Part shown: in pieces, positions 1 to 64,000 of the stretch | Numbering within the stretch: the stretch's first letter is position 1 | Layout: every line of letters starts with the position of its first letter | NCBI GenBank assembly: GCA_011033025.1 | Contig: WFMF01000175.1 | Location: forward strand, 290,759-354,758 | Direction: 5' to 3' | Source of the DNA: Beroe forskalii | Taxonomy: Eukaryota > Ctenophora > Nuda > Beroida > Beroidae | Length of the DNA: 64,000 bases | Notes under the pieces: generated by a model | What the model was told of the DNA's origin: nothing | Seen by the model: the letters and a program-made list of their open reading frames with translations, nothing else | Database searches by the model: none | Translations under genes and position numbers: made by a program

Positions 1-839
1 TATAAAAGGCTGTGTGTGATACACAAATTACAAGCTACTACTAAACGGGGGATGGATCCACGAGAGATCCAAACAGAGTCCCCAGCACAGGACCTCCCGC
101 AGGAAGGTCCCTGTTGCTAGGGCTACTGTCGATGGGAACGAGTCCCGTACCTCCCCAGGAGGACCAAGATGCCGGGCATCTTGGTGAGGCCAACAAGGGT
201 ACGGGAAGGGAATTCCTGCCCAGTGTTGGTGATCCAGGGTACCGTCGGGTCCTAACCCGGGTCAGGACCCGTGGTACCCTTTAAACTGGATCTTCCTCTC
301 GCAAGACCAGGAGGATCCCAAGGTTAGTTTGCTGCAGGATCGTTGTCGGCTTTCTAGGTTCCAGTCGCCCAGTCCTATGAGCATAGCTAACAATCCTGTT
401 TATCTTGAACTTGTCGAAGATGTCGGTCCTGAGCAGTAGTAGGTACCGAAGAACTCCGCCCTAATACTGCCCAGGACAGGGCACATTCCGAGGAAATGTG
501 ACACCGTCTCTTCTTCACTCAGGCAGAGTGGACAAGTTGTATTCACAGCGGGGTTCAGTTTCTGAGGTGGTAGTTTAGGCTGCGTGGCCAGTCAGAAGTT
601 GAGTGGCCACTCAGGTCCCTTCTACCCATGCTGCGCAGCTCCTTAGCAAATCTGTCCTCCACATAATGCCGAACATTCTGGGAGGGTCAGCCTTGAAGGA
701 GCTGGTCCAGACCTCAAACGTCTTCCTCCTAAGAGCCGCGTAACAGATGTTACGCAGAATAGGAGTGAGACACTGGTGGCGCTTGTTGTTTTCATTGGCC
801 GACCCAGCTTTCGCCGTAAGGTCGGCCAACTCGTTTCCC

Positions 840-3228
840 TCAAAACCACTATGGGCCGGTATCCAGCTGAGTGTTCATCATTGGATTGGCCCAGTTTGAG
901 GGAGTTTTGGCCCTGAGGGCATCTCTTGTTCTTGATAATCGTGCTGTTAATCGCATGGATAGCAGATTTACTGTCACAGTTTATCAAGATTTTGCTGTCC
1001 TTCAGTGCGTGTTCCTGTAAGATTTCGGCTGTCTTTGCGACTGCAAAGACTTCCGCTTGGAACACTGTACTGTGTTTGCTGCTGGAAATGTAAAAAAGAG
1101 AAAAACCAATCAAAAATAGCACTGGTTCTGGGTGAACCCATTATGGACTTCAACAATTCAATATGTATTTAGTCATCTGCATACTAAAATATGACCACTG
1201 AATCGCAGATATGCCTCTTGTCCTTGTAAATTATGTCTACTGGCCCACCTAACCAATCAGTTGGTGCGCTGGTGGGTACAGAAGGTAAGAAATTACCCGT
1301 ACTCTCCATACTCAACACTATGATTGGCAATGTATGTAAGTGAATTTTTCCCTCTGTCCCCCCAATTTTGCCTAGTACAGTAAATTTAATTAGTACTGGT
1401 CGACTGTGTGAATGAGTAATGATGACCTCGACGGTTCATCCAGAACTGAACGTAATACCATTTTACAATAATTTCTTATTGCCAAAAGAGAGTAAAACCA
1501 TTAATTATTTACTTAAGTATCATAAGTTATGGTTATAAGGTATGCAATGAATTCCTTCAAATATAATTATTTACATAAGTACTCGTATTATTATCAAGAG
1601 AACCCTATGAATTAGAAGATATATTTTGTTTAAGAAGGGTATGATCGAGCAGAGTTCTAAGGTGTGTATATATAGGGCAAAGCTATACCAACTTCAGTAT
1701 GTTCCCTATAATAACGGGTGATGACTATTTATCTGGAATTATTTCAATGTATTCTTGTGGGCAAATCGAGATCATGTTAGAGCTCAGATGTGCTTAATCT
1801 GGACCCAAAAAGTCTGCTGATTCAGAATAACATCATGAAAAATTTTGAAAATCCTGCTCTCCCATGCCACCGGCCGATCAGCCCGAGAAGGTACAAAAAA
1901 ATCTTGCACAAATTCAAAGATTGACTTCCAGACACATGATTGGAAAATTGCATACAGAAGCTTTCCCATCAGTTGCCATCTAGGTTTATTCATGAACTTC
2001 GTTAGCTGAGACACTAATGAAGACCTCTACATGCATTTTTCGTTGAATATCAAGAAAAATTCTTGGATTTTTTGAGCTAAAATCCTGCCAAATTTCTGGA
2101 AAAAGGTGTGTGTTTTTTTCCTACACCAGGCCTTAAGAAAGTCTTAGAACAGGACCTAGGTGGTCTGAACACTCAGATTTGATGGCAGGGACCTCATTAA
2201 ACATAATCCATGTCTTTGGACCACTTCCATTCATCGGTATGCCGAATTTTGGATTAACAATCACCCAAAATCACAGTTTTATGTAAGTGAAATTATTCAA
2301 GAATTGACGATTTAAACACGTTCCATAGGGTCACCACTGGATAAGTTAGTGATGCTACTTACTGCAGTCACTTTGAGACCCTCCTGCTCAGAATCATCCC
2401 ATAGTAAGGCTTTATCTACACTTTTTGGGATAATTATTGTCACTAAGATTTTGTGCAAGATTTTTCGCACCTTCTCAAACTAATCGGCCGGTAGCATGGG
2501 AAAGCAGGGTTTTCGAATTTTCTCATGATGTTGTTCTGAATCGGCAGACTTTTTAGGTCCAGAATAATCATATTTGAGCTCTAACAGGATCTCGATTTGC
2601 CCACAAGAATACATTGAAATAATTCCAGATAATTAGTCATCACCCGTTATAACAAATGCAGGCTGAACAAAATCATATATAGGTAATAACCATAACTTAA
2701 AATGTCAAACTATCTAAAGGTGATATTGAATTTATAAATTATTTTTCACATAAGTAACATGATATGCAATCAAGAAATCAAGTACCTATTAAATAGTTAA
2801 CCAACTATATTTTTGATATGAAGAAGGAAATTCATGATATATTTATATAAATTTCTGTAATGTGTTTGAGTAAAATAAAATTTTTCGTTTTCCTTAAATT
2901 TTTCGTTTTCCTTACCCAGGTGATAGGGTTCACTGTGATTCAGGTGGGCCAAATGTGGCCCTCGGCGTATCACCACCCCTGCTCCTGATTGGTCATTAAT
3001 TCTAGATCCATCAGTATAACACACAATGTCATAGTTACCTTCCTCCGGTCCTCCATACTCGTCCCTCGAGGGGAGGCACACAGTGAACCGCTGGTCAATA
3101 CTAAGAATTGGCGTTATTGGATTGTGTTCCGAGGAGGCTACGTCTCTGGGCAGTGCCCTGAGGAGCTTCTCGTTGGTGTCTATGTGGCTAGCGATGCGGT
3201 CGAGGGTTTCCCAGGCAGCGGAAGACAC
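840..3228 (-). pseudogene. LINE RNase H domain split by an insertion
   Basis: The first half is at 2905-3228 on the minus strand: the DIVCYTDGSRINDQSGAGVV block with the first catalytic Asp. The second half is at about 840-1085: STVFQAEVFAVAKTAE, then ILINCDSKSAIHAI with the middle Glu and Asp. About 1.8 kb of unrelated, foldback-containing DNA separates them. A direct duplication of about 19 bases sits at the right junction (2878-2916). The split shows that the foldback inserted after the LINE. Confidence 0.75.
1490..2705. mobile_element. Foldback (long inverted repeat) element nested in the LINE
   Basis: The arm at about 1695-1915 is the imperfect reverse complement of about 2445-2665. Shared stretches include ataacgggtgatgact, gggcaaatcgagatc, a block around cagaataacatcatgaaaa, and ccggccgat. 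A weaker match continues outward (ttataggttatgg-like at 1525 and 2690). The spacer is about 530 bases. No coding region is visible. The whole insertion into the RNase H region spans roughly 1085-2905; I could not fix its termini or a target duplication. Confidence 0.7.
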
Positions 3229-3820
3229 CAGTGACCATTGGTCTTCAACCGTAGGCCTCCCTCGCTGCGCACTCGTTAATCCACAAAGTTATTGGGGCAT
3301 GCCCGTGATCACATCCAGTGCTGTGGGGTGTCGAGGCATGGCTCCTGTTATCAGAACATTTGCCAACCTCTGTACCCCCGTAAGCAGTTTCTGGTTGTGT
3401 TGTTTCTGCATGCCAGTAATCCAGATGGTCGATCCGTGCGTGAGTATCGGTCTGACCATCACCTCAGATCCAGCGCATGGTAGTCGGACTAAGGCCCCAG
3501 GTGGGTCCCACCGCTTTCCTGCACTGCATCAGCAAGGCTTTGGACTTCTTGCATGCATAGTCAATGTGATCGTTCCACGAAAGTTTCGAGTCAAGAGTGA
3601 TACCCAGAATTTCGTGGTCGTTCGCATTTTCTATCTCTACGTATCCACTTTCCAGGGGCCTGGTGAATGACCAGTTCTCCTGTTAGTGAACATGGCCTTG
3701 ACGCAAGTAGTGTCTTCAATGCGTGGCTCAAGGTAAGCCCGTGCGATTTGCACCACTGGTTGATACTGTTAAGACTTTTCTGCGTTACCTCTCAAGGTAT
3801 CCGCATCAAAGCCTTGGATG

Positions 3821-4600
3821 TTACAACCTGCTGGTTTTGGGGGTGGTGACCACAGAGACCAGGGAGATGTCGTCCGCGAACCCTTGGGTGTCGCATGGAA
3901 TCTTATCCCTTGTGTACTCTAGAAGGTCGTTTATCATGAGGTTCCATAGGAATGGGGATAGAATCCCCCCTGGGGACACCCGCGTAGTATGGCTATGACT
4001 TTCTCCTTTCCCTGCAATTCGACTGTGGTGTGCTGGCAGCGGATCATTGACATGATCCATCTGTTCACACCCTGTGATTTGCAGTTCTTGGATAGGGCAT
4101 TGCCTATGGAGTCAAACGACACATTGTCGAACGCTCCTTCTATGTCTAGGAAAGTTCCGAGTGCCATTCCTTTGTTAAGGAGAGTCATCTCGATTTTCCT
4201 GACTAGCTTGTGGATAGCGGCCGTTGTCGAGTGGCCCTGCTTGAAACCAAATTGTTTCTTGCTGAGCCTCTCGTAAATTTTGATATCCGCTTCCATATGC
4301 CACAGTATCACCCGCTCCATCCACTTAAGGATGACGGGTGACAAGGTGATTGTCCTAAAGGACTTGGGATTCTGCAATCATCCTTCCCAGGTTTTTGGCA
4401 GAAAGATACCACTGGAGTTTCTCCATGTTTCAGGAGTGTGCCCCAATTGGTAGCTTGCTCTAGCAATGCTAATGAAAGCGTCGCTAATACTGCCCCCAAC
4501 CCTTCTGAAGCATGATAGGCCGTATCCCGTCCGGACCTGCACCGCTGATAGAGGACTGAACTCCTGCAGTGCCCTTTTCACTCCTATTCTCAGAGAATAT
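3821..4600 (-). pseudogene. LINE reverse transcriptase domain remnant
   Basis: Two overlapping minus-strand frames contain the RT blocks in order: FRTITLSPVILKWMERVI (finger), KKQFGFKQGHST, FLDIEGAFDNVSFDS (catalytic Asp), GCPQGG and GFADDISLVS (catalytic Asp pair). The shift between the GCPQGG and FADD frames at about 3935-4060 is a frame lesion. Confidence 0.85.
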
Positions 4601-4879
4601 GTGATCGAGGCTGTTTCTATGGATTGCTATCCACATGGTTTAAGGTTGCCAAAGTGCACTTCCGTCATGCACTCCAAGGTTTCTGTCAAGTTCTCGGTGA
4701 GACTACCGTCTTTCTTCCTTACGCGCATAACTTTGTGTCCTTGTTGTCGATGAGGCTAGAGATTCTTCGATTCGGTTTGACTCAATTTCGCGCAGAAATC
4801 TCTGTATTTCTCGGAGATCACCCGATCCCGGAGTTTTTCGTATTTTTTCCGAGAGTCCTTTTCAACGAGTTGAGGTTAG

Positions 4880-5784
4880 GGTCTCGGTTTTCTTTTAGAT
4901 GCCTTCCTGATCCTTCCTCTCATCTCCCTCCTCGCATCCTTCACTTCTGGCCGTATCCCGGGGGTGGTTTTAACCTTCCCTGACACGTATGTCAGCTCGG
5001 TAGCCGTGTTGAAGGACGTGATGATGTTTGACGAGAGCAGATCCGCCGCCCCGTCCAGCTTCTCCGATGAATCGATGACGCTGAACGCATTGGCGTGGTT
5101 GGACATCCTCTTGGCCAGGTCAGACTCAAAGACTTCCCAATTGGTTTTCGAGATGTCTCTGAAGTTCTGTCTGTCAAGGAGAGTGCTTCCTGTTGATTGG
5201 AATGATGAAACGGTGGTCCGAGGAGTGCTCTAGTCGATCCCCTCATGCACCCTCCAGTCCGACACTAGTTTGTGTCCGGACCGGTTGGTGATCGTGAGGT
5301 CTATAGAGTTACTCCAGCGGCCGTTGTCAAAGGTGGGAGAGTTCCCATTCTCAATAAACAGGTCGTTCCTTAGTATGTATTCGAGGAGTTTATCTCCTCG
5401 TTCCTTTACACGTTTCTTATCACATCCTGCTCTTCCATGCCGTGTTATGGGCATTAGGTCAGTGCCTATGATTAAGCGATGTTATGCTTCTTCGCATGGT
5501 TGACAAGGTTCTTGAAATCCTGCGAGGGGCATTCTACATCGTTGCCGTCCATGTAGCAAGGTCGCAACTAGTGTCTCGGTTCCATCCACCTTGGTCTGCG
5601 CACAACTGCAGTCCTCAGTAGTGATGAAGTCCTTCGACCATACCTGCCGCTCCATGGATTTGTGGAAAAAGATGCTACCTCTTACAGGTTTCTTAGGGTT
5701 CTTGCAGGTTGAAGCCCGCAAGCAATAAGATCCCTTTGAGATCACACCTTTCCCATTGACGTGAGGTTCCTGCACAAGTATCAA
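4880..5784 (-). pseudogene. LINE endonuclease domain remnant
   Basis: The fragment at 5482-5784 begins ILVQEPHVNGKGVI, the N-terminal endonuclease motif with its metal-binding Glu. The fragment at 5230-5454 carries GRWSNSIDLTITN and SDWRVHEG, matching the late endonuclease motifs. The linker toward the RT follows at 4876-5246 in shifted frames. The reading frame changes several times, so no functional protein is expected. Confidence 0.75.
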
Positions 5785-6097
5785 GGGCTTTTATCAAGGC
5801 AAATTACACGCAGGTGATTCAGAATTAAAATAGACGCATAAAATCTTTTAGGAATAAGATAAGCTGTATAAAAACTTGTCATATATGTTAGTGAATAGAA
5901 AGAATTGAATTAACAGTGATTTGAGAGTTGAATGGTTGGATTGATTAATGTTTAGTTTGTTTTCAAATGCTCTCAAGGAGTGGGCGGTCAGCCTGGCGGG
6001 TCTGACATGTGTACCAGAATGTGTGAATGACCATGCCAACTGGCAATGGGCCGAGTTTTAAAAGTGAAAAAAGGTATTGGACTAATGAAGCCTGCAC
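5785..6097. other. Non-coding stretch upstream of the LINE
   Basis: AT-rich DNA between the LINE endonuclease start and the long-TIR element. I see no exon, RNA gene or repeat unit that I can support. Confidence 0.4.
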
Positions 6098-6099
6098 TA

Positions 6100-7706
6100 T
6101 GGTGGCTCAAACCCGCCACCAGAAAAAAATTAAAAATTTTTTCAAATTAAAAAAAAATTAAAAACAATTTAAAAAAAATAATTTTTTTAATTTTAAATTT
6201 TGTTTTAAAAAATTTTTTAAAATTTTTTTAAATTTTAAAAAAAAATTTTAAAAAATTTTTTTAAATTTTTTTAAAAAAAATTTGAAAAAAATTTGAAAAT
6301 TAAAAATCATGGCTCAAACCCGCCACGAAAACTAAAACTGAAAATGAAAATCGTTTTTTATTCAAATCACGTACAATTTTGTGCGCCGCGCAAAAAGTTT
6401 TAAAATTAATTTGAAAAACGAAATCACTTCATCTTGAAACATCATGAAAAACGCATTTGGCGTTCGCGCGTTACGTTAAGTTCATAATGCTAGCAAAATG
6501 ATATGAGCAGCAGCCAAATTCAAGTCCCAATGGCAAAGCTCTAGACCAGTCCATCAACCTTTCCTAGTTAGTGTTACCCCTTTTATTCCCACTGGGCCAG
6601 AGCTGGGCTATCTGTAATCCTTCAGTGTCATTCTTCTCAATGGGCGGGGCTGTTGCAGTCACCTTATTCTCAATATGCATCACAGGACAGAGCCGCCTGT
6701 TGTTACCCACAACGGAGACGCCTGCCATTCTCCTAAATTATGTAGAATTGAGTAGAATGACAGCCCAGCCCATTGACTTATTGAATAGAATGACAGGGGA
6801 TCCATCCTCTGAGAATGATGTCATGCTACACCAGCCATTGAGGGGAACTACAGGCGGCTCCACCCATTTGGAGGAATGTGATGAAACCCCGCCCATTGAA
6901 GAGAATAAGAGGACAATCAAACTGTTTAGGAGTTTAGCACCTTCAATGGATAGGGCCATCAGTCATTCTTATCAATGGGCGGGGATGCCTGTCATCCTTC
7001 TCAATGGGTGGGTTGCCTGTCATTGATTTATTAAAAATCCTAAGCAGGCGGATTCGTCTCTTATTCTTCTCAATGGGCGGGGCCCGGCCGCTTCACATTC
7101 CTTCAAATGGGTGGGGCCGCCTGTTATTCCCCTCAATAATGGGTAGATCCCTCGTTATTCTATTCATTGGGCTGGGGTGCCTGCTGATTGCCTGTCATTC
7201 TACAAGTACATAATTGAGTAGAAAGTCTGATGGACTGGCCGAGAACTTTACTGGGACGTGAATTTGGCTGCTCATATCATTTTGCTTACTTATACATTAT
7301 GAACTTAACGTAACGCGCGAACGCCAAACGCGTTTTTCATGATGTTTCAAGATGAAGCGATTTCATTTTTCAAATTAATTTTAAAATCTTTTGCGCGGCG
7401 CACAAAAAGTTCGTACGTGATTTGAATAAAAAACGATTTTCATTTTCAGTTTTAGTTTTCGTGGCGGGTTTGAGCCATGATTTTTAATTTTCAAATTTTT
7501 TTCAATTTTTTTTTTCAAAATTTTTTTTGAAAAATTTAAAATTTTTTTTTAAAATTTTTTTTAAAAAAATTTAAAAAAATTTTGAAAAATTTTTTAGAAC
7601 AAAATTTAAAATTAAAAAAATTATTTTTTTTAAATTATGTTTTTAAATTTTTTTTAATTTGAAAAAATTTTTAATTTTTTTTTCTGGTGGCGGGTTTGAG
7701 CCACCA
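6100..7706. mobile_element. Long-TIR non-autonomous DNA element with TA target duplication
   Basis: The termini are inverted repeats beginning TGGTGGCTCAAACCCGCCA, with TA directly outside both ends (6098-6099 and 7707-7708), as in Tc1/mariner-type insertions. The arms run about 450-480 bases (6100-6550 and 7225-7706). Each has a 200-base A/T homopolymer-rich zone, then a second TGGCTCAAACCCGCCA-like box, then a CpG-bearing part (gcgccgcgcaaaa, cgttcgcgcgttacgtta). The centre, 6560-7220, is an irregular minisatellite of TTCTCAATGGGCGGGGC and CGCCTGTCATT words. No transposase is present. The long arms suggest a foldback or large-MITE form. Confidence 0.85.
6560..7220. repeat. Internal irregular minisatellite (TTCTCAATGGGCGGGGC / GCCTGTCATT words)
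   Basis: The words tcaatgggcggggc, cccattga and gcctgtcatt recur in both orientations every 30-70 bases. This leaves long open frames on both strands (for example plus 6571-7026). I read these as repeat by-products, because the peptides are made of the same repeated words and have no recognisable domain. Confidence 0.6.
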
Positions 7707-7708
7707 TA

Positions 7709-7840
7709 CTGCACACCTAATAAGGATCATGTTGTGTTTAAGTACAGAGATGGAGAAAAAGTCTTGCAGATTGATGACTTGATTGATGACTTAAACTTAA
7801 CAACACTACTATATACAATCAAATTTGAGGATGATTAACA
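7709..7840 (+). pseudogene. Possible short coding fragment beside the TA element
   Basis: A plus-strand open frame reads HVVFKYRDGEKVLQIDDLID... to a stop at 7838-7840. Its amino-acid mix looks protein-like (acidic, amphipathic). It starts directly after the TA element, so its 5' part may have been separated by that insertion. I do not recognise it and cannot show splice sites. Confidence 0.25.
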
Positions 7841-7977
7841 TTCACACAGAGATCGTGAAGATGGAATATTAAATTCCGAAACTGTCAGTAGATTTCCGTG
7901 GTTGTGTGAAATTGTTATATTCATTCCATACATTATCATCATTGAGTTTCACACGATCTCATTCACTTGATATCATG

Positions 7978-8943
7978 CAGGGGCGGCTCGTATGGGTGTA
8001 TGGGTGTTGAGATACACCCAAAGCAGATAAGGAGAAAATAAGAAAAAGATTAAAAAACAAAAATCTATTTTTTTCTTTCTTCCATAGTCACGCGCGCGGC
8101 GCACACTCACGGAGAATACCAAATCATTAAAAAAAAAAGCTGCGCATTAAATTCGATTTATTCTTGCTCGAAAATCGAGCGCTATTATATGGGTGTAACG
8201 CCAACACCCAAAATCAGGGATTTTACCTGTAAGTTGCAATGATCTCTTAGCGGCTCGTCAAATCTGGGTGCGTAGTGTAATTTTATAATAGATGGGTGCG
8301 AGCGTACACCCATGGTTTGGCGGGAAACTTTCGAGGAAAATTCTGGTAGAACTCTGCGATTAGCGCCATTTCTCTTGCGTCTGCTTGAATTACGTCACTC
8401 TTTTCTTTGTAGGCATTTAACTATCGGCATATGAACGTTATTTTCTAAAACTTAAAGATAGAGTTCACAAACTATATTTCCGTACTTACTTAATTTGAAC
8501 ACGAAATTGAAGTAAGTTTTCTGAGGATAAACGATGAAACTTTCGCAAAAAAATCGATCAGCATGTAATTGTAAATCTTCAGATCATGCATTTCAATATC
8601 ATTTTCGATTTTGTTTGTCAATCTTCACCACACCTCCATCTTCATCATCACACCTTCATAAAGACCATACAAGAGCACAAAACGTGAGTACATAATATTG
8701 TTAATATTTATTCAGGTCCGTCAATTTCGAAATATGATTTACAGTATAGTGTGATGAAATGTCGATGTGATATCCTTAAAATCGAGATTTTAGCGTCGAA
8801 AAATTCGCTTATTTTTTGATAAATTTGACAATTTTAGACCATTTTTATTGCACAATTGAAGAAGAAAATCGTCGGGTCTGCCTGAGTCCCTCGAACCTCG
8901 GTACCCAAGTCCCCATTCCAGCCACCCCCACGAGCCGCCCCTG
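7978..8943. mobile_element. Non-autonomous hAT-like element with 8-base target duplication
   Basis: The terminal inverted repeats are CAGGGGCGGCTCGT at 7978-7991 and ACGAGCCGCCCCTG at 8930-8943. The flanking direct repeat ATATCATG is present at 7970-7977 and 8944-8951. An 8-base target site plus CAGGG-type ends is diagnostic for hAT-group insertions. The 966-base interior has repeated 'atgggtgt...acaccca' words near the left end (7990-8310) and no transposase. Perfect ends and an intact target duplication suggest a fairly recent insertion. Confidence 0.92.
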
Positions 8944-8951
8944 ATATCATG

Positions 8952-9460
8952 AAGGATCACATTAAAGACTTGAGAGAAAGTTTTCTTTATGATTCAAATA
9001 AGGTGATAAATGATCAACTGTGATGAATGAATTACTGTGATTAATAAATTACTGTGATAAAAGTGGTAAAATAAAGTAAAGTAAGCATAACATTATAAGT
9101 AAGATAAGATAAGATAAAATTAATGGTATTGAACCATCACAAATCTTAACAATATTCAATTCATTGGTTTACATTAAGAACACACCTTTGAACACAGGTG
9201 TCCATTTATCAATAACATTTTGAAACATTTCATAGAATAAATAGGAGTCAATATTATATAGAAATGAATTGAAATAACTTAAATTAAAAATAACATATTA
9301 AACCATAAAATAACATATTAAACCATCTCTATTCTCATACCCATGCCACTTGTTTACTTGTAAATACATTAGCGATTTATGAAAGAGAGAGAGAGATTTA
9401 TGAAACCAACACCAAATTAAAAATATAAGTAGTAATAATAAATAAAAAGATTGCGCGCGG
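8952..9460. other. AT-rich non-coding stretch
   Basis: Simple AT-rich sequence with short tandem words such as agataagataagata (9093-9118) and gagagagag (9386-9395). No gene is seen. Confidence 0.4.
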
Positions 9461-10090
9461 GGCAACATTCCACATTTGGACGTCATTTTGGACGTCATTG
9501 CCAGACGTTGTCTGCCCCATATTGTTTGTCCTGACTCTGCGAGTCGGGGCGCGCCGCGCGAGGGGGGCCAGGCAACGCCTGGCACATGGTAAAGACAATG
9601 CGTCAGCTGACTGAGCGGTGCGCGGCACGGCGCGTCGCTCCGAAGTGTCTATCAATTGTCCTACGTTGTAGGACCTATTTTGCGCGCGCGCGAACAAACA
9701 GGGACACATAGCATGTGGCAAGTCTATCAACGATTGACAAGCAACGCCTGACAAAATTTGGAGGGTCGTGTTGCAGCTCAGACTCCCCGTGGAAAATTAT
9801 GGCGCCTTCCCCAGCACAGTGTGTTCCGTAGGGAAGCGCCTGGCGCGTACACACACCTATGAGGGCTTAGGAACACGTTCCTAAAACCGCAACGATAGCA
9901 TTTGTTTGAAATCCCACGGTGGGGCTAGCATGGGCGCGGCCGGAATATATGTGTTTACGAAGGAACACGTATAACTATTACTCCATGTTACGGAGCCTTA
10001 TTTTGCGCGCGCAAGCGCGCCTCTTCAGAGAAGAGCGCGCGCAAGCGCGAACAAACAGGGACACGTAACATGTGGTAAGTATAACTAGGT
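9460..10090. repeat. CpG-rich dispersed repeat, copy 1
   Basis: This block shares phrases with 51220-52650 and 63680-64000: caacattccacatttggacgtca, ttgccagacgttg, taggacctattttgcgcgcg, gaacaaacagggacac, gcatgtggcaag, and cacacacctatgagggcttaggaac. It is far richer in CpG than its surroundings. The phrases occur in different orders and orientations in the copies, so this is probably a mosaic of small elements. No coding capacity is seen. Confidence 0.7.
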
Positions 10091-10855
10091 ATACAGTTTT
10101 AGAGCATAAAGTAGCTGTTGCACTGTTGCAGTTGTATAAAAAGCTGAAAATTATATTATTATTGAATTTTTATAAATAGATAGTGCCCCCAACACACAGG
10201 ATTTGAGGACATATATGCCCTTTCATTGGTCGACATGATTCCTTAGTGGTATGCAAGCAGAAATCATATTTAGTACTCTAGCTCTAGTGAGTAAATCTCT
10301 GCATCAGCATAGCTCTAGTGCAGAGGTATGATTCTGATGACTGCAGCTCAGCCCACCCTGTCTTTTGAAAACCAGGTAGGACATGGGGTTTCCCTAACTA
10401 AAGACTGGATCTAGTGTTAGGATAGTTCCGCATGGTCCAATGGCTGCATCAACTTGCTTAAATTGGTAGTGTCGTGCACAGGTTCTCCATTTGTAGATGC
10501 CTATGCACAACCATACAGGGATAGCCTGCACAGGGGACACATCATTTGCCTGAGATGAATGTTCATGCCATGCCAATGAATGAAATTTGATTTTTATAGG
10601 GAGAAAGCTTTCTTAACTAATGGAAGCATTGATATTTCAGATTTTATTGAGTTCAAGTTATAGTTCTATCATAACAAGTGAAGATTGAGTGAGAGTCTGT
10701 TTGGTACTTTTCAAAAGTACAGAGGAGTAGAGTTCAGTTGTCCTTATTACATGGTTTTATCATGTGGTTTCCATGATCAATTTTACCAGGGGAGAATAGT
10801 CCTGAAAGAGTTGCTGAAAGTTTTCCTGAAAGGCTTGCTTGATTAGACTTTTGAA
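10091..10855. other. Non-coding stretch
   Basis: I see no supported exon or RNA gene. A short duplicated phrase (agctctagtg) occurs near 10280 and 10312. Confidence 0.35.
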
Positions 10856-10863
10856 GGTAAGTA

Positions 10864-13564
10864 GACGAAATGGTACCACAGGAACACGACAAAAATTAGC
10901 CTCCATTAGCCTCCATTAGCCTCCATGGAGGCTGAGTGGAAAGCTGAGTGAAGCTCTAAGTGGAGGCTAATTTCAAAATTAGCCTCCACGGGAGGCTAGT
11001 GGAGGCATGAGGCTAATTTTCGAAAATAGCCTCCACTATGGAGGCTATATTAGCCTCCACTAGCCTCCTAGCCTCCACTCAGCCTCCACTCAGCCTCCCT
11101 CAGCCTCCACTCAGCCTCCATGGAGGCTAAATTTTTGGTTTAGCTTCACTAGCCTCCACTCAAGATTTAGCCTCCATTAGCCTCCACGGAAATTTAAAAG
11201 TCATTTTTGGATTCTATGGAAGCTATTTTGACAGTGCTAGTGGAGGCTATAGCCTCAAATGAGGCTAAAATCATGAAAAAACACAGATAAAATGCTAGCC
11301 TCACAAAATTAAATTTATGTCATGTTTTGCAAAAGAGTACATTTTGTAACATAGACCAAAGTCTATGTTAGGCACCACTAGGCCTCCACTAGAATCCTCA
11401 GCCTCCACTAGGCTCCACTGAGCTTCACTCAGCCTCACTAGGCTCCCTCAGCCTCCATGCTCCACTCAGCCCTCCACTAGGCTCCATTCAGCCTCCACTA
11501 GCCTCCACGCAGCCTCCTCAGCCTCCCACTCAGCCTCCACTAGGCTCACTCAGCCTCCACTAGGCTCCCACTGGAAATCACTAGCCCACCTGGGCTCCAC
11601 TAGCCTCCCACTGGGCTAGTGGAGCTAAGTGGAGCCCTGGTGGAGGCTGGTGAGCCTGGTGGAAGGCTCAGTGGGAAGGCTGGAGAAATGTATTGGAGGG
11701 CTGGTGAAACCTGATGAGGCTGAGTGAAGGTGGAGTGGGCCTAGTGGAGCTAAGTGGAGCCTGGTGGAAGGCTGAATGGGCCCTGGTGGGCTAGTGGGCC
11801 TGTGGATCCCCTAGTGGAGGCTAGTGGAGCCTAGTGGTGGCCAGTGGAGCCTAGTGGAGGCTGAATGGAGCCTAGTGGAGGCTTAGTGGAGCCTAGTGGA
11901 GGCTGAATGGAGCCTAGTGGAGGCTGAGTGGAGCCTAGTGGAGGCTAGTGGAGGTTGAGTGGAGCCTAGTGGAGGCTAAGTGGAGCCTAGTGGAGACTGA
12001 ATGGAGCCTAGTGGAGCCTATTGGATCCTAGTGGAGGCTAGTGGAGCCTAGTGGAGCCTAGTGGTGGCCAGTGGAGCCTAGTGGAGGCTGAGTGGAGCCT
12101 AGTGAAGGCTATTGGGGCCTGAGTGGAGCCTAGTGGAGGCTGAGTGGAGCCTAGTAGAGGCTAAGTGGAGCCTAGTGGAGGCTGAGTGGAGCCTAGTGGA
12201 GGCTAAGTGTAGGACAGTTGGAGCTGTCTGAAAGTTTGAAGCTATATATTGTTTTTCACATTAGTACACATAAATCACCATTTTCAGCAAGAAATTTGTG
12301 TTTTGTAGGCTTATTGATTTAGGCTCCACTCAGCCTCCACTTAGCCTCCACTCAGCCTCCATTAGCCTCCACTAGCCTCCACTAGGCTAGTGGAGCTAAG
12401 TGGAGCCTAGTGGAGGCTGAGTGGAGCCTAGTGGAGGCTTAGTGGAGCCTAGTGGAGGCTGAATGGAGCCTAGTGGAGCCTGAGTGGAGCCTAGTGGAGG
12501 CTAGTGGAGGTTGAGTGGGCCTGAGTGGAGGCTAAGTGGAGCCTAGTGGAGGCTGAATGGGTTTAGGTGGAGGCTAGTGGAGCCTATTGGATCCTAGTGG
12601 AGGCTAAGTGGGCCTAGTGGTGGCCAGTGGAGCCTGGTGGAGGCTGAATGGAGGCCTAGTGGAGGCTTAGTGGGTAGTGGAGCTGAATGGAGCCTAGTGG
12701 AGGCTGAGTGGGCCTAGTGGAGGCTAGTGGAGGTTGAGTGGAGCCTAGTGGAGGCTAAGTGGGCCTAGTGGAGACTGAATGGAGCCTAGTGCAGGGGCCC
12801 TGTTGGATCCTAGTGGAGGCTAGTGGAGCCTAGTGGAGCCTAGTGGTGGCCAGTGGAGCCTAGTGGAGGCTGAGTGGAGCCTAGTAGAGGCTATTGGGGG
12901 CCTGAGGTGGAGTGTGGAGGCTGGGTGGAGAGCCTAGTAGAGGCTAAGTGGAGCCTAGTGGAGGCTGAGTGGGTTTCCTAGTGGGAGGCTAAGTGTAGGA
13001 CCAGTTGGAGCTGTCTGAAAGTTTGAAGCTATATATTGTTTTTCACATTAGTACACATAAATCACCATTTTCAGCAAGAAATTTGTGTTTTGTAGGCTTA
13101 TTGATTTAGGCTCCACTCAGCCTCCACTTAGCCTCCACTCAGCCTCCATTAGCCTCCATTAGCCTCCATGGAGGCTTTAGCCCCTCAAAAATGACTTTTA
13201 AATTTCTGTGGAGGCTAATGGAGGCTAATTCTTGAGTGGAGGCTAGTGAGGCTAAACTAAAAATTTAGCCTCATGGAGGCTGAGTGAGGCTGAGTGGAGG
13301 CTGAGTGGAGGAGTGGAGGCTAGTGGAGGCTAATGGGAGGCTAGTGGAGGCTAATATGGCCTCCATAGTGGAGGCTATTTTTCAAAACTTAGCCTCATGC
13401 CTCCACTAGCCTCTGTGGAGGCCAATTTTTGAAATTAGCCTCCTTAGGCCCACTTAGGTTTCACTGTCTCACTCAGCCTTCCTCAGCCTCCATAGAGGCT
13501 AATGGAGGCTAATGGAGGCTAATGGAGGCTAATTTTTGTCGTGTTCCTGTGGTACCATTTTGCC
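10864..13564. mobile_element. Satellite-filled inverted-repeat element with 8-base target duplication
   Basis: The outer ends are inverted repeats: gacgaaatggtaccacagg at 10864 matches, reversed, cctgtggtaccattttgcc ending at 13564, with two mismatches near the tip. The direct repeat GGTAAGTA flanks both sides (10856-10863 and 13565-13572). The arms continue inward as GGAGGCTAAT/ATTAGCCTCC repeats. The interior (about 11340-13100) is a degenerate satellite of GTGGAGCCTA and GTGGAGGCTGA words. An internal direct duplication of about 786 bases is marked by the unique words at 12211 and 12997. No transposase is present. The family is uncertain: an 8-base site suggests hAT or P-like, but the tips are not classic hAT. 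Confidence 0.8.
11340..13130. repeat. AGCCTCCACT / GTGGAGGCTGA satellite array
   Basis: Hundreds of near-copies of a 10-11 base word (GTGGAGCCTA alternating with GTGGAGGCTGA) make a roughly 21-base higher-order unit. The orientation flips: AGCCTCCACT at 11390-11600 and again at 12325-12390 and 13110-13170, GTGGAGGCT elsewhere. Strand-switching makes the array strongly self-complementary. Confidence 0.9.
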
Positions 13565-13572
13565 GGTAAGTA

Positions 13573-14780
13573 CAATACAACTGATAAGCTGCCCGCCGCA
13601 TGTGCATGTGCACTTGTTAAGTTCGTAAATGATTTGAATAGGTTCCTGGAATACAAAATCTACATCAGGCAATTGTGTGTTCCGTTTGGTCTGTTATTCA
13701 TCCTATGGATAGGTCCTATGGATAGCAATGTGGTAAAATGTGGTGTACTTTGGTGGGATCTGGGTGTGTTCGTTTGCATATGTTTGTGATCATATGTGGA
13801 TGTGTGACTCTTAGTATATCTTTTAAGCTATGTTTCAGATAACTGGGTGTTGCCTTATGCCTCTCCATCATGATGGAAGATATCAGTGTGCTATCTGCTG
13901 TTTATCCTTTTATTGGGTCTCTGGAGATGCCTGGAGTTAAAGATAATTTTTGTGAGATTCGTTTGTAGATAGAATGGGTTGCAGAATAAACTGATTGTAC
14001 TGGATCTGTGGGAGGGGTGATTGGAAGTTTGAAATAGTAGATATGTCATGGGATTGAAAAGAAAAGGGTGGCGGGAATCAGAAGTACTAATTCATCCTGG
14101 ATCCAGCTGAGAAGAGACTTATGCACAGGAGTTGAGAAATGGAGAGGTGATTGGGGATCAGTAATCAATCAATCGAATAAAACTTTAATCCACAAAATAT
14201 GACACAACAATAAGCTGATGGGAAAGAGGTGAACATAGTACATATATATTAGAGGACAGATATCTATTCAGAAAATTGTTCACTTAACTATATTCTCTAA
14301 TCGGGTAACAGACCCCAATGGCCCCAACTCAAGAAGTTATCTGTCTGTTCAACTTGAGCCCGAAACATACGGTTTGCTTCTTTTTGAGGCAATGAATCAA
14401 CCAAATCTTCTCCTCCCATTATTCTTTATTTCTAGGACAAGTAATGGGAAAGAATGTCCTGAATCATGTTACTCATTATTGGGCAAACAGAGTGAATTCC
14501 CTTTTTTTAGTTTGTTTACATTTCTTATTTTTTTGTGTATTCCTGCAAGTGAAGATTCTGTCCACAAGGCTCTTTTTGCAATCGAAAAAGTGTGTTTTGT
14601 TCAGGCTCAAGAATGAGACAGTTTACTAAATGTTATTACTAAAGTGTCTCTGAGCTGTGTTCTCTGGTTGACTATCATGTCATTGGCATCTATGTGCTTA
14701 GATTTTTTTGCTTACTTTTCACATAATTTTGATGGGAAAACTGACAAGTAGCAATGACAAAACTGATAAGTAGTAATGAG
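13573..14780. other. Non-coding stretch
   Basis: No exon with convincing splice sites or a domain is seen. The open frames here are short and low in information. Confidence 0.35.
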
Positions 14781-14784
14781 AAAA

Positions 14785-14935
14785 CTGATAACTAGCAATG
14801 AATTCATATGAAGTTCATATGAATTTCATTCATATGAAAATTTATTGAACTGGTAAACACATGACGCATTCATATGAATTCATATGAATTCATTTGAATG
14901 CATATGAAGTGCATGGGGACTTCATTTATTTGCTT
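14785..14935. repeat. ATTCATATGAAT-rich repeat, copy 1
   Basis: The palindromic word attcatatgaat recurs several times, joined to gaactggtaaaca and gcatatgaagtgcatgg. The same combination is at 52660-53130, so this is a dispersed element rather than a simple repeat. Confidence 0.65.
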
Positions 14936-15689
14936 TATATACTATCTCACATTGTAAATTTTTTATTCCCCCTTGATAACAATGTTAGCATGTTGCAGTT
15001 TCCTCGCAATTGACAGTATTCATTTATATGTGTTGTTGCTTTTCCCCAGTATCACAATATATACTGCCATTAATTTAATTTTTTATATTCTCATTCTTCC
15101 CATTTTCATTTTCATTTTAATGACTACTTGACTATATTGTGCTGCTGAGGGGCTTTTAATTACTTTTTTACTTAAATTATTTCATTTGACCTGAGATTGC
15201 CACTAAAATGCAGCCTGACCTTGGAAAGTCAATAAAATGCAGCATTTTTCTTCAAAATCTTTTTGGTCATCATTTTTGGCCCCTAAATTTCATGATTTTC
15301 TAATGAAATAGCCGTCAAATCGCCCAAAATTTCCATGAATTGCAGATGTCTGCATTTTGCCAGACTCCCCCCTCATTGTGCACACACTTTATGGATGGCC
15401 CCCTGGTAATATAGCCAAATTTCATTATTATTTTGAGAATTCTGTTTTTCACTACAACAATGATCAGTTATATCATTATTTACTCATCAAACAGATTTTA
15501 GATATTGATGAGATAGGGATGCAACCATTCAATGGATAGATTCTTAGCTCTACAGATAATGGTAACGATTCTTAGATGAATCCCTTTTCTGCTTTGTAAG
15601 TGTTTAAGTTGGTATAATGAAACCTTTCAAAAATTCAAAGGAAAGGCAAAATTTTTTACTATTCCACATGGAAAAACTTATGGGTATGC
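14936..15689. other. Non-coding stretch
   Basis: AT-rich DNA. I see no gene or repeat that I can support. Confidence 0.35.
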
Positions 15690-15961
15690 TAAGACCCCAA
15701 CTAGTGTGCACCTATTGTGGAACCTACTGCAGTACATACTGCAGCACTTGGCAACTACCATGTTAAGTACGGCCATAGGACATAGGTACCGATTAGTTAT
15801 TAGAACAAATACTGGGTTATGTACCACAGTATGTATCCTAACTACTGTAATCGGCACAGCTACTACAATACTTACCATGGTAGGTGCCAACTAGTTAGGA
15901 CAAGTACTGCAGTATGTACCATGATAAGTACCACGGTGGGTGCCAAATAGTTGGGGTCTAA
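15690..15961. mobile_element. Small palindromic MITE-like element
   Basis: The left end TAAGACCCCAACTAgtgtgcacc mirrors the right end gggtgccaaatAGTTGGGGTCTAA. The interior is packed with short mutually complementary words (ctgcagtaca, gtaccatgg, accatggta, tactgcagta), so most of the 272 bases can fold on themselves. No coding content is seen. Confidence 0.7.
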
Positions 15962-16144
15962 GGTCTTAAGGCCAAAGACCAAGCCCCTTTTGATTCTTGG
16001 ACTTGAAAGAAAACAAAAATTTTAAGGCTAGACTTTTGTGTTTTTGAATGTTGAAATTGATTACATAATATTATAATAGCATTGACTGAGGGGGACCCCA
16101 TAGTAAAACACTGACTTTACTAATTCTTTATTGCTGTAAGTTTT

Positions 16145-16560
16145 AACGTCACTTGTTGGAGGTGTATTGAAGCAATGAGTATACTCAATAATCTTAACTT
16201 ATGACATTTTCAAGCTGAAAGAATTTAATTATTACAACTTTACAATACCTACTGGCAAACGAATAATTGATAACCTAAAGGTTCAAAAAAACGTCTCACT
16301 ATCAAACATGTAAAGCACCATAAAGCAATTTGTGTTCAAAAGTTCTCAAAATATTAATTAAAAGTTACGAACTATATACCAAATTCAATGGTGAAATGCA
16401 AACAATTACAGTTACAAACATGGTACAAAATAAAATAAATCTGTGTAAATCAATTATTATCAATTATTCGTTTGCCAATAGGAATCATAATAATTAAATC
16501 CTTTCAGCTTGAAGTTGTCATAAGTTAATTGACGAAAATTCGCTTCAATGCAATAATGTC
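16145..16560. mobile_element. Foldback element
   Basis: The arm at about 16165-16275 (aacttatgacat, ttcaagctgaaag, atttaattatta, ggcaaacgaataattgataa) is matched in reverse complement at about 16445-16550. The spacer is about 170 bases. No ORF is present. Confidence 0.7.
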
Positions 16561-17048
16561 ATGGTTATTTGTTCTCAAATTCATACTGCTACTCCGTTTC
16601 CTCTCAATAACCCTATTTTTCTACATTTCAGGACAATAATTCTTGTTTTTGTCAGATATTCAGATGCAGGTGACTAGTATTAAATATTAACTTCCTTAAT
16701 AAATTCATTACTAATAAACATTTACATATTCTGACTGAGATTGATTTATTCATTGAGTCAGGGGCTAACAATGATGTATGGCAAACTTATATATGAAATG
16801 AATTTCATGAAAATTTTACAGTTACTTGGCATCAACATATCAGAAATCATATAGGCTCCATCAACTCTTTTTTATACATATCATCATTATAAAGAGTCAG
16901 GAGCTCTCACAAGCTTAATCTTTCTAGTTTTGTAAGGATAACGGTAACTTGTGATTTGAAAGCTATGTGATTTGAAAGCTATGTGATTTCGAAACTAATG
17001 CAGTATCAACAACAAGAAATGAATTGGTAAATCAACATCATCTTTCAG
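16561..17048. other. Non-coding stretch before the first Ig exon
   Basis: AT-rich and intron-like, ending in the acceptor at 17047-17048 (tttcag). No promoter, start codon or signal-peptide exon is visible, so the 5' end of the Ig gene lies farther upstream or is not recognisable. Confidence 0.4.
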
Positions 17049-17351
17049 GTCCAAATATTTTCAAGTTCATCAATCAGCCTGGTTCCCAGACTATTTCTAC
17101 TGGTGATACTATTACACTTAGCTGTGTAACAATCGGAAGGACCAATGTTTCAACACTTTGGTACAGTCTCAAAGATGGATTTTCGATACCGCCAAAAGAT
17201 GACATCATATACCCTGGTGAAAATGGAAAGAGTATAACTGTCAATGCTGCTGATGTGAAAAACGAAACCAAAAAGTTTCAGTGCAAAGTGACCTCCAGTG
17301 AGAATGAAACGTTGTTAAGTAATGTTGCTACTATAGACCACGAAAGTATCA
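17049..17351 (+). CDS. Ig exon 0 (unique first Ig domain)
   Basis: The acceptor is tttcag at 17043-17048 and the donor is gtaagt at 17352. The translation runs PNIFKFINQPGSQTI, then ITLSCV (B-strand Cys), LWYSLKDG (C-strand Trp) and KKFQCKV (F-strand Cys), giving a complete Ig domain of about 100 residues with several N-x-S/T sites. It ends in phase 1, compatible with cassette exon a. It is not a copy of any cassette exon. The next exon is 2.4 kb downstream, across an intron that holds a sequencing gap. Confidence 0.75.
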
Positions 17352-20300
17352 GTAAGTTTAATATGCTTGATTGATTATGATATGGAGCCACACTGAGGTC
17401 GATTTTTGATTTTCTGTCGCTTCTGATTGAAGTAAATGCCAGCAAACAGTAGGTCCTGCCCATAAAAAAAAGAAAAAATATTGTTCTGAGTGACTTTGCC
17501 TGTAAGTATTTGCCTTAGGCATCATTGGGCCTGCTAACACAATAGGAGGGATGTTCTCCATTCGCGGAACTCTTCCGAACCTCTTCAGTGCCTCTCTCTA
17601 TGTAAGGTTTGCTATTCTGTGCTTGATCAGAGGTTCTGAGAGGCCTTTCTTTCCTCTCTAGAGTTGATGCCACAGCTGGTCTTGGCATACGTCTGCAGCT
17701 CCATTTAAATCCATTAAACAATCTTTCAGTAAAACAAGAAAATTCAGTAAAACAAGAAAATTAATATTTGCGCCAATCTTTACAGGACAATTAAATATAT
17801 AACATAGCACGAAATATAGGCAAGTATGCCTGCACCATCTCAAAGAGCTGTGATAATGAAGGTGTAGGAAGCTGCAGTTGTCTGTGAAGTGTCTGTTGCC
17901 AGACTCTGATCTGGCACTTAGGGGATAGGGACTCTGATCTGGATCTTGCATTCAGTCGGTTTTGAAGGAGGTTGAGGTGGGACCAAGACATGGATTTCCA
18001 GCTCTTTAGTGGAACTGGGAGTCTCTGGTGTAGCAGACTAGAAGAGGAGGAGGATGATGAGCTGGAGGTAGAGGAGGATGAAGAGGATTCATTGGAGGAA
18101 GAGGAAGAGGTGTCCATCTCACTGTCAGAGGAGCTGTCGTAGGTGGGATATCCGTAGGCAGGAGGAGCTTTGAATGTCATCTTCAGGTCCATGATGCTGA
18201 TGATTGAATTGAATACACGATACTGTTCTAATTTTTTTGTCGGTTAATACATAGTTTTTGGTGATGTCAAAAAAATCTGGAGGGTGGGGGGATGGGCATG
18301 TGACCACCATTGCGATGTAGGATGATTAAATAATCATCCTAAATGCTTCCAATAATCAGGAAGCTCCTGTATTTAATAAGTTAATAGTTTAATGTGGACA
18401 ATAAGTGTAACAGACCCATAGCCAGGATATTTCTGGGTAGGGCCCTGCTCAGTGAAACAGTGAGCAAGCTTATGCAGGGTTAGGGCTGCAGCTCCCAAAA
18501 AAGAGATTGGGGAGGGAAAAAATTTTGAAAATTGGTGTTCTAAACTATTTTTGGGGTCTCTTTGCTTGCCGTTCCTCCACTATCCCATCTGGGCTGACGT
18601 TCACAGATCTGAAAACTGCATTTTCCCTGAGATTCCTCAACTTGCTGATTCTGTTTCTTCATCACTACAGTCTGGCAGACCGAACAAGTTTCTGCTCTTG
18701 TCCTCCTACTCCACAATCCCTTTTACTAGGTATTATCTTCAGGGAAACTTGACATATTGCACGCTTCTCAATGGACTCCTTCTTACCTTCCCTTCGGAAC
18801 GATTTTTCTTCATTCTTTAATTACTTTCATAACTGTTCAATTTTCCCCTATTGATCACAGTGTCTTGTGTTTGATCTATGAGTTTCGGTGGCCCGCCTTC
18901 CCCCAACCCTTTTTTTGGCAGTAAAGCTTCCCAAAAAATGGAAAAAATGAGCAAAAAATTTTATTTCATGGTACATTCCTGAAAACAGTCATCACTGATG
19001 GTGGCCATTTCATGGTAAACTCCATGGTTTTGTCCCTCCATTCTGTGCCCCTTGTCTTCCCATCTTTTTTAAGAGTGAATAAATAAGATATTACCCAAAA
19101 CTCACATGCGGGTGGTTTGCTTTAAAACAATAAGTGGGGAAAAAACAAAAAATAAAATTAAAATGGGAAAAAAAAGGCACTGGGAAAATACGCTTGAAGG
19201 GGAAAATGATGGTTTATCTTGAAAATAGAATCTTGAAAATAGAAATTNNNNNNNNNNNNNNNNNNNNNNNNNNNNNNNNNNNNNNNNNNNNNNNNNNNNN
19301 NNNNNNNNNNNNNNNNNNNNNNNNNNNNNNNNNNNNNNNNNNNNNNNTCTTTTCCTCAAAAACTGAAATTTTCCCACGCTAAAAAAGGGCGTGGTCATTT
19401 CACCATGATCCCAAGGTCGAAAAATTTGTATCACGGCGGGAGGTTGTCAGGGATGGTCTAAAATACCCTCTACAACCGGTCATTAAAGGGTATAAATATT
19501 TGCACAGATCTTAGAAAATTTAAGCTAAGTCACCAGACTATAATTGCTCCACTTGAAGCAAGCTTAATTTTCGGAATGTGACGAAAGTTAGTACAATTAA
19601 CACGGTTCACTAATTACGACTGCTAGATGCAAGTTCAACATACTAGCTTATAATCTAGGAATGTAGTAAAATAATAAGCAGCTACTGAAACTAGTTATAA
19701 CTTTACAAGATCGAGCACTTCTTACACATCTCCCACAGTTAAAGCGAGCACTGCAACCCTGACATTTGATAAGAACCCTGCTGAAGTGGGTGACACTGTC
19801 ACTTTAACATGTAGAGTGGAGGGATCTCCAATGCCTGGATCTCCAAACATCACCAGAACTGCTAAAGATGTTAGCACAACCTTAATTGGAAAATCATGCA
19901 ATTTTAGGACAGCGATAGCAAAAGAGTGTACAACCACATTGCTTGATGTTGATCTGAGTGACAATGTGAACTATAGATGTGATGTAAGCAATGTTATTGA
20001 CGGAGTGACAAAAAGTTCATCAGATAATAAGGACTTGGTTATCGGTAGGCGATTTAAAATTAATTTTCTCTTACTCTGTTACTCTGTTATTAATCTAACT
20101 ATTTGATTATTTGACAATTAAGTATGACATCCTACTTTGTTGAAATAGTATTTTATGTGACCATGAAAATATGTTTGATATCATCTTTATACCTTCCCCT
20201 TCCATACTTTCCTCCATAGTTGCAATTAAATATTATCAGCACCTTTTCAGAGGGTAACGCTGTTGCGACTCTGACACAAGAACCAGCAGATCAGGAACTG

Positions 20301-23300
20301 GATGTTGGGAGTAGCCTAACATTCACTTGCATCATCGAGGGGAATCCACTGCCCAACAAGCTGAAATTCGAAAGAGATGGAGAAGTTTTCAAAGAATACG
20401 ATAGTCAAAATAGTCAAAGTGCTGGAGATGATCCTCAAATCACACGTTCAACCTACACCTTGTCCTACATAAAAATCATCAACAAGTTACAACTTTCTGA
20501 TACTTCAAAATATACTTGCTCAGGAGAGAATATACGCAATAGCACTCCTATCAAAAGTGGAGATACACAGCAAAATGTTATAGTTGTGTCTGATGTCGTT
20601 GTTACCATGACAACAAGTACAAACACTCCAGATAAGGGATCAGAAGTAACCATCACTTGTTCAGCAGTTGGAGGTTTGTTATTTGAGCAATTCTTTGTGC
20701 AATTTGTTATTTCTATTCTTAATTTATAAGACAAATAAATATATTACTTTTTTACTCACTCTATGTCAACATTTTATTGAAGAATTAATTTACTAGTAAA
20801 TTATTGATTACTGTACTGTACCATTTTCAATTGGTTGCTCAGCCTATGCAACCTGTTTTTATAAGTTAACCATACGCCTTGAATTCCAGGCAGAAGGCCT
20901 CATCTAGTACAGTTACTACACAATACCAAAGTTATTAAGTCTAACAGTGATTCTGGTTTTTGTACTGAGAAAGATAGTTCTACTCTAGAATGTATTGAAA
21001 CAATCGCAAACTTCGGTAAGTGAATGGTTTTATGACTAGACTAGATCTGACTTAGAAATAACTATAAACAATCTAAGTATTTAAAGATGTCCTGGCCATG
21101 GACATCTCACATCCATTTATGTATCGTTTTCATTTAACATCACAATTCACAGATAGTTTCTGCTATCACGTTTATTTCCTTTTCTGACTTCTTTTGTCTG
21201 TACACTCACTTCTGACTCATCTGTCATATGATTTTTACTCTCTTCTCTGAATCTGAATGGATTTATTCCATTAATTCATTTTAGGTTATCAAGACTCCGG
21301 CAATTACAAATGCTTGGCAAAAAACAGAGTGAAAAATAATGTTGAAAGAGAGGATGAAACGAATAATGAGGTTATTAATGTCTCTAAGATTGTGCAAGTT
21401 TCATCAACCCAGTCAAGGTAATTTTAATTCATTGACATTGAAATCATAGAGCACTGAGACGTTGTTTTATTTCATACCTTCTAATTATCATCAATAAATT
21501 GTCATTGCATTTTTAGTTGAAATTTATGATTTATTAATTTCTTTAACAAATTTTGATAGATCAATATTCCACATTTGATACCTGGATGTGACAATCACCA
21601 TACTCTTGCACAGCTCTGAAAATGAGATCCAATTTGGGAGTTCCCTTCCCTCACCTGTACCGTTGAGGGTGGACTAGCACCTCACAAGGTGGTGCTGTCA
21701 AAACCAAAGACTGGTAGTGATCTGACTTGGAGGAGGGATTCTAAGTAAGTTTCACCTCGTAATGGGGAGTTAAATAGACCATCAACTGTTGACATAATCC
21801 CATTTAAATGACCGTTTGCACTTGTTAATGTATGGAAAGGTTGCATGAATGTTTTAGCTTTAAAGATATGATCATTAGATAATTGTTACCAGAAACTATT
21901 TTTAATTTTAATGGCAGCTTATTTTGCAGTGACTCAGATACTCTAACTTGTTCTGGAGAGAATGTTCTGACCTGCATATACACGACAGATTCTAACTCCT
22001 ATGATGGCAGTGGTAAGTGTCAGTGAGCCCGCCGATATTACTATATTATGCTCTGCATATTGATTGTGTGATATTATCTTACATATCATGACACTCACAA
22101 AGATATTTCTATTGCAGTGACCTGTGCGCTGTGACTGTAAAAACAGTGACAATACAGTACTTATCGACTCCTTCACCATTTCATGGCATGTTGAATCTGT
22201 AATTGGAATACAATCCATATTTTCATACTCCATTATTTCACAGGAAGGTTTACCTGCACTGGATACAACGTTTTACCGGAAACTTCAAACACACAACAAA
22301 GCACTGTCAATATTGATGTCGCAGTGATAAAAAGCGTGGTGGTAACTGTAACACCGAGTTCATACGAAGTGGAATATGGCTATGGATTTATTTTTATTTT
22401 TATTTTTTTTATTTAAAACTGATTTATACTTTATTTTACAAAAACAAACATGTTCAAAATACTAGTTGTTTATTGCCCCGTTAAGAATAACGTTTTGATA
22501 TTTTAGAGTTAAAGGGGTAAAGGGGGTTTTGGGTGTAAATTTGAACAGGTTTTATTTTAAAATAGGTGGGCTGCGCAGATTGCTGGCCAACGCGCTACCC
22601 GATATATCTATAGATGATAAGATTCAGTCAAAGGCTTCAAGCCTTTGCGATCTTCGCTAGCGTTATCTTTCAACCCGCATACTTGGCTAATAAAATTTTT
22701 TAAGTTTGGATTTAAAAGACGCTTTCGTACGACATGCTTTTATATCATTCGGAAGTGAATTCCAGAACATGGAGGCTGCAATTGTTGGTTTTCTGTAATT
22801 TTTTATATTATTAGGCACATTATATTGTAAATTTCGGCCACAGCTTCTTGTGTTCATATTATATTTCGTTTCTGGTAGGAAGCTGGAAAATTTAAATTTT
22901 AAAGAATCAGGGAAATTTTCATTTGAGAAGTAATCAAATACCAATAATCCTAGATTATAATAATATAAATCTATTACCTTAAGCACTTCTAATTCGGCAT
23001 ATAGTGGATTCATGCTAGTATATTTGTTTTCTCTCTTGTCGAATTTTGGTTTTCTAAAAATTGCTCTAATAATTTTGTTTTGCGTTGCAACTAAATTTTT
23101 CAAAGAGCTCGGGATATAAGATTGATTTGCATCAGTCATTAATTTTTTTCGAAGCATCAGAACACCTCAGATAGTGTTCCCGTAGTTGAGGTGTGATTCG
23201 ACTAAACTGTGGTAAATAGTTTTTTGGTTTTTAGGTCTAGACAGTCAGCACGCCAGAAATTACCTATCATTTTGCTGATTTTACTTATAACACATTAATT

Positions 23301-26300
23301 TGGAGTTTAAAATTCAGTCTAGAGTCGATAAGAATTCGAGATATTTCACAGTATCACTGGGTGTTATTATAACCCCTTCATCAGTAATAATTGAGTCATC
23401 TAAAAATATTTAGGGCCGTATCGTGTAATTCTTGTAACGTGAAATATCCTTTTGTTTATTTCTTCAGCGGTAGGATGGCCTTCTAGCATGTAAGCTGGAT
23501 CTAGTTCATAGAGAAAGCGTGGTGCTGTGATATGCAGTTCTGTTAGGTCAATTTCGCCTTTTTCATAGACTTTGTTGGAGTATGGACCGAAAAAATTATA
23601 ATCAGTTTTATCTATATTAAGCAGTAAATTATTGACACAAACCAGTTCATTATGCATTTGAGTTCTACTTTAATTTGCCTAGTGTAAGAATTTTCATCAA
23701 TGGCAATAATCATACAAGTATCATCAGCATAAATGGATAACTTCATGTTTGTTGCGTGGATTATGTCGTTTGTAAGATAATAAATAAAATAGCACTTAAG
23801 ACTCCTCCTTGAGGAACTGCAATATTTGTTGTATATGACGAGGACTTATTGCCCTCCACCACAACATATTGCTCTCTATCTTTAGGTACGATTCAAACCA
23901 AAGCAGGGCGTTTGCTCTAATACCATAATGCTCTAATTTAGTAAGAAGTATATCGATCGACTGTGTCAAAAGCTTTGGAGATATCTAGATATACTCCTCC
24001 AACTTTTAGTTTAGTTTCAAGCCCATCAAGTGTTGCTTCCAAATAAATTGATAATAGCATGCGTGGTTGAGTGACTTTTTTCTGAAACCAAATTGAAATT
24101 TGTTCAATATTTTACTATTATCCACAAAATTGTCTAGTCGTTCACGCACAACTTTTTTTCAAGAATTTTGGAGAAAACGTTACATACTGTAATAGGTCTG
24201 AAATTTTTCTATCACGTGTTCTTTAGATTTAAAAAACAGGCGTTTGTTTACCTATTTTCAAGATCTTAGGAACATATCCGACGCTCATTGATTTGTTGAT
24301 GACATTAGCGAGTGGTCCCGATAGTTGTAGGCAATAAGCTTAATAAAAGTATTGGGTATTTTAAGGGGACCTGAGCTGTTATTTTTTTAATCGTAGTATA
24401 ATCTTTTTGTATCTCATGGGGAAACATGTATCGAGAGTCAAAAGTTCTATTCGCCGGTATTTTATCTAGATAATCTTTTAAAACTTTTTTGTTTGTTCAG
24501 GCTTTACTATTTCCTAGCTCTTTTAGGTACATTTTCAAAATGCTGGGCAAATTCGTTAGCTAATTCTTCACTATTTTCAATAATTTGGCCTATGAAATTT
24601 TTAATGTTTTTCGGCAATTTTTGACTTTTTGTTCGGTTTAATGCTAAATTAATACCTTCCCAAACTTTTTACAGTTATTTTTATGTTGTTCAAAGTATTT
24701 TTGGAAGTATATGGACTGCTTTTTTCTCTTTAACGAGGTAACTTTATTTTTTTTGGACTTTATGGTTTTCAATGTTTATTTCTGTGCTATTTTTGTTTTT
24801 AATTTTAAAAGCTCGTTTTGTTTTCTTATTTCTTTTTGTACTTCTTCATCAATCCAAGGTTTACATAGATGTCTAAGTTTTCTATTAGAAATTTGAGTTA
24901 GAGGCATGCTCGTCAAGTAACTTTTCAGTTTCAGTAATAATATTTTCAAAGCATGCCTCTATATTATTTTCGTTGTAAACCTTTTCATTCCAGTTAATCA
25001 TGTCGAAATCGGCCGTAAGTTTATCATGGTCTATTTTCCGTAAATTTCTTCTAAAGATCGCCGGCTTTTCAAGTTGCGATGGTTCTAGGTCCTTGATAAT
25101 TAAAAACGTTCCAAAATGATCACTGTTTTCGTAATTTAGGTTTCCAGCAATGCATTCATGAAAATTAGAGAAAATGGTCAATCAGAGAAATTGATTTCAC
25201 GAAGAGTGTCTTATTATCTATTTGTACTCGTGGGTAAAAAGTGTGCAATTCAAGATCATAACTGAGAAGTGTGTTAAAATATTTCATGGAAGCTTTGTTT
25301 TGTAAGATTTTTAGAAGACATATATTCATATCGCCAAGCATAATTATCTTATTATTTTTTATTCTTTTATAATTGAGATGGCTTTCAACAGTATCACAGA
25401 AATTTTGTTTTTCAGTTGTCGTTTATGCAATGTCGATAGTAACCTCCTGTGATTATTTTTTTGCTGCTATTTTTGTTCTTTATTTCTATAAATAAATAAT
25501 CACAACTCGAATTAGAACCAGTTAACTCGACCTCATTGTCATGTAATTTAGAGTAAAAATCACGCAATTCAGCGTTTTCAGTCGAGTATGCGGGCTGTTC
25601 GTCTTGCTGCAGGTTATCTAGCATTGTTCAATCCTCAATTTCGATAAGCCGACGGTTATAATATGTGTTTTCCGTTGCACAAAATCAAAATTTAGGAGTA
25701 ATGATGTCATGTTGGTTCAATGACAAGAGGTGAGGGGTATTTAATTTTAAGCTATAAGGGGTGGTGATATTGGTCAATGAAATTTGATGAAAGTATTTTC
25801 ATAAAGAGTTATTCTTGTAAGACTCAAGATATTTAAATTTGTTTGCAATAGAGCATCAAACATCAACAAAACTCTACATATAATCACACAAATATCATAG
25901 TAAATGTATAACCATGTTAAAACATTCAATATTTTCAACTTATCAAAATGCGACATTTAGATTATGCACTTAACAAAATGCACATATTGGGGTGATTTAA
26001 TATTATGGCAATATTGTAGAACATTAACTGATTGAGTCTAAATTCAGTCAACTCTCAACTTGTGTCGATAAAACTCTAAATGTGAATGAAACCCTGGTTA
26101 ACTTGTTCTTGGTTGCGCATTTATTCATATCAGATGTGTTGGAGCTATTACACCTGACAGCATGTTTAAATCTGTTTTGACTCGCACGTGACATCATTAT
26201 GATGTCGCCGTGTTTGAGTCTCAGATTATAATTTTTACACTTCAATTTGTCGTACAGTTGAAAAATCCTTTCTTGTCCCAGGGACAAACCAAGGATCCAA

Positions 26301-29300
26301 GAACTGTGTTCAATACAGTTTTCATCGTCACTGTGTAACGGAATTATACTTTCATTGCCAAAATATAGGTTGATAAGAAGTGAGTTAAAATTACAGTATG
26401 GAAAAAGGGCACGAATTCTATCATAAATGCTCGCAACAATTGCATTTTTGGTATTTTTACATGCTTCATGTGTGATATTTCCGTAAGAGTAGGGCACTGG
26501 GCCATAAAAGATTGCACGCCGTTGGTCATTTTTAAATACAAAAGTTTGAGTTGGATCATCAGCTGCAGGGTTTTCAATTTGTAAATCACTCACGTTGTAA
26601 TCTTTGAAGGGTGTATTTACAATGTGAACTCCTGGGAGAGATTCGTCGTCTCTGCAGCTGGTTATCCACTCGTTGAAATCTGAATGGCAATGGGTATCAG
26701 TTCTTTAGCAATAGATACGAGACATAATAGCAATTATTATTCAAATGTATTTCATTTCAATTCATTCACACTAATATATAAGTTATCATGATCATCAATC
26801 CTATAATTTTGACCAGATTCCCATTATTATCAAAAACAATATCAAATAGTATACATTGAGTCAGCTGTTTTGATATAACTTGGACTCCAGCTCTTGTACA
26901 TTCTTAATATACTTATGAAGGTTACCATCCGTCAGCTTCACTGTAAAATTACCACGTTGCCCTGTGTAGTAAACGAAATCCACCCTTGGATGGTTCTTGA
27001 TTTCATTCTGTATCTTAATCATTCCGGGGCACAGGGCGTGGAAAATGTTAGTACTCTTATTTTTAAACTTTGTTTTGGAATCACGGGTCATGAATTGGTC
27101 TTTTTCATGTAATCGTAAGAATTTCAAAGTGATTGAGGGTGGGTTACTGCCCCGCCCCGTCTTACCGTTCCTATGAATGGCAGAAAAGTCCTTCATGGTG
27201 AGGTTGAGGTTGGGACGGACAAACTTCAGGATCTCTAGTACTGTGTCTTGTACCCAGGTCTGCGTCTCGTCGTCTGTCGTAGGAACTCCGGTGAGTATGG
27301 CGACATCCTTGCGAGAGTATTGATCAAGTTGCACGAAGTTGTCGTTGAGCTCCATCATCTTCCTTTTAGTGTGAGTGCTGTCTTCTGTTAGCTTCCGTAC
27401 TGACTTTTGGCAATCAAACGTAGTGGAGAGATTCACTTTGATGAGCCTTGCCAATTCAGAAATCTCGGTGATTTGTCGTTCACTATGTAACACAGTCCGA
27501 GCAAAGTTGACGTCATCCACACTGCAACTGGGGAAATCCTCATTATCAGTCACATCATCAGGCGAGTTGTTGGCAGTCAAGTTGTTATCTTTAGCATTCT
27601 GTCTCGATCGTGTATACATCTCAAACTGCAAAGCGGGTACAATGTACGATATTCAGGTAAAAGCACTGTGCACAAATTCAGTGAGTCGGGCTTATCTCAA
27701 GAGATTAAACGTACAAGAATATCATATATAGATAATGAATATCATATATAGATAATCTATATATTTACTATCAACTGTAGCGCTGTTGGTGGTCGTATTC
27801 CATTCTATCTGGAGTTTTCTAAGCTTCCCTCATCTGGTGCTGCTCCACAACCGATAGCATTATACAATACAGAAACCAGTACAACCCCTAGTAATGTCGT
27901 AGTCGATACCCAGAGACAAACGTTATCCTTCACATACGACTCAGTAACTTCAGCAGACTACGATGATGCTGGGGAATACACGTGTTCTTCTAAGAACAGA
28001 GCTGCTGGAAACCAAGTGGTTGAAGATAAAGGGTCAGCAATCATTACCATCGGTACGTTTTAGTTTTAAACTCTACCAATTGAAATTGATTAAAAACATT
28101 TGGCTCTTGGGAGTATACTTTAGATTTTTTTATTCGATATTTTGATCTGATTATTGTTTCAGTGAAAGATGTAGAGATTCCACAGCCCCAAAGTATAGAC
28201 GTGGATTTTGGTTCCAGTTTCACAGTCAATTTTTCACTGAATGGTGGTCGACCCCCCTTCTCTGTAACAGTTACCAATCCTGATGGAAATGTTATATTGT
28301 CCTGGACACGATCAAGTAACAGTAACCAGTGTACAGGGACCAATGAAATGACCTGTTCTATAAGTGAAGATAAAGCTGATTACTCACATGATGGAACTTA
28401 CACAATTACTGCTAAAAACCTTGCAGCTAATAATGAAGAGAAAACTGCAACCAATACATTTACTGTGACTGTATACAAGGATGTTACAGCCTCGATCTCA
28501 CCAGGTAACCATGAAGTGAAGTGATTTGAAGTAAGGGGAGTGAAGACTGATGTGAAGTGAAGTGAAGTGAGGTAAAGTGAAGTAAATGAAGTACCTAAGT
28601 AAGGCGAAGTGAAGGCTGAGGTGAAGTGAAGTGAGTGAAGTACTACTTACTAGAGTAGGGTGAAGTGAAGTGAAGTGAATTGAAAGGAAGTGAAGAAAAG
28701 TGGAGACTGGGGTGGAGTGAAGTGAAGTGAAGATGAGACTTTGGTGAAGGGAAGTGAGTGAAGTACTAAATTTAGGCGAAGTGAAGACTCAAGTGAAGTA
28801 ATGAAGTGATGGAGACAGGAGCAAGGTGTAATAAATGAAAGACTTACTTAGGATACCTATTTTTCTCAAATCTTCATCCAATTTCAGCATTAGACAGTAC
28901 CATGACATACAAAGCAGAACAAACTATAACCTGTGTAGTTGATGGAGGCAAGCAACCCTACCAAGTGGATCTTACACTTCCCAATCTTGGTGAGAAGTTT
29001 GTTAATCTAACCTTGAGATCAGAGAGCCATATCAAACATCAGGAAATTTCTAGTAGTCTACTGTAATAATGTTCAGTTAGATTGTATAGGTTTTTAGTCT
29101 TTTTTGATAATGCAAAGTTCAATTAATTTCAATCAATGGTTGATTTACTATATGAACATTTTTGACGATTGTTATAGAATTTTATCTACTTTATAATCTC
29201 AACTTCAGGACTAAAGATCTGGAGCAGGGAAAATAGCGCTTCTTCCTCTTTGTCTTGCTCAGGAGATCATGAAGTGACATGTGAACACTCCTTTACTGCA

Positions 29301-32300
29301 GAGTATGAATCTGATGGAGATTACATTTGCAAGGGGTACAACCGTGTCAGATCATCTGCTGAAAGATACGACACAGCGAATGTTGTGCTCACTACAGTTA
29401 GGAATATTTTGCTACAGGTAGGAATATTTTGCAAGTTCAACTTACTAACTTATAATCTAGGAATGTAACAAAATGATCAGCAGCTACTGAAACTAGTTTT
29501 AACTTATTATAATATCTAGCACTTCTTACACATACCCCACAGTTAAAGCGAGCACCTCAACCCTGACATTTGATAAGAACCCTGCTGAAGTGGGTGACAC
29601 TGTCACTGTAACATGTAAAGTGGAGGGATCTCCAATGCCTGGATCTCCAAACATCATTAGAACTGCTAAAGATGGTAGCACAACCTTAATTGGAGGGTCG
29701 TGTAATGTTAGGACAGCGATAGCAAAAGAGTGTACAGCCACATTGCGTGATGTTGATCTGAGTGACAATGTGAACTATAGATGCGATGGAAGCAATGTTA
29801 TTGACGGAGTTACAAAAAGTTCATCAGATAACGAGGACTTGGTTATCGGTAGGCGATTTAAAATTATTTTTCTCTTACTCTGTTACTCTGTTATTAATCT
29901 AACTATTTGATTATTTGACAATTAAGTATGACATCCTACTTTGTTGAAATAGTATTTTATGTGACCATGAAAATATGTTTGATATCATCTTTATACCTTC
30001 TTCCCCTTCCATACTTTCCTCCATAGTTGCAATTAAATATAATACCAGCAACTTTTCAGAGCTTAGACCTGTTGCAACTCTAACACAAGAACCAGCAGAT
30101 CTGGAACTGGATGTTGGGAGTAGCCTGACATTCACTTGCATCATCGAGGGGAATCCACTGCCCAACAAGCTGAAATTCGAAAGAGAAGGAGAAGTTTTCA
30201 AAGAATACGATAGTCAAAGTGTTGGAGATGATCCTCAAATCACACGTTCAACCTACACCTTGTCCTACATAAAAACCATCAACAAGTTACAACTTTCTGA
30301 TACTTCAAAATATACTTGCTCAGGAGAGAATATACGAAATAACACACCTATCAATAGTGGAGATACTGTGAAAGATGTGATAGTTGTGTCTGATGTCGTC
30401 GTTACCATGACAACAACTACAAACACTCCAGATAAGGGATCAGAAGTAACCATCACTTGTTCAGCAGTTGGAGGTTTGTTATTTGAGCAATTCTTTGTGC
30501 AATTTGTTATTTCTATTCTTAATTTATAAGACAAATAAATATATTACTTTTTTACTCACTCTATGTCAACATTTTATTGAAGAATTAATTTACTAGTAAA
30601 TTATTGATTACTGTACTGTACCATTTCCAATTGGTTGCTCAGTCTATGCAACCTGTTTTTATAAGTTAACCATACGCCTTGAATTCCAGGCAGAAAGCCT
30701 CATCTAGTGCAGTTACTACACAATACCAAAGTTATTAAGTCTAACAGTGATTCTGGTTTTTGTACTGAGAAAGATGATTTTACTCAGGAATGTATTGAAA
30801 CAATCTCAAACTTTGGTAAGTGAATGGTTTATGACTAGACTAGATCTGACTTAGAAATAACTATAAACAATCTAAGTATTTAAAGATGTCCTGGCCATGG
30901 ACATCTCACATCCATTTATGTATCGTTTTCATTTAACATCACAATTCACAGATAGTTTCTGCTATCACGTTTATTTCCTTTCTGACTTCTTTTGTCTGTA
31001 CACTCACTTCTGACTCATCTGTCATGATTTTTACTCTCTTCTCTGAATCTGAATGGATTTATTCCATTAATTCATTTTAGGTTATCAAAACTCCGGCAAT
31101 TACAAATGCTTGGCAAAAAACAGAGTGAAAAACAATGTTGAAAGAGAGAATGAAACGAATAATGAGGTTATTAATGTCTCTAAGACTGTGCAAGTTTCAT
31201 CAACCCAGTCAAGGTAATTTTAATTCATTGACATTGAAATCATAGAGCACTGAGACGTTGTTTTTATTTCATACCTTCTAATTATCATCAATAAATTGTC
31301 ATTGCATTTTTAATTGAAATTTATGATTTATTAATTTCTTTAACAAATTTTGATAGATCAATATTCCACATTTGATACCTGGATGTGACAATCACCATAC
31401 TCTTGCACAGCTCTGAAAATGAGATCCAGTTCGGGAGTTCCCTTCCTCTCACCTGTACCGTTGAGGGTGGACTAGCACCTCACAAGGTGGTGCTGTCAAG
31501 ACCAAAGACTGGTAGTGATCTGACTTGGAGGAGGGATTCTAAGTAAGTTTCACCTCGTAATGGGGAGTTAAATAGACCATCAACTGTTGACATAATCCCA
31601 TTTAAATGACCGTTTGCACTTGTTAATGTATGGAAAGGTTGCATGAATGTTTTAGCTTTAAAGATATGATCATTAGATAATTGGTACCAGAAACTATTTT
31701 TAATTTTAATGGCGGCTTATTTTGCAGTGACTCAGATACTCTAACTTGTTCTGGAGAGAATGTTCTAACCTGCACTTACACGTCAGATTCTAACTCCTAT
31801 GATGACAGTGGTAAGTGTCAGTGAGCCCGCCGATATTACTATATTATGCTCTGCATATTGATTGTGTGATATTATCTTACATATCATGACACTCACAAAG
31901 ATATTTCTATTGCAGTGACCTGTGCGCTGTGACTGTAAAAACAGTGACAATACAGTACTTATCGACTCTTTCACCATATCGTGGCATATTGAATCTGTAA
32001 TTGGAATACAATCCATATTTTCATACTCCATTATTTCACAGGAAGGTTTACCTGCACTGGATACAACGTTTTACCGGAAACTACAAACACACAACAAAGC
32101 AGTGTCAATATTGATGTCGCAGTGATAAAAAGCGTGGATGTAACTGTAACATCGAGTTCATACGAAGTGGAATATGGCTATGGATTTACTATCAACTGTA
32201 GCGCTGTTGGTGGTCGTATTCCATTCTATCTGGAGTTTTCTAAGCTTCCCTCATCTGGTGTTGCTCCACAACCGATAGCATTATACAATACAGACACCAG

Positions 32301-35300
32301 TAAAACCCCTAGTAATGTCGTAGTCGATACCCAAAAACAAACCTTATCCTTCACTTACGACTCAGTAACTTCAGCAGACTACGATGATGCTGGGGAATAC
32401 ACGTGTTCTTCTAAGAACAGAGCTGATGGAAACCAAGTGGTTGAAGATAAAGGGTCAGCAAACATCACCATTGGTACGTTTTAGTTTTAAACTCTACCAA
32501 TTGAAATTGATTAAAAACATTTGGCTCTTGGGAGTATACTTTAGATTTTTTTATTCGATATTTTGATCTGATTATTGTTTCAGTGAAAGATGTAGAGATT
32601 CCACAGCCCCAAAGTATAGACGTGGATTTTGGTTCCAGTTTCACAGTCATTTTCTCACTGAATGGTGGTCGACCCCCCTTCTCTGTAACAGTTACCAATC
32701 CTGATGGAAATGTTATATTGTCCTGGACACGATCAAGTAACAGTAACCAGTGTACAGGGACCAATGAAATGACCTGTTCTATAAGTGAAGATACAGCTGA
32801 TTACTCACATGATGGAACTTACACAATTACTGCTAAAAACCTTGCAGCTAATAATAAAGAGAAAACTGCAACCAATACATTTACTGTGACTGTTTACAAG
32901 GATGTTACAGCCTCGATCTCACCAGGTAACCATGAAGTGAAGTGAGTTGAAGTAAGGGGAGTGAAGACTGATGTGAAGTGAAGTGAAGTGAGGTAAAGTG
33001 AAGTAAATGAAGTACCTAAGTAAGGCGAAGTAAAGGCTGAGGTGAAGTGAAGTGAGTGAAGTATTACTTACTAGAGTAAGGCGAAGTGAAGTGAAGTGAA
33101 TTGAAAGGAAGTGAAGAAAAGTGGAGACTGGGGTGGAGTGAAGTGAAGTGAAGATGAGACTTTAGTGAAGGGAAGTGAGTGAAGTACTAAATTTAGGCGA
33201 AGTGAAGACTCAAGTGAAGTAATGAAGTGATGGAGACAGGAGCAAGGTGTAATAAATGAAAGACTTACTTAGGATACCTATTTTTCTCAAATCTTCATCA
33301 AATTTCAGCATTAGACAGTACCATGACATACAAAGCAGAACAAACTATAACCTGTGTAGTTGATGGAGGCAAGCAACCCTACCAAGTGGATCTTACACTT
33401 CCCAATCTTGGAGTAAAGTTTGTTAATCTAACCTTGAGATCAGAGAGCCATATCAAACATCAGGAAATTTCTAGTAGTCTACTGTAATAATGTTCAGTTA
33501 GATTGTATAGGTTTTTAGTCTTTTTGATAATGCAAAGTTCAATTAATTTCAATCAATGGTTGATTTACTATATGAACATTTTTGACGATTGTTATAGAAT
33601 TTTATCTACTTTATAATCTCAACTTCAGGACTAAAGATCTGGAGCAGGGAAAATAGCGCTTCTTCCTCTTTGTCTTGCTCAGGAGATCATGAAGTGACAT
33701 GTGAACACTCCTTTACTGCAGAGTATGAATCTGATGGAGATTACATTTGCAAGGGGTACAACCGTGTCAGATCATCTGCTGAAAGATACGACACAGCGAA
33801 TGTTATGCTCACTACAGTTAGGAATATTTTGCTACAGGTAGGAATATTTTGCAAGTTCAACTTACTAACTTATAATCTAGGAATGTAACAAAATGATCAG
33901 CAGCTACTGAAACTAGTTTTAACTTATTATAATATCTAACACTGTACACCCTGTAACATGTAAAGTGAGCATACCTCAACAGTTAAAAACATCATTTGAT
34001 AAGAACCCTGCTGAAGTGGGTGACACTGTCACTGTAACATGTAAAGTGGAGGGATCTCCAATGCCTGGATCTCCAAACATCATTAGAACTGCTAAAGATG
34101 GTAGCACAACCTTAATTGGAGGGTCGTGTAATGTTAGGACAGCGATAGCAAAAGAGTGTACAGCCACATTGCGTGATGTTGATCTGAGTGACAATGTGAA
34201 CTATAGATGCGATGGAAGCAATGTTATTGACGGAGTTACAAAAAGTTCATCAGATAACGAGGACTTGGTTATCGGTAGGCGATTTAAAATTATTTTTCTC
34301 TTACTCTGTTACTCTGTTATTAATCTAACTATTTGATTATTTGACAATTAAGTATGACATCCTACTTTGTTGAAATAGTATTTTATGTGACCATGAAAAT
34401 ATGTTTGATATCATCTTTATACCTTCTTCCCCTTCCATACTTTCCTCCATAGTTGCAATTAAATATTATCAGCACCTTTTCAGAGGGTAACGCTGTTGCA
34501 AATCTGACACAAGAACCAGCAGATCAGGAACTGGATGTTGGAAGTAGCCTGACATTCACTTGCATCATCGAGGGAATCCACTGCCCAACAAGCTGAAATT
34601 CGAAAGAAATGGAGAAGTTTTCAAAGAATACGATAGTCAAAGTGCTGGAGATGATTCTCAAATCACACGTTCAACCTACACCTTGTCCTACATAAAAACC
34701 ATCAACAAGTTACAACTTTCTGATACTTCAAAATATACTTGCTCAGGAGAGAATATACGCAATAACACACCTTTCAATAGTGGAGATACTGTGAAAAATG
34801 TGATAGTTGTGTCTGATGTCGTTGTTACCATGACAACGAGTACAAACACTCCAGATAAGGGATCAGAAGTAAACATCATTTGTTCAGCTGTTGGAGGTTT
34901 GTTATTTGAGCAATTCTTTGTGCAATTTGTTATTTCTATTCTTAATTTATAAGACAAATAAATATATTACTTTTTTACTCACTCTATGTCAACATTTTAT
35001 TGAAGAATTAATTTACTAGTAAATTATTGATTACTGTACTGTACCATTTCAATTGGTTGCTCAGTCTATGCAACCTGTTTTTATAAGTTAACCATACGCC
35101 TTGAATTCCAGGCAGAAGGCCTCATTTAGTGCAGTTACTACACAATACCAAAGTTATTAAGTCTAACAGTGATTCTGGTTTTTGTACTGAGAAAGATGAT
35201 TTTACTCAGGAATGTATTGAAACAATCGCAAACTTCGGTAAGTGAATGGTTTATGACTAGACTAGATCTGACTTAGAAATAACTATAAACAATCTAAGTA

Positions 35301-38300
35301 TTTAAAGATGTCCTGGCCATGGACATCTCACATCCATTTATGTATCGTTTTCATTTAACATCACAATTCACAGATAGTTTCTGCTATCACGTTTATTTCC
35401 TTTCTGACTTCTTTTGTCTGTACACTCACTTCTGACTCATCTGTCATGATTTTTACTCTCTTCTCTGGATCTGAATGGATTTATTCCATTAATTCATTTT
35501 AGGTTATCAAAACTCCGGCAATTACAAATGCTTGGCAAAAAACAGAGTGAAAAACAATGTTGAAAGAGAGAATGAAACGAATAATGAAGTTATTAATGTC
35601 TCTAAGACTGTGCAAGTTTCATCAACCCAGTCAAGGTAATTTTAATTCATTGACATTGAAATCATAGAGCACTGAGACGTTGTTTTTATTTCATACCTTC
35701 TAATTATCATCAATAAATTGTCATTGCATTTTTAGTTGAAATTTATGATTTATTAATTTCTTTAACAAATTTTGATAGATCAATATTCCACATTTGATAC
35801 CTGGATGTGACAATCACCATACTCTTGCACAGCTCTGAAAATGAGATCCAATTCGGGAGTTCCCTTCCTCTCACCTGTACCGTTGAGGGTGGACTAGCAC
35901 CTCACAAGGTGGTGCTGTCAAGACCAAAGACTGGTAGTGATCTGACTTGGAGGAGGGATTCTAAGTAAGTTTCACCTCGTAATGGGGAGTTAAATAGACC
36001 ATCAACTGTTGACATAATCCCATTTAAATGACCGTTTGCACTTGTTAATGTATGGAAAGGTTGCATGAATGTTTTAGCTTTAAAGATATGATCATTAGAT
36101 AATTGGTACCAGAAACTATTTTTAATTTTAATGGCGGCTTATTTTGCAGTGACTCAGATACTCTAACTTGTTCTGGAGAGAATGTTCTAACCTGCACATA
36201 CACGACAGATTCTAACTCCTATGATGACAGTGGAAGGTGTCAGTGAGCCCGCCGATATTACTATATTATGCTCTGCATATTGATTGTGTGATATTATCTT
36301 ACATATCATGACACTCACAAAGATATTTCTATTGCAGTGACCTGTGCGCTGTGACTGTAAAAACAGTGACAATACAGTACTTATCGACTCCTTCACCATT
36401 TCATGGCATGTTGAATCTGTAATTGGAATACAATCCATATTTTCATACTCCATGATGACAGTGGAAGGTTTACCTGCACTGGATACAACGTTTTACCGGA
36501 AACTTCAAACACACAACAAAGCAGTGTCAATATTGATGTCGCAGTGATAAAAAGCGTGGATGTAACTGTAACATCGAGTTCATACGAAGTAGAATATGGC
36601 TATGGATTTACTATCAACTGTAGCGCTGTTGGTGGTCGTATTCCATTCTATCTGGAGTTTTCTAAGCTTCCCTCATCTGGTGTTGCTCCACAACCGATAG
36701 CATTATACAATACAGACACCAGTAAAACCCCTAGTAATGTCGTAGTCGATACCCAGAGACAAACCTTATCCTTCACTTACGACTCAGTAACTTCAGCAGC
36801 CTACGATGATGCCGGGGAATTCACGTGTTCTTCTAATAATAGTGCGGCTGGAAACCAGGTGGTTCAAGATGATAGGTCAGCAATCATTATCATTGGTACG
36901 TTTTAGTTTTGAACTTTAAAACTCTATTGAAATCTATTCAAACTATTTGTCGTTGAGCATTGGCAAATTGGCTGTTTTTACTGAATAGGTACAGTATGTA
37001 TCATATTTCATTATATCTTGATAACATCATAGATTTGATCTTGTTTCTGAGAGTGACAGCGATGATCATAAGTTAAGTACCAAATTTGAACACCAAAAGG
37101 ATGGAAAGCACATTCATGTGATCTTATATGATTTATCATTCAATTATTGTTTCAGTGAAAGATATAGAGATCCCACTACCCCAAAGTAAAGATGTAAATT
37201 TTGGTTCACTTTTCACAGTCAATTTTTCACTGAACGGTAGTCGACCCCCCTTCTCTGTAACAGTTACCAATCCTGATGGAAATGTAATAATGTCTTGGAC
37301 ACGATCAAGTAACAGTAACCAGTGTACAGGGACCAATGAAATGACCTGTTCTATAAGTGAAGATAAAGCTGATTACTCACATGATGGAACTTACACAATT
37401 ACTGCTAAAAACCTTGCCTCTGATAATAAAGAGAAAACTGCAACCAATACATTTACTGTGACTGCTTACAAGGATGTTACAGCCTCGATCTCACCAGGTA
37501 ACCATGAAATGAACTGGTTTAAAGTGAGGTGAATTGAAGACTGAGGTGAAGTGAAGTGAGTGAAGTTCTACTTACTAGAGAAGTGAAGTGAATTGAAGGG
37601 AAGTGAAGTAAAATGAAGACTGAGGTGAAGTGAAGTGAGTGAAGTACCTAAGTAAGGCGAAGTGAAGACTGAGGTGAAGTGAAGTGAGTGAAGTACTGAA
37701 GTAAGGCGAAGTGGAGTGAAGTTAAGTGAAGTGAAGTGCTGAAGTGGAGACTGAGGTAAATGATGTGAGTGAAGTACTAAAGTAAGTCAAAGTGAAGACT
37801 GAAGTGAAGTTATGAAGTGATGGAGACAGGAGCGAGGTGTAATAAATGAAAGGAAAGAATTACTTTGGATAAAGGAAAGAATTACTTTGGATATCTATTT
37901 TTCTCAAATCTTCATCAAATTTCAGCTTCAGATAGTAACATGACGTACAAAGCAGAACAAACTATAACCTGTGCAGTAAATGGAGGTCTTCCACCCTACC
38001 AAGTGGATCTTACACTTCCCAATCTTGGTGAGCAGTTTGTTATTGTAACCTTGAGATCAGAGAGTTTTAGGGACATACCAACCATTAGGAAATTTCTAGT
38101 AGTCTAGTTTAATGTTCAATTAGATTCTAGAGGTTTTGAATCTTTTTTTTCGATATCTACAATTAACTTCAAATTTCAATCTGTGGTTCGATGGTTGATT
38201 TGCTATTTGAATATTATTTGTTGTGACGATTGTTATAGAATTTTATCCACTTTATAATCTCAACTTCAGGAGTAAAGACCTGGAGCAGAGAAAACAGCGC

Positions 38301-39076
38301 TTCCTCCTCTTTGTCTTGCTCAGGAGAACATGAAGTGACATGTGAACACTCCTTTACTGCACAGTATGATTCAGATGGAGATTACATTTGCAAGGGGTAC
38401 AACCGTGTCAGATCATCTGCTAAAAGATCCGACACAGCGAATGTTAAACTCACTACAGGTAGAAATGTTTTGCTTTTAATTTTTATATCTTGTTGAAATT
38501 AGTCATCAATGACTAATTTCAACAAGATATGAAAATTATGTTATAGGTAAGACACTGAATATATCATTTGGATATTCTAAAAAAGTGATCTATTGATCAC
38601 TTTTTAGAATATCCAAATGATATATACAGTGTCTTATAACATAATATGTGAAGTATCTCCTGATATTATTATTTAATCTCAAAGAATAGATAACATGGCA
38701 ATAAATCCTGTCTCATATCGTATCCTGATATCTCTTTTATAAGTCTTGAAAAGAATCTTTTAATAAATCGTGAACATTCTTTCAGTTAGAGGTATAGAAG
38801 TTGGTATAACTTCAAATTCAACAAACGTACTGACGGATGGGTATTTAGAACTGAAATGCACTGTAGTAGGAAAACCGTTAATTGAAAAGAATGAAGTTAC
38901 ATGGATACATAGCAGCAAAGATATTGATCTGACTGGAAAATACAGCACCACTAAGGCAGACGACTATACTCTCTACTCTGTACTGGTGTTGGACAAGCCA
39001 TCTGTAAAATACGATGGAGAATTCACTTGCTTAGCTGGAAATGCAAATCCTTCTACGATTAGAGTTACTGTAGCAG
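17049..39076 (+). CDS. Ig-domain-rich gene: unique Ig exon + three 7-Ig cassettes + terminal Ig exon
   Basis: The exons encode I-set/Ig-like domains with the B-strand Cys and the D-x-G-x-Y-x-C F-strand motif. Most exons are symmetrical phase 1-1, as in animal Ig superfamily genes. The layout is exon 0 (17049-17351), cassette 1 (19739-29417, with a LINE inside), cassette 2 (29543-33837), cassette 3 (33983-38458) and terminal exon k (38786-39076). The cassettes are 4.4 kb tandem duplicates, introns included, so the duplication is recent. About 23 Ig domains are predicted if all are joined. No signal peptide, membrane segment or 3' end is seen in the window, so surface or secreted location is only inferred. 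Frame and splice lesions exist in every cassette, so the array may be a pseudogene, several genes, or partly misassembled. Candidate relatives are hemicentin-like or allorecognition-type Ig arrays, but I cannot choose between them. Confidence 0.75.
17791..18192 (-). CDS. Serine-rich open reading frame of unknown status
   Basis: A 133-codon minus-strand frame starts MDLKMTFKAPPAYGYPTYD, followed by an acidic patch and a run of about 25 mostly serine residues, then an unremarkable C-terminus. The serine run comes from a low-complexity GA/CT tract, which can create open frames by chance. No flanking splice sites, domain or homologue is recognised. It lies inside an intron on the opposite strand to the Ig gene. 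It could be a nested small gene, a retro-element gag remnant or a chance ORF. Confidence 0.25.
   Translation of the reverse strand: MDLKMTFKAPPAYGYPTYDSSSDSEMDTSSSSSNESSSSSSTSSSSSSSSSSLLHQRLPVPLKSWKSMSWSHLNLLQNRLNARSRSESLSPKCQIRVWQQTLHRQLQLPTPSLSQLFEMVQAYLPIFRAMLYI
19248..19347. other. Assembly gap (100 N)
   Basis: Exactly 100 N characters, the usual placeholder for a gap of unknown size. The flanks (gaaaatagaatcttgaaaatag) are low-complexity. Confidence 0.98.
20674..20889. other. Example of a conserved cassette intron (b-c)
   Basis: This intron is almost identical at 20674-20889, 30474-30689 and 34897-35111. It shows that whole genomic cassettes, not just exons, were duplicated recently or are being homogenised by conversion. 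Confidence 0.7.
22687..23157 (-). pseudogene. LINE ORF2 C-terminal domain
   Basis: An open 156-codon stretch contains LKNLVATQNKIIRAIFRK, LYAELEVLKVIDLYYYNLGLL and ASMFWNSLPNDIKAC. This pattern is typical of the region after the RT in CR1/RTE-like elements (the FWNSLP box). It ends in SFKSKLKKFY at the ORF stop, followed by about 300 bases of 3' region and the A-rich tail. Confidence 0.75.
23157..24600 (-). pseudogene. LINE ORF2 reverse transcriptase (broken)
   Basis: In shifted minus-strand frames one finds FGFRKKS, YLDIS-KAFDTVD-like residues around 23975-24000, LEHYGIRANALLWFESYL, NIAVPQGGVLS, then SIYADDTCMII with the catalytic Asp pair near 23715-23735, and LLLNIDKTDYNFFG downstream. 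A one-base loss just before the YADD block breaks the frame. Confidence 0.85.
24885..25624 (-). pseudogene. LINE ORF2 endonuclease domain (broken)
   Basis: Minus-strand pieces in shifting frames give YLFIEI, ITGGYYRHCINDN, then IIMLGDMNICLL (the catalytic GD-N motif), LIDHFL and SDHFGTFLII (the catalytic SDH motif), then the FRRNLRKIDHDKL linker. These are the canonical APE-type endonuclease blocks in order. Several frameshifts and stops separate them. Confidence 0.8.
26048..26725 (-). CDS. AlkB-type 2-oxoglutarate/Fe(II)-dependent oxygenase ORF carried by the LINE
   Basis: The frame starts at the ATG at 26725, meets one TAA at codon 7 (26705-26707), then stays open to the stop near 26048, about 225 codons. 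That is the usual size of a stand-alone AlkB domain. The core matches AlkB motif by motif: RRAIFYGPVPYSYG (substrate lid), LLINLYFGNESIIPLHSDDE (H-x-D iron ligands), SWILGLSLGQERIFQL, LKHGDIIMMSRASQNRFKH (distal His ligand), and RVSFTFR (the two Arg binding 2-oxoglutarate). Known family members remove alkyl groups from nucleic-acid bases. Between ORF1 and ORF2 of a LINE it could repair or protect element RNA or cDNA, but that role is my inference. It shares the ORF1 frame but is separated from it by stops and about 135 bases. Confidence 0.88.
26861..27619 (-). CDS. LINE ORF1 protein (coiled-coil + RRM-like)
   Basis: An open frame of 252 codons starts at the ATG for MYTRSRQNAKDN. The N-terminal third is polar and acidic. 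Residues about 70-115 form a heptad-like helical stretch (ISELARLIKVNL through MELNDNFVQLDQYSRKD). A stretch resembling the RRM and C-terminal domains of L1-type ORF1 RNA chaperones follows: VAILTGVP, WVQDTVLEIL, PPSITLKFLRLHEKD, VYYTGQRGNFTVKLT. The frame is intact to its stop. Its expected role is to bind element RNA as a trimer. Confidence 0.75.
   Translation of the reverse strand: MYTRSRQNAKDNNLTANNSPDDVTDNEDFPSCSVDDVNFARTVLHSERQITEISELARLIKVNLSTTFDCQKSVRKLTEDSTHTKRKMMELNDNFVQLDQYSRKDVAILTGVPTTDDETQTWVQDTVLEILKFVRPNLNLTMKDFSAIHRNGKTGRGSNPPSITLKFLRLHEKDQFMTRDSKTKFKNKSTNIFHALCPGMIKIQNEIKNHPRVDFVYYTGQRGNFTVKLTDGNLHKYIKNVQELESKLYQNS
28505..28887. repeat. GAAGT/GTGAA minisatellite in intron h-i, cassette 1
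   Basis: The G-rich strand repeats gaagtgaagtgaagtgagtgaagt with occasional gactgaggt spacers. The same tract, aligned, is in cassettes 2 and 3. Confidence 0.85.
29543..33837 (+). CDS. Ig cassette 2
   Basis: The exons are a 29543-29848, b 30060-30473, c 30690-30815, d 31081-31213, e 31411-31542, f 31728-31810, g 32042-32473, h 32584-32925, i 33309-33410, j 33629-33837. It has the same ten-exon, seven-domain plan as cassette 1 and near-identical introns. Exons a-h are open and in phase. Domain g shows INCSAVGG and DDAGEYTC; domain a shows VTCKVEG and NYRC. Oddities: the exon i donor reads gagtaa instead of gtgaga. Exon j carries the same 20-base donor duplication as cassette 1 and so ends in phase 0 instead of phase 1. 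Exon a of cassette 3 is 14 bases shorter, so the net shift of the j-to-a junction is in frame. Confidence 0.7.
32926..33308. repeat. GAAGT/GTGAA minisatellite in intron h-i, cassette 2
   Basis: Nearly identical to the cassette 1 tract. It lies between exons h and i. Confidence 0.85.
33983..38458 (+). CDS. Ig cassette 3
   Basis: The exons are a 33983-34274, b 34484-34896, c 35112-35237, d 35503-35635, e 35833-35964, f 36150-36232, g 36464-36895, h 37156-37497, i 37926-38027, j 38270-38458. Exon b lacks one G in its ATCGAGGGG run near 34570 (413 bases against 414), a frameshift within the Ig domain. The f donor and g acceptor have been replaced by exon-like sequence (see findings), so that intron has no usable splice sites as written. 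Exons h-j have diverged more than in cassettes 1 and 2, and exon j keeps the undamaged ACTACAG/gtagaa donor. Exon a starts in a rearranged stretch (33945-33990). Confidence 0.65.
37498..37925. repeat. GAAGT/GTGAA minisatellite in intron h-i, cassette 3
   Basis: The same repeat, but longer and rearranged, with a local 22-base duplication around 37850-37890 (aaaggaaagaattactttggat). Confidence 0.8.
38486..38640. repeat. Nested near-perfect inverted repeats in intron j-k
   Basis: Hairpin 1 is the arm atatcttgttgaaattagtca (38486) against tgactaatttcaacaagatat, with almost no loop. Hairpin 2 is agacactgaatatatcatttgg...aaaagtgatc against gatcactttttagaatatcc...cagtgtctt, with a loop of about 4 bases (tatt near 38591). 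An outer ttataggtaagacac/gtgtcttataa pair closes it. The arms are near-perfect, so the structure is recent or maintained. Confidence 0.85.
38786..39076 (+). CDS. Terminal Ig exon k
   Basis: The acceptor is tttcag at 38780-38785 and the donor is gtaatt at 39077. The exon is 97 codons, phase 1-1. It encodes one full Ig domain: VRGIEVGITSN, LELKCTVVG (B-strand Cys), VTWIHSS (Trp) and YDGEFTCLAGN (F-strand Cys). It is not part of the 4.4 kb cassette. Downstream Ig exons exist only as remnants. Confidence 0.75.
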
Positions 39077-39295
39077 GTAATTCATCATTGGAGTATGCCC
39101 AGTATGCCGGGCAATCTGAAAGTAACATAATATTATTCTATTATTCCCTGTATCTACGATCATCCGCCATTTAAAAAAATCATATATTTTTCAACGGCTA
39201 TAGTCATACACTCTCAGCAAAAGCCAAACTTCAGTGAATCCCCTTAACCAAGATATGAACAGGAAAACGACATAGATGTAAATAAATTGGCGTAG

Positions 39296-39420
39296 AAGTT
39301 GGAATAATTTCAGCCTTGAAGTAGCCAGCGTTTTCATTGTTTCCCAGTTTTGATGTTACAAAAGGAGAAGCTGTTATTGTAATTATAGTAGAAGGTTTGG
39401 ATGTCAAATTTATTAATTCA
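39296..39420 (+). pseudogene. Decayed Ig exon remnant
   Basis: After cccag near 39348 the frame reads FDVTKGEAVIVIIVEGLDV. This aligns with the exon a start (FDKNPAEVGDTVTVTCKVEG), with the B-strand Cys lost. A second exon-start-like piece follows the SINE: cacag then AVGIEVKPSKNSVSG (39708-39755). Together they suggest that the Ig array once continued past exon k. Confidence 0.5.
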
Positions 39421-39436
39421 TTAGTGAATTCATTTG

Positions 39437-39680
39437 TGGCCAGGTAGCGCAGTGGTTTAGGGCGTCATGCTTCCAATCGAGAGGTTGGTGGTTCAATTCC
39501 CGGCCGTGCCTACCGTGCTAAGGGTGAGAATTCTCACCTAAGCAGCCACACGGTTCACTCAGCCGAGCGTACAGGAAACTGTGCGGGAGGGTCAAATGAG
39601 GAGCTGCCCATTGCAGCGAAGTCTCGGGCGAAGAAAGTATGGATTACACTTCCTTAACCGTCACTGGCTTGCTTACAGTT
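39437..39680 (+). mobile_element. tRNA-derived SINE
   Basis: The head resembles a tRNA. An A-box-like tagcgcagtggtt lies at 39445-39457, an anticodon-loop-like cttccaa in the middle, and a B box ggttcaattcc at 39490-39500. The acceptor stem is poorly paired, so this is not a functional tRNA. A roughly 170-base tRNA-unrelated body follows (taccgtgctaagggtgag... to about 39680). It interrupts the Ig remnant region. Transcription would be by RNA polymerase III. Confidence 0.75.
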
Positions 39681-39759
39681 GAATCCTTTGATTCCTGTCA
39701 TTGGCTGTCACAGCTGTTGGAATAGAAGTAAAACCTTCAAAAAATAGTGTTTCTGGTAA

Positions 39760-41418
39760 CCTAAATAAAAGACTTCTCTACACTTCCACAACTCCGCCCC
39801 CCCCCCCCTTTATTTAACATGGGCGATTAAGGTGATACAGGATGCCGCTGAAAGCTGCCAACTGACACGCCGAGTAAGCTGCGTTGTACCGTTATTAATC
39901 TCCCATTTGTGGGCTGTGGCAGTACTCGGTTATGAGCATAGGGGAACTCATTCAATGCCCTTGTTGAACAGCATGTTATCAAAAAAGGAAGTTTTCTATT
40001 TCTATAGGGTGGTGAGGAAAGTTATTGCCTGGCGGTGTGGCTTCTATTAAAAGTAAGGAATAAATTCTTAATAAAATTGAATGAAACGAGACAATAAATA
40101 ATTTCAAATCCACCGGTAAAACTGTGTGGCAATGATTTATTTTCCCAGGCGTCAATGATAAAGTCGTCATTGTAACCATTCAGCATACTGATGTATCTCA
40201 AGGGAACATTAAAACACTCCCTGCTCAGCATACATCTGAATCTGAACGAAAAAAGTTTCTTATATTGTGGTCAATATTAGTAATTTTTCCATCAACTTGA
40301 ACTGTCTATTTGAGCACAAAGCTACATATTGTGTGGTAATGTGTGTAATGTGCTTTCCATTGGAAGTTTGGAAGTAATGGGATCGAACCTTCAACCTCCA
40401 GACAACTCCCGTCTTATTATTGAAGGATGTAAAGGTTTGTACTCCCTGACTCCCTGAATTAGTTTCTCATTTCAACTGCTTATGTAGTTATGTGTGGAGA
40501 AATGGAGCATAAATTTTTGTCAGTTTTTTTAAAGTTTTAAGTTCGTATCTCATAATGAAAACCTTAAGAAAATTGGACATTTAATGAACATTCATAGTTG
40601 GGAGTTTGGGACGTGGGTGCCGTTCATAATCTAAAATGTGTATTCTGGATACACTGGATAGATATCGATCGATTATTATTAGTTATTAATAAGTTAATAT
40701 CCTCCTAAATCAAACATGATTGTGTTTGGTGCAAAATGCATATCTAGGTTTTCACCAAACATTTGAACATTTCAGGATATGGCAGATATTCAATAATACT
40801 ATATTCAATAATACGGAGTTATGACCGAAAAGCCACTTATTGTTCTTTAAAAAAATTCCAGTTTATTTGTCATATGTCACCTTAACTAAGTCAAAATATT
40901 GGATCAGGATTATATTTTTCATATCTTGCCCGTAATATATAAGAAAATTTATCAAAATTGCTCAAAAACGGCTGAGTTATGTCTCATTTTCTTGTAAACA
41001 AAAAGCGCACACTTATTACCAATCGTACTGAATCTTGTTTCCAAAATCGTGCCAATCAAGTTTCGCACATTGAACTTTTCTTATCTCACCCAGGAATTCT
41101 GCATTCGCCCCCGAGTATACAGATGCTCAGACAGTGAGTGACAGGGTAAGAAACTTATATATTCCAGTGGAATAACAAATTTTGTATAGAAACCATGTGG
41201 TATTGAAGTACTACCACTAGGTCCTGGCACCCGCTGTCATAATGCTCTACCTTACGGCTTACGAGACTTATTGATTATTAGTGTGGGACAATAAATCTGG
41301 GGATCGAAATTTCGGATGTTCGAAAATAATATGGTGAATTTCTCAATATTACCCATATTGAGTAATGAGTTAACGATGAGTTAACGATGATGACCTCATA
41401 TATTGAACCTTAACTCAG
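39760..41418. other. Non-coding stretch
   Basis: This stretch contains a C homopolymer (39797-39808). I see no supported exon. A short exon-like piece (acceptor near 41093, donor gtaaga at 41147) precedes the next gene, but its phase does not fit. Confidence 0.4.
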
Positions 41419-42714
41419 GCTCTGGTTGGGTGGTAAAGGGTCTCAAATGTGTTCACCTCTACATCACCAAATACAACCCGATGAGAGTGGGCAGCTACAT
41501 CCCCCTTCCGGAGCCGATAAAGAAGAAAAGGACCCTGCTAAACATTCAAAACACTGACAACAAGTGTTTGTGTTCTGTTTAATAATATTTAATTCAGATT
41601 ACCTATGGGACTGGACTTTACACACTTAATATCCGTTTAGAATGAATAGATAGTGTAAATTGAGACATTTAAATTGTAGATGCTCAAATGTGTTCACCTC
41701 TACATCACCAAATACAACCCGATGAGAGTGGGCAGCTACATCCCCCTTCCGGAGCCGATAAAGAAGAAAAGGACCCTGCTAAACATTCAAAACACTGACA
41801 ACAAGTATGTGTGTTCTGTTTAATAATATTTAATTCAGATTACCTATGGGACTGGACTTTACACACTTAATATCCGTTTAAAATGAATAGATAGTGTAAA
41901 TTGAGACATTTACATTGTAGATGCTCAAATGTGTTCACCTCTACATCACCAAATACAACCCGATGAGAGTGGGCAGCTACATCCCCCTTCCGGAGCCGAT
42001 AAAGAAGAAAAGGACCCTGCTAAACATTCAAAATACCGACTACGATTATGTGTGTTCTGGTTAATAGTATTTTCAGAATACCTGCGAGACTTGACACACT
42101 AAATATCTGTTCAAAATGAATAGAAAGTGCAAATGACGTCATTTAAAATGTAGGTGCTACCAAATTTGTTGAAAATAATCGCCTATTTTTGGTGTGTGGT
42201 TACTATTCCTCACTTTTTTCAATTGCAGGTGTTTGATGTGGGTAGTTCTAGCTGCCAATCACCCCTCAGCTAGTCCAAATGCCAACCGCACCACGGACTA
42301 CAAGCAGCATGTGGGGAAATTGACGACTCTGGGATCACATGGCCGATCCTTATCTCTCAGATACCCAAATTCGAGAGACAGGACAGGTAATTTTCACTTT
42401 AAAAAAGTTGGAATCTACCTTTTACTGGTGAATGATGCAATTCTAATTATTTAGCATGAGCAATTGATTTTTATTTTGAAATTTGACTAAAAGAATCATT
42501 GCAGTGTGCGTATTAACGTTATTGGATACGATGATGAAGCAAAACGCGACCCATTCTACCCACTGGCAATTTCCAAGTCCACTGTCAGTGAGCACCCAGT
42601 GGTGAATGTGCTTCTCATCGAAAACAAAGACACGACACACTTTGTTCTTGTAAAGTCTCTCAATGCCCTGCTTCGCAAGCAGAACACCCGAAACACAAAG
42701 TATTTCTGTGAGAG
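41419..42714 (+). pseudogene. Spliced fragment resembling the N-terminal region of Polinton-type family-B DNA polymerase
   Basis: Exon 1 (41419-41574; acceptor actcag) encodes GSGWVVKG, YNPMRVGSYIPLP and LLNIQNTDNK. Exon 2 (42230-42386) encodes MWVVLAANHPSAS and, one frame over, GITWPILISQIPKFE. Exon 3 (42505-42714) encodes INVIGYDD, VNVLLIENKDTTHFVLVK and KYFCE. From memory, this motif series precedes the polymerase domain in polymerase B proteins of Polinton-like elements. No exonuclease or polymerase motif is present here. Exon 2 has an apparent one-base loss near 42320, and exon 1 exists in three tandem copies. I read it as a decayed, intron-containing fragment, either of an element or of a host gene derived from one. 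Confidence 0.6.
41442..42155 (+). repeat. Three tandem copies of a 241-base unit containing exon 1
   Basis: The unit starts at ctcaaatgtg in each copy: 41442, 41683 and 41924. Copies 1 and 2 differ by only a few bases over 241. Copy 3 diverges after the exon (ataccgactacgatt) and has lost the donor. Only copy 1 has the upstream GSGWVVKG part with its acceptor. Confidence 0.9.
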
Positions 42715-43248
42715 GTTAGTGAATTAATACCAACCTAATTAAAATTTAAGTCGATAATTTTACTTTCTAGCAATTAATTTCCGAAATGTCAATTGTCACG
42801 GCCAGCTGTTTGCTTTTCCAAAGCAATGAGATTAGGTTGGATAAATGACGCAAACGGTCCTACCTCTTCACGAATGATAGGTAGGTATTCGAAAGATACA
42901 TCGTTATCATAGTAACCTTCAGCTTCAAGGATGAAACAGAGCCGCCTATCATTTACTTATTAAGCTGTGTAAACAAAACTTCACTCAATCACTGTGGTCT
43001 GTGCTCGCTGTATAACCATATCTCGTTAAAAGGCAAGCAATATTCCTCCCTCTCTCGTTAAGAAACAGCAACGAATGCTTATTGTTTACACAACAGCCAC
43101 TTAGGTGAAAACTGTGAACGGTAATGGTGAAAACTGAGACGGGTTATTACTTTATTAGTTGATTACTCACGAGTTATTACACAAATCAGACGGGTTCGTC
43201 TGAAGCAATGCTATTTGAAGTTTCTAAGTTTGTGATGATTTTCAGAAT
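42715..43248. other. Non-coding stretch
   Basis: No continuation of the preceding fragment and no other feature is seen. Confidence 0.35.
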
Positions 43249-44224
43249 TTTTTCCCTCCCCATTGGCCTTTTTAGCTTTTTGTGAATACAAAAAGGCAAA
43301 TGAGAGGGTTGGCAGAGATCGTGGTTTGGGAAGATGAGAATAGGGATATGTGTATATCAGGTCCTGATTTGCAATACAACTACTGTAATTTCTGGAAAGT
43401 GCCCGGATTGCTCCTTTATAATATCAGTCGCGAAAATGTCCCTCCCTCCGTCCGTCCCTCCGTCCGTCCTTCCGTCCGTCCCCTCATCACAAATCTTCAA
43501 AATCACGAATTTCATCATCATTGGCTGTCGGTTGTCAAAACTAAAGTCTGACTTGGTCCATCCGTGGAAAATGCTCAAATTCTCTAAAATTATGATAAAT
43601 TCTAAATTGAAGGGCTGTTGAAGAATTCGTGACTTAAAATCTTAGGAGTGAGTTGGGCTATGGATTGAGGGATAAGATGATAAGCTGCGGTTCTCAATTA
43701 GTTTTAGTACCAATCTGTATCACTATTCGACTGTCTACTGAATTCGACTAAGTTCAAAAAATACGGTGGGTCGATGTGATTTGTGAAAGACGAATGATTC
43801 TTTTCGGAACGAGAGACAGCATTGAAACAGAAAGCATGAAAATTGAATTTTGAAGATCAGATGAAAAGTGACATCAACAGTCAAGAAAATACAGCGCGTG
43901 AACAAACGGTTACACAATCTGATGCGAAACGTAAACGAATTCAACGAAATGGCGCGAAATCTACAACGAACTGATTACAACAACTTGGTACGTAAGAACG
44001 CGCGCGCAAGAATTTCAGAAGAAATGGCACGTGCCAATGCATGTTCTCGGTGGTCGCGCGCAGCATTGGCGCAATATTTATACTCATACTAGGAGTACCT
44101 GTTGTATAATCATGCTAAGGTTCCATCAAGCACCGCCGGGGAGGGAAATTAAGCGCCTGCATACGGGTACATCCCACAAACAAGAATTGAAGAATCAAGC
44201 CCGCTGCAGGCGCAATTCTTGTTG
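43249..44224 (+). repeat. Left arm of a large inverted repeat
   Basis: About 976 bases matching 48269-49193 in reverse complement, with small indels. The outer tip is ttttttccctccccattggcc followed by a short ctttttagctttttg/caaaaagg stem. The inner tip is a hairpin: caagaattg...caattcttg around ccgctgcagg. A ccctccgtccgt microsatellite lies near 43440-43475. An open frame (43868-44092) is interrupted by stops in the other arm, so it is probably not a gene. Confidence 0.88.
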
Positions 44225-46200
44225 ACTATGGAAAGATCCCTAAAAACCTGATCGGATCGCCCAAAGATCCCGCCCAGATCCGGAGTGGACCGGATCTGAG
44301 ATCAGGTCGGTTCCTAGTTATTCATACTTTTATACGACTCAATACGATTGAAAATTTAACATTTGATAGTCCTACAATGATATTTTACATGATATTGAAC
44401 GAAGTAATTTAAGTATTTTTTCCCTCCTCCAATCGGCTTTTTTTGCAGAAAAAGGCATTGAGTTGGGTTAGAAAAGGCAAGTTTTGAAAGTTCTCAGAAA
44501 GTTTGTCCATACTACCTCTACTGTCAAAGAAATGATAACTGTATTAATGATGTTCGTGATTGTTCTTTAGTTGACGGCCGACAGGGTTAGGATGGAAATA
44601 AACAAATAAAGCGCTCGTGAAATCTCATAAGAAAACAAGCGAAATTTTTATCCTTTTTGATTTTTATCGCTTTCAGGTACACTGAATTCTCTCCTGAATA
44701 TGTTGACATGGATAGTGGATACCCTGCATTATGAAGAAATGGTAATTACCTAATTAGTTAGTTAGATTCGTTATTACTTTCTTTCCTTGATAAGTAAAGG
44801 GTTAATCGGCCCACCGACAAGTGCGCACATAAGAATCTATTTCCCACGGTCTAACAGGGTGGCTTGTCAATGATTTGAGCTGAGTGAGCACTTCAGATGC
44901 TGAAAACGACAACTGCGCACATTGCAGCACAGCCAAGTCAGAATCTGATCCAAACTACAACAAACGCTGCCCCACCATACGTGCAGCCACAGTGTCCATG
45001 CGAGGTCATGATGGGGACTTTGGCATGCGAGGTCATGATGGGTTAGGTGAAGATCGACTCACGTGATGTAGCTCATAGCTTCAGCGTATCCGGTATCATA
45101 TGAGAGGAACTGGAAGGGTTACATCATAGCTCATAGCTTCCTGTGATATCTTAGATATGCATGTCTACTTGGTTAGGTTATCTGAGATAAGAGAGAAAGC
45201 TCGTCAAGGTAGATAGATATGAGAGGTAATGCGGTTGTTTTCAGCAAGTTCATCACACGCCACACAGAACGTTGAAACAGAAGCCCTCGCCTTCGCTACT
45301 TCAGCCTCAGGGCCAATGGTATATTGGTATGACCCCTGCCAAGAAACGCAAGCCTTGACAGTAAAACCTGACCTGATCCCAGAGTTGAATCTTTGAATGT
45401 GCGCACTTGTCGTTTCAGATGCAGCCGGTTTATCATCCGGATTGTATGCATTAATCAGTGCAATTAACAATGTTGCCCCAGGCCAATTGTTAATCGACAC
45501 GATTAATGCATTAAATTCGGATGATAGACACTATTTAACCATGCCCCAAACGCTTTATGGACTTAGATGGACCAAATCCACGAGATTTTGTTTGTGGTTA
45601 TTCGGGGGAAGGATTAAATTGACCCTCATCACCCGGAAGGAACTCGTCAAAAGGACGGAAAAGGGTAAAAAGGTGGTTAAAAGATTCTACTTTAGTACTT
45701 TTGTTCTGAGGCCCAAGATTAGACATATTTTCCATCAGAAAAAAATGCTTAATCGAGTGGTGGGGACAACAAAAATCCAACAAAATAATTTTAGATCATT
45801 CTTTTACTAAGCTTTTGCTGCCCTTTTTGCTACCCTTTTTACTATATTCGCTTTTTTTACTGATTCTACCGCTCATAGCAGTAAGACTGTTTCTCCTTGA
45901 TTCTTCATTGTAATATAACTTGTAATATGATCATAATATGATCATACTCCCGGAAATACAAATAAACAAAAACTGGAATCCATGACGTGGCATCATAAAC
46001 CATCTACTAATATCCAATTTATGCACAATCCACGTCGTGAACTGGAATGTTGCTCGTAACACGTGCTATAATACTTCTGCCGAACCTGCTTCGGTACTAC
46101 TAAATGTTTAGTTTCCTGTTGGCCTGTGGGAAATAAATTCTTATCAATGCACTTGCCGGTAGGCTGTTCTGTGGTTAATGGTTAAATCATAGCTTGACCT
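44225..46200. other. Interior of the large inverted repeat, first part
   Basis: A partial third copy of the arm tip (ttttccctcctccaatcggc, then aaaaaggcattgag) is at 44419-44470. The duplicated phrases catgcgaggtcatgatggg (44998-45041) and catagctcatagctt occur near 45070-45140. The frame at 45397-45810 has no domain. No supported gene is seen. Confidence 0.45.
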
Positions 46201-47000
46201 CAATCAACAGAATCTTTATTATTACCCTCCCGTGGCTCAAACTCCAGTGTGATAATTATCGATATATCACTCCTTTATAGGACTACTGAACAGTGGCGGA
46301 ATAATAGAGCAGAATATCGTTAAATAAATTGTTGATTTTATGAAGGAGCACTTAAAAATCTATAAAAACGTTGAATTCAGACGAGGGTTTATATGTTTCG
46401 AATGACTTTGCAAACGATATAGCAGATGCCAGACTTTGATTTTATGAGGGTATTTAGGGGTTTTCATTTATGCATGATTTTAAAATATCGAAGTGCCAAT
46501 GTAAATACAATTTTGTAAATAATATTTTGTTTTCAAAAAAAATTCAGACGAGGGTCGTCAGACCCGAGTGGTACTGTTTTAGCGGGTAATAATACAATTA
46601 ACAAACTCATGGATCGTGTGATATCGAAAATTGTCAAACTTGGCTGACGCCTCGTGTGATAATTTTCGATATAACACTCCCATTCGTTTGTTAATCGTAC
46701 ATTATTTACTTGTAATGAAGTTGAAGATATAATGGCTGTTGCTGATATACAATTGAAATAAAAGTCAGAATATGAAACTTCCGCTCTCATTCTCGTCGCC
46801 CATTTTCAATTCTGGTCGATCAAAGATGAAAAAGGAAGAAAAAACCTGCATCCACAGCCGTGAACCGATAAACCCTATAGGTTTAGTCCCTCCCCGACCC
46901 AGCAGATAACAGCGGGTAATCAAATTAATTGTTATAAACGAGACAAAATCGTGTTGTTATATTTTGATGTAATAAAATGTCAAGATGAGTTCGAATACGT
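46200..47000. mobile_element. Foldback/MITE-like remnant
   Basis: The word cgtgtgatatcgaaaattgtc with aattaacaaactcatgg (46600-46640) is mirrored at 46650-46710 as cgtgtgataattttcgatataacactcc with gtttgttaat. Related cagtgtgataattatcgatatatcactcc is at 46240-46275. The cagacgagggt words at 46378 and 46545 are direct repeats. No ORF is seen. Confidence 0.5.
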
Positions 47001-47374
47001 TGGCTATATATTTTGTGACCCATACTCCCACGCTGTACCACATTTTTATATTGTTTTATGTAGCACGCGATGTCAGAAATCTATATCCATATGTGACAGT
47101 AGCGCGTAACGTACGTATATTACAGCAGAAAGCCTGCCAAAGTTCCCCATAACGGCGGCCGACGGTGAATCTTTGGTTAAGGACAGGGACTTATGGGGCA
47201 ATTCTTCTCGAACGAGCACCCAGTCTCAAGGTTTTCTGTTTTGAGCACATCCTCATCGTTCATGTTCATTGAGCCACGGTGAACTTCTGTTTTCTCCCAA
47301 CATCCTACACTGGTAAAGCATGCACATCATGCCAGCCAAAGCCAACTTCAACCAAAGTCAACTTCAAAGTCCAA

Positions 47375-47375
47375 T

Positions 47376-47403
<28 letters not shown>
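47375..47403. repeat. (CA)n microsatellite
   Basis: A run of about 14 CA dinucleotides. Confidence 0.95.
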
Positions 47404-47406
<3 letters not shown>

Positions 47407-47759
47407 CTTACCTGTCCATTCTCCATTAACCAGTCCAGTCACCACGACTCCCTCATCGGCTCAGCCCTGGGGTTAGGAAGGATTCTGGCATACGTGCCCT
47501 TATCCTGACGTGCAACCTATGCTAGACACCTTAGCCGGGCCACGTCCACCTTTTGGTGCTCCCCCCATTTACCTGCCCCATTGGGTTGACAGTTGATCTC
47601 GGGCAGTTGTGGTATCCCTACCAACCATGTCCACCAGTTGTTACTGAACACATGCTCTGTCAGTGACAACTCCTCATTGTGAACTCTACAGCCTCATCTG
47701 CTACATGGTCAGGTGTAGCAATATGGCTGCTAGAGGTCATCCTCAACCTAAATAACCCA

Positions 47760-47870
47760 TCATCACAAAGACACTCTCAACCCACAAAGACACTCCCCAC
47801 CCACAAAGACACTCCCCTCCTGCAAAGACACCCCCACCTGCAAAGACACCCTTCACACCACCCCTCCACT
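47760..47870. repeat. cacaaagacactcccc minisatellite
   Basis: Five to six imperfect copies of a 17-19 base unit (cacaaagacactccccacc) in a C-rich stretch. Confidence 0.8.
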
Positions 47871-48268
47871 TGAACCTTCTCCACCTCTCCTCCTCCCCTG
47901 CTGGGGATCATCTGGACCGCTTGAGAACAGAGATCAGGTAATAAACAGTGGTGTGCACAATTATTTACAATTGATATGGCACCGCCTGAACATGGGCTCA
48001 AAATGAATCACCTTGGTGGTTCACTATAATCTTATGTCTTATTTGGGCGCGTACGCAGATTTTAGTTTGTCCATGTTTTGATAGGTGAAAGATCGGAAAA
48101 AGATCTGAAAGAGTACGGAAATAGATCTGAAAGAGTACGGAAATAATATTATGCAATAATGAAAAGAATTTTTGAGATATCCTGACCCCAGTGTCCAAAA
48201 TTTATGTTTTATCCCAAATTATCATCTCTCACCAGCCCTTATTGGTCAATTCAAGCGTTATTATTACT

Positions 48269-49193
48269 CAACAAGAATTGCGCCTGCAGCGGGCTTAATT
48301 CTTCAATTCTTGTTTGTGGGATGTATGCAGGCGCTTAATTTCCCTCCCCGGCGGTGCTTGATGGAACCTTAGCATCATTATACAACAGGTACTCCTAGTA
48401 GGAGTATAAATATTGCGCCAATGCTGCGCGCGACCATCGAGAACATGCATTGGCACGTGCCATTTCTTCTAAAATTCTTGCGCGCGCGTTCTTACGCACC
48501 AAGTTGTTTTAATCAGTTCAGTGTAGATTTCGCGCCATTTCGTTGAATTCGTTTACGTTTCGCATCAGATTTTGTAACCGTTTGTTCACGCGCTGTATTT
48601 TCTTGACTGTTGATGTCACTTTTCATCTGGTCTTCAAAATTCAATTTTAATGCTTTCTGTTTCAATGCTGTCTCTCGTTCCGAAAAGAATCATTCGTCTT
48701 TCACAAATCACATCGACCCACCGTATACAGTCGAATAGTGATACAGATTGGTACGAAAACGAATTGAGAACAGAAGCTTATCATCTTATCCCTCAATCCA
48801 TAGCCCAACTCACTACTAAGATTTTAATTCACCAATTCTTCAACAGCCCTTCAATTAAGAATTGATCATAATTTTAGAGAATTTGAGCATTTTCCACGGA
48901 TGGACCAAGTCAGACTTTAGTTTTGACAACCGACAGCCAATGATTATGAAATTTGTGATTTTGAAGATTTGTGATGAGGGGACGGACGGAAGGACGGACG
49001 GAGGGAGGGACATTTTCGCGACTGATATTATAAAGGAGTAATCCGGGCACTTTCCAGAAATTACAGTAGTTGTATTGCAAATCAGGACCTGATATACACA
49101 TATCCCTATTCTCACCTTCCCAAACCACGATCTCTGCCAACCCTCTCATTTGCCTTTTTGTATTCACAAAAAGGCCATTGGGGAGGGAAAAAA
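48269..49193 (-). repeat. Right arm of a large inverted repeat
   Basis: Reverse-complement partner of 43249-44224, slightly shorter, with the same tip hairpins. Both arms keep the same outward order. They are therefore either the long terminal inverted repeats of one 5.9 kb element or two independent insertions of one repeat facing opposite ways. Confidence 0.88.
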
Positions 49194-49430
49194 TCAGTCC
49201 GAGGCGCTTTGAATACCAAAATTTTCACGTGGTCATGGGGATAAAGTCCCCGCGGCAAATCTACCATTGACCATGCCTCTTGTTGAATTGAATAGTGGAT
49301 GTATTGCACTCAGACAGCACCCATTTGTACCAGCAGGTGATGTGATTTATTAATAGGATCTTGTAAGACTATGGCGAAAAGAGGCTAGTGTGTCATATTA
49401 TTCGAGAGCATTCATTAATTATGATATGGA

Positions 49431-49620
49431 CTTCACTCGGAAAAATAAACTTAGGCACATCTAGCGCTTCAAGGGTTAAGATCATGATTAGGGTCAGGAT
49501 TTGTAAGGTTTAGGGTAAGGATTAAGGTTAGCATTTTGGTTAGGGCAATGGTTAGGTTTAGGATACAAAAAGATAGAGGTTTTGATCTGTGACGTCTCTC
49601 AGCCAGAGTTATATGGGACA
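49431..49620. repeat. TTAGGG-like interstitial block, copy 1
   Basis: A degenerate run of ttagggt/ggttagg words is flanked by ttcactcggaaaaataaac...tagcgctt on the left and gatctgtgacgtctctcagcc...tatatggga on the right. The same flanks bound copy 2 at 51815-52016, so the block belongs to a dispersed repeat rather than to a true telomere scar. Confidence 0.75.
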
Positions 49621-50109
49621 CACCCGAAAAGAGCTACAGCAATGATACCAAAGTACCAACCATTTTCTAATGAATAAATATGGTGCTTTCTTTATTCAAT
49701 ACTATGCTATTTGGCACTCGTAGGAGGATTTTATATAGAAAATTATGTAATAACTTTCCCTGCACTTGCAGAGCACAGTTGGTGAACGACAGGAGTTGAA
49801 CTTGGTTGGGAATCCCCTGTACGAGCTCTGCGTTTCTCTGTTTTAGTATATACCAATCAGTGGGAGAGTACGAAAGATTTTCGTCACGTGTCAAGGCAAT
49901 TATCACGTGTTGACGTCGCACCTGACAATATGCAAGACAAGTTTAGAGCGTATCACAGGGTAGTAGCTTAGTAGGTACTATTTGTATATAATTCGGGATT
50001 TTGCGTAATAATTTATTACGAACGGTACCCTGTAATGTCTTTTTTGTAGGGATTTTGTAGCACTGCAAAAACATGCTCGATAGATGCATAATGAAGGGTT
50101 TAGTAACGA
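49621..50109. other. Non-coding stretch
   Basis: No supported exon. It includes the start of the cgtaataatttattacgaacggtaccctg repeat family, which recurs at 50500-50690. Confidence 0.4.
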
Positions 50110-50385
50110 GTTAAAAGTACTAACCGTCATATTACACACGAGAACTCGAAAAATGGCAATATTTTCGAACACAAGGAAATGTTTTAAATTATGATTAATG
50201 ACAAAAGTACTAACCGTCATATTACACACGAGAACTCAAAAAAATGGCAATATTTTCGAACACAAGGAAATGTTTTAAATTATGATTAATGAAAAAAAAG
50301 TACTAACCGTCATATTACACACGAGAACTCGAAAAATGGCAATATTTTCGAACACAAGGAAATGTTTTAAATTATGATTAATGAA
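50110..50385. repeat. Three-copy tandem repeat, period 88-91
   Basis: The unit begins aaaagtactaaccgtcatatt and contains gaactcgaaaaatggcaat and gaaatgttttaaattatgattaatga. Copies start at about 50115, 50203 and 50295 and are nearly identical. Confidence 0.9.
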
Positions 50386-50494
50386 GGTACAGCTTGCTCA
50401 ACTGTGCGAAATAAATTATTACGCACTGTTCCACTGCACCATAATAAATTATTATGACCTACAGCGCGTAATAAATCCGGATTTTGGCACTACA

Positions 50495-50690
50495 GTGCGT
50501 AATAATTTATTGCGAACGCCCTGGTGCCTATAGGGTTTTTGAATGCATTGCATAAACATGCCTGGAAGGTGCATAATTTGTATAGTAGTAGACAGGGCAG
50601 TGCTAATTTATTGCGAACGGTACCCTGGTGCCGATAGGGTTTTTGAATGCATTGCATAAACATGCCTGGAAGGTGCATAATTAGAGCGTT
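50495..50690. repeat. Two-copy direct repeat (aatttattgcgaacg...ggtgcataatt)
   Basis: About 85 bases are repeated with few changes, starting near 50505 and 50605. A diverged third copy is at 50010-50090. The unit includes aacatgcctggaaggtgcata. Confidence 0.8.
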
Positions 50691-50699
50691 TTAAAGGGC

Positions 50700-51220
50700 A
50701 GTGCTATTTGACATTTGTATTATAGAGTCGTGTTACTTCACTTTTTTATAACTTGTTACTGACTTAATACTGAGTATTGGGTATCGTTGATTGAGAAAAA
50801 TATGAACTCAGGACTCTTAGGAAGAACTTAAGAATTAAGTTGATTTAAATTCTACTGTAGTTCCTATAATTGCTACTATAGTTTATTGAGTGAACAGTTG
50901 GACTCTCGAATGATAGGTAAATTATCTTATGAGTTGTAAATTTGGATCCTTATTAAAGTCCTGTAATTAATTAGTTGAAATTGAATAAAATATTTGTATT
51001 AAACAATTGTATCTTTACAAATTTACGAGCAGTTAATTACTTAAGTAGTTAAGTGATTTAGATTAATAATCACATACTTTAAAGCTTTAGGAGCATAAAA
51101 GATATTGATTTTTTTCTTGTTAGAAATACATATACATACAATGTCTTTTAATTATTGAAGTATTTCTAGTAAATCAATTTTGTTTTGATGATATTTGAAT
51201 GGACATTGTCACGTTTTAGG
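50700..51220. other. AT-rich non-coding stretch
   Basis: No features that I can support. Confidence 0.35.
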
Positions 51221-52650
51221 CCCTGATTTGCTAAACACGTATATCCCTGTGTGGAGCTCGCGCGGCGCGCTTCCCCAGGGAAGCGCGCGGCGCGTACACA
51301 CACCTATGCGGGCTTAGGAAGTCGACTGCCATGCAGCTGGTCGAACTCATTGGTAGATTACATGCCATCGACCTCAAGGTGGTCGGACATCTGATGGCCC
51401 TTCTGACTGACGGATATAGATAAACTACACCAAGTTACCAAGTTAGTTATATAAAAAAGTGAGCCTCCGCTCCTCGGTTTTCCTTCCCCTAACCAGGGGC
51501 GCGAAACCAGGGCGCTGGTTAGGGCAACGGTCAACGGTTTTCCTAACTCCTACATTTAGGACCTATTTTGCGCGCGAGTTCAGAAAAGAAAAGGCGCGCA
51601 CGCGAACAAACAGGGACCCGGACGCATATGGCATTATAGCATGTGGCAAGCTCCTCGGCCACCGTAGGTGTGTCAACGCACGCGCAACGGCCCACATGGT
51701 ACGTCTTTCTTGCCAGACGTTGCCTCGTAGGATGTTACCCTACCCTCGCGCGCGGCGCAACGTTCCACATTTGGGTACGTCTCCCATATAAACGGGAGCC
51801 TTCATTATCTATGACAATGACGTCACTCAGAAAAATATAATTAAGCGCACCTAGCGCTTTAAGGACTAGGGTTAGGGTCAGGATTAGGGTCAGGATTTGT
51901 TAGGGTTAAGGTTAGGATTAAGGTTAGGGTTTTGGTTAGGGCTATGGTTAGGTTTAGGATACAGAAAAATTGACATATAGATCTGTGACGTCACTCAGAG
52001 CCGTTTATATGGGAGAGATACCCACATTTGGACGTCACTTTGCGCCTTCCAACAACAAGTCAAAAGAAAGGGACAGACATCGCCCGCGCCGTCGAGACGT
52101 TGCCTGGCCCCTGCGCGCTTGCTAAACACGTATATCCCTGTGTGGCTCGCGCGGCCCGGCGCGCTTCCCCAGGGAAGCGCGTCAGCGCGAAGCGCACGGC
52201 GCGTACACACACCTATGCGGGCTTAGGAACTGCGCGCACGCCTCGACTCACGTTCACAGAGCTCTTGCCAGACGTTGCCTAAGAGTCGGGGCGCGCGAGG
52301 GGGCCAGGCAACGCTTGGCAACAGAGCTCTGTGAGTCGAGGCGCGGCGCGCGCGCAGAGTCGGGACGCAGACAACTTCTGGCTCGACGGACGATTGCTTC
52401 GTTTATTACTTCTGACTGGATGGCGAGGTTGCAAAGTGACGTCCAAATGTGGAACGTTGCGCCGCGCGCGAAGGTAGGGTAACATCCTACGAGGCAAGGT
52501 CCTGGTTAGAGCAAATTGCGACCTTCTTTCAACTCATATTTTGTCAATATTCGTAGGATGTTACCCTACCCTCGCGCGCGCGGCGCAACGTTCCACATTT
52601 GGACGTCACTTTGCGCAACAACAAGTCAGAAGAAAGAGACGGACATCGCC
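51220..52650. repeat. CpG-rich dispersed repeat mosaic, copy 2, with a second TTAGGG-like block
   Basis: It repeats in several orders and both orientations the phrases gctaaacacgtatatccctgtgtgg, gcgcttccccagggaagcgcg, gtacacacacctatgcgggcttagg, ccaaatgtggaacgttgcgcc and ttgccagacgttgcct. These also occur at 9460-10090 and 63680-64000. The TTAGGG-like block is at 51815-52016 between tgacgtcactcag words. Open frames here are by-products of high GC. The nested, shuffled order suggests repeated insertion or recombination inside the family. Confidence 0.75.
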
Positions 52651-52659
52651 CGTCGAGTC

Positions 52660-53140
52660 ATTATTCAATAATAAAGTTGAATTTGAGTGAATTCGCTACG
52701 GACTTCAGCTCCGTTGAAATCCACTTAACTTTGTGGAATTCATATGAAGTTCACTAAACACGAGTCCACAAAATGGACTTTTCAGTGCATGTGGACATTT
52801 TTTCATATGAGTTCAATGCCGACTGGATTCTGGGTTGAATTCATATGAATCGAATGTGCATATTTCATATGCATCTCAGTTCACTAAAATTTGGTGAACT
52901 GGTTCATCTGCTTTTTTGAATGCATATAAATTCATATGAAATTCATATGAAGTTGATGGACTTCATATGGAGTTCTTATGAATTCATATGAAGTTCATCT
53001 GGAATTCTTTCATATAAAAATTTATTTGAGTAAACAAAATTTCTTTATTGATCTCCACAACTTACAACTTGAACTGGTAAACAAATTCATATGAATTCGT
53101 GTGAGTTCATATGAAGTGCCTGGCGACTTTATATGAACTA
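52660..53140. repeat. ATTCATATGAAT-rich repeat, copy 2
   Basis: Many copies of attcatatgaa/ttcatatgaat words. The right end, gaactggtaaacaaattcatatgaattc...tgaagtgcctgg, matches the copy at 14785-14935. The self-complementary word makes the tract cruciform-prone. Confidence 0.75.
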
Positions 53141-53575
53141 CTTTCACCTGGTATAAGGCCAGTTTTTTGTGGTTTAAATTAACACCAACTCTGTAAAGTT
53201 CTAAATATGTTTTGTTTTCACTATGACTAATGGATTTAAGCTTTTATTCAAGTTAAGTTACACCAACACCAAAGACCAGCCATATTGCTTCTAAATCAAA
53301 AAGGAATAAATTTTTCATTAACATCAAATCAAAAATACATGCAGGTAGAATTTCAGAGGTTGTATTAGTTGCTTTAATTATACAAAAAACTTTGAAACAT
53401 CTTGATGAACCAAGATGGCATTGACAATCACTAAATATTGCAACCAATGTCTCATCTACTATCTTATATTGAATACCTATTTGAACTTTTGAACTTTTCC
53501 TTCTTTGATGTACCTACTCCACAACCACCACAGGCATTCTAAAGCATGTTATGATCTTTATGAGTTCAAAATGTC
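53141..53575. other. 5' flank of the second gene
   Basis: An acceptor-like caaccaccacag at about 53521-53532 could start the exon that carries the ATG, so an untranslated first exon upstream is possible. No TATA or initiator element is convincing. Confidence 0.4.
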
Positions 53576-54124
53576 ATGGAAACAAGTAATAGTGAAGTGA
53601 ATAAACTCACTACTAAATCAAATAGTTCACTTGCTCAATCAGGGGATGATAGTAAGATCAGTTGCAAAGTAAGAACTCTGGAATCACATAACATTGACCA
53701 GAATTCCACAAACAATTCTGATGACAAGCAGAATTTCCGTGAGCTGCTGCAAGACCGTGTATTAAAACGACTTCATGAAAAGACTGAGTGTGGGAAGAAG
53801 AATTTAGAGGCTGCTTCAACCAGCTCACCACCACTCAAAAGATATTTCTCAAATGAAGATCTATGGAAGCGGGTTGAAGATCGTGTTGCTGCAAAGAAAG
53901 CCAACAATGAAAAAGTTGCTGTTGAGAGCCCAAAATTAAACAACAATGTTACTCACACAAGTAAATCTGAAGATATCAAATCTAGAATTAGGAATATAAG
54001 CAAAGCTATTGGTCTAGCATCCACCATTCAGAGTGAGATTAAGGCAACTGAAAAAGAAAATGGTGACCATGAAGAAAGCTTAATCCCCTCCCATATTCCT
54101 TCTGCTGTAGACTTCTTTGCACAG
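53576..54124 (+). CDS. Unknown gene, exon 1 (183 codons)
   Basis: Starts METSNSEVNKL and ends VDFFAQ before gtaggt. Polar and charged, with FRELLQDRVLKRLHEK and DLWKRVEDRVAAKKANN, two similar basic helices that may form a short repeat, and a predicted coil (IKSRIRNISKAIGLAS). ATG context tgtcATGG. Ends in phase 0. Confidence 0.75.
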
Positions 54125-57100
54125 GTAGGTTTCTACAAGGTCACTGTAGGAAACAACTGGTTAACCAACCGAAACCGAAATAGCAGTTAACTGGGCATTT
54201 TCAGTAAACTGATACCGAAACCATAACCGAATATTTTGATTTCGCAATTTAACCGTTTAGGGAAATCGGTCGGTTAACCGAACCAAGCTGAAATACCGGT
54301 TAACCCGCGTTTTTAGCTAACCAAAACCAAAACCCTAACTGGATTTATTGAGAAAAGGTAACCTGTTGTTAGGTAGGTCACTGTTTATCTTAATAATGAT
54401 AAAAGCCCATGTACATGATTGATTGTGTTCTGTAATTAAATTGCAATGTGCAATAATATCACATGTTTGTTTCAATATGAAAAATAAAACCAGTGGGTAC
54501 CTACCTAAATTCCAGTAAGTACCCTGAATTTTATTTTTTATAAGTTTTTGTGTTAAACTGATTTTTATTAATTCCTCCAGAGTTCTAGATACTGCTTGGA
54601 ACAACCTAGTAGCATTTATGAGGAAACTCTAAGTCAGGGGAGGTTTATGGAAGACGACTATTATAGGTAAGAATCTTTGAATTTAATGTGGTTAAATATA
54701 AACTATAATATAAACTAAAGAAACTATTTGTAATTCACCCTGCCTGTAGTCACACATACAAAGCTAAAGAAACTATGTTCATTATATTGTAATACAGAGA
54801 TACAGCATGGGCTGAATTATTTCAACAAGAAGCCACGAGTTGATGGCAAAATGTTTCAGTGAGTTATGAAATTATTGAAAAATATACAGATGTATGCTTA
54901 TTTCTTGGCCATTTTGAGATAATTTCCAAGGGTTTACTGGTGTAGCTCAAGAGATGTATCAGCTTTAGACTGGCAGCCCATATCCCAGTAAGGGATCGTT
55001 TACATATAACGAAATCAATTTTCGGCCAATTTTAACCCCCTCCCCCTCGTAATCAAGTTTACAGTAGTTGTATTTGTTAAAATAACATGTAACGTAATCA
55101 TTCAGAAACATCCCCCTCCCCCTAGGTGATTACGTAATATGTGAACGATCCCTATGAAATATCAAAACCAATGAAAACTTCAGAGAAGTCTGTAATCTTC
55201 AAATAGTTGTTAATTTTGTATTTATTACCCTTTCCCCTTTCAATCCTCCTAATGTACATCATATAACGTTTTTTTTTTCAGTTTGCCCAGTGTTGGCAGC
55301 ACCCAGAGCCTCTTCTCGAACATCTCAGAGTATCGTACCTTTGTCAATGATAGGACTGATGATGCCTTGGTGAACTATCTGCAGAGTCATGTAAGTTTAC
55401 TAAGATAACGTCCGAGCTCTGCTCAGGCATCTGTACAGAAAGAAAGTGAGATGGTGTTATTTGTTATAATGCAGGAAGGAATATGGCAGTTTTGCCTTGA
55501 GCCAATGGAATCCAATAAATTTGGTTGAGATTTCGGCACATTGCTAGCCCACCATGGGTTGGGCTGGCAATGTGCCTCACATGAAGATAATTAGGCTATC
55601 ATCAGACACTATTCGTCTATTCAGTAGTGGTATAACCCACCATTTAACTCACATACCTTGACTAATGCCAATACACATCAAACACATAGTTAAATAGACA
55701 TTTGAAACATTTTATATCAGCAAACTTAACACCAAACTTTGCTGCCGCTGAGTCCAATGTCTTGAGCAGTCACATAATATCACATACCATCATGCCCCCT
55801 GTTACCCACAACCAAACTCTGCTCATGTTACATTCTCAGCTTTACTTAATATATAATGTTAACATAATCTGAATAAATTACATTGGTGCATGATTCGTAC
55901 TCTATTTGAATTCATTTTTGTGAATCTACCAGGCTGAATTCGCTATAGCCTGACAATTTTATTAATTGTTTTGTGTTTGATCAATGAAATTCCCGGGGTT
56001 TTCATCGGATGTCAAGCTGGAGGTTTCTACATTATTTTACAAATTTTCACTGTAAATAGCACTTTATTTACCAGCATTTGGAATTTTTACAGTGTTACAG
56101 CTTTGTAACAGAAATTGAACTCACGAATTTGAACCTTTTTGCTCAGGTTCAGGGTTCGATACTTGCGTACCATGTACTATTTTATATTTCTAATCATTGA
56201 TTTTGCTTATTTCTATCAGTATTTCAAACAGTCTAATCTCCCGACTTTTACTCAGAGTAACATACTGCAAGACCAGGAGGCTCCGCTCACTGAAACACGG
56301 CTTCTGGAGTACGTTAACGAGGTTAGTTCTTCATAAACTGAATTTTAGCTCACCGCATACCTTGGTACATGAAATTAAGTAAGCAGAAAATTAAGCACTC
56401 AGGCCACAAAAAATGCTTATTTTGGTGTAACGTAAAAAATTGATTTGATAAATAATAAGCGAAATAGCTATTAAAAATGCTTATATCTGATGTTCTCTAT
56501 CTCATAAGCTGTCCAAATGCCCAAAATGGGCCCCATGGACAGCCAAAATGGCCATATTGGGGATTATCTCGGGAACAGGTTGAGATAGATCCTTAAAAAC
56601 ATGCTCTACCCTCATAAACCGGACATTTCCAGTCTAGTTACATGGTTCTGATGTTCTCCATTAATCAGCTGCCCATATGCCCAAATTGGGCTTCATGGAC
56701 AGCCAAAATGGCCAAATTGGGGATTATCTCGGGAGCGGGTTGAGATAGAGCCTTGAAACCATGCTCTACCCTCATAAACCGATCATTTCCAGTCTAGTTA
56801 CATGGTTCTGATGTTCTCCATCTCATAAGCTGCCCATATGCCCAAATTGGGCCTGACGGACAGCCAAAATGGCCAAATTTGGGATTATCTCGGGAACGGG
56901 ATGAGATAGAAGCTTAAAACCATATTCTACCCTAGTAAAACTGCCAATTCTACGTCAGTTAGAGAGGTCATTTATAACTTTTCCATAAACAGAAGCTTAG
57001 ATATCGTTGATTCATTTTTTGGCTACTGCCCAAAATGGGTGTAGCCAAAAAATGGGTTTCTGCATCGAAAATTTTTGAAACTTTTTTTTGGTATATATTT

Positions 57101-60100
57101 GACCTATATGCTATCGGATGCAACCCTCAAACCTAGATTAAGATTTATTTCACACCCATGTTCAGATATATCAAATACAGCCCTTACTATTAATTTGGTG
57201 TTGCCTAATAATGTGCGTTCTTAATTTTCGGAGTTCTTAATTTCATGTACTAAGGTAGTTCTGTTTATGATTAACCCTAAAATTACCCCATTAAAAATGT
57301 CGTAAGGTCGTATTTGCTTTTTGTTTCGAATGCTGTTGATATTAAATTATACCTATTCTTATGACGAACAATTGCTGGTGTCTGTACTCTGTAGTCTTCA
57401 TGATATATTGCAACTATTTTCCGCTCTTTTTGCAGTTATCGGCGCTAATGAAAGATGTCGACCCTGGACCGTTGTCGACAACACTCGTTGGTGACGATGA
57501 TATGACGCCCAGGGGATCCCCGCAGTTTGGATCACCGACCAATCAAAGTCATTCGTCCAAATCTCGTGATACGCCAACCAATCAAAGTCATTCGTCCAAA
57601 TCACGCGATACACCAACCAATCAAAATCATTCATCCATGTCACGTGATACACCAACCAATGAAAACCACTTGTCTGTTTCACCACAGCAGTTCCCATTCC
57701 TGTTGCCTAGCAGCAACTCCATGACATGTGACTTGGTACCCTGCGCCACATCCACCCCACGTGATCTGGTATCACGTGATCTCGTATCACGTGACACTTC
57801 AACTCATGACCTGGAAACTGGTGACAAAAACAACAACAGTTCCTCCGATTATAGTGGAAGTCAAACACTGACCAAGGAATCCGCCGTTCAGTGCAGTGGC
57901 ACAGAGGAAATGAAAGGGTTGACGGTGTCAAAGTCGGTGGTGTCACTGAGTGATGCGATCATTCAAACCTGCGATGAGGAGAGAGAAGAATCTAATCTAT
58001 CCTCTCCAAGAGAAGAAAAAGAAGATATCCCCACTCGTTTTCCACCTGCTTTAGACACTCCACGTCCTCAAACTACTGATTCTAACAGTGGACATCCCAC
58101 CCTCTCAGAAGAGATCCCTGTAGCCCCAATCCGAGTGATTGTCAACACCTCCCCTCGCAAGTCCGCCTCTACGTCGTGCGTTGTAACGGAGTGCCAGGAA
58201 CAGGACAAGGAGCCAGCTCTCTCCAAGAATCAGGAGCAGGGCAGGGCTCTTTCCAGCGCCAAGCAGCAGATTCTAAAAAACCTCGCCCGAGCCAACCTGC
58301 CCGTGAGTTCAGCTTCATTTCTTTATTTTTCTCTGCCCATAAAAGCGGCACCCCTCCACGGAGGGCTTCAATCAATCTTAACATTGTTCATTTTCTCTTC
58401 CGATAAGAATTTTTATGATTCAAATTATCATCACCAGACTTAATTCAGCAGAATTTTGCCTGTGTAATTTCAAGTGCGTTCATTCAAAGTGGTGTGAAAC
58501 CTGGCAGTGACTTATTATTATCATTTTGTTATTTCAGTATCTGAACAGAGCCTCCACTCCTTGCTCCCCCTACAGATCCGTTCTGTCCACCCCAACCCAC
58601 GACCTGACACTGGCTTCAGAGCCCGAGGTAAGAATCAGACAGATCCGTTCTGTCCACCCCAACCCACGACCTGACACTGGCCTCAGAGCCTGAGGTAAGA
58701 ATCAGACAGATCCGTTCTGTCCACCCCAACCCACGACCTGACACTGGCTTCCGAGCCCGAGGTAAGAATCAATTCATAGATATACGGACTGAGGTAAGAA
58801 GTAAGAGACAAACTGTCCACCCTAACCCACGACCTGACACTGGCTTCAGAGCCCGAGGTAAGAATCAAATAATGGAGGTTCGGAATCAGGTGAGAAACAA
58901 ATAATGGAGGTACGGACTGAGGTAAAAAGTAAGAGAAAAAACTGAGGTTCAAAGTTTCATGAGGCCTTTTTTCATTTTCTAGAACCGATTGATGCTGTGG
59001 GTCATGTAAATTGTGAATCAATTTGTCAAAATGACCTCCTTAAGTCCTTAATATCAAATGGGCAGCATTTAGCTATGAAATGATAATTTCCGAAGATATT
59101 TGAAACTCTCACTTTTTCTTCATTTTAACGAGGATAAGAAAAAAACAGAAATCGTCATGAGACATGAACTGACATTCACTGACACAAAACTCTTCTGCAT
59201 CATTCAAAGAAGGTGAAATCTAACTTTTGATCAGGTAATTGAGAAGGAAACCTGTACTCTGATCAACATTCCCTGCGAAAACAAAGCCAGTTCTGACAAA
59301 TCAAACATTCAGGTAACACGTTTTATTTAAATGTCAGTTATTTTTGTCCATGCAATTGGCGTAAACTGTTAGCAATGCAAGGTTTATACAAGAATTATGA
59401 AACGCCCTGTAAATCATGTGTTCTTGATCATTCATAGCTATTGATATACTGAATGACGCAATTTCGATTTAAATCAATTCTAGAATTAGTTGGAAATTTG
59501 AATGGAATTTGATTTGGGGCACGAATAATAAGTAGCAATAAGTGTATGTTATATTACACAGCTTATTATAACACATTATTAAAGGTAGGACTTTACGAGT
59601 GATTCATGGCTAATTACAATCGAGCGCCAGATGAGTTTACTCCAAATTCACCTTTTCTCACTTTAATTAAATTACATTGAATGCTACTGTGGTTACCATG
59701 GTAACCATGCTCTTATAATCGTGTACAGTGGGGTCTGATTCATGATTTATTCTTCTGGGAAAGCTCGTGTTAATAGATTTTGACAATTTATGAAAAAGAG
59801 GTAGAAATATTGCCGTTTATCATACACTTAAATACTCAAATTTACTGTAAAAGTGTTCAGAATTCACATGGAATATTTTCCTTCAAAACAGGACATCTGG
59901 TGTTCCATCACCAAGTTGGCAAGAGAGTAAGTTTATTTGTGTTTAGCGTCCATGTCTGTATCCTATCTGTGTGCGTTGCAGTATCGTGTGGCTACAGTTG
60001 TGACAATTATCACATGCTATTTCAAAGCTTCCAGAAAACCAAACTCGTGTCGATTATAGTCTTAAACAACCCAACCAACAAATGCCAACGTCTTATTCTG

Positions 60101-62877
60101 ATGACCATCATGATTTTCGAAAGAATAAAACATTTCTCATATCAATTCAAAACCGTTAAGCTCCTTGCATTTGTGTGAAGTTATTCAACCACGTATTTCA
60201 GGTATTACTGAACTTTTGGCCAGATGAAGATGGAAAGAGAGGTAAAAACGAAATCTCGACGAACACTAACTCGACTCCAACCTCCTCCACTCTTCCCCAA
60301 TCCTACGAATCTGGTGCCCCATCTCGAGATGTTCCGGTGACTGGGGATCCTCCGGATTCTAAAACTTCTGCTGTGGCGTTCGATCATCAGCCAACTGCTA
60401 CACCCACCACAAATAGCACTCATAACACTGATAACCCCACTGATAACACTCATACCCCCACTAATAACACTCATACCCCCACTAATAACACTGATAACCC
60501 CACTAATAACACTCATAACCCCACTAATAACACTCATACCCCCACTAATAACACTCATAACCCCACTAATAACACTGATAACACCACAAATAACACTTGT
60601 CTCATCGCCACCCCGTCCCCTCCTGCTAGGAAGTGTACCTCCTCTCAATGCACTTCTACCAAGTGTCACCAGGAACACAGTTACCAGGGTGAGTACCAGG
60701 GGTCAAAATCAATTGGCAAATGACCACATTGCGAAATCGCCGTCCAGCGCCAATCGGCGATATCACTGATTGGTGCTGATCGGTGCCGATGGAAAATGAA
60801 CAAATTTTCATCGGTAATCGGTGGTATCACCGATCAGCACCGACCAGGCGCCTACCAGCGCCGATAGGCGCCAGACGGGCGCTGATTGGTCATTGGTGCC
60901 AAGGCGGCAATTTTTCAATGCTATTATTTGCCAATAAATTTAGCGGCTTACACATGTGTCTCGACATCTGCGGAGGATTCTAAAATTTCCATAATGCATG
61001 CGGCAATTGTGGCATGCGCTTTGGCCTGTGTAACTCGCCACGATTCAAAAAATAAGACAATGGCCATTTGCATTGCATAATGAATGATTATATTCTAACA
61101 TTGAGGAAGTTTAAAGATATGTCGGATCATATTTCTACAGAGAAATAAAATAATTTCTACAGAGAAATAAAATGATCATAACCAAGATGTGACCTTTTCA
61201 GGACTTGCATTGCATAATGAATATTAAGTTTCTTATGTTCAGGAAGTGTAAAGATCACTATCTGTCGGATCAGTAACCCTATTCACCGTGACCTTTTCAG
61301 GAGTTCTGGAGTGTAACAGCATTCCCCAGTTTGAGGAGGCAGAAGTTGACGCAATCTTTGAAAATCTCCACTACGAAGACGAAGGTTAGTCCGAAGTATT
61401 TCCTTTCAGTTTTTCTCTTTAAAAAAGCAATCAAAAAGTATCATACTGATATTTTTGTCGTTTTCATTCAACAAGTACAGATTATAGAACAGTAGAAAGT
61501 GCTCAGTGGCTTACCCCTTTGCACCACGCACAAAAAAATAGGCGGTCATTTACATTTTCAACAATTTGGCAGCGTGTACAACGTTAATGACGTCATTTTG
61601 ACCGCGTAAGTATTCTGAGCGCACATTTAAAAGCCTCGCTAAACCTTCCTCCTCCCAGCTAAAAGAGAGAAGATGAGGAAGCTTTTAGCTGACCTGGACG
61701 CTGAATACCTCCTAACAACCATGCAGAGAGACCTGACACTCGACCTCACAGCCATCACTCGGGATATCTCAGGGGATCTCAGCTGCTCACGGGATCTCAT
61801 GTCAGGGGATCTCACAGACAGATCCACACTTACCAGAACCGCGTCTATTATCAGTTCTCATGTGGATTCTTTAGGGATGACTCCACGACACCTTACACCG
61901 CGACACCACCCTACTCCCAAGGATATTTCATCCCGGAACTTGGATCCCACACCGAGGACCTTGGATCCAACCCCCAGAGGCTACTTGGATCCTACAATGA
62001 GGGATGCCACCCCAGAGTCTACTTAGATCCCACCCAGAGAGGAGTCGCTGCTGTTTCCTTCTCCCCTGACAACACAGAATATCCCTGGAGAAGAAGCCGA
62101 GTACATCAGGTGGGAGGAGACAACACCCTCCTCCTCCCTCTCTCTAAAGCATCAACAGACACCTCCTTCCTCTTCAGCACCTGCCCCTCCTTCCTCTACG
62201 ACATTGCCTCACCTCGCCCTCCTCCCCTTTACTTCTCCAGCCCTTCCGTTGTCTCAGACACACTGCTAAACGAGGCAGGAGCAGTCAGTATTAACGAGGA
62301 GGATCTCGCATTGCCTCGCGTACCGTCGTATTTTGATGAAACTGATTCTAACTGCGGTACCCTCGGGAGAGAAAGTCCGCTCAGAGAAAGTCCACATAGA
62401 CGAAGTCCACAGAGACGAAGTCCAAAGATCAAAAGTCCACGGAGACAAAGTCCACGAAGACTAAGTCCACGAAGAAAAAGTCCACGGAGGGAACTTTACG
62501 AGGCTTATTCCGAGGAGGATTGCGCCGGGAACGACATTTCCTTTGGCAGCACGGACAGTTGTGATACGGTCGTTCTAAACACCAATCTTATGAGTGACTT
62601 GTCGGGCCGTTCTAAAGGCAACCAAACCCTTTCCATGCCATTCAGACTTATCAAATTCTTACCAGTAGAAAAGTACAAGGAAATATCTTATAGCGACCTG
62701 GAGGATTTATTGGAGGTTGAAGTGTCGAGTGCTGGGGTAGGGGTGCAAGTTGACCTGCCCCATGATTTACTGATCAGCGATTCTGCTGATTTCTGCAGTG
62801 TGAGAAAAGAGCTGCATTGGCTTGACAGAGCAGCTCAGAAAGATGTCAGTACTATTAGAAAACACGTTATGTGCTAG
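53576..62877 (+). CDS. Multi-exon gene for a large low-complexity protein of unknown function
   Basis: Ten supported exons join in phase: 53576-54124, 54581-54666, 55282-55390, 56220-56321, 57436-58302, 58538-58627, 59235-59312, 60202-60688, 61301-61384 and 61659 onward. An optional small exon is at 59892-59926. The predicted protein is about 1,200 residues, rich in Ser, Thr, Pro and Asn, with short helical segments (KNISK-type coil at residues 130-160; LLADLDAEYLLTTMQRDL late). There is no signal peptide, membrane helix or catalytic motif, so a cytosolic or nuclear scaffold is most likely. Several internal repeats are coding minisatellites. The last exon has a frame break near 62010. I do not recognise the family. 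Confidence 0.7.
54150..54340. mobile_element. GGTTAACCG-rich palindromic repeat in intron 1
   Basis: Words ggttaaccaaccgaaaccg, cggtcggttaaccgaacc and accggttaaccc alternate in both orientations over 190 bases. It resembles a short MITE. No ORF function. Confidence 0.6.
54581..54666 (+). CDS. Unknown gene, exon 2
   Basis: Acceptor attcctccag, donor gtaaga. Encodes SSRYCLEQPSSIYEETLSQ and FMEDDYY. Phase 0 in, phase 2 out, matching exon 3. Confidence 0.7.
55282..55390 (+). CDS. Unknown gene, exon 3
   Basis: Acceptor ttttttttcag, donor gtaagt. Encodes LPSVGSTQSLFSNISEYRTF and DDALVNYLQSH. Phase 2 in, phase 0 out. Conserved-looking, non-repetitive sequence. Confidence 0.75.
56220..56321 (+). 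CDS. Unknown gene, exon 4
   Basis: Acceptor ttctatcag, donor gttagt. Thirty-four codons, YFKQSNLPTFTQ to RLLEYVNE, phase 0-0. Probably continues the same helical region as exon 3. Confidence 0.75.
56487..56960. repeat. Three-copy tandem repeat (about 160 bases) in intron 4
   Basis: Copies start at ctgatgttctc at 56487, 56648 and 56808. The unit holds cataagctg, gcccaaa, gacagccaaaatggcca and ggattatctcggga, with a gcccaaaatgggc palindrome in the first copy. Confidence 0.9.
57436..58302 (+). CDS. Unknown gene, exon 5 (largest internal exon)
   Basis: Acceptor tttttgcag, donor gtgagt. 289 codons, phase 0-0. Begins LSALMKDVDPGPLSTT. Contains a 16-residue coding repeat (DTPTNQSHSSKSR, three copies), RDLVSRDLVSRD, and Ser/Glu-rich disordered sequence. 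Ends QQILKNLARANLP. Confidence 0.75.
58538..58627 (+). CDS. Unknown gene, exon 6
   Basis: Acceptor atttcag, donor gtaaga. Encodes YLNRASTPCSPYRSVLSTPT to SEPE, phase 0-0. The last about 58 bases and the donor are repeated four times downstream. Confidence 0.7.
58628..58870 (+). repeat. Tandem copies of the exon 6 end and its splice donor
   Basis: The word ctgtccaccccaacccacgacctgacactggc...gagcccgaggtaagaatcag recurs at about 58647, 58713 and 58818, after the original at 58582. Each copy ends in a donor-like gaggtaaga, so several alternative donors sit in a row. Confidence 0.85.
59235..59312 (+). CDS. Unknown gene, exon 7
   Basis: Acceptor tgatcag, donor gtaaca. Encodes VIEKETCTLINIPCENKAS to SNIQ, phase 0-0. 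Confidence 0.65.
59313..60201. other. Intron between exons 7 and 8
   Basis: Contains the palindrome gtggttaccatggtaaccatg (59690) and the doubtful small exon. An open frame at 59780-60178 has no domain. Confidence 0.45.
59892..59926 (+). CDS. Unknown gene, doubtful small exon
   Basis: Acceptor caaaacag and strong donor gtaagt. Encodes DIWCSITKLAR, which would join naturally to the next exon (VLLNFWPDED), but the exon is 35 bases and ends in phase 2 while exon 8 needs phase 0. Either it is skipped or a G is missing at the donor (gagagtaagt where gagaggtaagt would be in frame). Confidence 0.4.
60202..60688 (+). CDS. Unknown gene, exon 8 with Asn/Thr minisatellite
   Basis: Acceptor gtatttcag, donor gtgagt. 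Encodes VLLNFWPDEDGKRGKN, a Ser/Thr-rich stretch, then about ten copies of an 8-residue repeat of the type NNTHTPTN/NNTDNPTN (60425-60595), then Cys-rich TSSQCTSTKCHQ. Ends phase 1. Confidence 0.7.
60720..60910. mobile_element. Palindromic repeat (CGGCGCC/GGCGCTGATCGGTGCCGAT words) in intron 8
   Basis: A hairpin forms around ccgatggaaaatg/caaattttcatcgg, with flanking ggtgctgatcggtgccgat mirrored by atcaccgatcagcaccgac. High GC against an AT-rich intron. MITE-like. Confidence 0.65.
61100..61290. repeat. Short direct repeats in intron 8
   Basis: Duplicated phrases cattgcataatgaat, tttctacagagaaataaaat, gtgaccttttcagga and atgtcggatca occur in pairs between 61070 and 61310. One copy of gaccttttcagga is the exon 9 acceptor, so a decoy acceptor exists upstream at 61190-61202. 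Confidence 0.6.
61301..61384 (+). CDS. Unknown gene, exon 9
   Basis: Acceptor cttttcag, donor gttagt, phase 1-1. Encodes VLECNSIPQFEEAEVDAIFE and LHYEDE, an acidic helix. Confidence 0.75.
61659..62877 (+). CDS. Unknown gene, last exon with apparent frameshift
   Basis: Acceptor cctcccag. The first frame encodes KREKMRKLLADLDAEYLLTT, then a T-P-R rich repeat, and stops at 62024-62026. A second frame, open through the same point, carries on to 62877 for about 280 codons. It includes an SPRR-type repeat (62375-62490), acidic EAYSEEDCAGNDISFGSTDS and a well-formed C-terminus ending STIRKHVMC. The repeated YLDPT word occurs once in each frame (about 61981 and 62019), placing a probable one-base loss in the CCCC run near 62008-62012. 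It could be a sequencing error, a polymorphism, or a true truncation. Confidence 0.65.
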
Positions 62878-63049
62878 CGGCACATGGTGCGAACTTCTTT
62901 TTTCAATATTTCCAAGCAGTTATATTGTTTCTTTAATATTTTCTTTATAATATTTCTTAAATTGACTTAGTTTTTAGAACAGTAGTATTTTTACAAAGTT
63001 GAATGAGGCATTCTCTTGTAGCTAAATGGTCGTTTATTAAGCACCCAGG
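62878..63049. other. 3' flank of the second gene
   Basis: AT-rich, probably 3' untranslated region. I found no canonical polyadenylation hexamer close to the stop. Confidence 0.4.
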
Positions 63050-63385
63050 ACCAGTGGAACCACCCGAATTGATGCTAAAACGGTCATTTCGGGCCAAGAC
63101 CGTCCAAAACAAAATAAAATACAGAACCACGGCCAGGGACCAGTGGAACCACCCGAACCAGCAAGAGCCATGAAAATTACCGAATTGAGACTAAAGCGGT
63201 CATATCGGGCCAAGAAAACACCCTATTTGGTTCGTTTGGGTGCCTCAAAACATGGTGGACCACCTTAAATTGTGAAACCAACCTGAACAAAACTTTGAGT
63301 GGTTTTGGGGTTAATTTTAAGGTGCCAGGTGGTTTCGGTTCGTTTCACTCACCACTGGAATGGTTTCGGGTGATCCCACACTTAA
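63050..63385. repeat. Duplicated ggaccagtggaaccacccga repeat
   Basis: The phrase ccagggaccagtggaaccacccgaa...aaattgagactaaagcggtcat...cgggccaaga occurs twice (about 63045 and 63125), followed by ggttt-cgg rich sequence in partial mirror (ccactggaatggtttcgggtgatccc). A dispersed element remnant. Confidence 0.6.
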
Positions 63386-63680
63386 TTATCAGTACATTAA
63401 AGATGTATTCTTATGCTGCTTTATTTCTTTAGATCATTAGTGATTGCATAAACAGCAATGCAAAGTTTCACATATTTCCTTTATTTTCCTTCTTGGATTA
63501 TTTTTAAATTGTTTAATCTTCGATATCATATCACGTATTATTATTTCAGAAAGAATCCAGTCTTTGTTTGCGACATAAAACGATTAAATGAACACACAAA
63601 TTTTCTTACATTCATTCAAATTGAGATTCTAATTTGGCATTGAAACATTAATGCCAATTACGTTTGCCGGTCTCATCCTA
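63386..63680. other. AT-rich non-coding stretch
   Basis: Nothing that I can support. Confidence 0.35.
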
Positions 63681-63689
63681 GTTTTTATT

Positions 63690-64000
63690 AACAGGGGCGC
63701 GCGTTGTCATTATTATATGCAGTTAATAATTGTCAGCCATTTGTGTGATATAATTTGCGCGTAACGCGCAAAGAAAGCAATGCGCGCGAAGTCAGTTGCG
63801 TGTTTTGAAATATTGGCAGGCGTTGCCTGCGCCTGACTGCTCCCTAGCGCGCACTGCACACCACAATTCGCAGAGTGGCGCGTACACACCTAAGCTATTT
63901 CTCCTAACAAGGGGTTCTAGCGCTTGCCGCGCACTCCATGCGCCTAACCAGGGTCCTTGCTAAACACGTATAACTATAGCGATACCGTTGTAGGACCTAT
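63690..64000. repeat. CpG-rich dispersed repeat, copy 3 (cut by window end)
   Basis: Shares ttggcaggcgttgcct, cgcgtacacacctaagc, ccttgctaaacacgtata and gttgtaggacctat with 9460-10090 and 51220-52650. Continues past the window. Confidence 0.7.

What the first reader, a model, noticed from the sequence alone, without database searches (positions are those of the whole stretch)
26048..26725. AlkB-type oxygenase ORF carried inside a LINE retrotransposon
Seen: between ORF1 and the endonuclease/RT ORF2 of one non-LTR element, on the same strand, lies a roughly 225-codon ORF. It has the full AlkB signature: H-x-D in PLHSDDE, distal His in NRFKHAV, and R-x5-R in RVSFTFR. It has its own ATG and a single early stop, so it looks like a third gene of the element rather than trapped host DNA. 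Known: AlkB proteins demethylate nucleic-acid bases, and some RNA viruses carry AlkB domains. Inference: the element may protect or re-activate its RNA or cDNA by removing base methylation, a possible counter-defence. I do not know of a described LINE lineage with this layout.
Basis: partly seen in the sequence, partly recalled or inferred. Interest (0 to 1): 0.92.

Follow-up and report, generated by a model that had tools for sequence, protein, structure and literature searches.

The report
Jumping gene carrying a demethylase enzyme
A family of self-copying DNA elements in this animal genome carries, as one of its own genes, an enzyme of a kind that strips methyl groups off RNA and DNA bases, which may help the element copy its damaged or marked RNA back into DNA.

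Summary
Confirmed and larger than reported. The minus-strand ORF at 26704-26048 is an AlkB oxygenase (PF13532, E=1e-17) with its catalytic residues, inside one clean 5,372-bp LINE insertion in an Ig-repeat gene. It is not trapped host DNA. In the window's genome (216 Mb; probably a ctenophore, my inference), 100 of 165 AlkB hits have a LINE endonuclease 0.3-6 kb downstream on the same strand, none downstream on the opposite strand. Two layouts occur: a separate AlkB ORF between an L1-type ORF1 and ORF2 (the window's), and ORF1 fused as coiled coil-AlkB-SGNH esterase. AlkB and RT divergence correlate, AlkB is under purifying selection, and relatives occur in other public contigs. The domain is ALKBH2/3-type, not the ALKBH5 (m6A) type of orchid Gypsy elements. 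Most likely it removes m1A/m3C-type methylation from the element's RNA or cDNA so its RT can read through; that function is inferred, not shown. The window copy is defective, and some related LINEs lack AlkB. Nine searches of open papers listed no LINE with AlkB.

The parts
22391..27762 (-). LINE insertion, 5,372 bp, reading right to left
   Evidence: Two sister Ig-repeat units (sites at 32170 and 36592) show the site without the insert; repeat spacing 9,796-9,809 with the insert against about 4,420-4,426 without
22386..22390 (.). Probable target-site duplication ATTTA, left copy
   Evidence: 5 bp, so microhomology is not excluded
27763..27767 (.). Probable target-site duplication ATTTA, right copy
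26861..27652 (-). ORF1, 263 codons, LINE-1 ORF1p-like; first ATG at 27619
   Evidence: profile A6 against PDB 2ykp/2yko E=5.5e-4, the top four hits are LINE-1 ORF1 proteins; no Pfam family at E 1
26705..26725 (-). Upstream ATG followed after five codons by TAA (26707-26705)
26048..26704 (-). AlkB (ALKBH2/3-type 2OG-Fe(II) oxygenase) ORF, 218 codons plus TGA; His124 (26335-26333), Asp126 (26329-26327), His181 (26164-26162), Arg204 (26095-26093), Arg210 (26077-26075)
   Evidence: PF13532 E=9.9e-18; these residues invariant in a 14-sequence alignment
25074..25627 (-). Remains of the ORF2 endonuclease; 363 bp missing at about 25528 compared with copy L010
22690..24629 (-). Remains of the ORF2 reverse transcriptase and C-terminus, interrupted by many frameshifts
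   Evidence: 96.9% nucleotide identity to L010 over the 3' 3.2 kb
22391..22414 (-). AT-rich 3' tail of short repeats (end approximate); L010 ends in a different short repeat after the same ...AAATCAGTTT

Best explanation
A diverse group of endonuclease-type LINEs in this genome, with relatives in other public sequence sets, encode an ALKBH2/3-type demethylase as part of their own equipment. It is either a separate ORF between ORF1 and ORF2 (window type) or a domain of a multidomain ORF1 protein, ahead of an SGNH esterase. SHOWN by sequence: it belongs to the element, keeps its catalytic residues, is under purifying selection, has diverged together with the RT and in many elements sits inside the ORF1 protein. 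INFERRED: it travels in the element's ribonucleoprotein and removes methyl groups on the base-pairing face (m1A, m3C) from the element's RNA, and perhaps from first-strand cDNA, so that target-primed reverse transcription is not stopped by them. Confidence that it is an element gene: about 0.97; in this mechanism: about 0.45.
Against: No activity, expression or RNA-methylation data exist here. The window copy and L010 share an early stop and lack an ordinary AlkB start. Relatives with the same ORF1 type (L036, L039, L043) show no AlkB, so it is not essential to the wider group. 65 of 165 AlkB hits show no endonuclease downstream with the three queries used. ALKBH2/3-type sequence does not fix the substrate. 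AlkB changes faster than RT (67-72% against 87-88% identity between L013 and L018/L022/L016), which could also mean an arms race with host factors.
Confidence: 0.55

Rival explanations
1. Epitranscriptomic counter-defence: the LINE AlkB erases m6A (or another regulatory mark) from element RNA, so that host RNA-modification pathways do not silence or degrade it, as proposed for the orchid Ty3/Gypsy AlkB.
For: Direct precedent: an orchid LTR element carries an ALKBH5-like ORF with demethylase activity in vitro (PMC9289625, abstract and passages). AlkB evolves faster than the RT.
Against: The LINE domain is ALKBH2/3-type; ALKBH5 matches only weakly by sequence (E 0.4, 0.009). No m6A data for this host.
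Confidence: 0.22
2. DNA-directed role: the enzyme clears alkylation or 6mA from single-stranded DNA at the nick, from cDNA, or from chromosomal copies, helping insertion or re-activation.
For: The closest folds are ALKBH2 on dsDNA and ALKBH3 on ssDNA.
Against: In many elements it is part of the ORF1 protein, which in other LINEs binds the RNA (recalled); nothing here ties it to chromatin.
Confidence: 0.15
3. Structural use only: the AlkB fold serves as an RNA-binding module of ORF1, replacing the RRM, and catalysis is incidental.
For: Esterase-type ORF1 proteins known in 2013 lacked any structured RNA-binding domain (PMC3905857, sections 12-13 read); AlkB could fill that gap.
Against: The catalytic and co-substrate residues are invariant in 14 divergent sequences, and the window type has a separate L1-type ORF1 as well.
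Confidence: 0.06
4. Trapped host gene or chance neighbour of a LINE.
For: The genome does hold an ALKBH3-like gene without a LINE endonuclease hit downstream (C231:98311, 41% to human ALKBH3 over 155 residues).
Against: Empty sister sites, about a hundred AlkB-endonuclease pairs with the same order and strand, and AlkB/RT co-divergence.
Confidence: 0.01

Closest known systems
CR1/L2-lineage LINEs with SGNH-esterase ORF1 (ZfL2-1; type IV ORF1)
   Same: Coiled coil followed by an esterase in ORF1, endonuclease+RT in ORF2; a profile holding the fused ORFs matches PDB 4c1b, named ORF1-encoded protein, at 3.4e-4 (that 4c1b is the ZfL2-1 esterase is recalled)
   Different: An AlkB domain lies between the N-terminal part and the esterase; no ORF1 domain tabulated for 448 Jockey-superfamily elements is AlkB (PMC4120745, Results part 1 read; its full text holds the word AlkB 0 times)
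Type II (LINE-1 ORF1p/Transposase_22) LINEs of the L2/CR1 lineages, in particular L2 subgroup 5 with a PHD at the ORF2 start
   Same: ORF1 of the window type is LINE-1 ORF1p-like; L012 has a similar ORF1 and a weak zinc-finger-like match (C1_1, below cut-off) at the start of ORF2
   Different: A separate AlkB ORF lies between ORF1 and ORF2
Orchid (Phalaenopsis) Ty3/Gypsy elements with an AlkB ORF
   Same: A retrotransposon carrying an extra AlkB-family ORF (PMC9289625, abstract and passages)
   Different: LTR element, plant, ALKBH5-like with in-vitro m6A demethylase activity; here a LINE, animal (inferred), ALKBH2/3-like, several diverged lineages
AlkB domains of Flexiviridae and other plant RNA viruses
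   Same: AlkB carried by an RNA-based replicon (PMC544882, start of abstract seen in the listing)
   Different: No relationship tested; that those are domains of viral replicases is recalled
Human ALKBH3 and ALKBH2
   Same: Best sequence and fold matches
   Different: About 26-30% identical in the fold alignments of relative P0003 and on a separate, fully supported branch from the LINE AlkBs sampled

Membership tests
AlkB family (2OG-Fe(II) oxygenase, PF13532) | Profile match above curated cut-off | tested here: met
   65.5 bits against 31.2
AlkB family (2OG-Fe(II) oxygenase, PF13532) | H-x-D...H metal triad and R-x5-R arginines | tested here: met
   Present in the window and invariant in 14 sequences; in 48 sequences the last Arg is nearly invariant, 90% or more; roles of the residues recalled
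AlkB family (2OG-Fe(II) oxygenase, PF13532) | AlkB fold | tested here: met
AlkB family (2OG-Fe(II) oxygenase, PF13532) | Oxidative demethylase activity on nucleic acid | not testable with these tools
   needs enzymology
ALKBH2/3 subfamily | Closer to ALKBH2/3 than to other AlkB homologues | tested here: met
   E 2.5e-27 and 1.5e-23 against 5e-9 for ALKBH8, 7e-9 for E. coli AlkB and 0.4 for ALKBH5, same order with the 48-sequence profile except ALKBH8; PDB sequences only, no full AlkB-family tree
Non-LTR retrotransposon (LINE), endonuclease type | ORF2 with APE-type endonuclease and RT | tested here: met
   RVT_1 4.6e-36 and Exo_endo_phos 1.8e-6 in L023; 1.1e-32 and 1.2e-5 in L013; window copy by homology to L010, itself broken
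Non-LTR retrotransposon (LINE), endonuclease type | No long terminal repeats; target-site duplication; 5'-truncated copies | tested here: met
   No terminal direct repeat of 25 bp or more; probable 5-bp TSD; L029, L030 and L031 match only from inside AlkB onwards, as 5' truncation would give
CR1/L2 lineage | RT placed in the CR1/L2 part of a reference RT tree | not tested
   No reference LINE RTs were available; the suggestion rests on ORF1 types, the esterase match and the short-repeat 3' ends
Esterase (type IV) ORF1 | SGNH hydrolase fold in ORF1 | tested here: met
Orchid Gypsy-type AlkB | ALKBH5-like domain in an LTR element | tested here: not met
   ALKBH2/3-like and no terminal direct repeats

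The most novel reading that the evidence does not exclude
An ancient animal LINE group carries its own nucleic-acid repair enzyme that works on its RNA and cDNA during target-primed reverse transcription, the first LINE-encoded template-repair activity. In the fused form one ORF1 protein combines an N-terminal coiled coil (with a zinc-finger-like stretch in some), a base demethylase and a lipid-esterase fold.
Probability: 0.42. Interest if true: 0.92.

Novelty: new variant of a known kind. Interest (0 to 1): 0.82.

Why it matters
LINEs are a major class of animal mobile DNA and their extra domains are few and well catalogued. An enzyme type that edits base methylation, under purifying selection in a diverse LINE group with at least 100 AlkB-endonuclease pairs in one genome, points to RNA or cDNA base methylation as a real obstacle or control point for LINE copying. 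It makes that testable: the same cassette can be compared with and without its metal ligands. It also gives the esterase-type ORF1, for which no structured RNA-binding domain was known in 2013 (PMC3905857), a nucleic-acid-acting partner domain.

Tried and rejected
Trapped-host-gene reading: rejected by the empty sister sites and the genome-wide order and strand test.

A single-family view (window type only): rejected once ORF1-fused AlkB turned up. The claim that all relatives carry AlkB: rejected. Among ten fetched ORF1-type loci L033-L042, six have an AlkB match near ORF1 (L033, which is the window itself, L034, L035, L038, L040, L042); L036, L037, L039 and L041 gave none (L037 and L041 are short ORF1 matches). 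No-filter re-scans of L036, L039 and a further locus L043 gave nothing below E 0.2, with L038 and L042 as positive controls.

Selection test, against as well as for: of 20 AlkB pairs, 3 had saturated dS; the other 17 ranged 0.058-0.489. The two highest (0.375, 0.489) come from pairs with dS under 0.04, where the ratio is noisy, but 0.319 and 0.270 occur at dS about 0.11.

Esterase: the L013 esterase region alone found no significant esterase in the PDB (only spurious matches at 0.013-0.021, then 2hsj at 0.49), and the 48-sequence profile found none at E 1; the support is the 14-sequence profile (2hsj 3.2e-8, 4c1b 3.4e-4), weak Pfam matches below cut-off and the fold. Pfam called no PHD in the fused ORF1s, only weakly in ORF2 of L023.

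Dead ends: IMG/VR gave no relative. The AlkB-only model of the window protein was poor. The organism could not be named; 'ctenophore' rests only on a very divergent, 20% GC cox1 read with TGA=Trp and AGR=Arg and is my inference. In one search the printed line 'monophyletic: False' was taken after re-rooting; the Newick string shows the four host-type sequences as one group with support 1.000. No LINE esterase entry appeared among the 50 fold rows shown; that absence says nothing.

Literature: nine searches of the open PMC library listed no LINE with AlkB. I saw titles and abstract starts of the rows listed, which for searches are only part of the papers found; two searches were aimed at context (ctenophore elements, viral AlkB). 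Repbase Reports and subscription journals were not searched. For PMC9289625, PMC12140624 and PMC8141815 I saw abstract and/or passages; for PMC4120745 outline and Results part 1 of 2; for PMC3905857 outline with abstract and sections 12-13; other papers only as listings.
Full report
OBSERVATION. The reported ORF lies on the minus strand. From the stop codon at 26707-26705 the frame is open for 218 codons (26704-26051) and ends in TGA at 26050-26048. It is an AlkB-family oxygenase: PF13532 at E=9.9e-18, 65.5 bits against a cut-off of 31.2, human ALKBH3 the nearest PDB sequence at 3.2e-10. After that stop there is no in-frame ATG before residue 170; copy L010 shares the stop, while copy L009 has a clean ATG start.

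THE INSERTION. The window holds a tandem Ig-repeat gene with a unit of about 4.42 kb; the unit interrupted at 22.4-27.8 kb is longer by about 5.38 kb. Comparison with the two intact sites (32170, 36592) gives an insert of 5,372 bp (22391-27762) flanked by a probable 5-bp duplication ATTTA. There are no terminal direct repeats of 25 bp or more. Read on the minus strand the insert carries ORF1 (profile hit to LINE-1 ORF1p, 2ykp, at 5.5e-4, the top four hits being LINE-1 ORF1 proteins; no Pfam family), AlkB, then broken endonuclease and RT. Against its nearest copy, L010, it is 98.9% identical over the 5' 2.2 kb and 96.9% over the 3' 3.2 kb, with 363 bp missing in the endonuclease and many short, largely homopolymer indels concentrated in the 3' part. 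Copies L009, L010, L029, L030 and L031 all break at that same point of the comparison, which fits a deletion in the window copy; part of the indels may be poor polishing.

GENOME-WIDE. The window's genome is held (216 Mb, 1,134 contigs). The AlkB ORF gave 150 scored matches of 187 candidates and the Pfam model 150 of 189, so counts are lower bounds. In one search, 140 of 150 have no stop in the matched stretch (hand count), and 99 of 150 lie in frames of 400 aa or more. I searched the genome with three LINE endonucleases (264 merged places) and compared coordinates. Of 165 AlkB hits, 100 have an endonuclease 0.3-6 kb downstream on the same strand (median distance 1,539 bp); 0 have one downstream on the other strand, 1 upstream on the same strand, 4 upstream on the other. 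One further hit was left out by mistake and would make it 101 of 166. The other 65 were not sorted; they include a likely host gene (C231:98311) and may include truncated copies and families beyond the reach of these queries. Seen from the other side, 55 of 129, 25 of 75 and 64 of 142 endonuclease places of the three types have an AlkB hit upstream.

SELECTION AND HISTORY. The H-x-D, H and R-x5-R residues are invariant in 14 divergent sequences. AlkB dN/dS is 0.106 (L018-L022), 0.088 (L024-L027) and 0.215 (window-L009) at dS 0.63-1.25; over the 17 of 20 pairs with unsaturated dS it runs 0.058-0.489. RT pairs run 0.027-0.076 (six of seven; one saturated). AlkB and RT distances of 17 elements correlate (r=0.776, 135 of 136 pairs, 0 of 5000 permutations); several of the 17 are near-identical copies. 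In a tree of 36 sequences the LINE-type AlkBs are split from ALKBH2, ALKBH3, the ALKBH3-like gene of this genome and a JGI-named AlkB (P0054) with support 1.000, which fits one acquisition followed by long co-divergence, with only four outside references. Relatives in public contigs without organism names: two at 81% and 50% to the window ORF, 46 for the fused type and nine for the stand-alone type, two of them those same two. P0001 (81% over the full length) has no full-length counterpart of that identity in the window's genome, so the window type very likely occurs in another organism; for the others the source may be another organism or unlisted copies.

NOT UNIVERSAL. More distant relatives with the same ORF1 type show no AlkB downstream: L043 (ORF1 and endonuclease with about 1 kb between and no AlkB signal), L036 and L039. 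The domain was therefore gained after, or lost within, the wider group.

HOW IT MAY WORK. The profile and fold place the domain with ALKBH2 and ALKBH3, enzymes crystallised on 1meA- and 3mC-DNA, not with ALKBH5. Methyl groups such as m1A and m3C interfere with common reverse transcriptases; the R2 RT of a cloning protocol (R2 is a non-LTR element: recalled) is impeded by m1A, and AlkB treatment relieves this (PMC12140624, passages). The simplest inference is that the LINE brings its own enzyme to clear its RNA, and perhaps cDNA, for full-length target-primed reverse transcription. Erasing a regulatory mark such as m6A, as proposed for orchid Gypsy elements (PMC9289625), and a DNA-directed role remain open. 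Nothing here tests activity.

NOVELTY. A survey of 448 Jockey-superfamily elements tabulates PHD, RRM, CCHC, Transposase_22, coiled-coil, zinc-finger/leucine-zipper and esterase domains in ORF1, no AlkB (PMC4120745). Nine searches of the open library listed no LINE with AlkB (several listings seen in part); the nearest precedent found is the orchid Gypsy element. I therefore call it a new variant of a known kind: a LINE architecture that I could not find described. The host is probably a ctenophore, judged only from its cox1.

Noticed in passing
window 19.7-38.5 kb: Tandem array of about 4.42-kb units with Ig-like exons (by eye; no Pfam result obtained, one search failed), many blocks 93-100% alike: a recently expanded host repeat gene.
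   Followed up: partly
window 43276-49173: Large inverted repeat (arms of about 0.9 kb in pieces, 96-98% complementary, about 4 kb between); the only ORF of 120 codons or more in the region is 137 codons.
   Followed up: partly
window 6.1-7.7 kb: AT-rich palindrome-like structure with imperfect arms.
   Followed up: no
window 11.4-13.4 kb and 60.4-60.6 kb: Minisatellites with units of about 10 bp (GTGGAGNCTA-like) and 21 bp.
   Followed up: no
G000:C847:366411 and G000:C225:193073: AlkB hits inside very long open frames (2,026 and 1,169 codons): possibly single-ORF versions of the element.
   Followed up: no
G000:C1134 (L032): Contig with a very divergent cox1, 20% GC, probably mitochondrial.
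   Followed up: partly
window 22.7-25.4 kb: ORF2 frameshifts are largely homopolymer-length differences and cluster in the 3' part of the element, as in an unpolished long-read assembly.
   Followed up: partly
L010 5' end; window 27700-27762: The 5' end of the element consists of short tandem repeats of an ATTATCTATATATGATATTCTC-like unit, in different copy number in the two copies.
   Followed up: no
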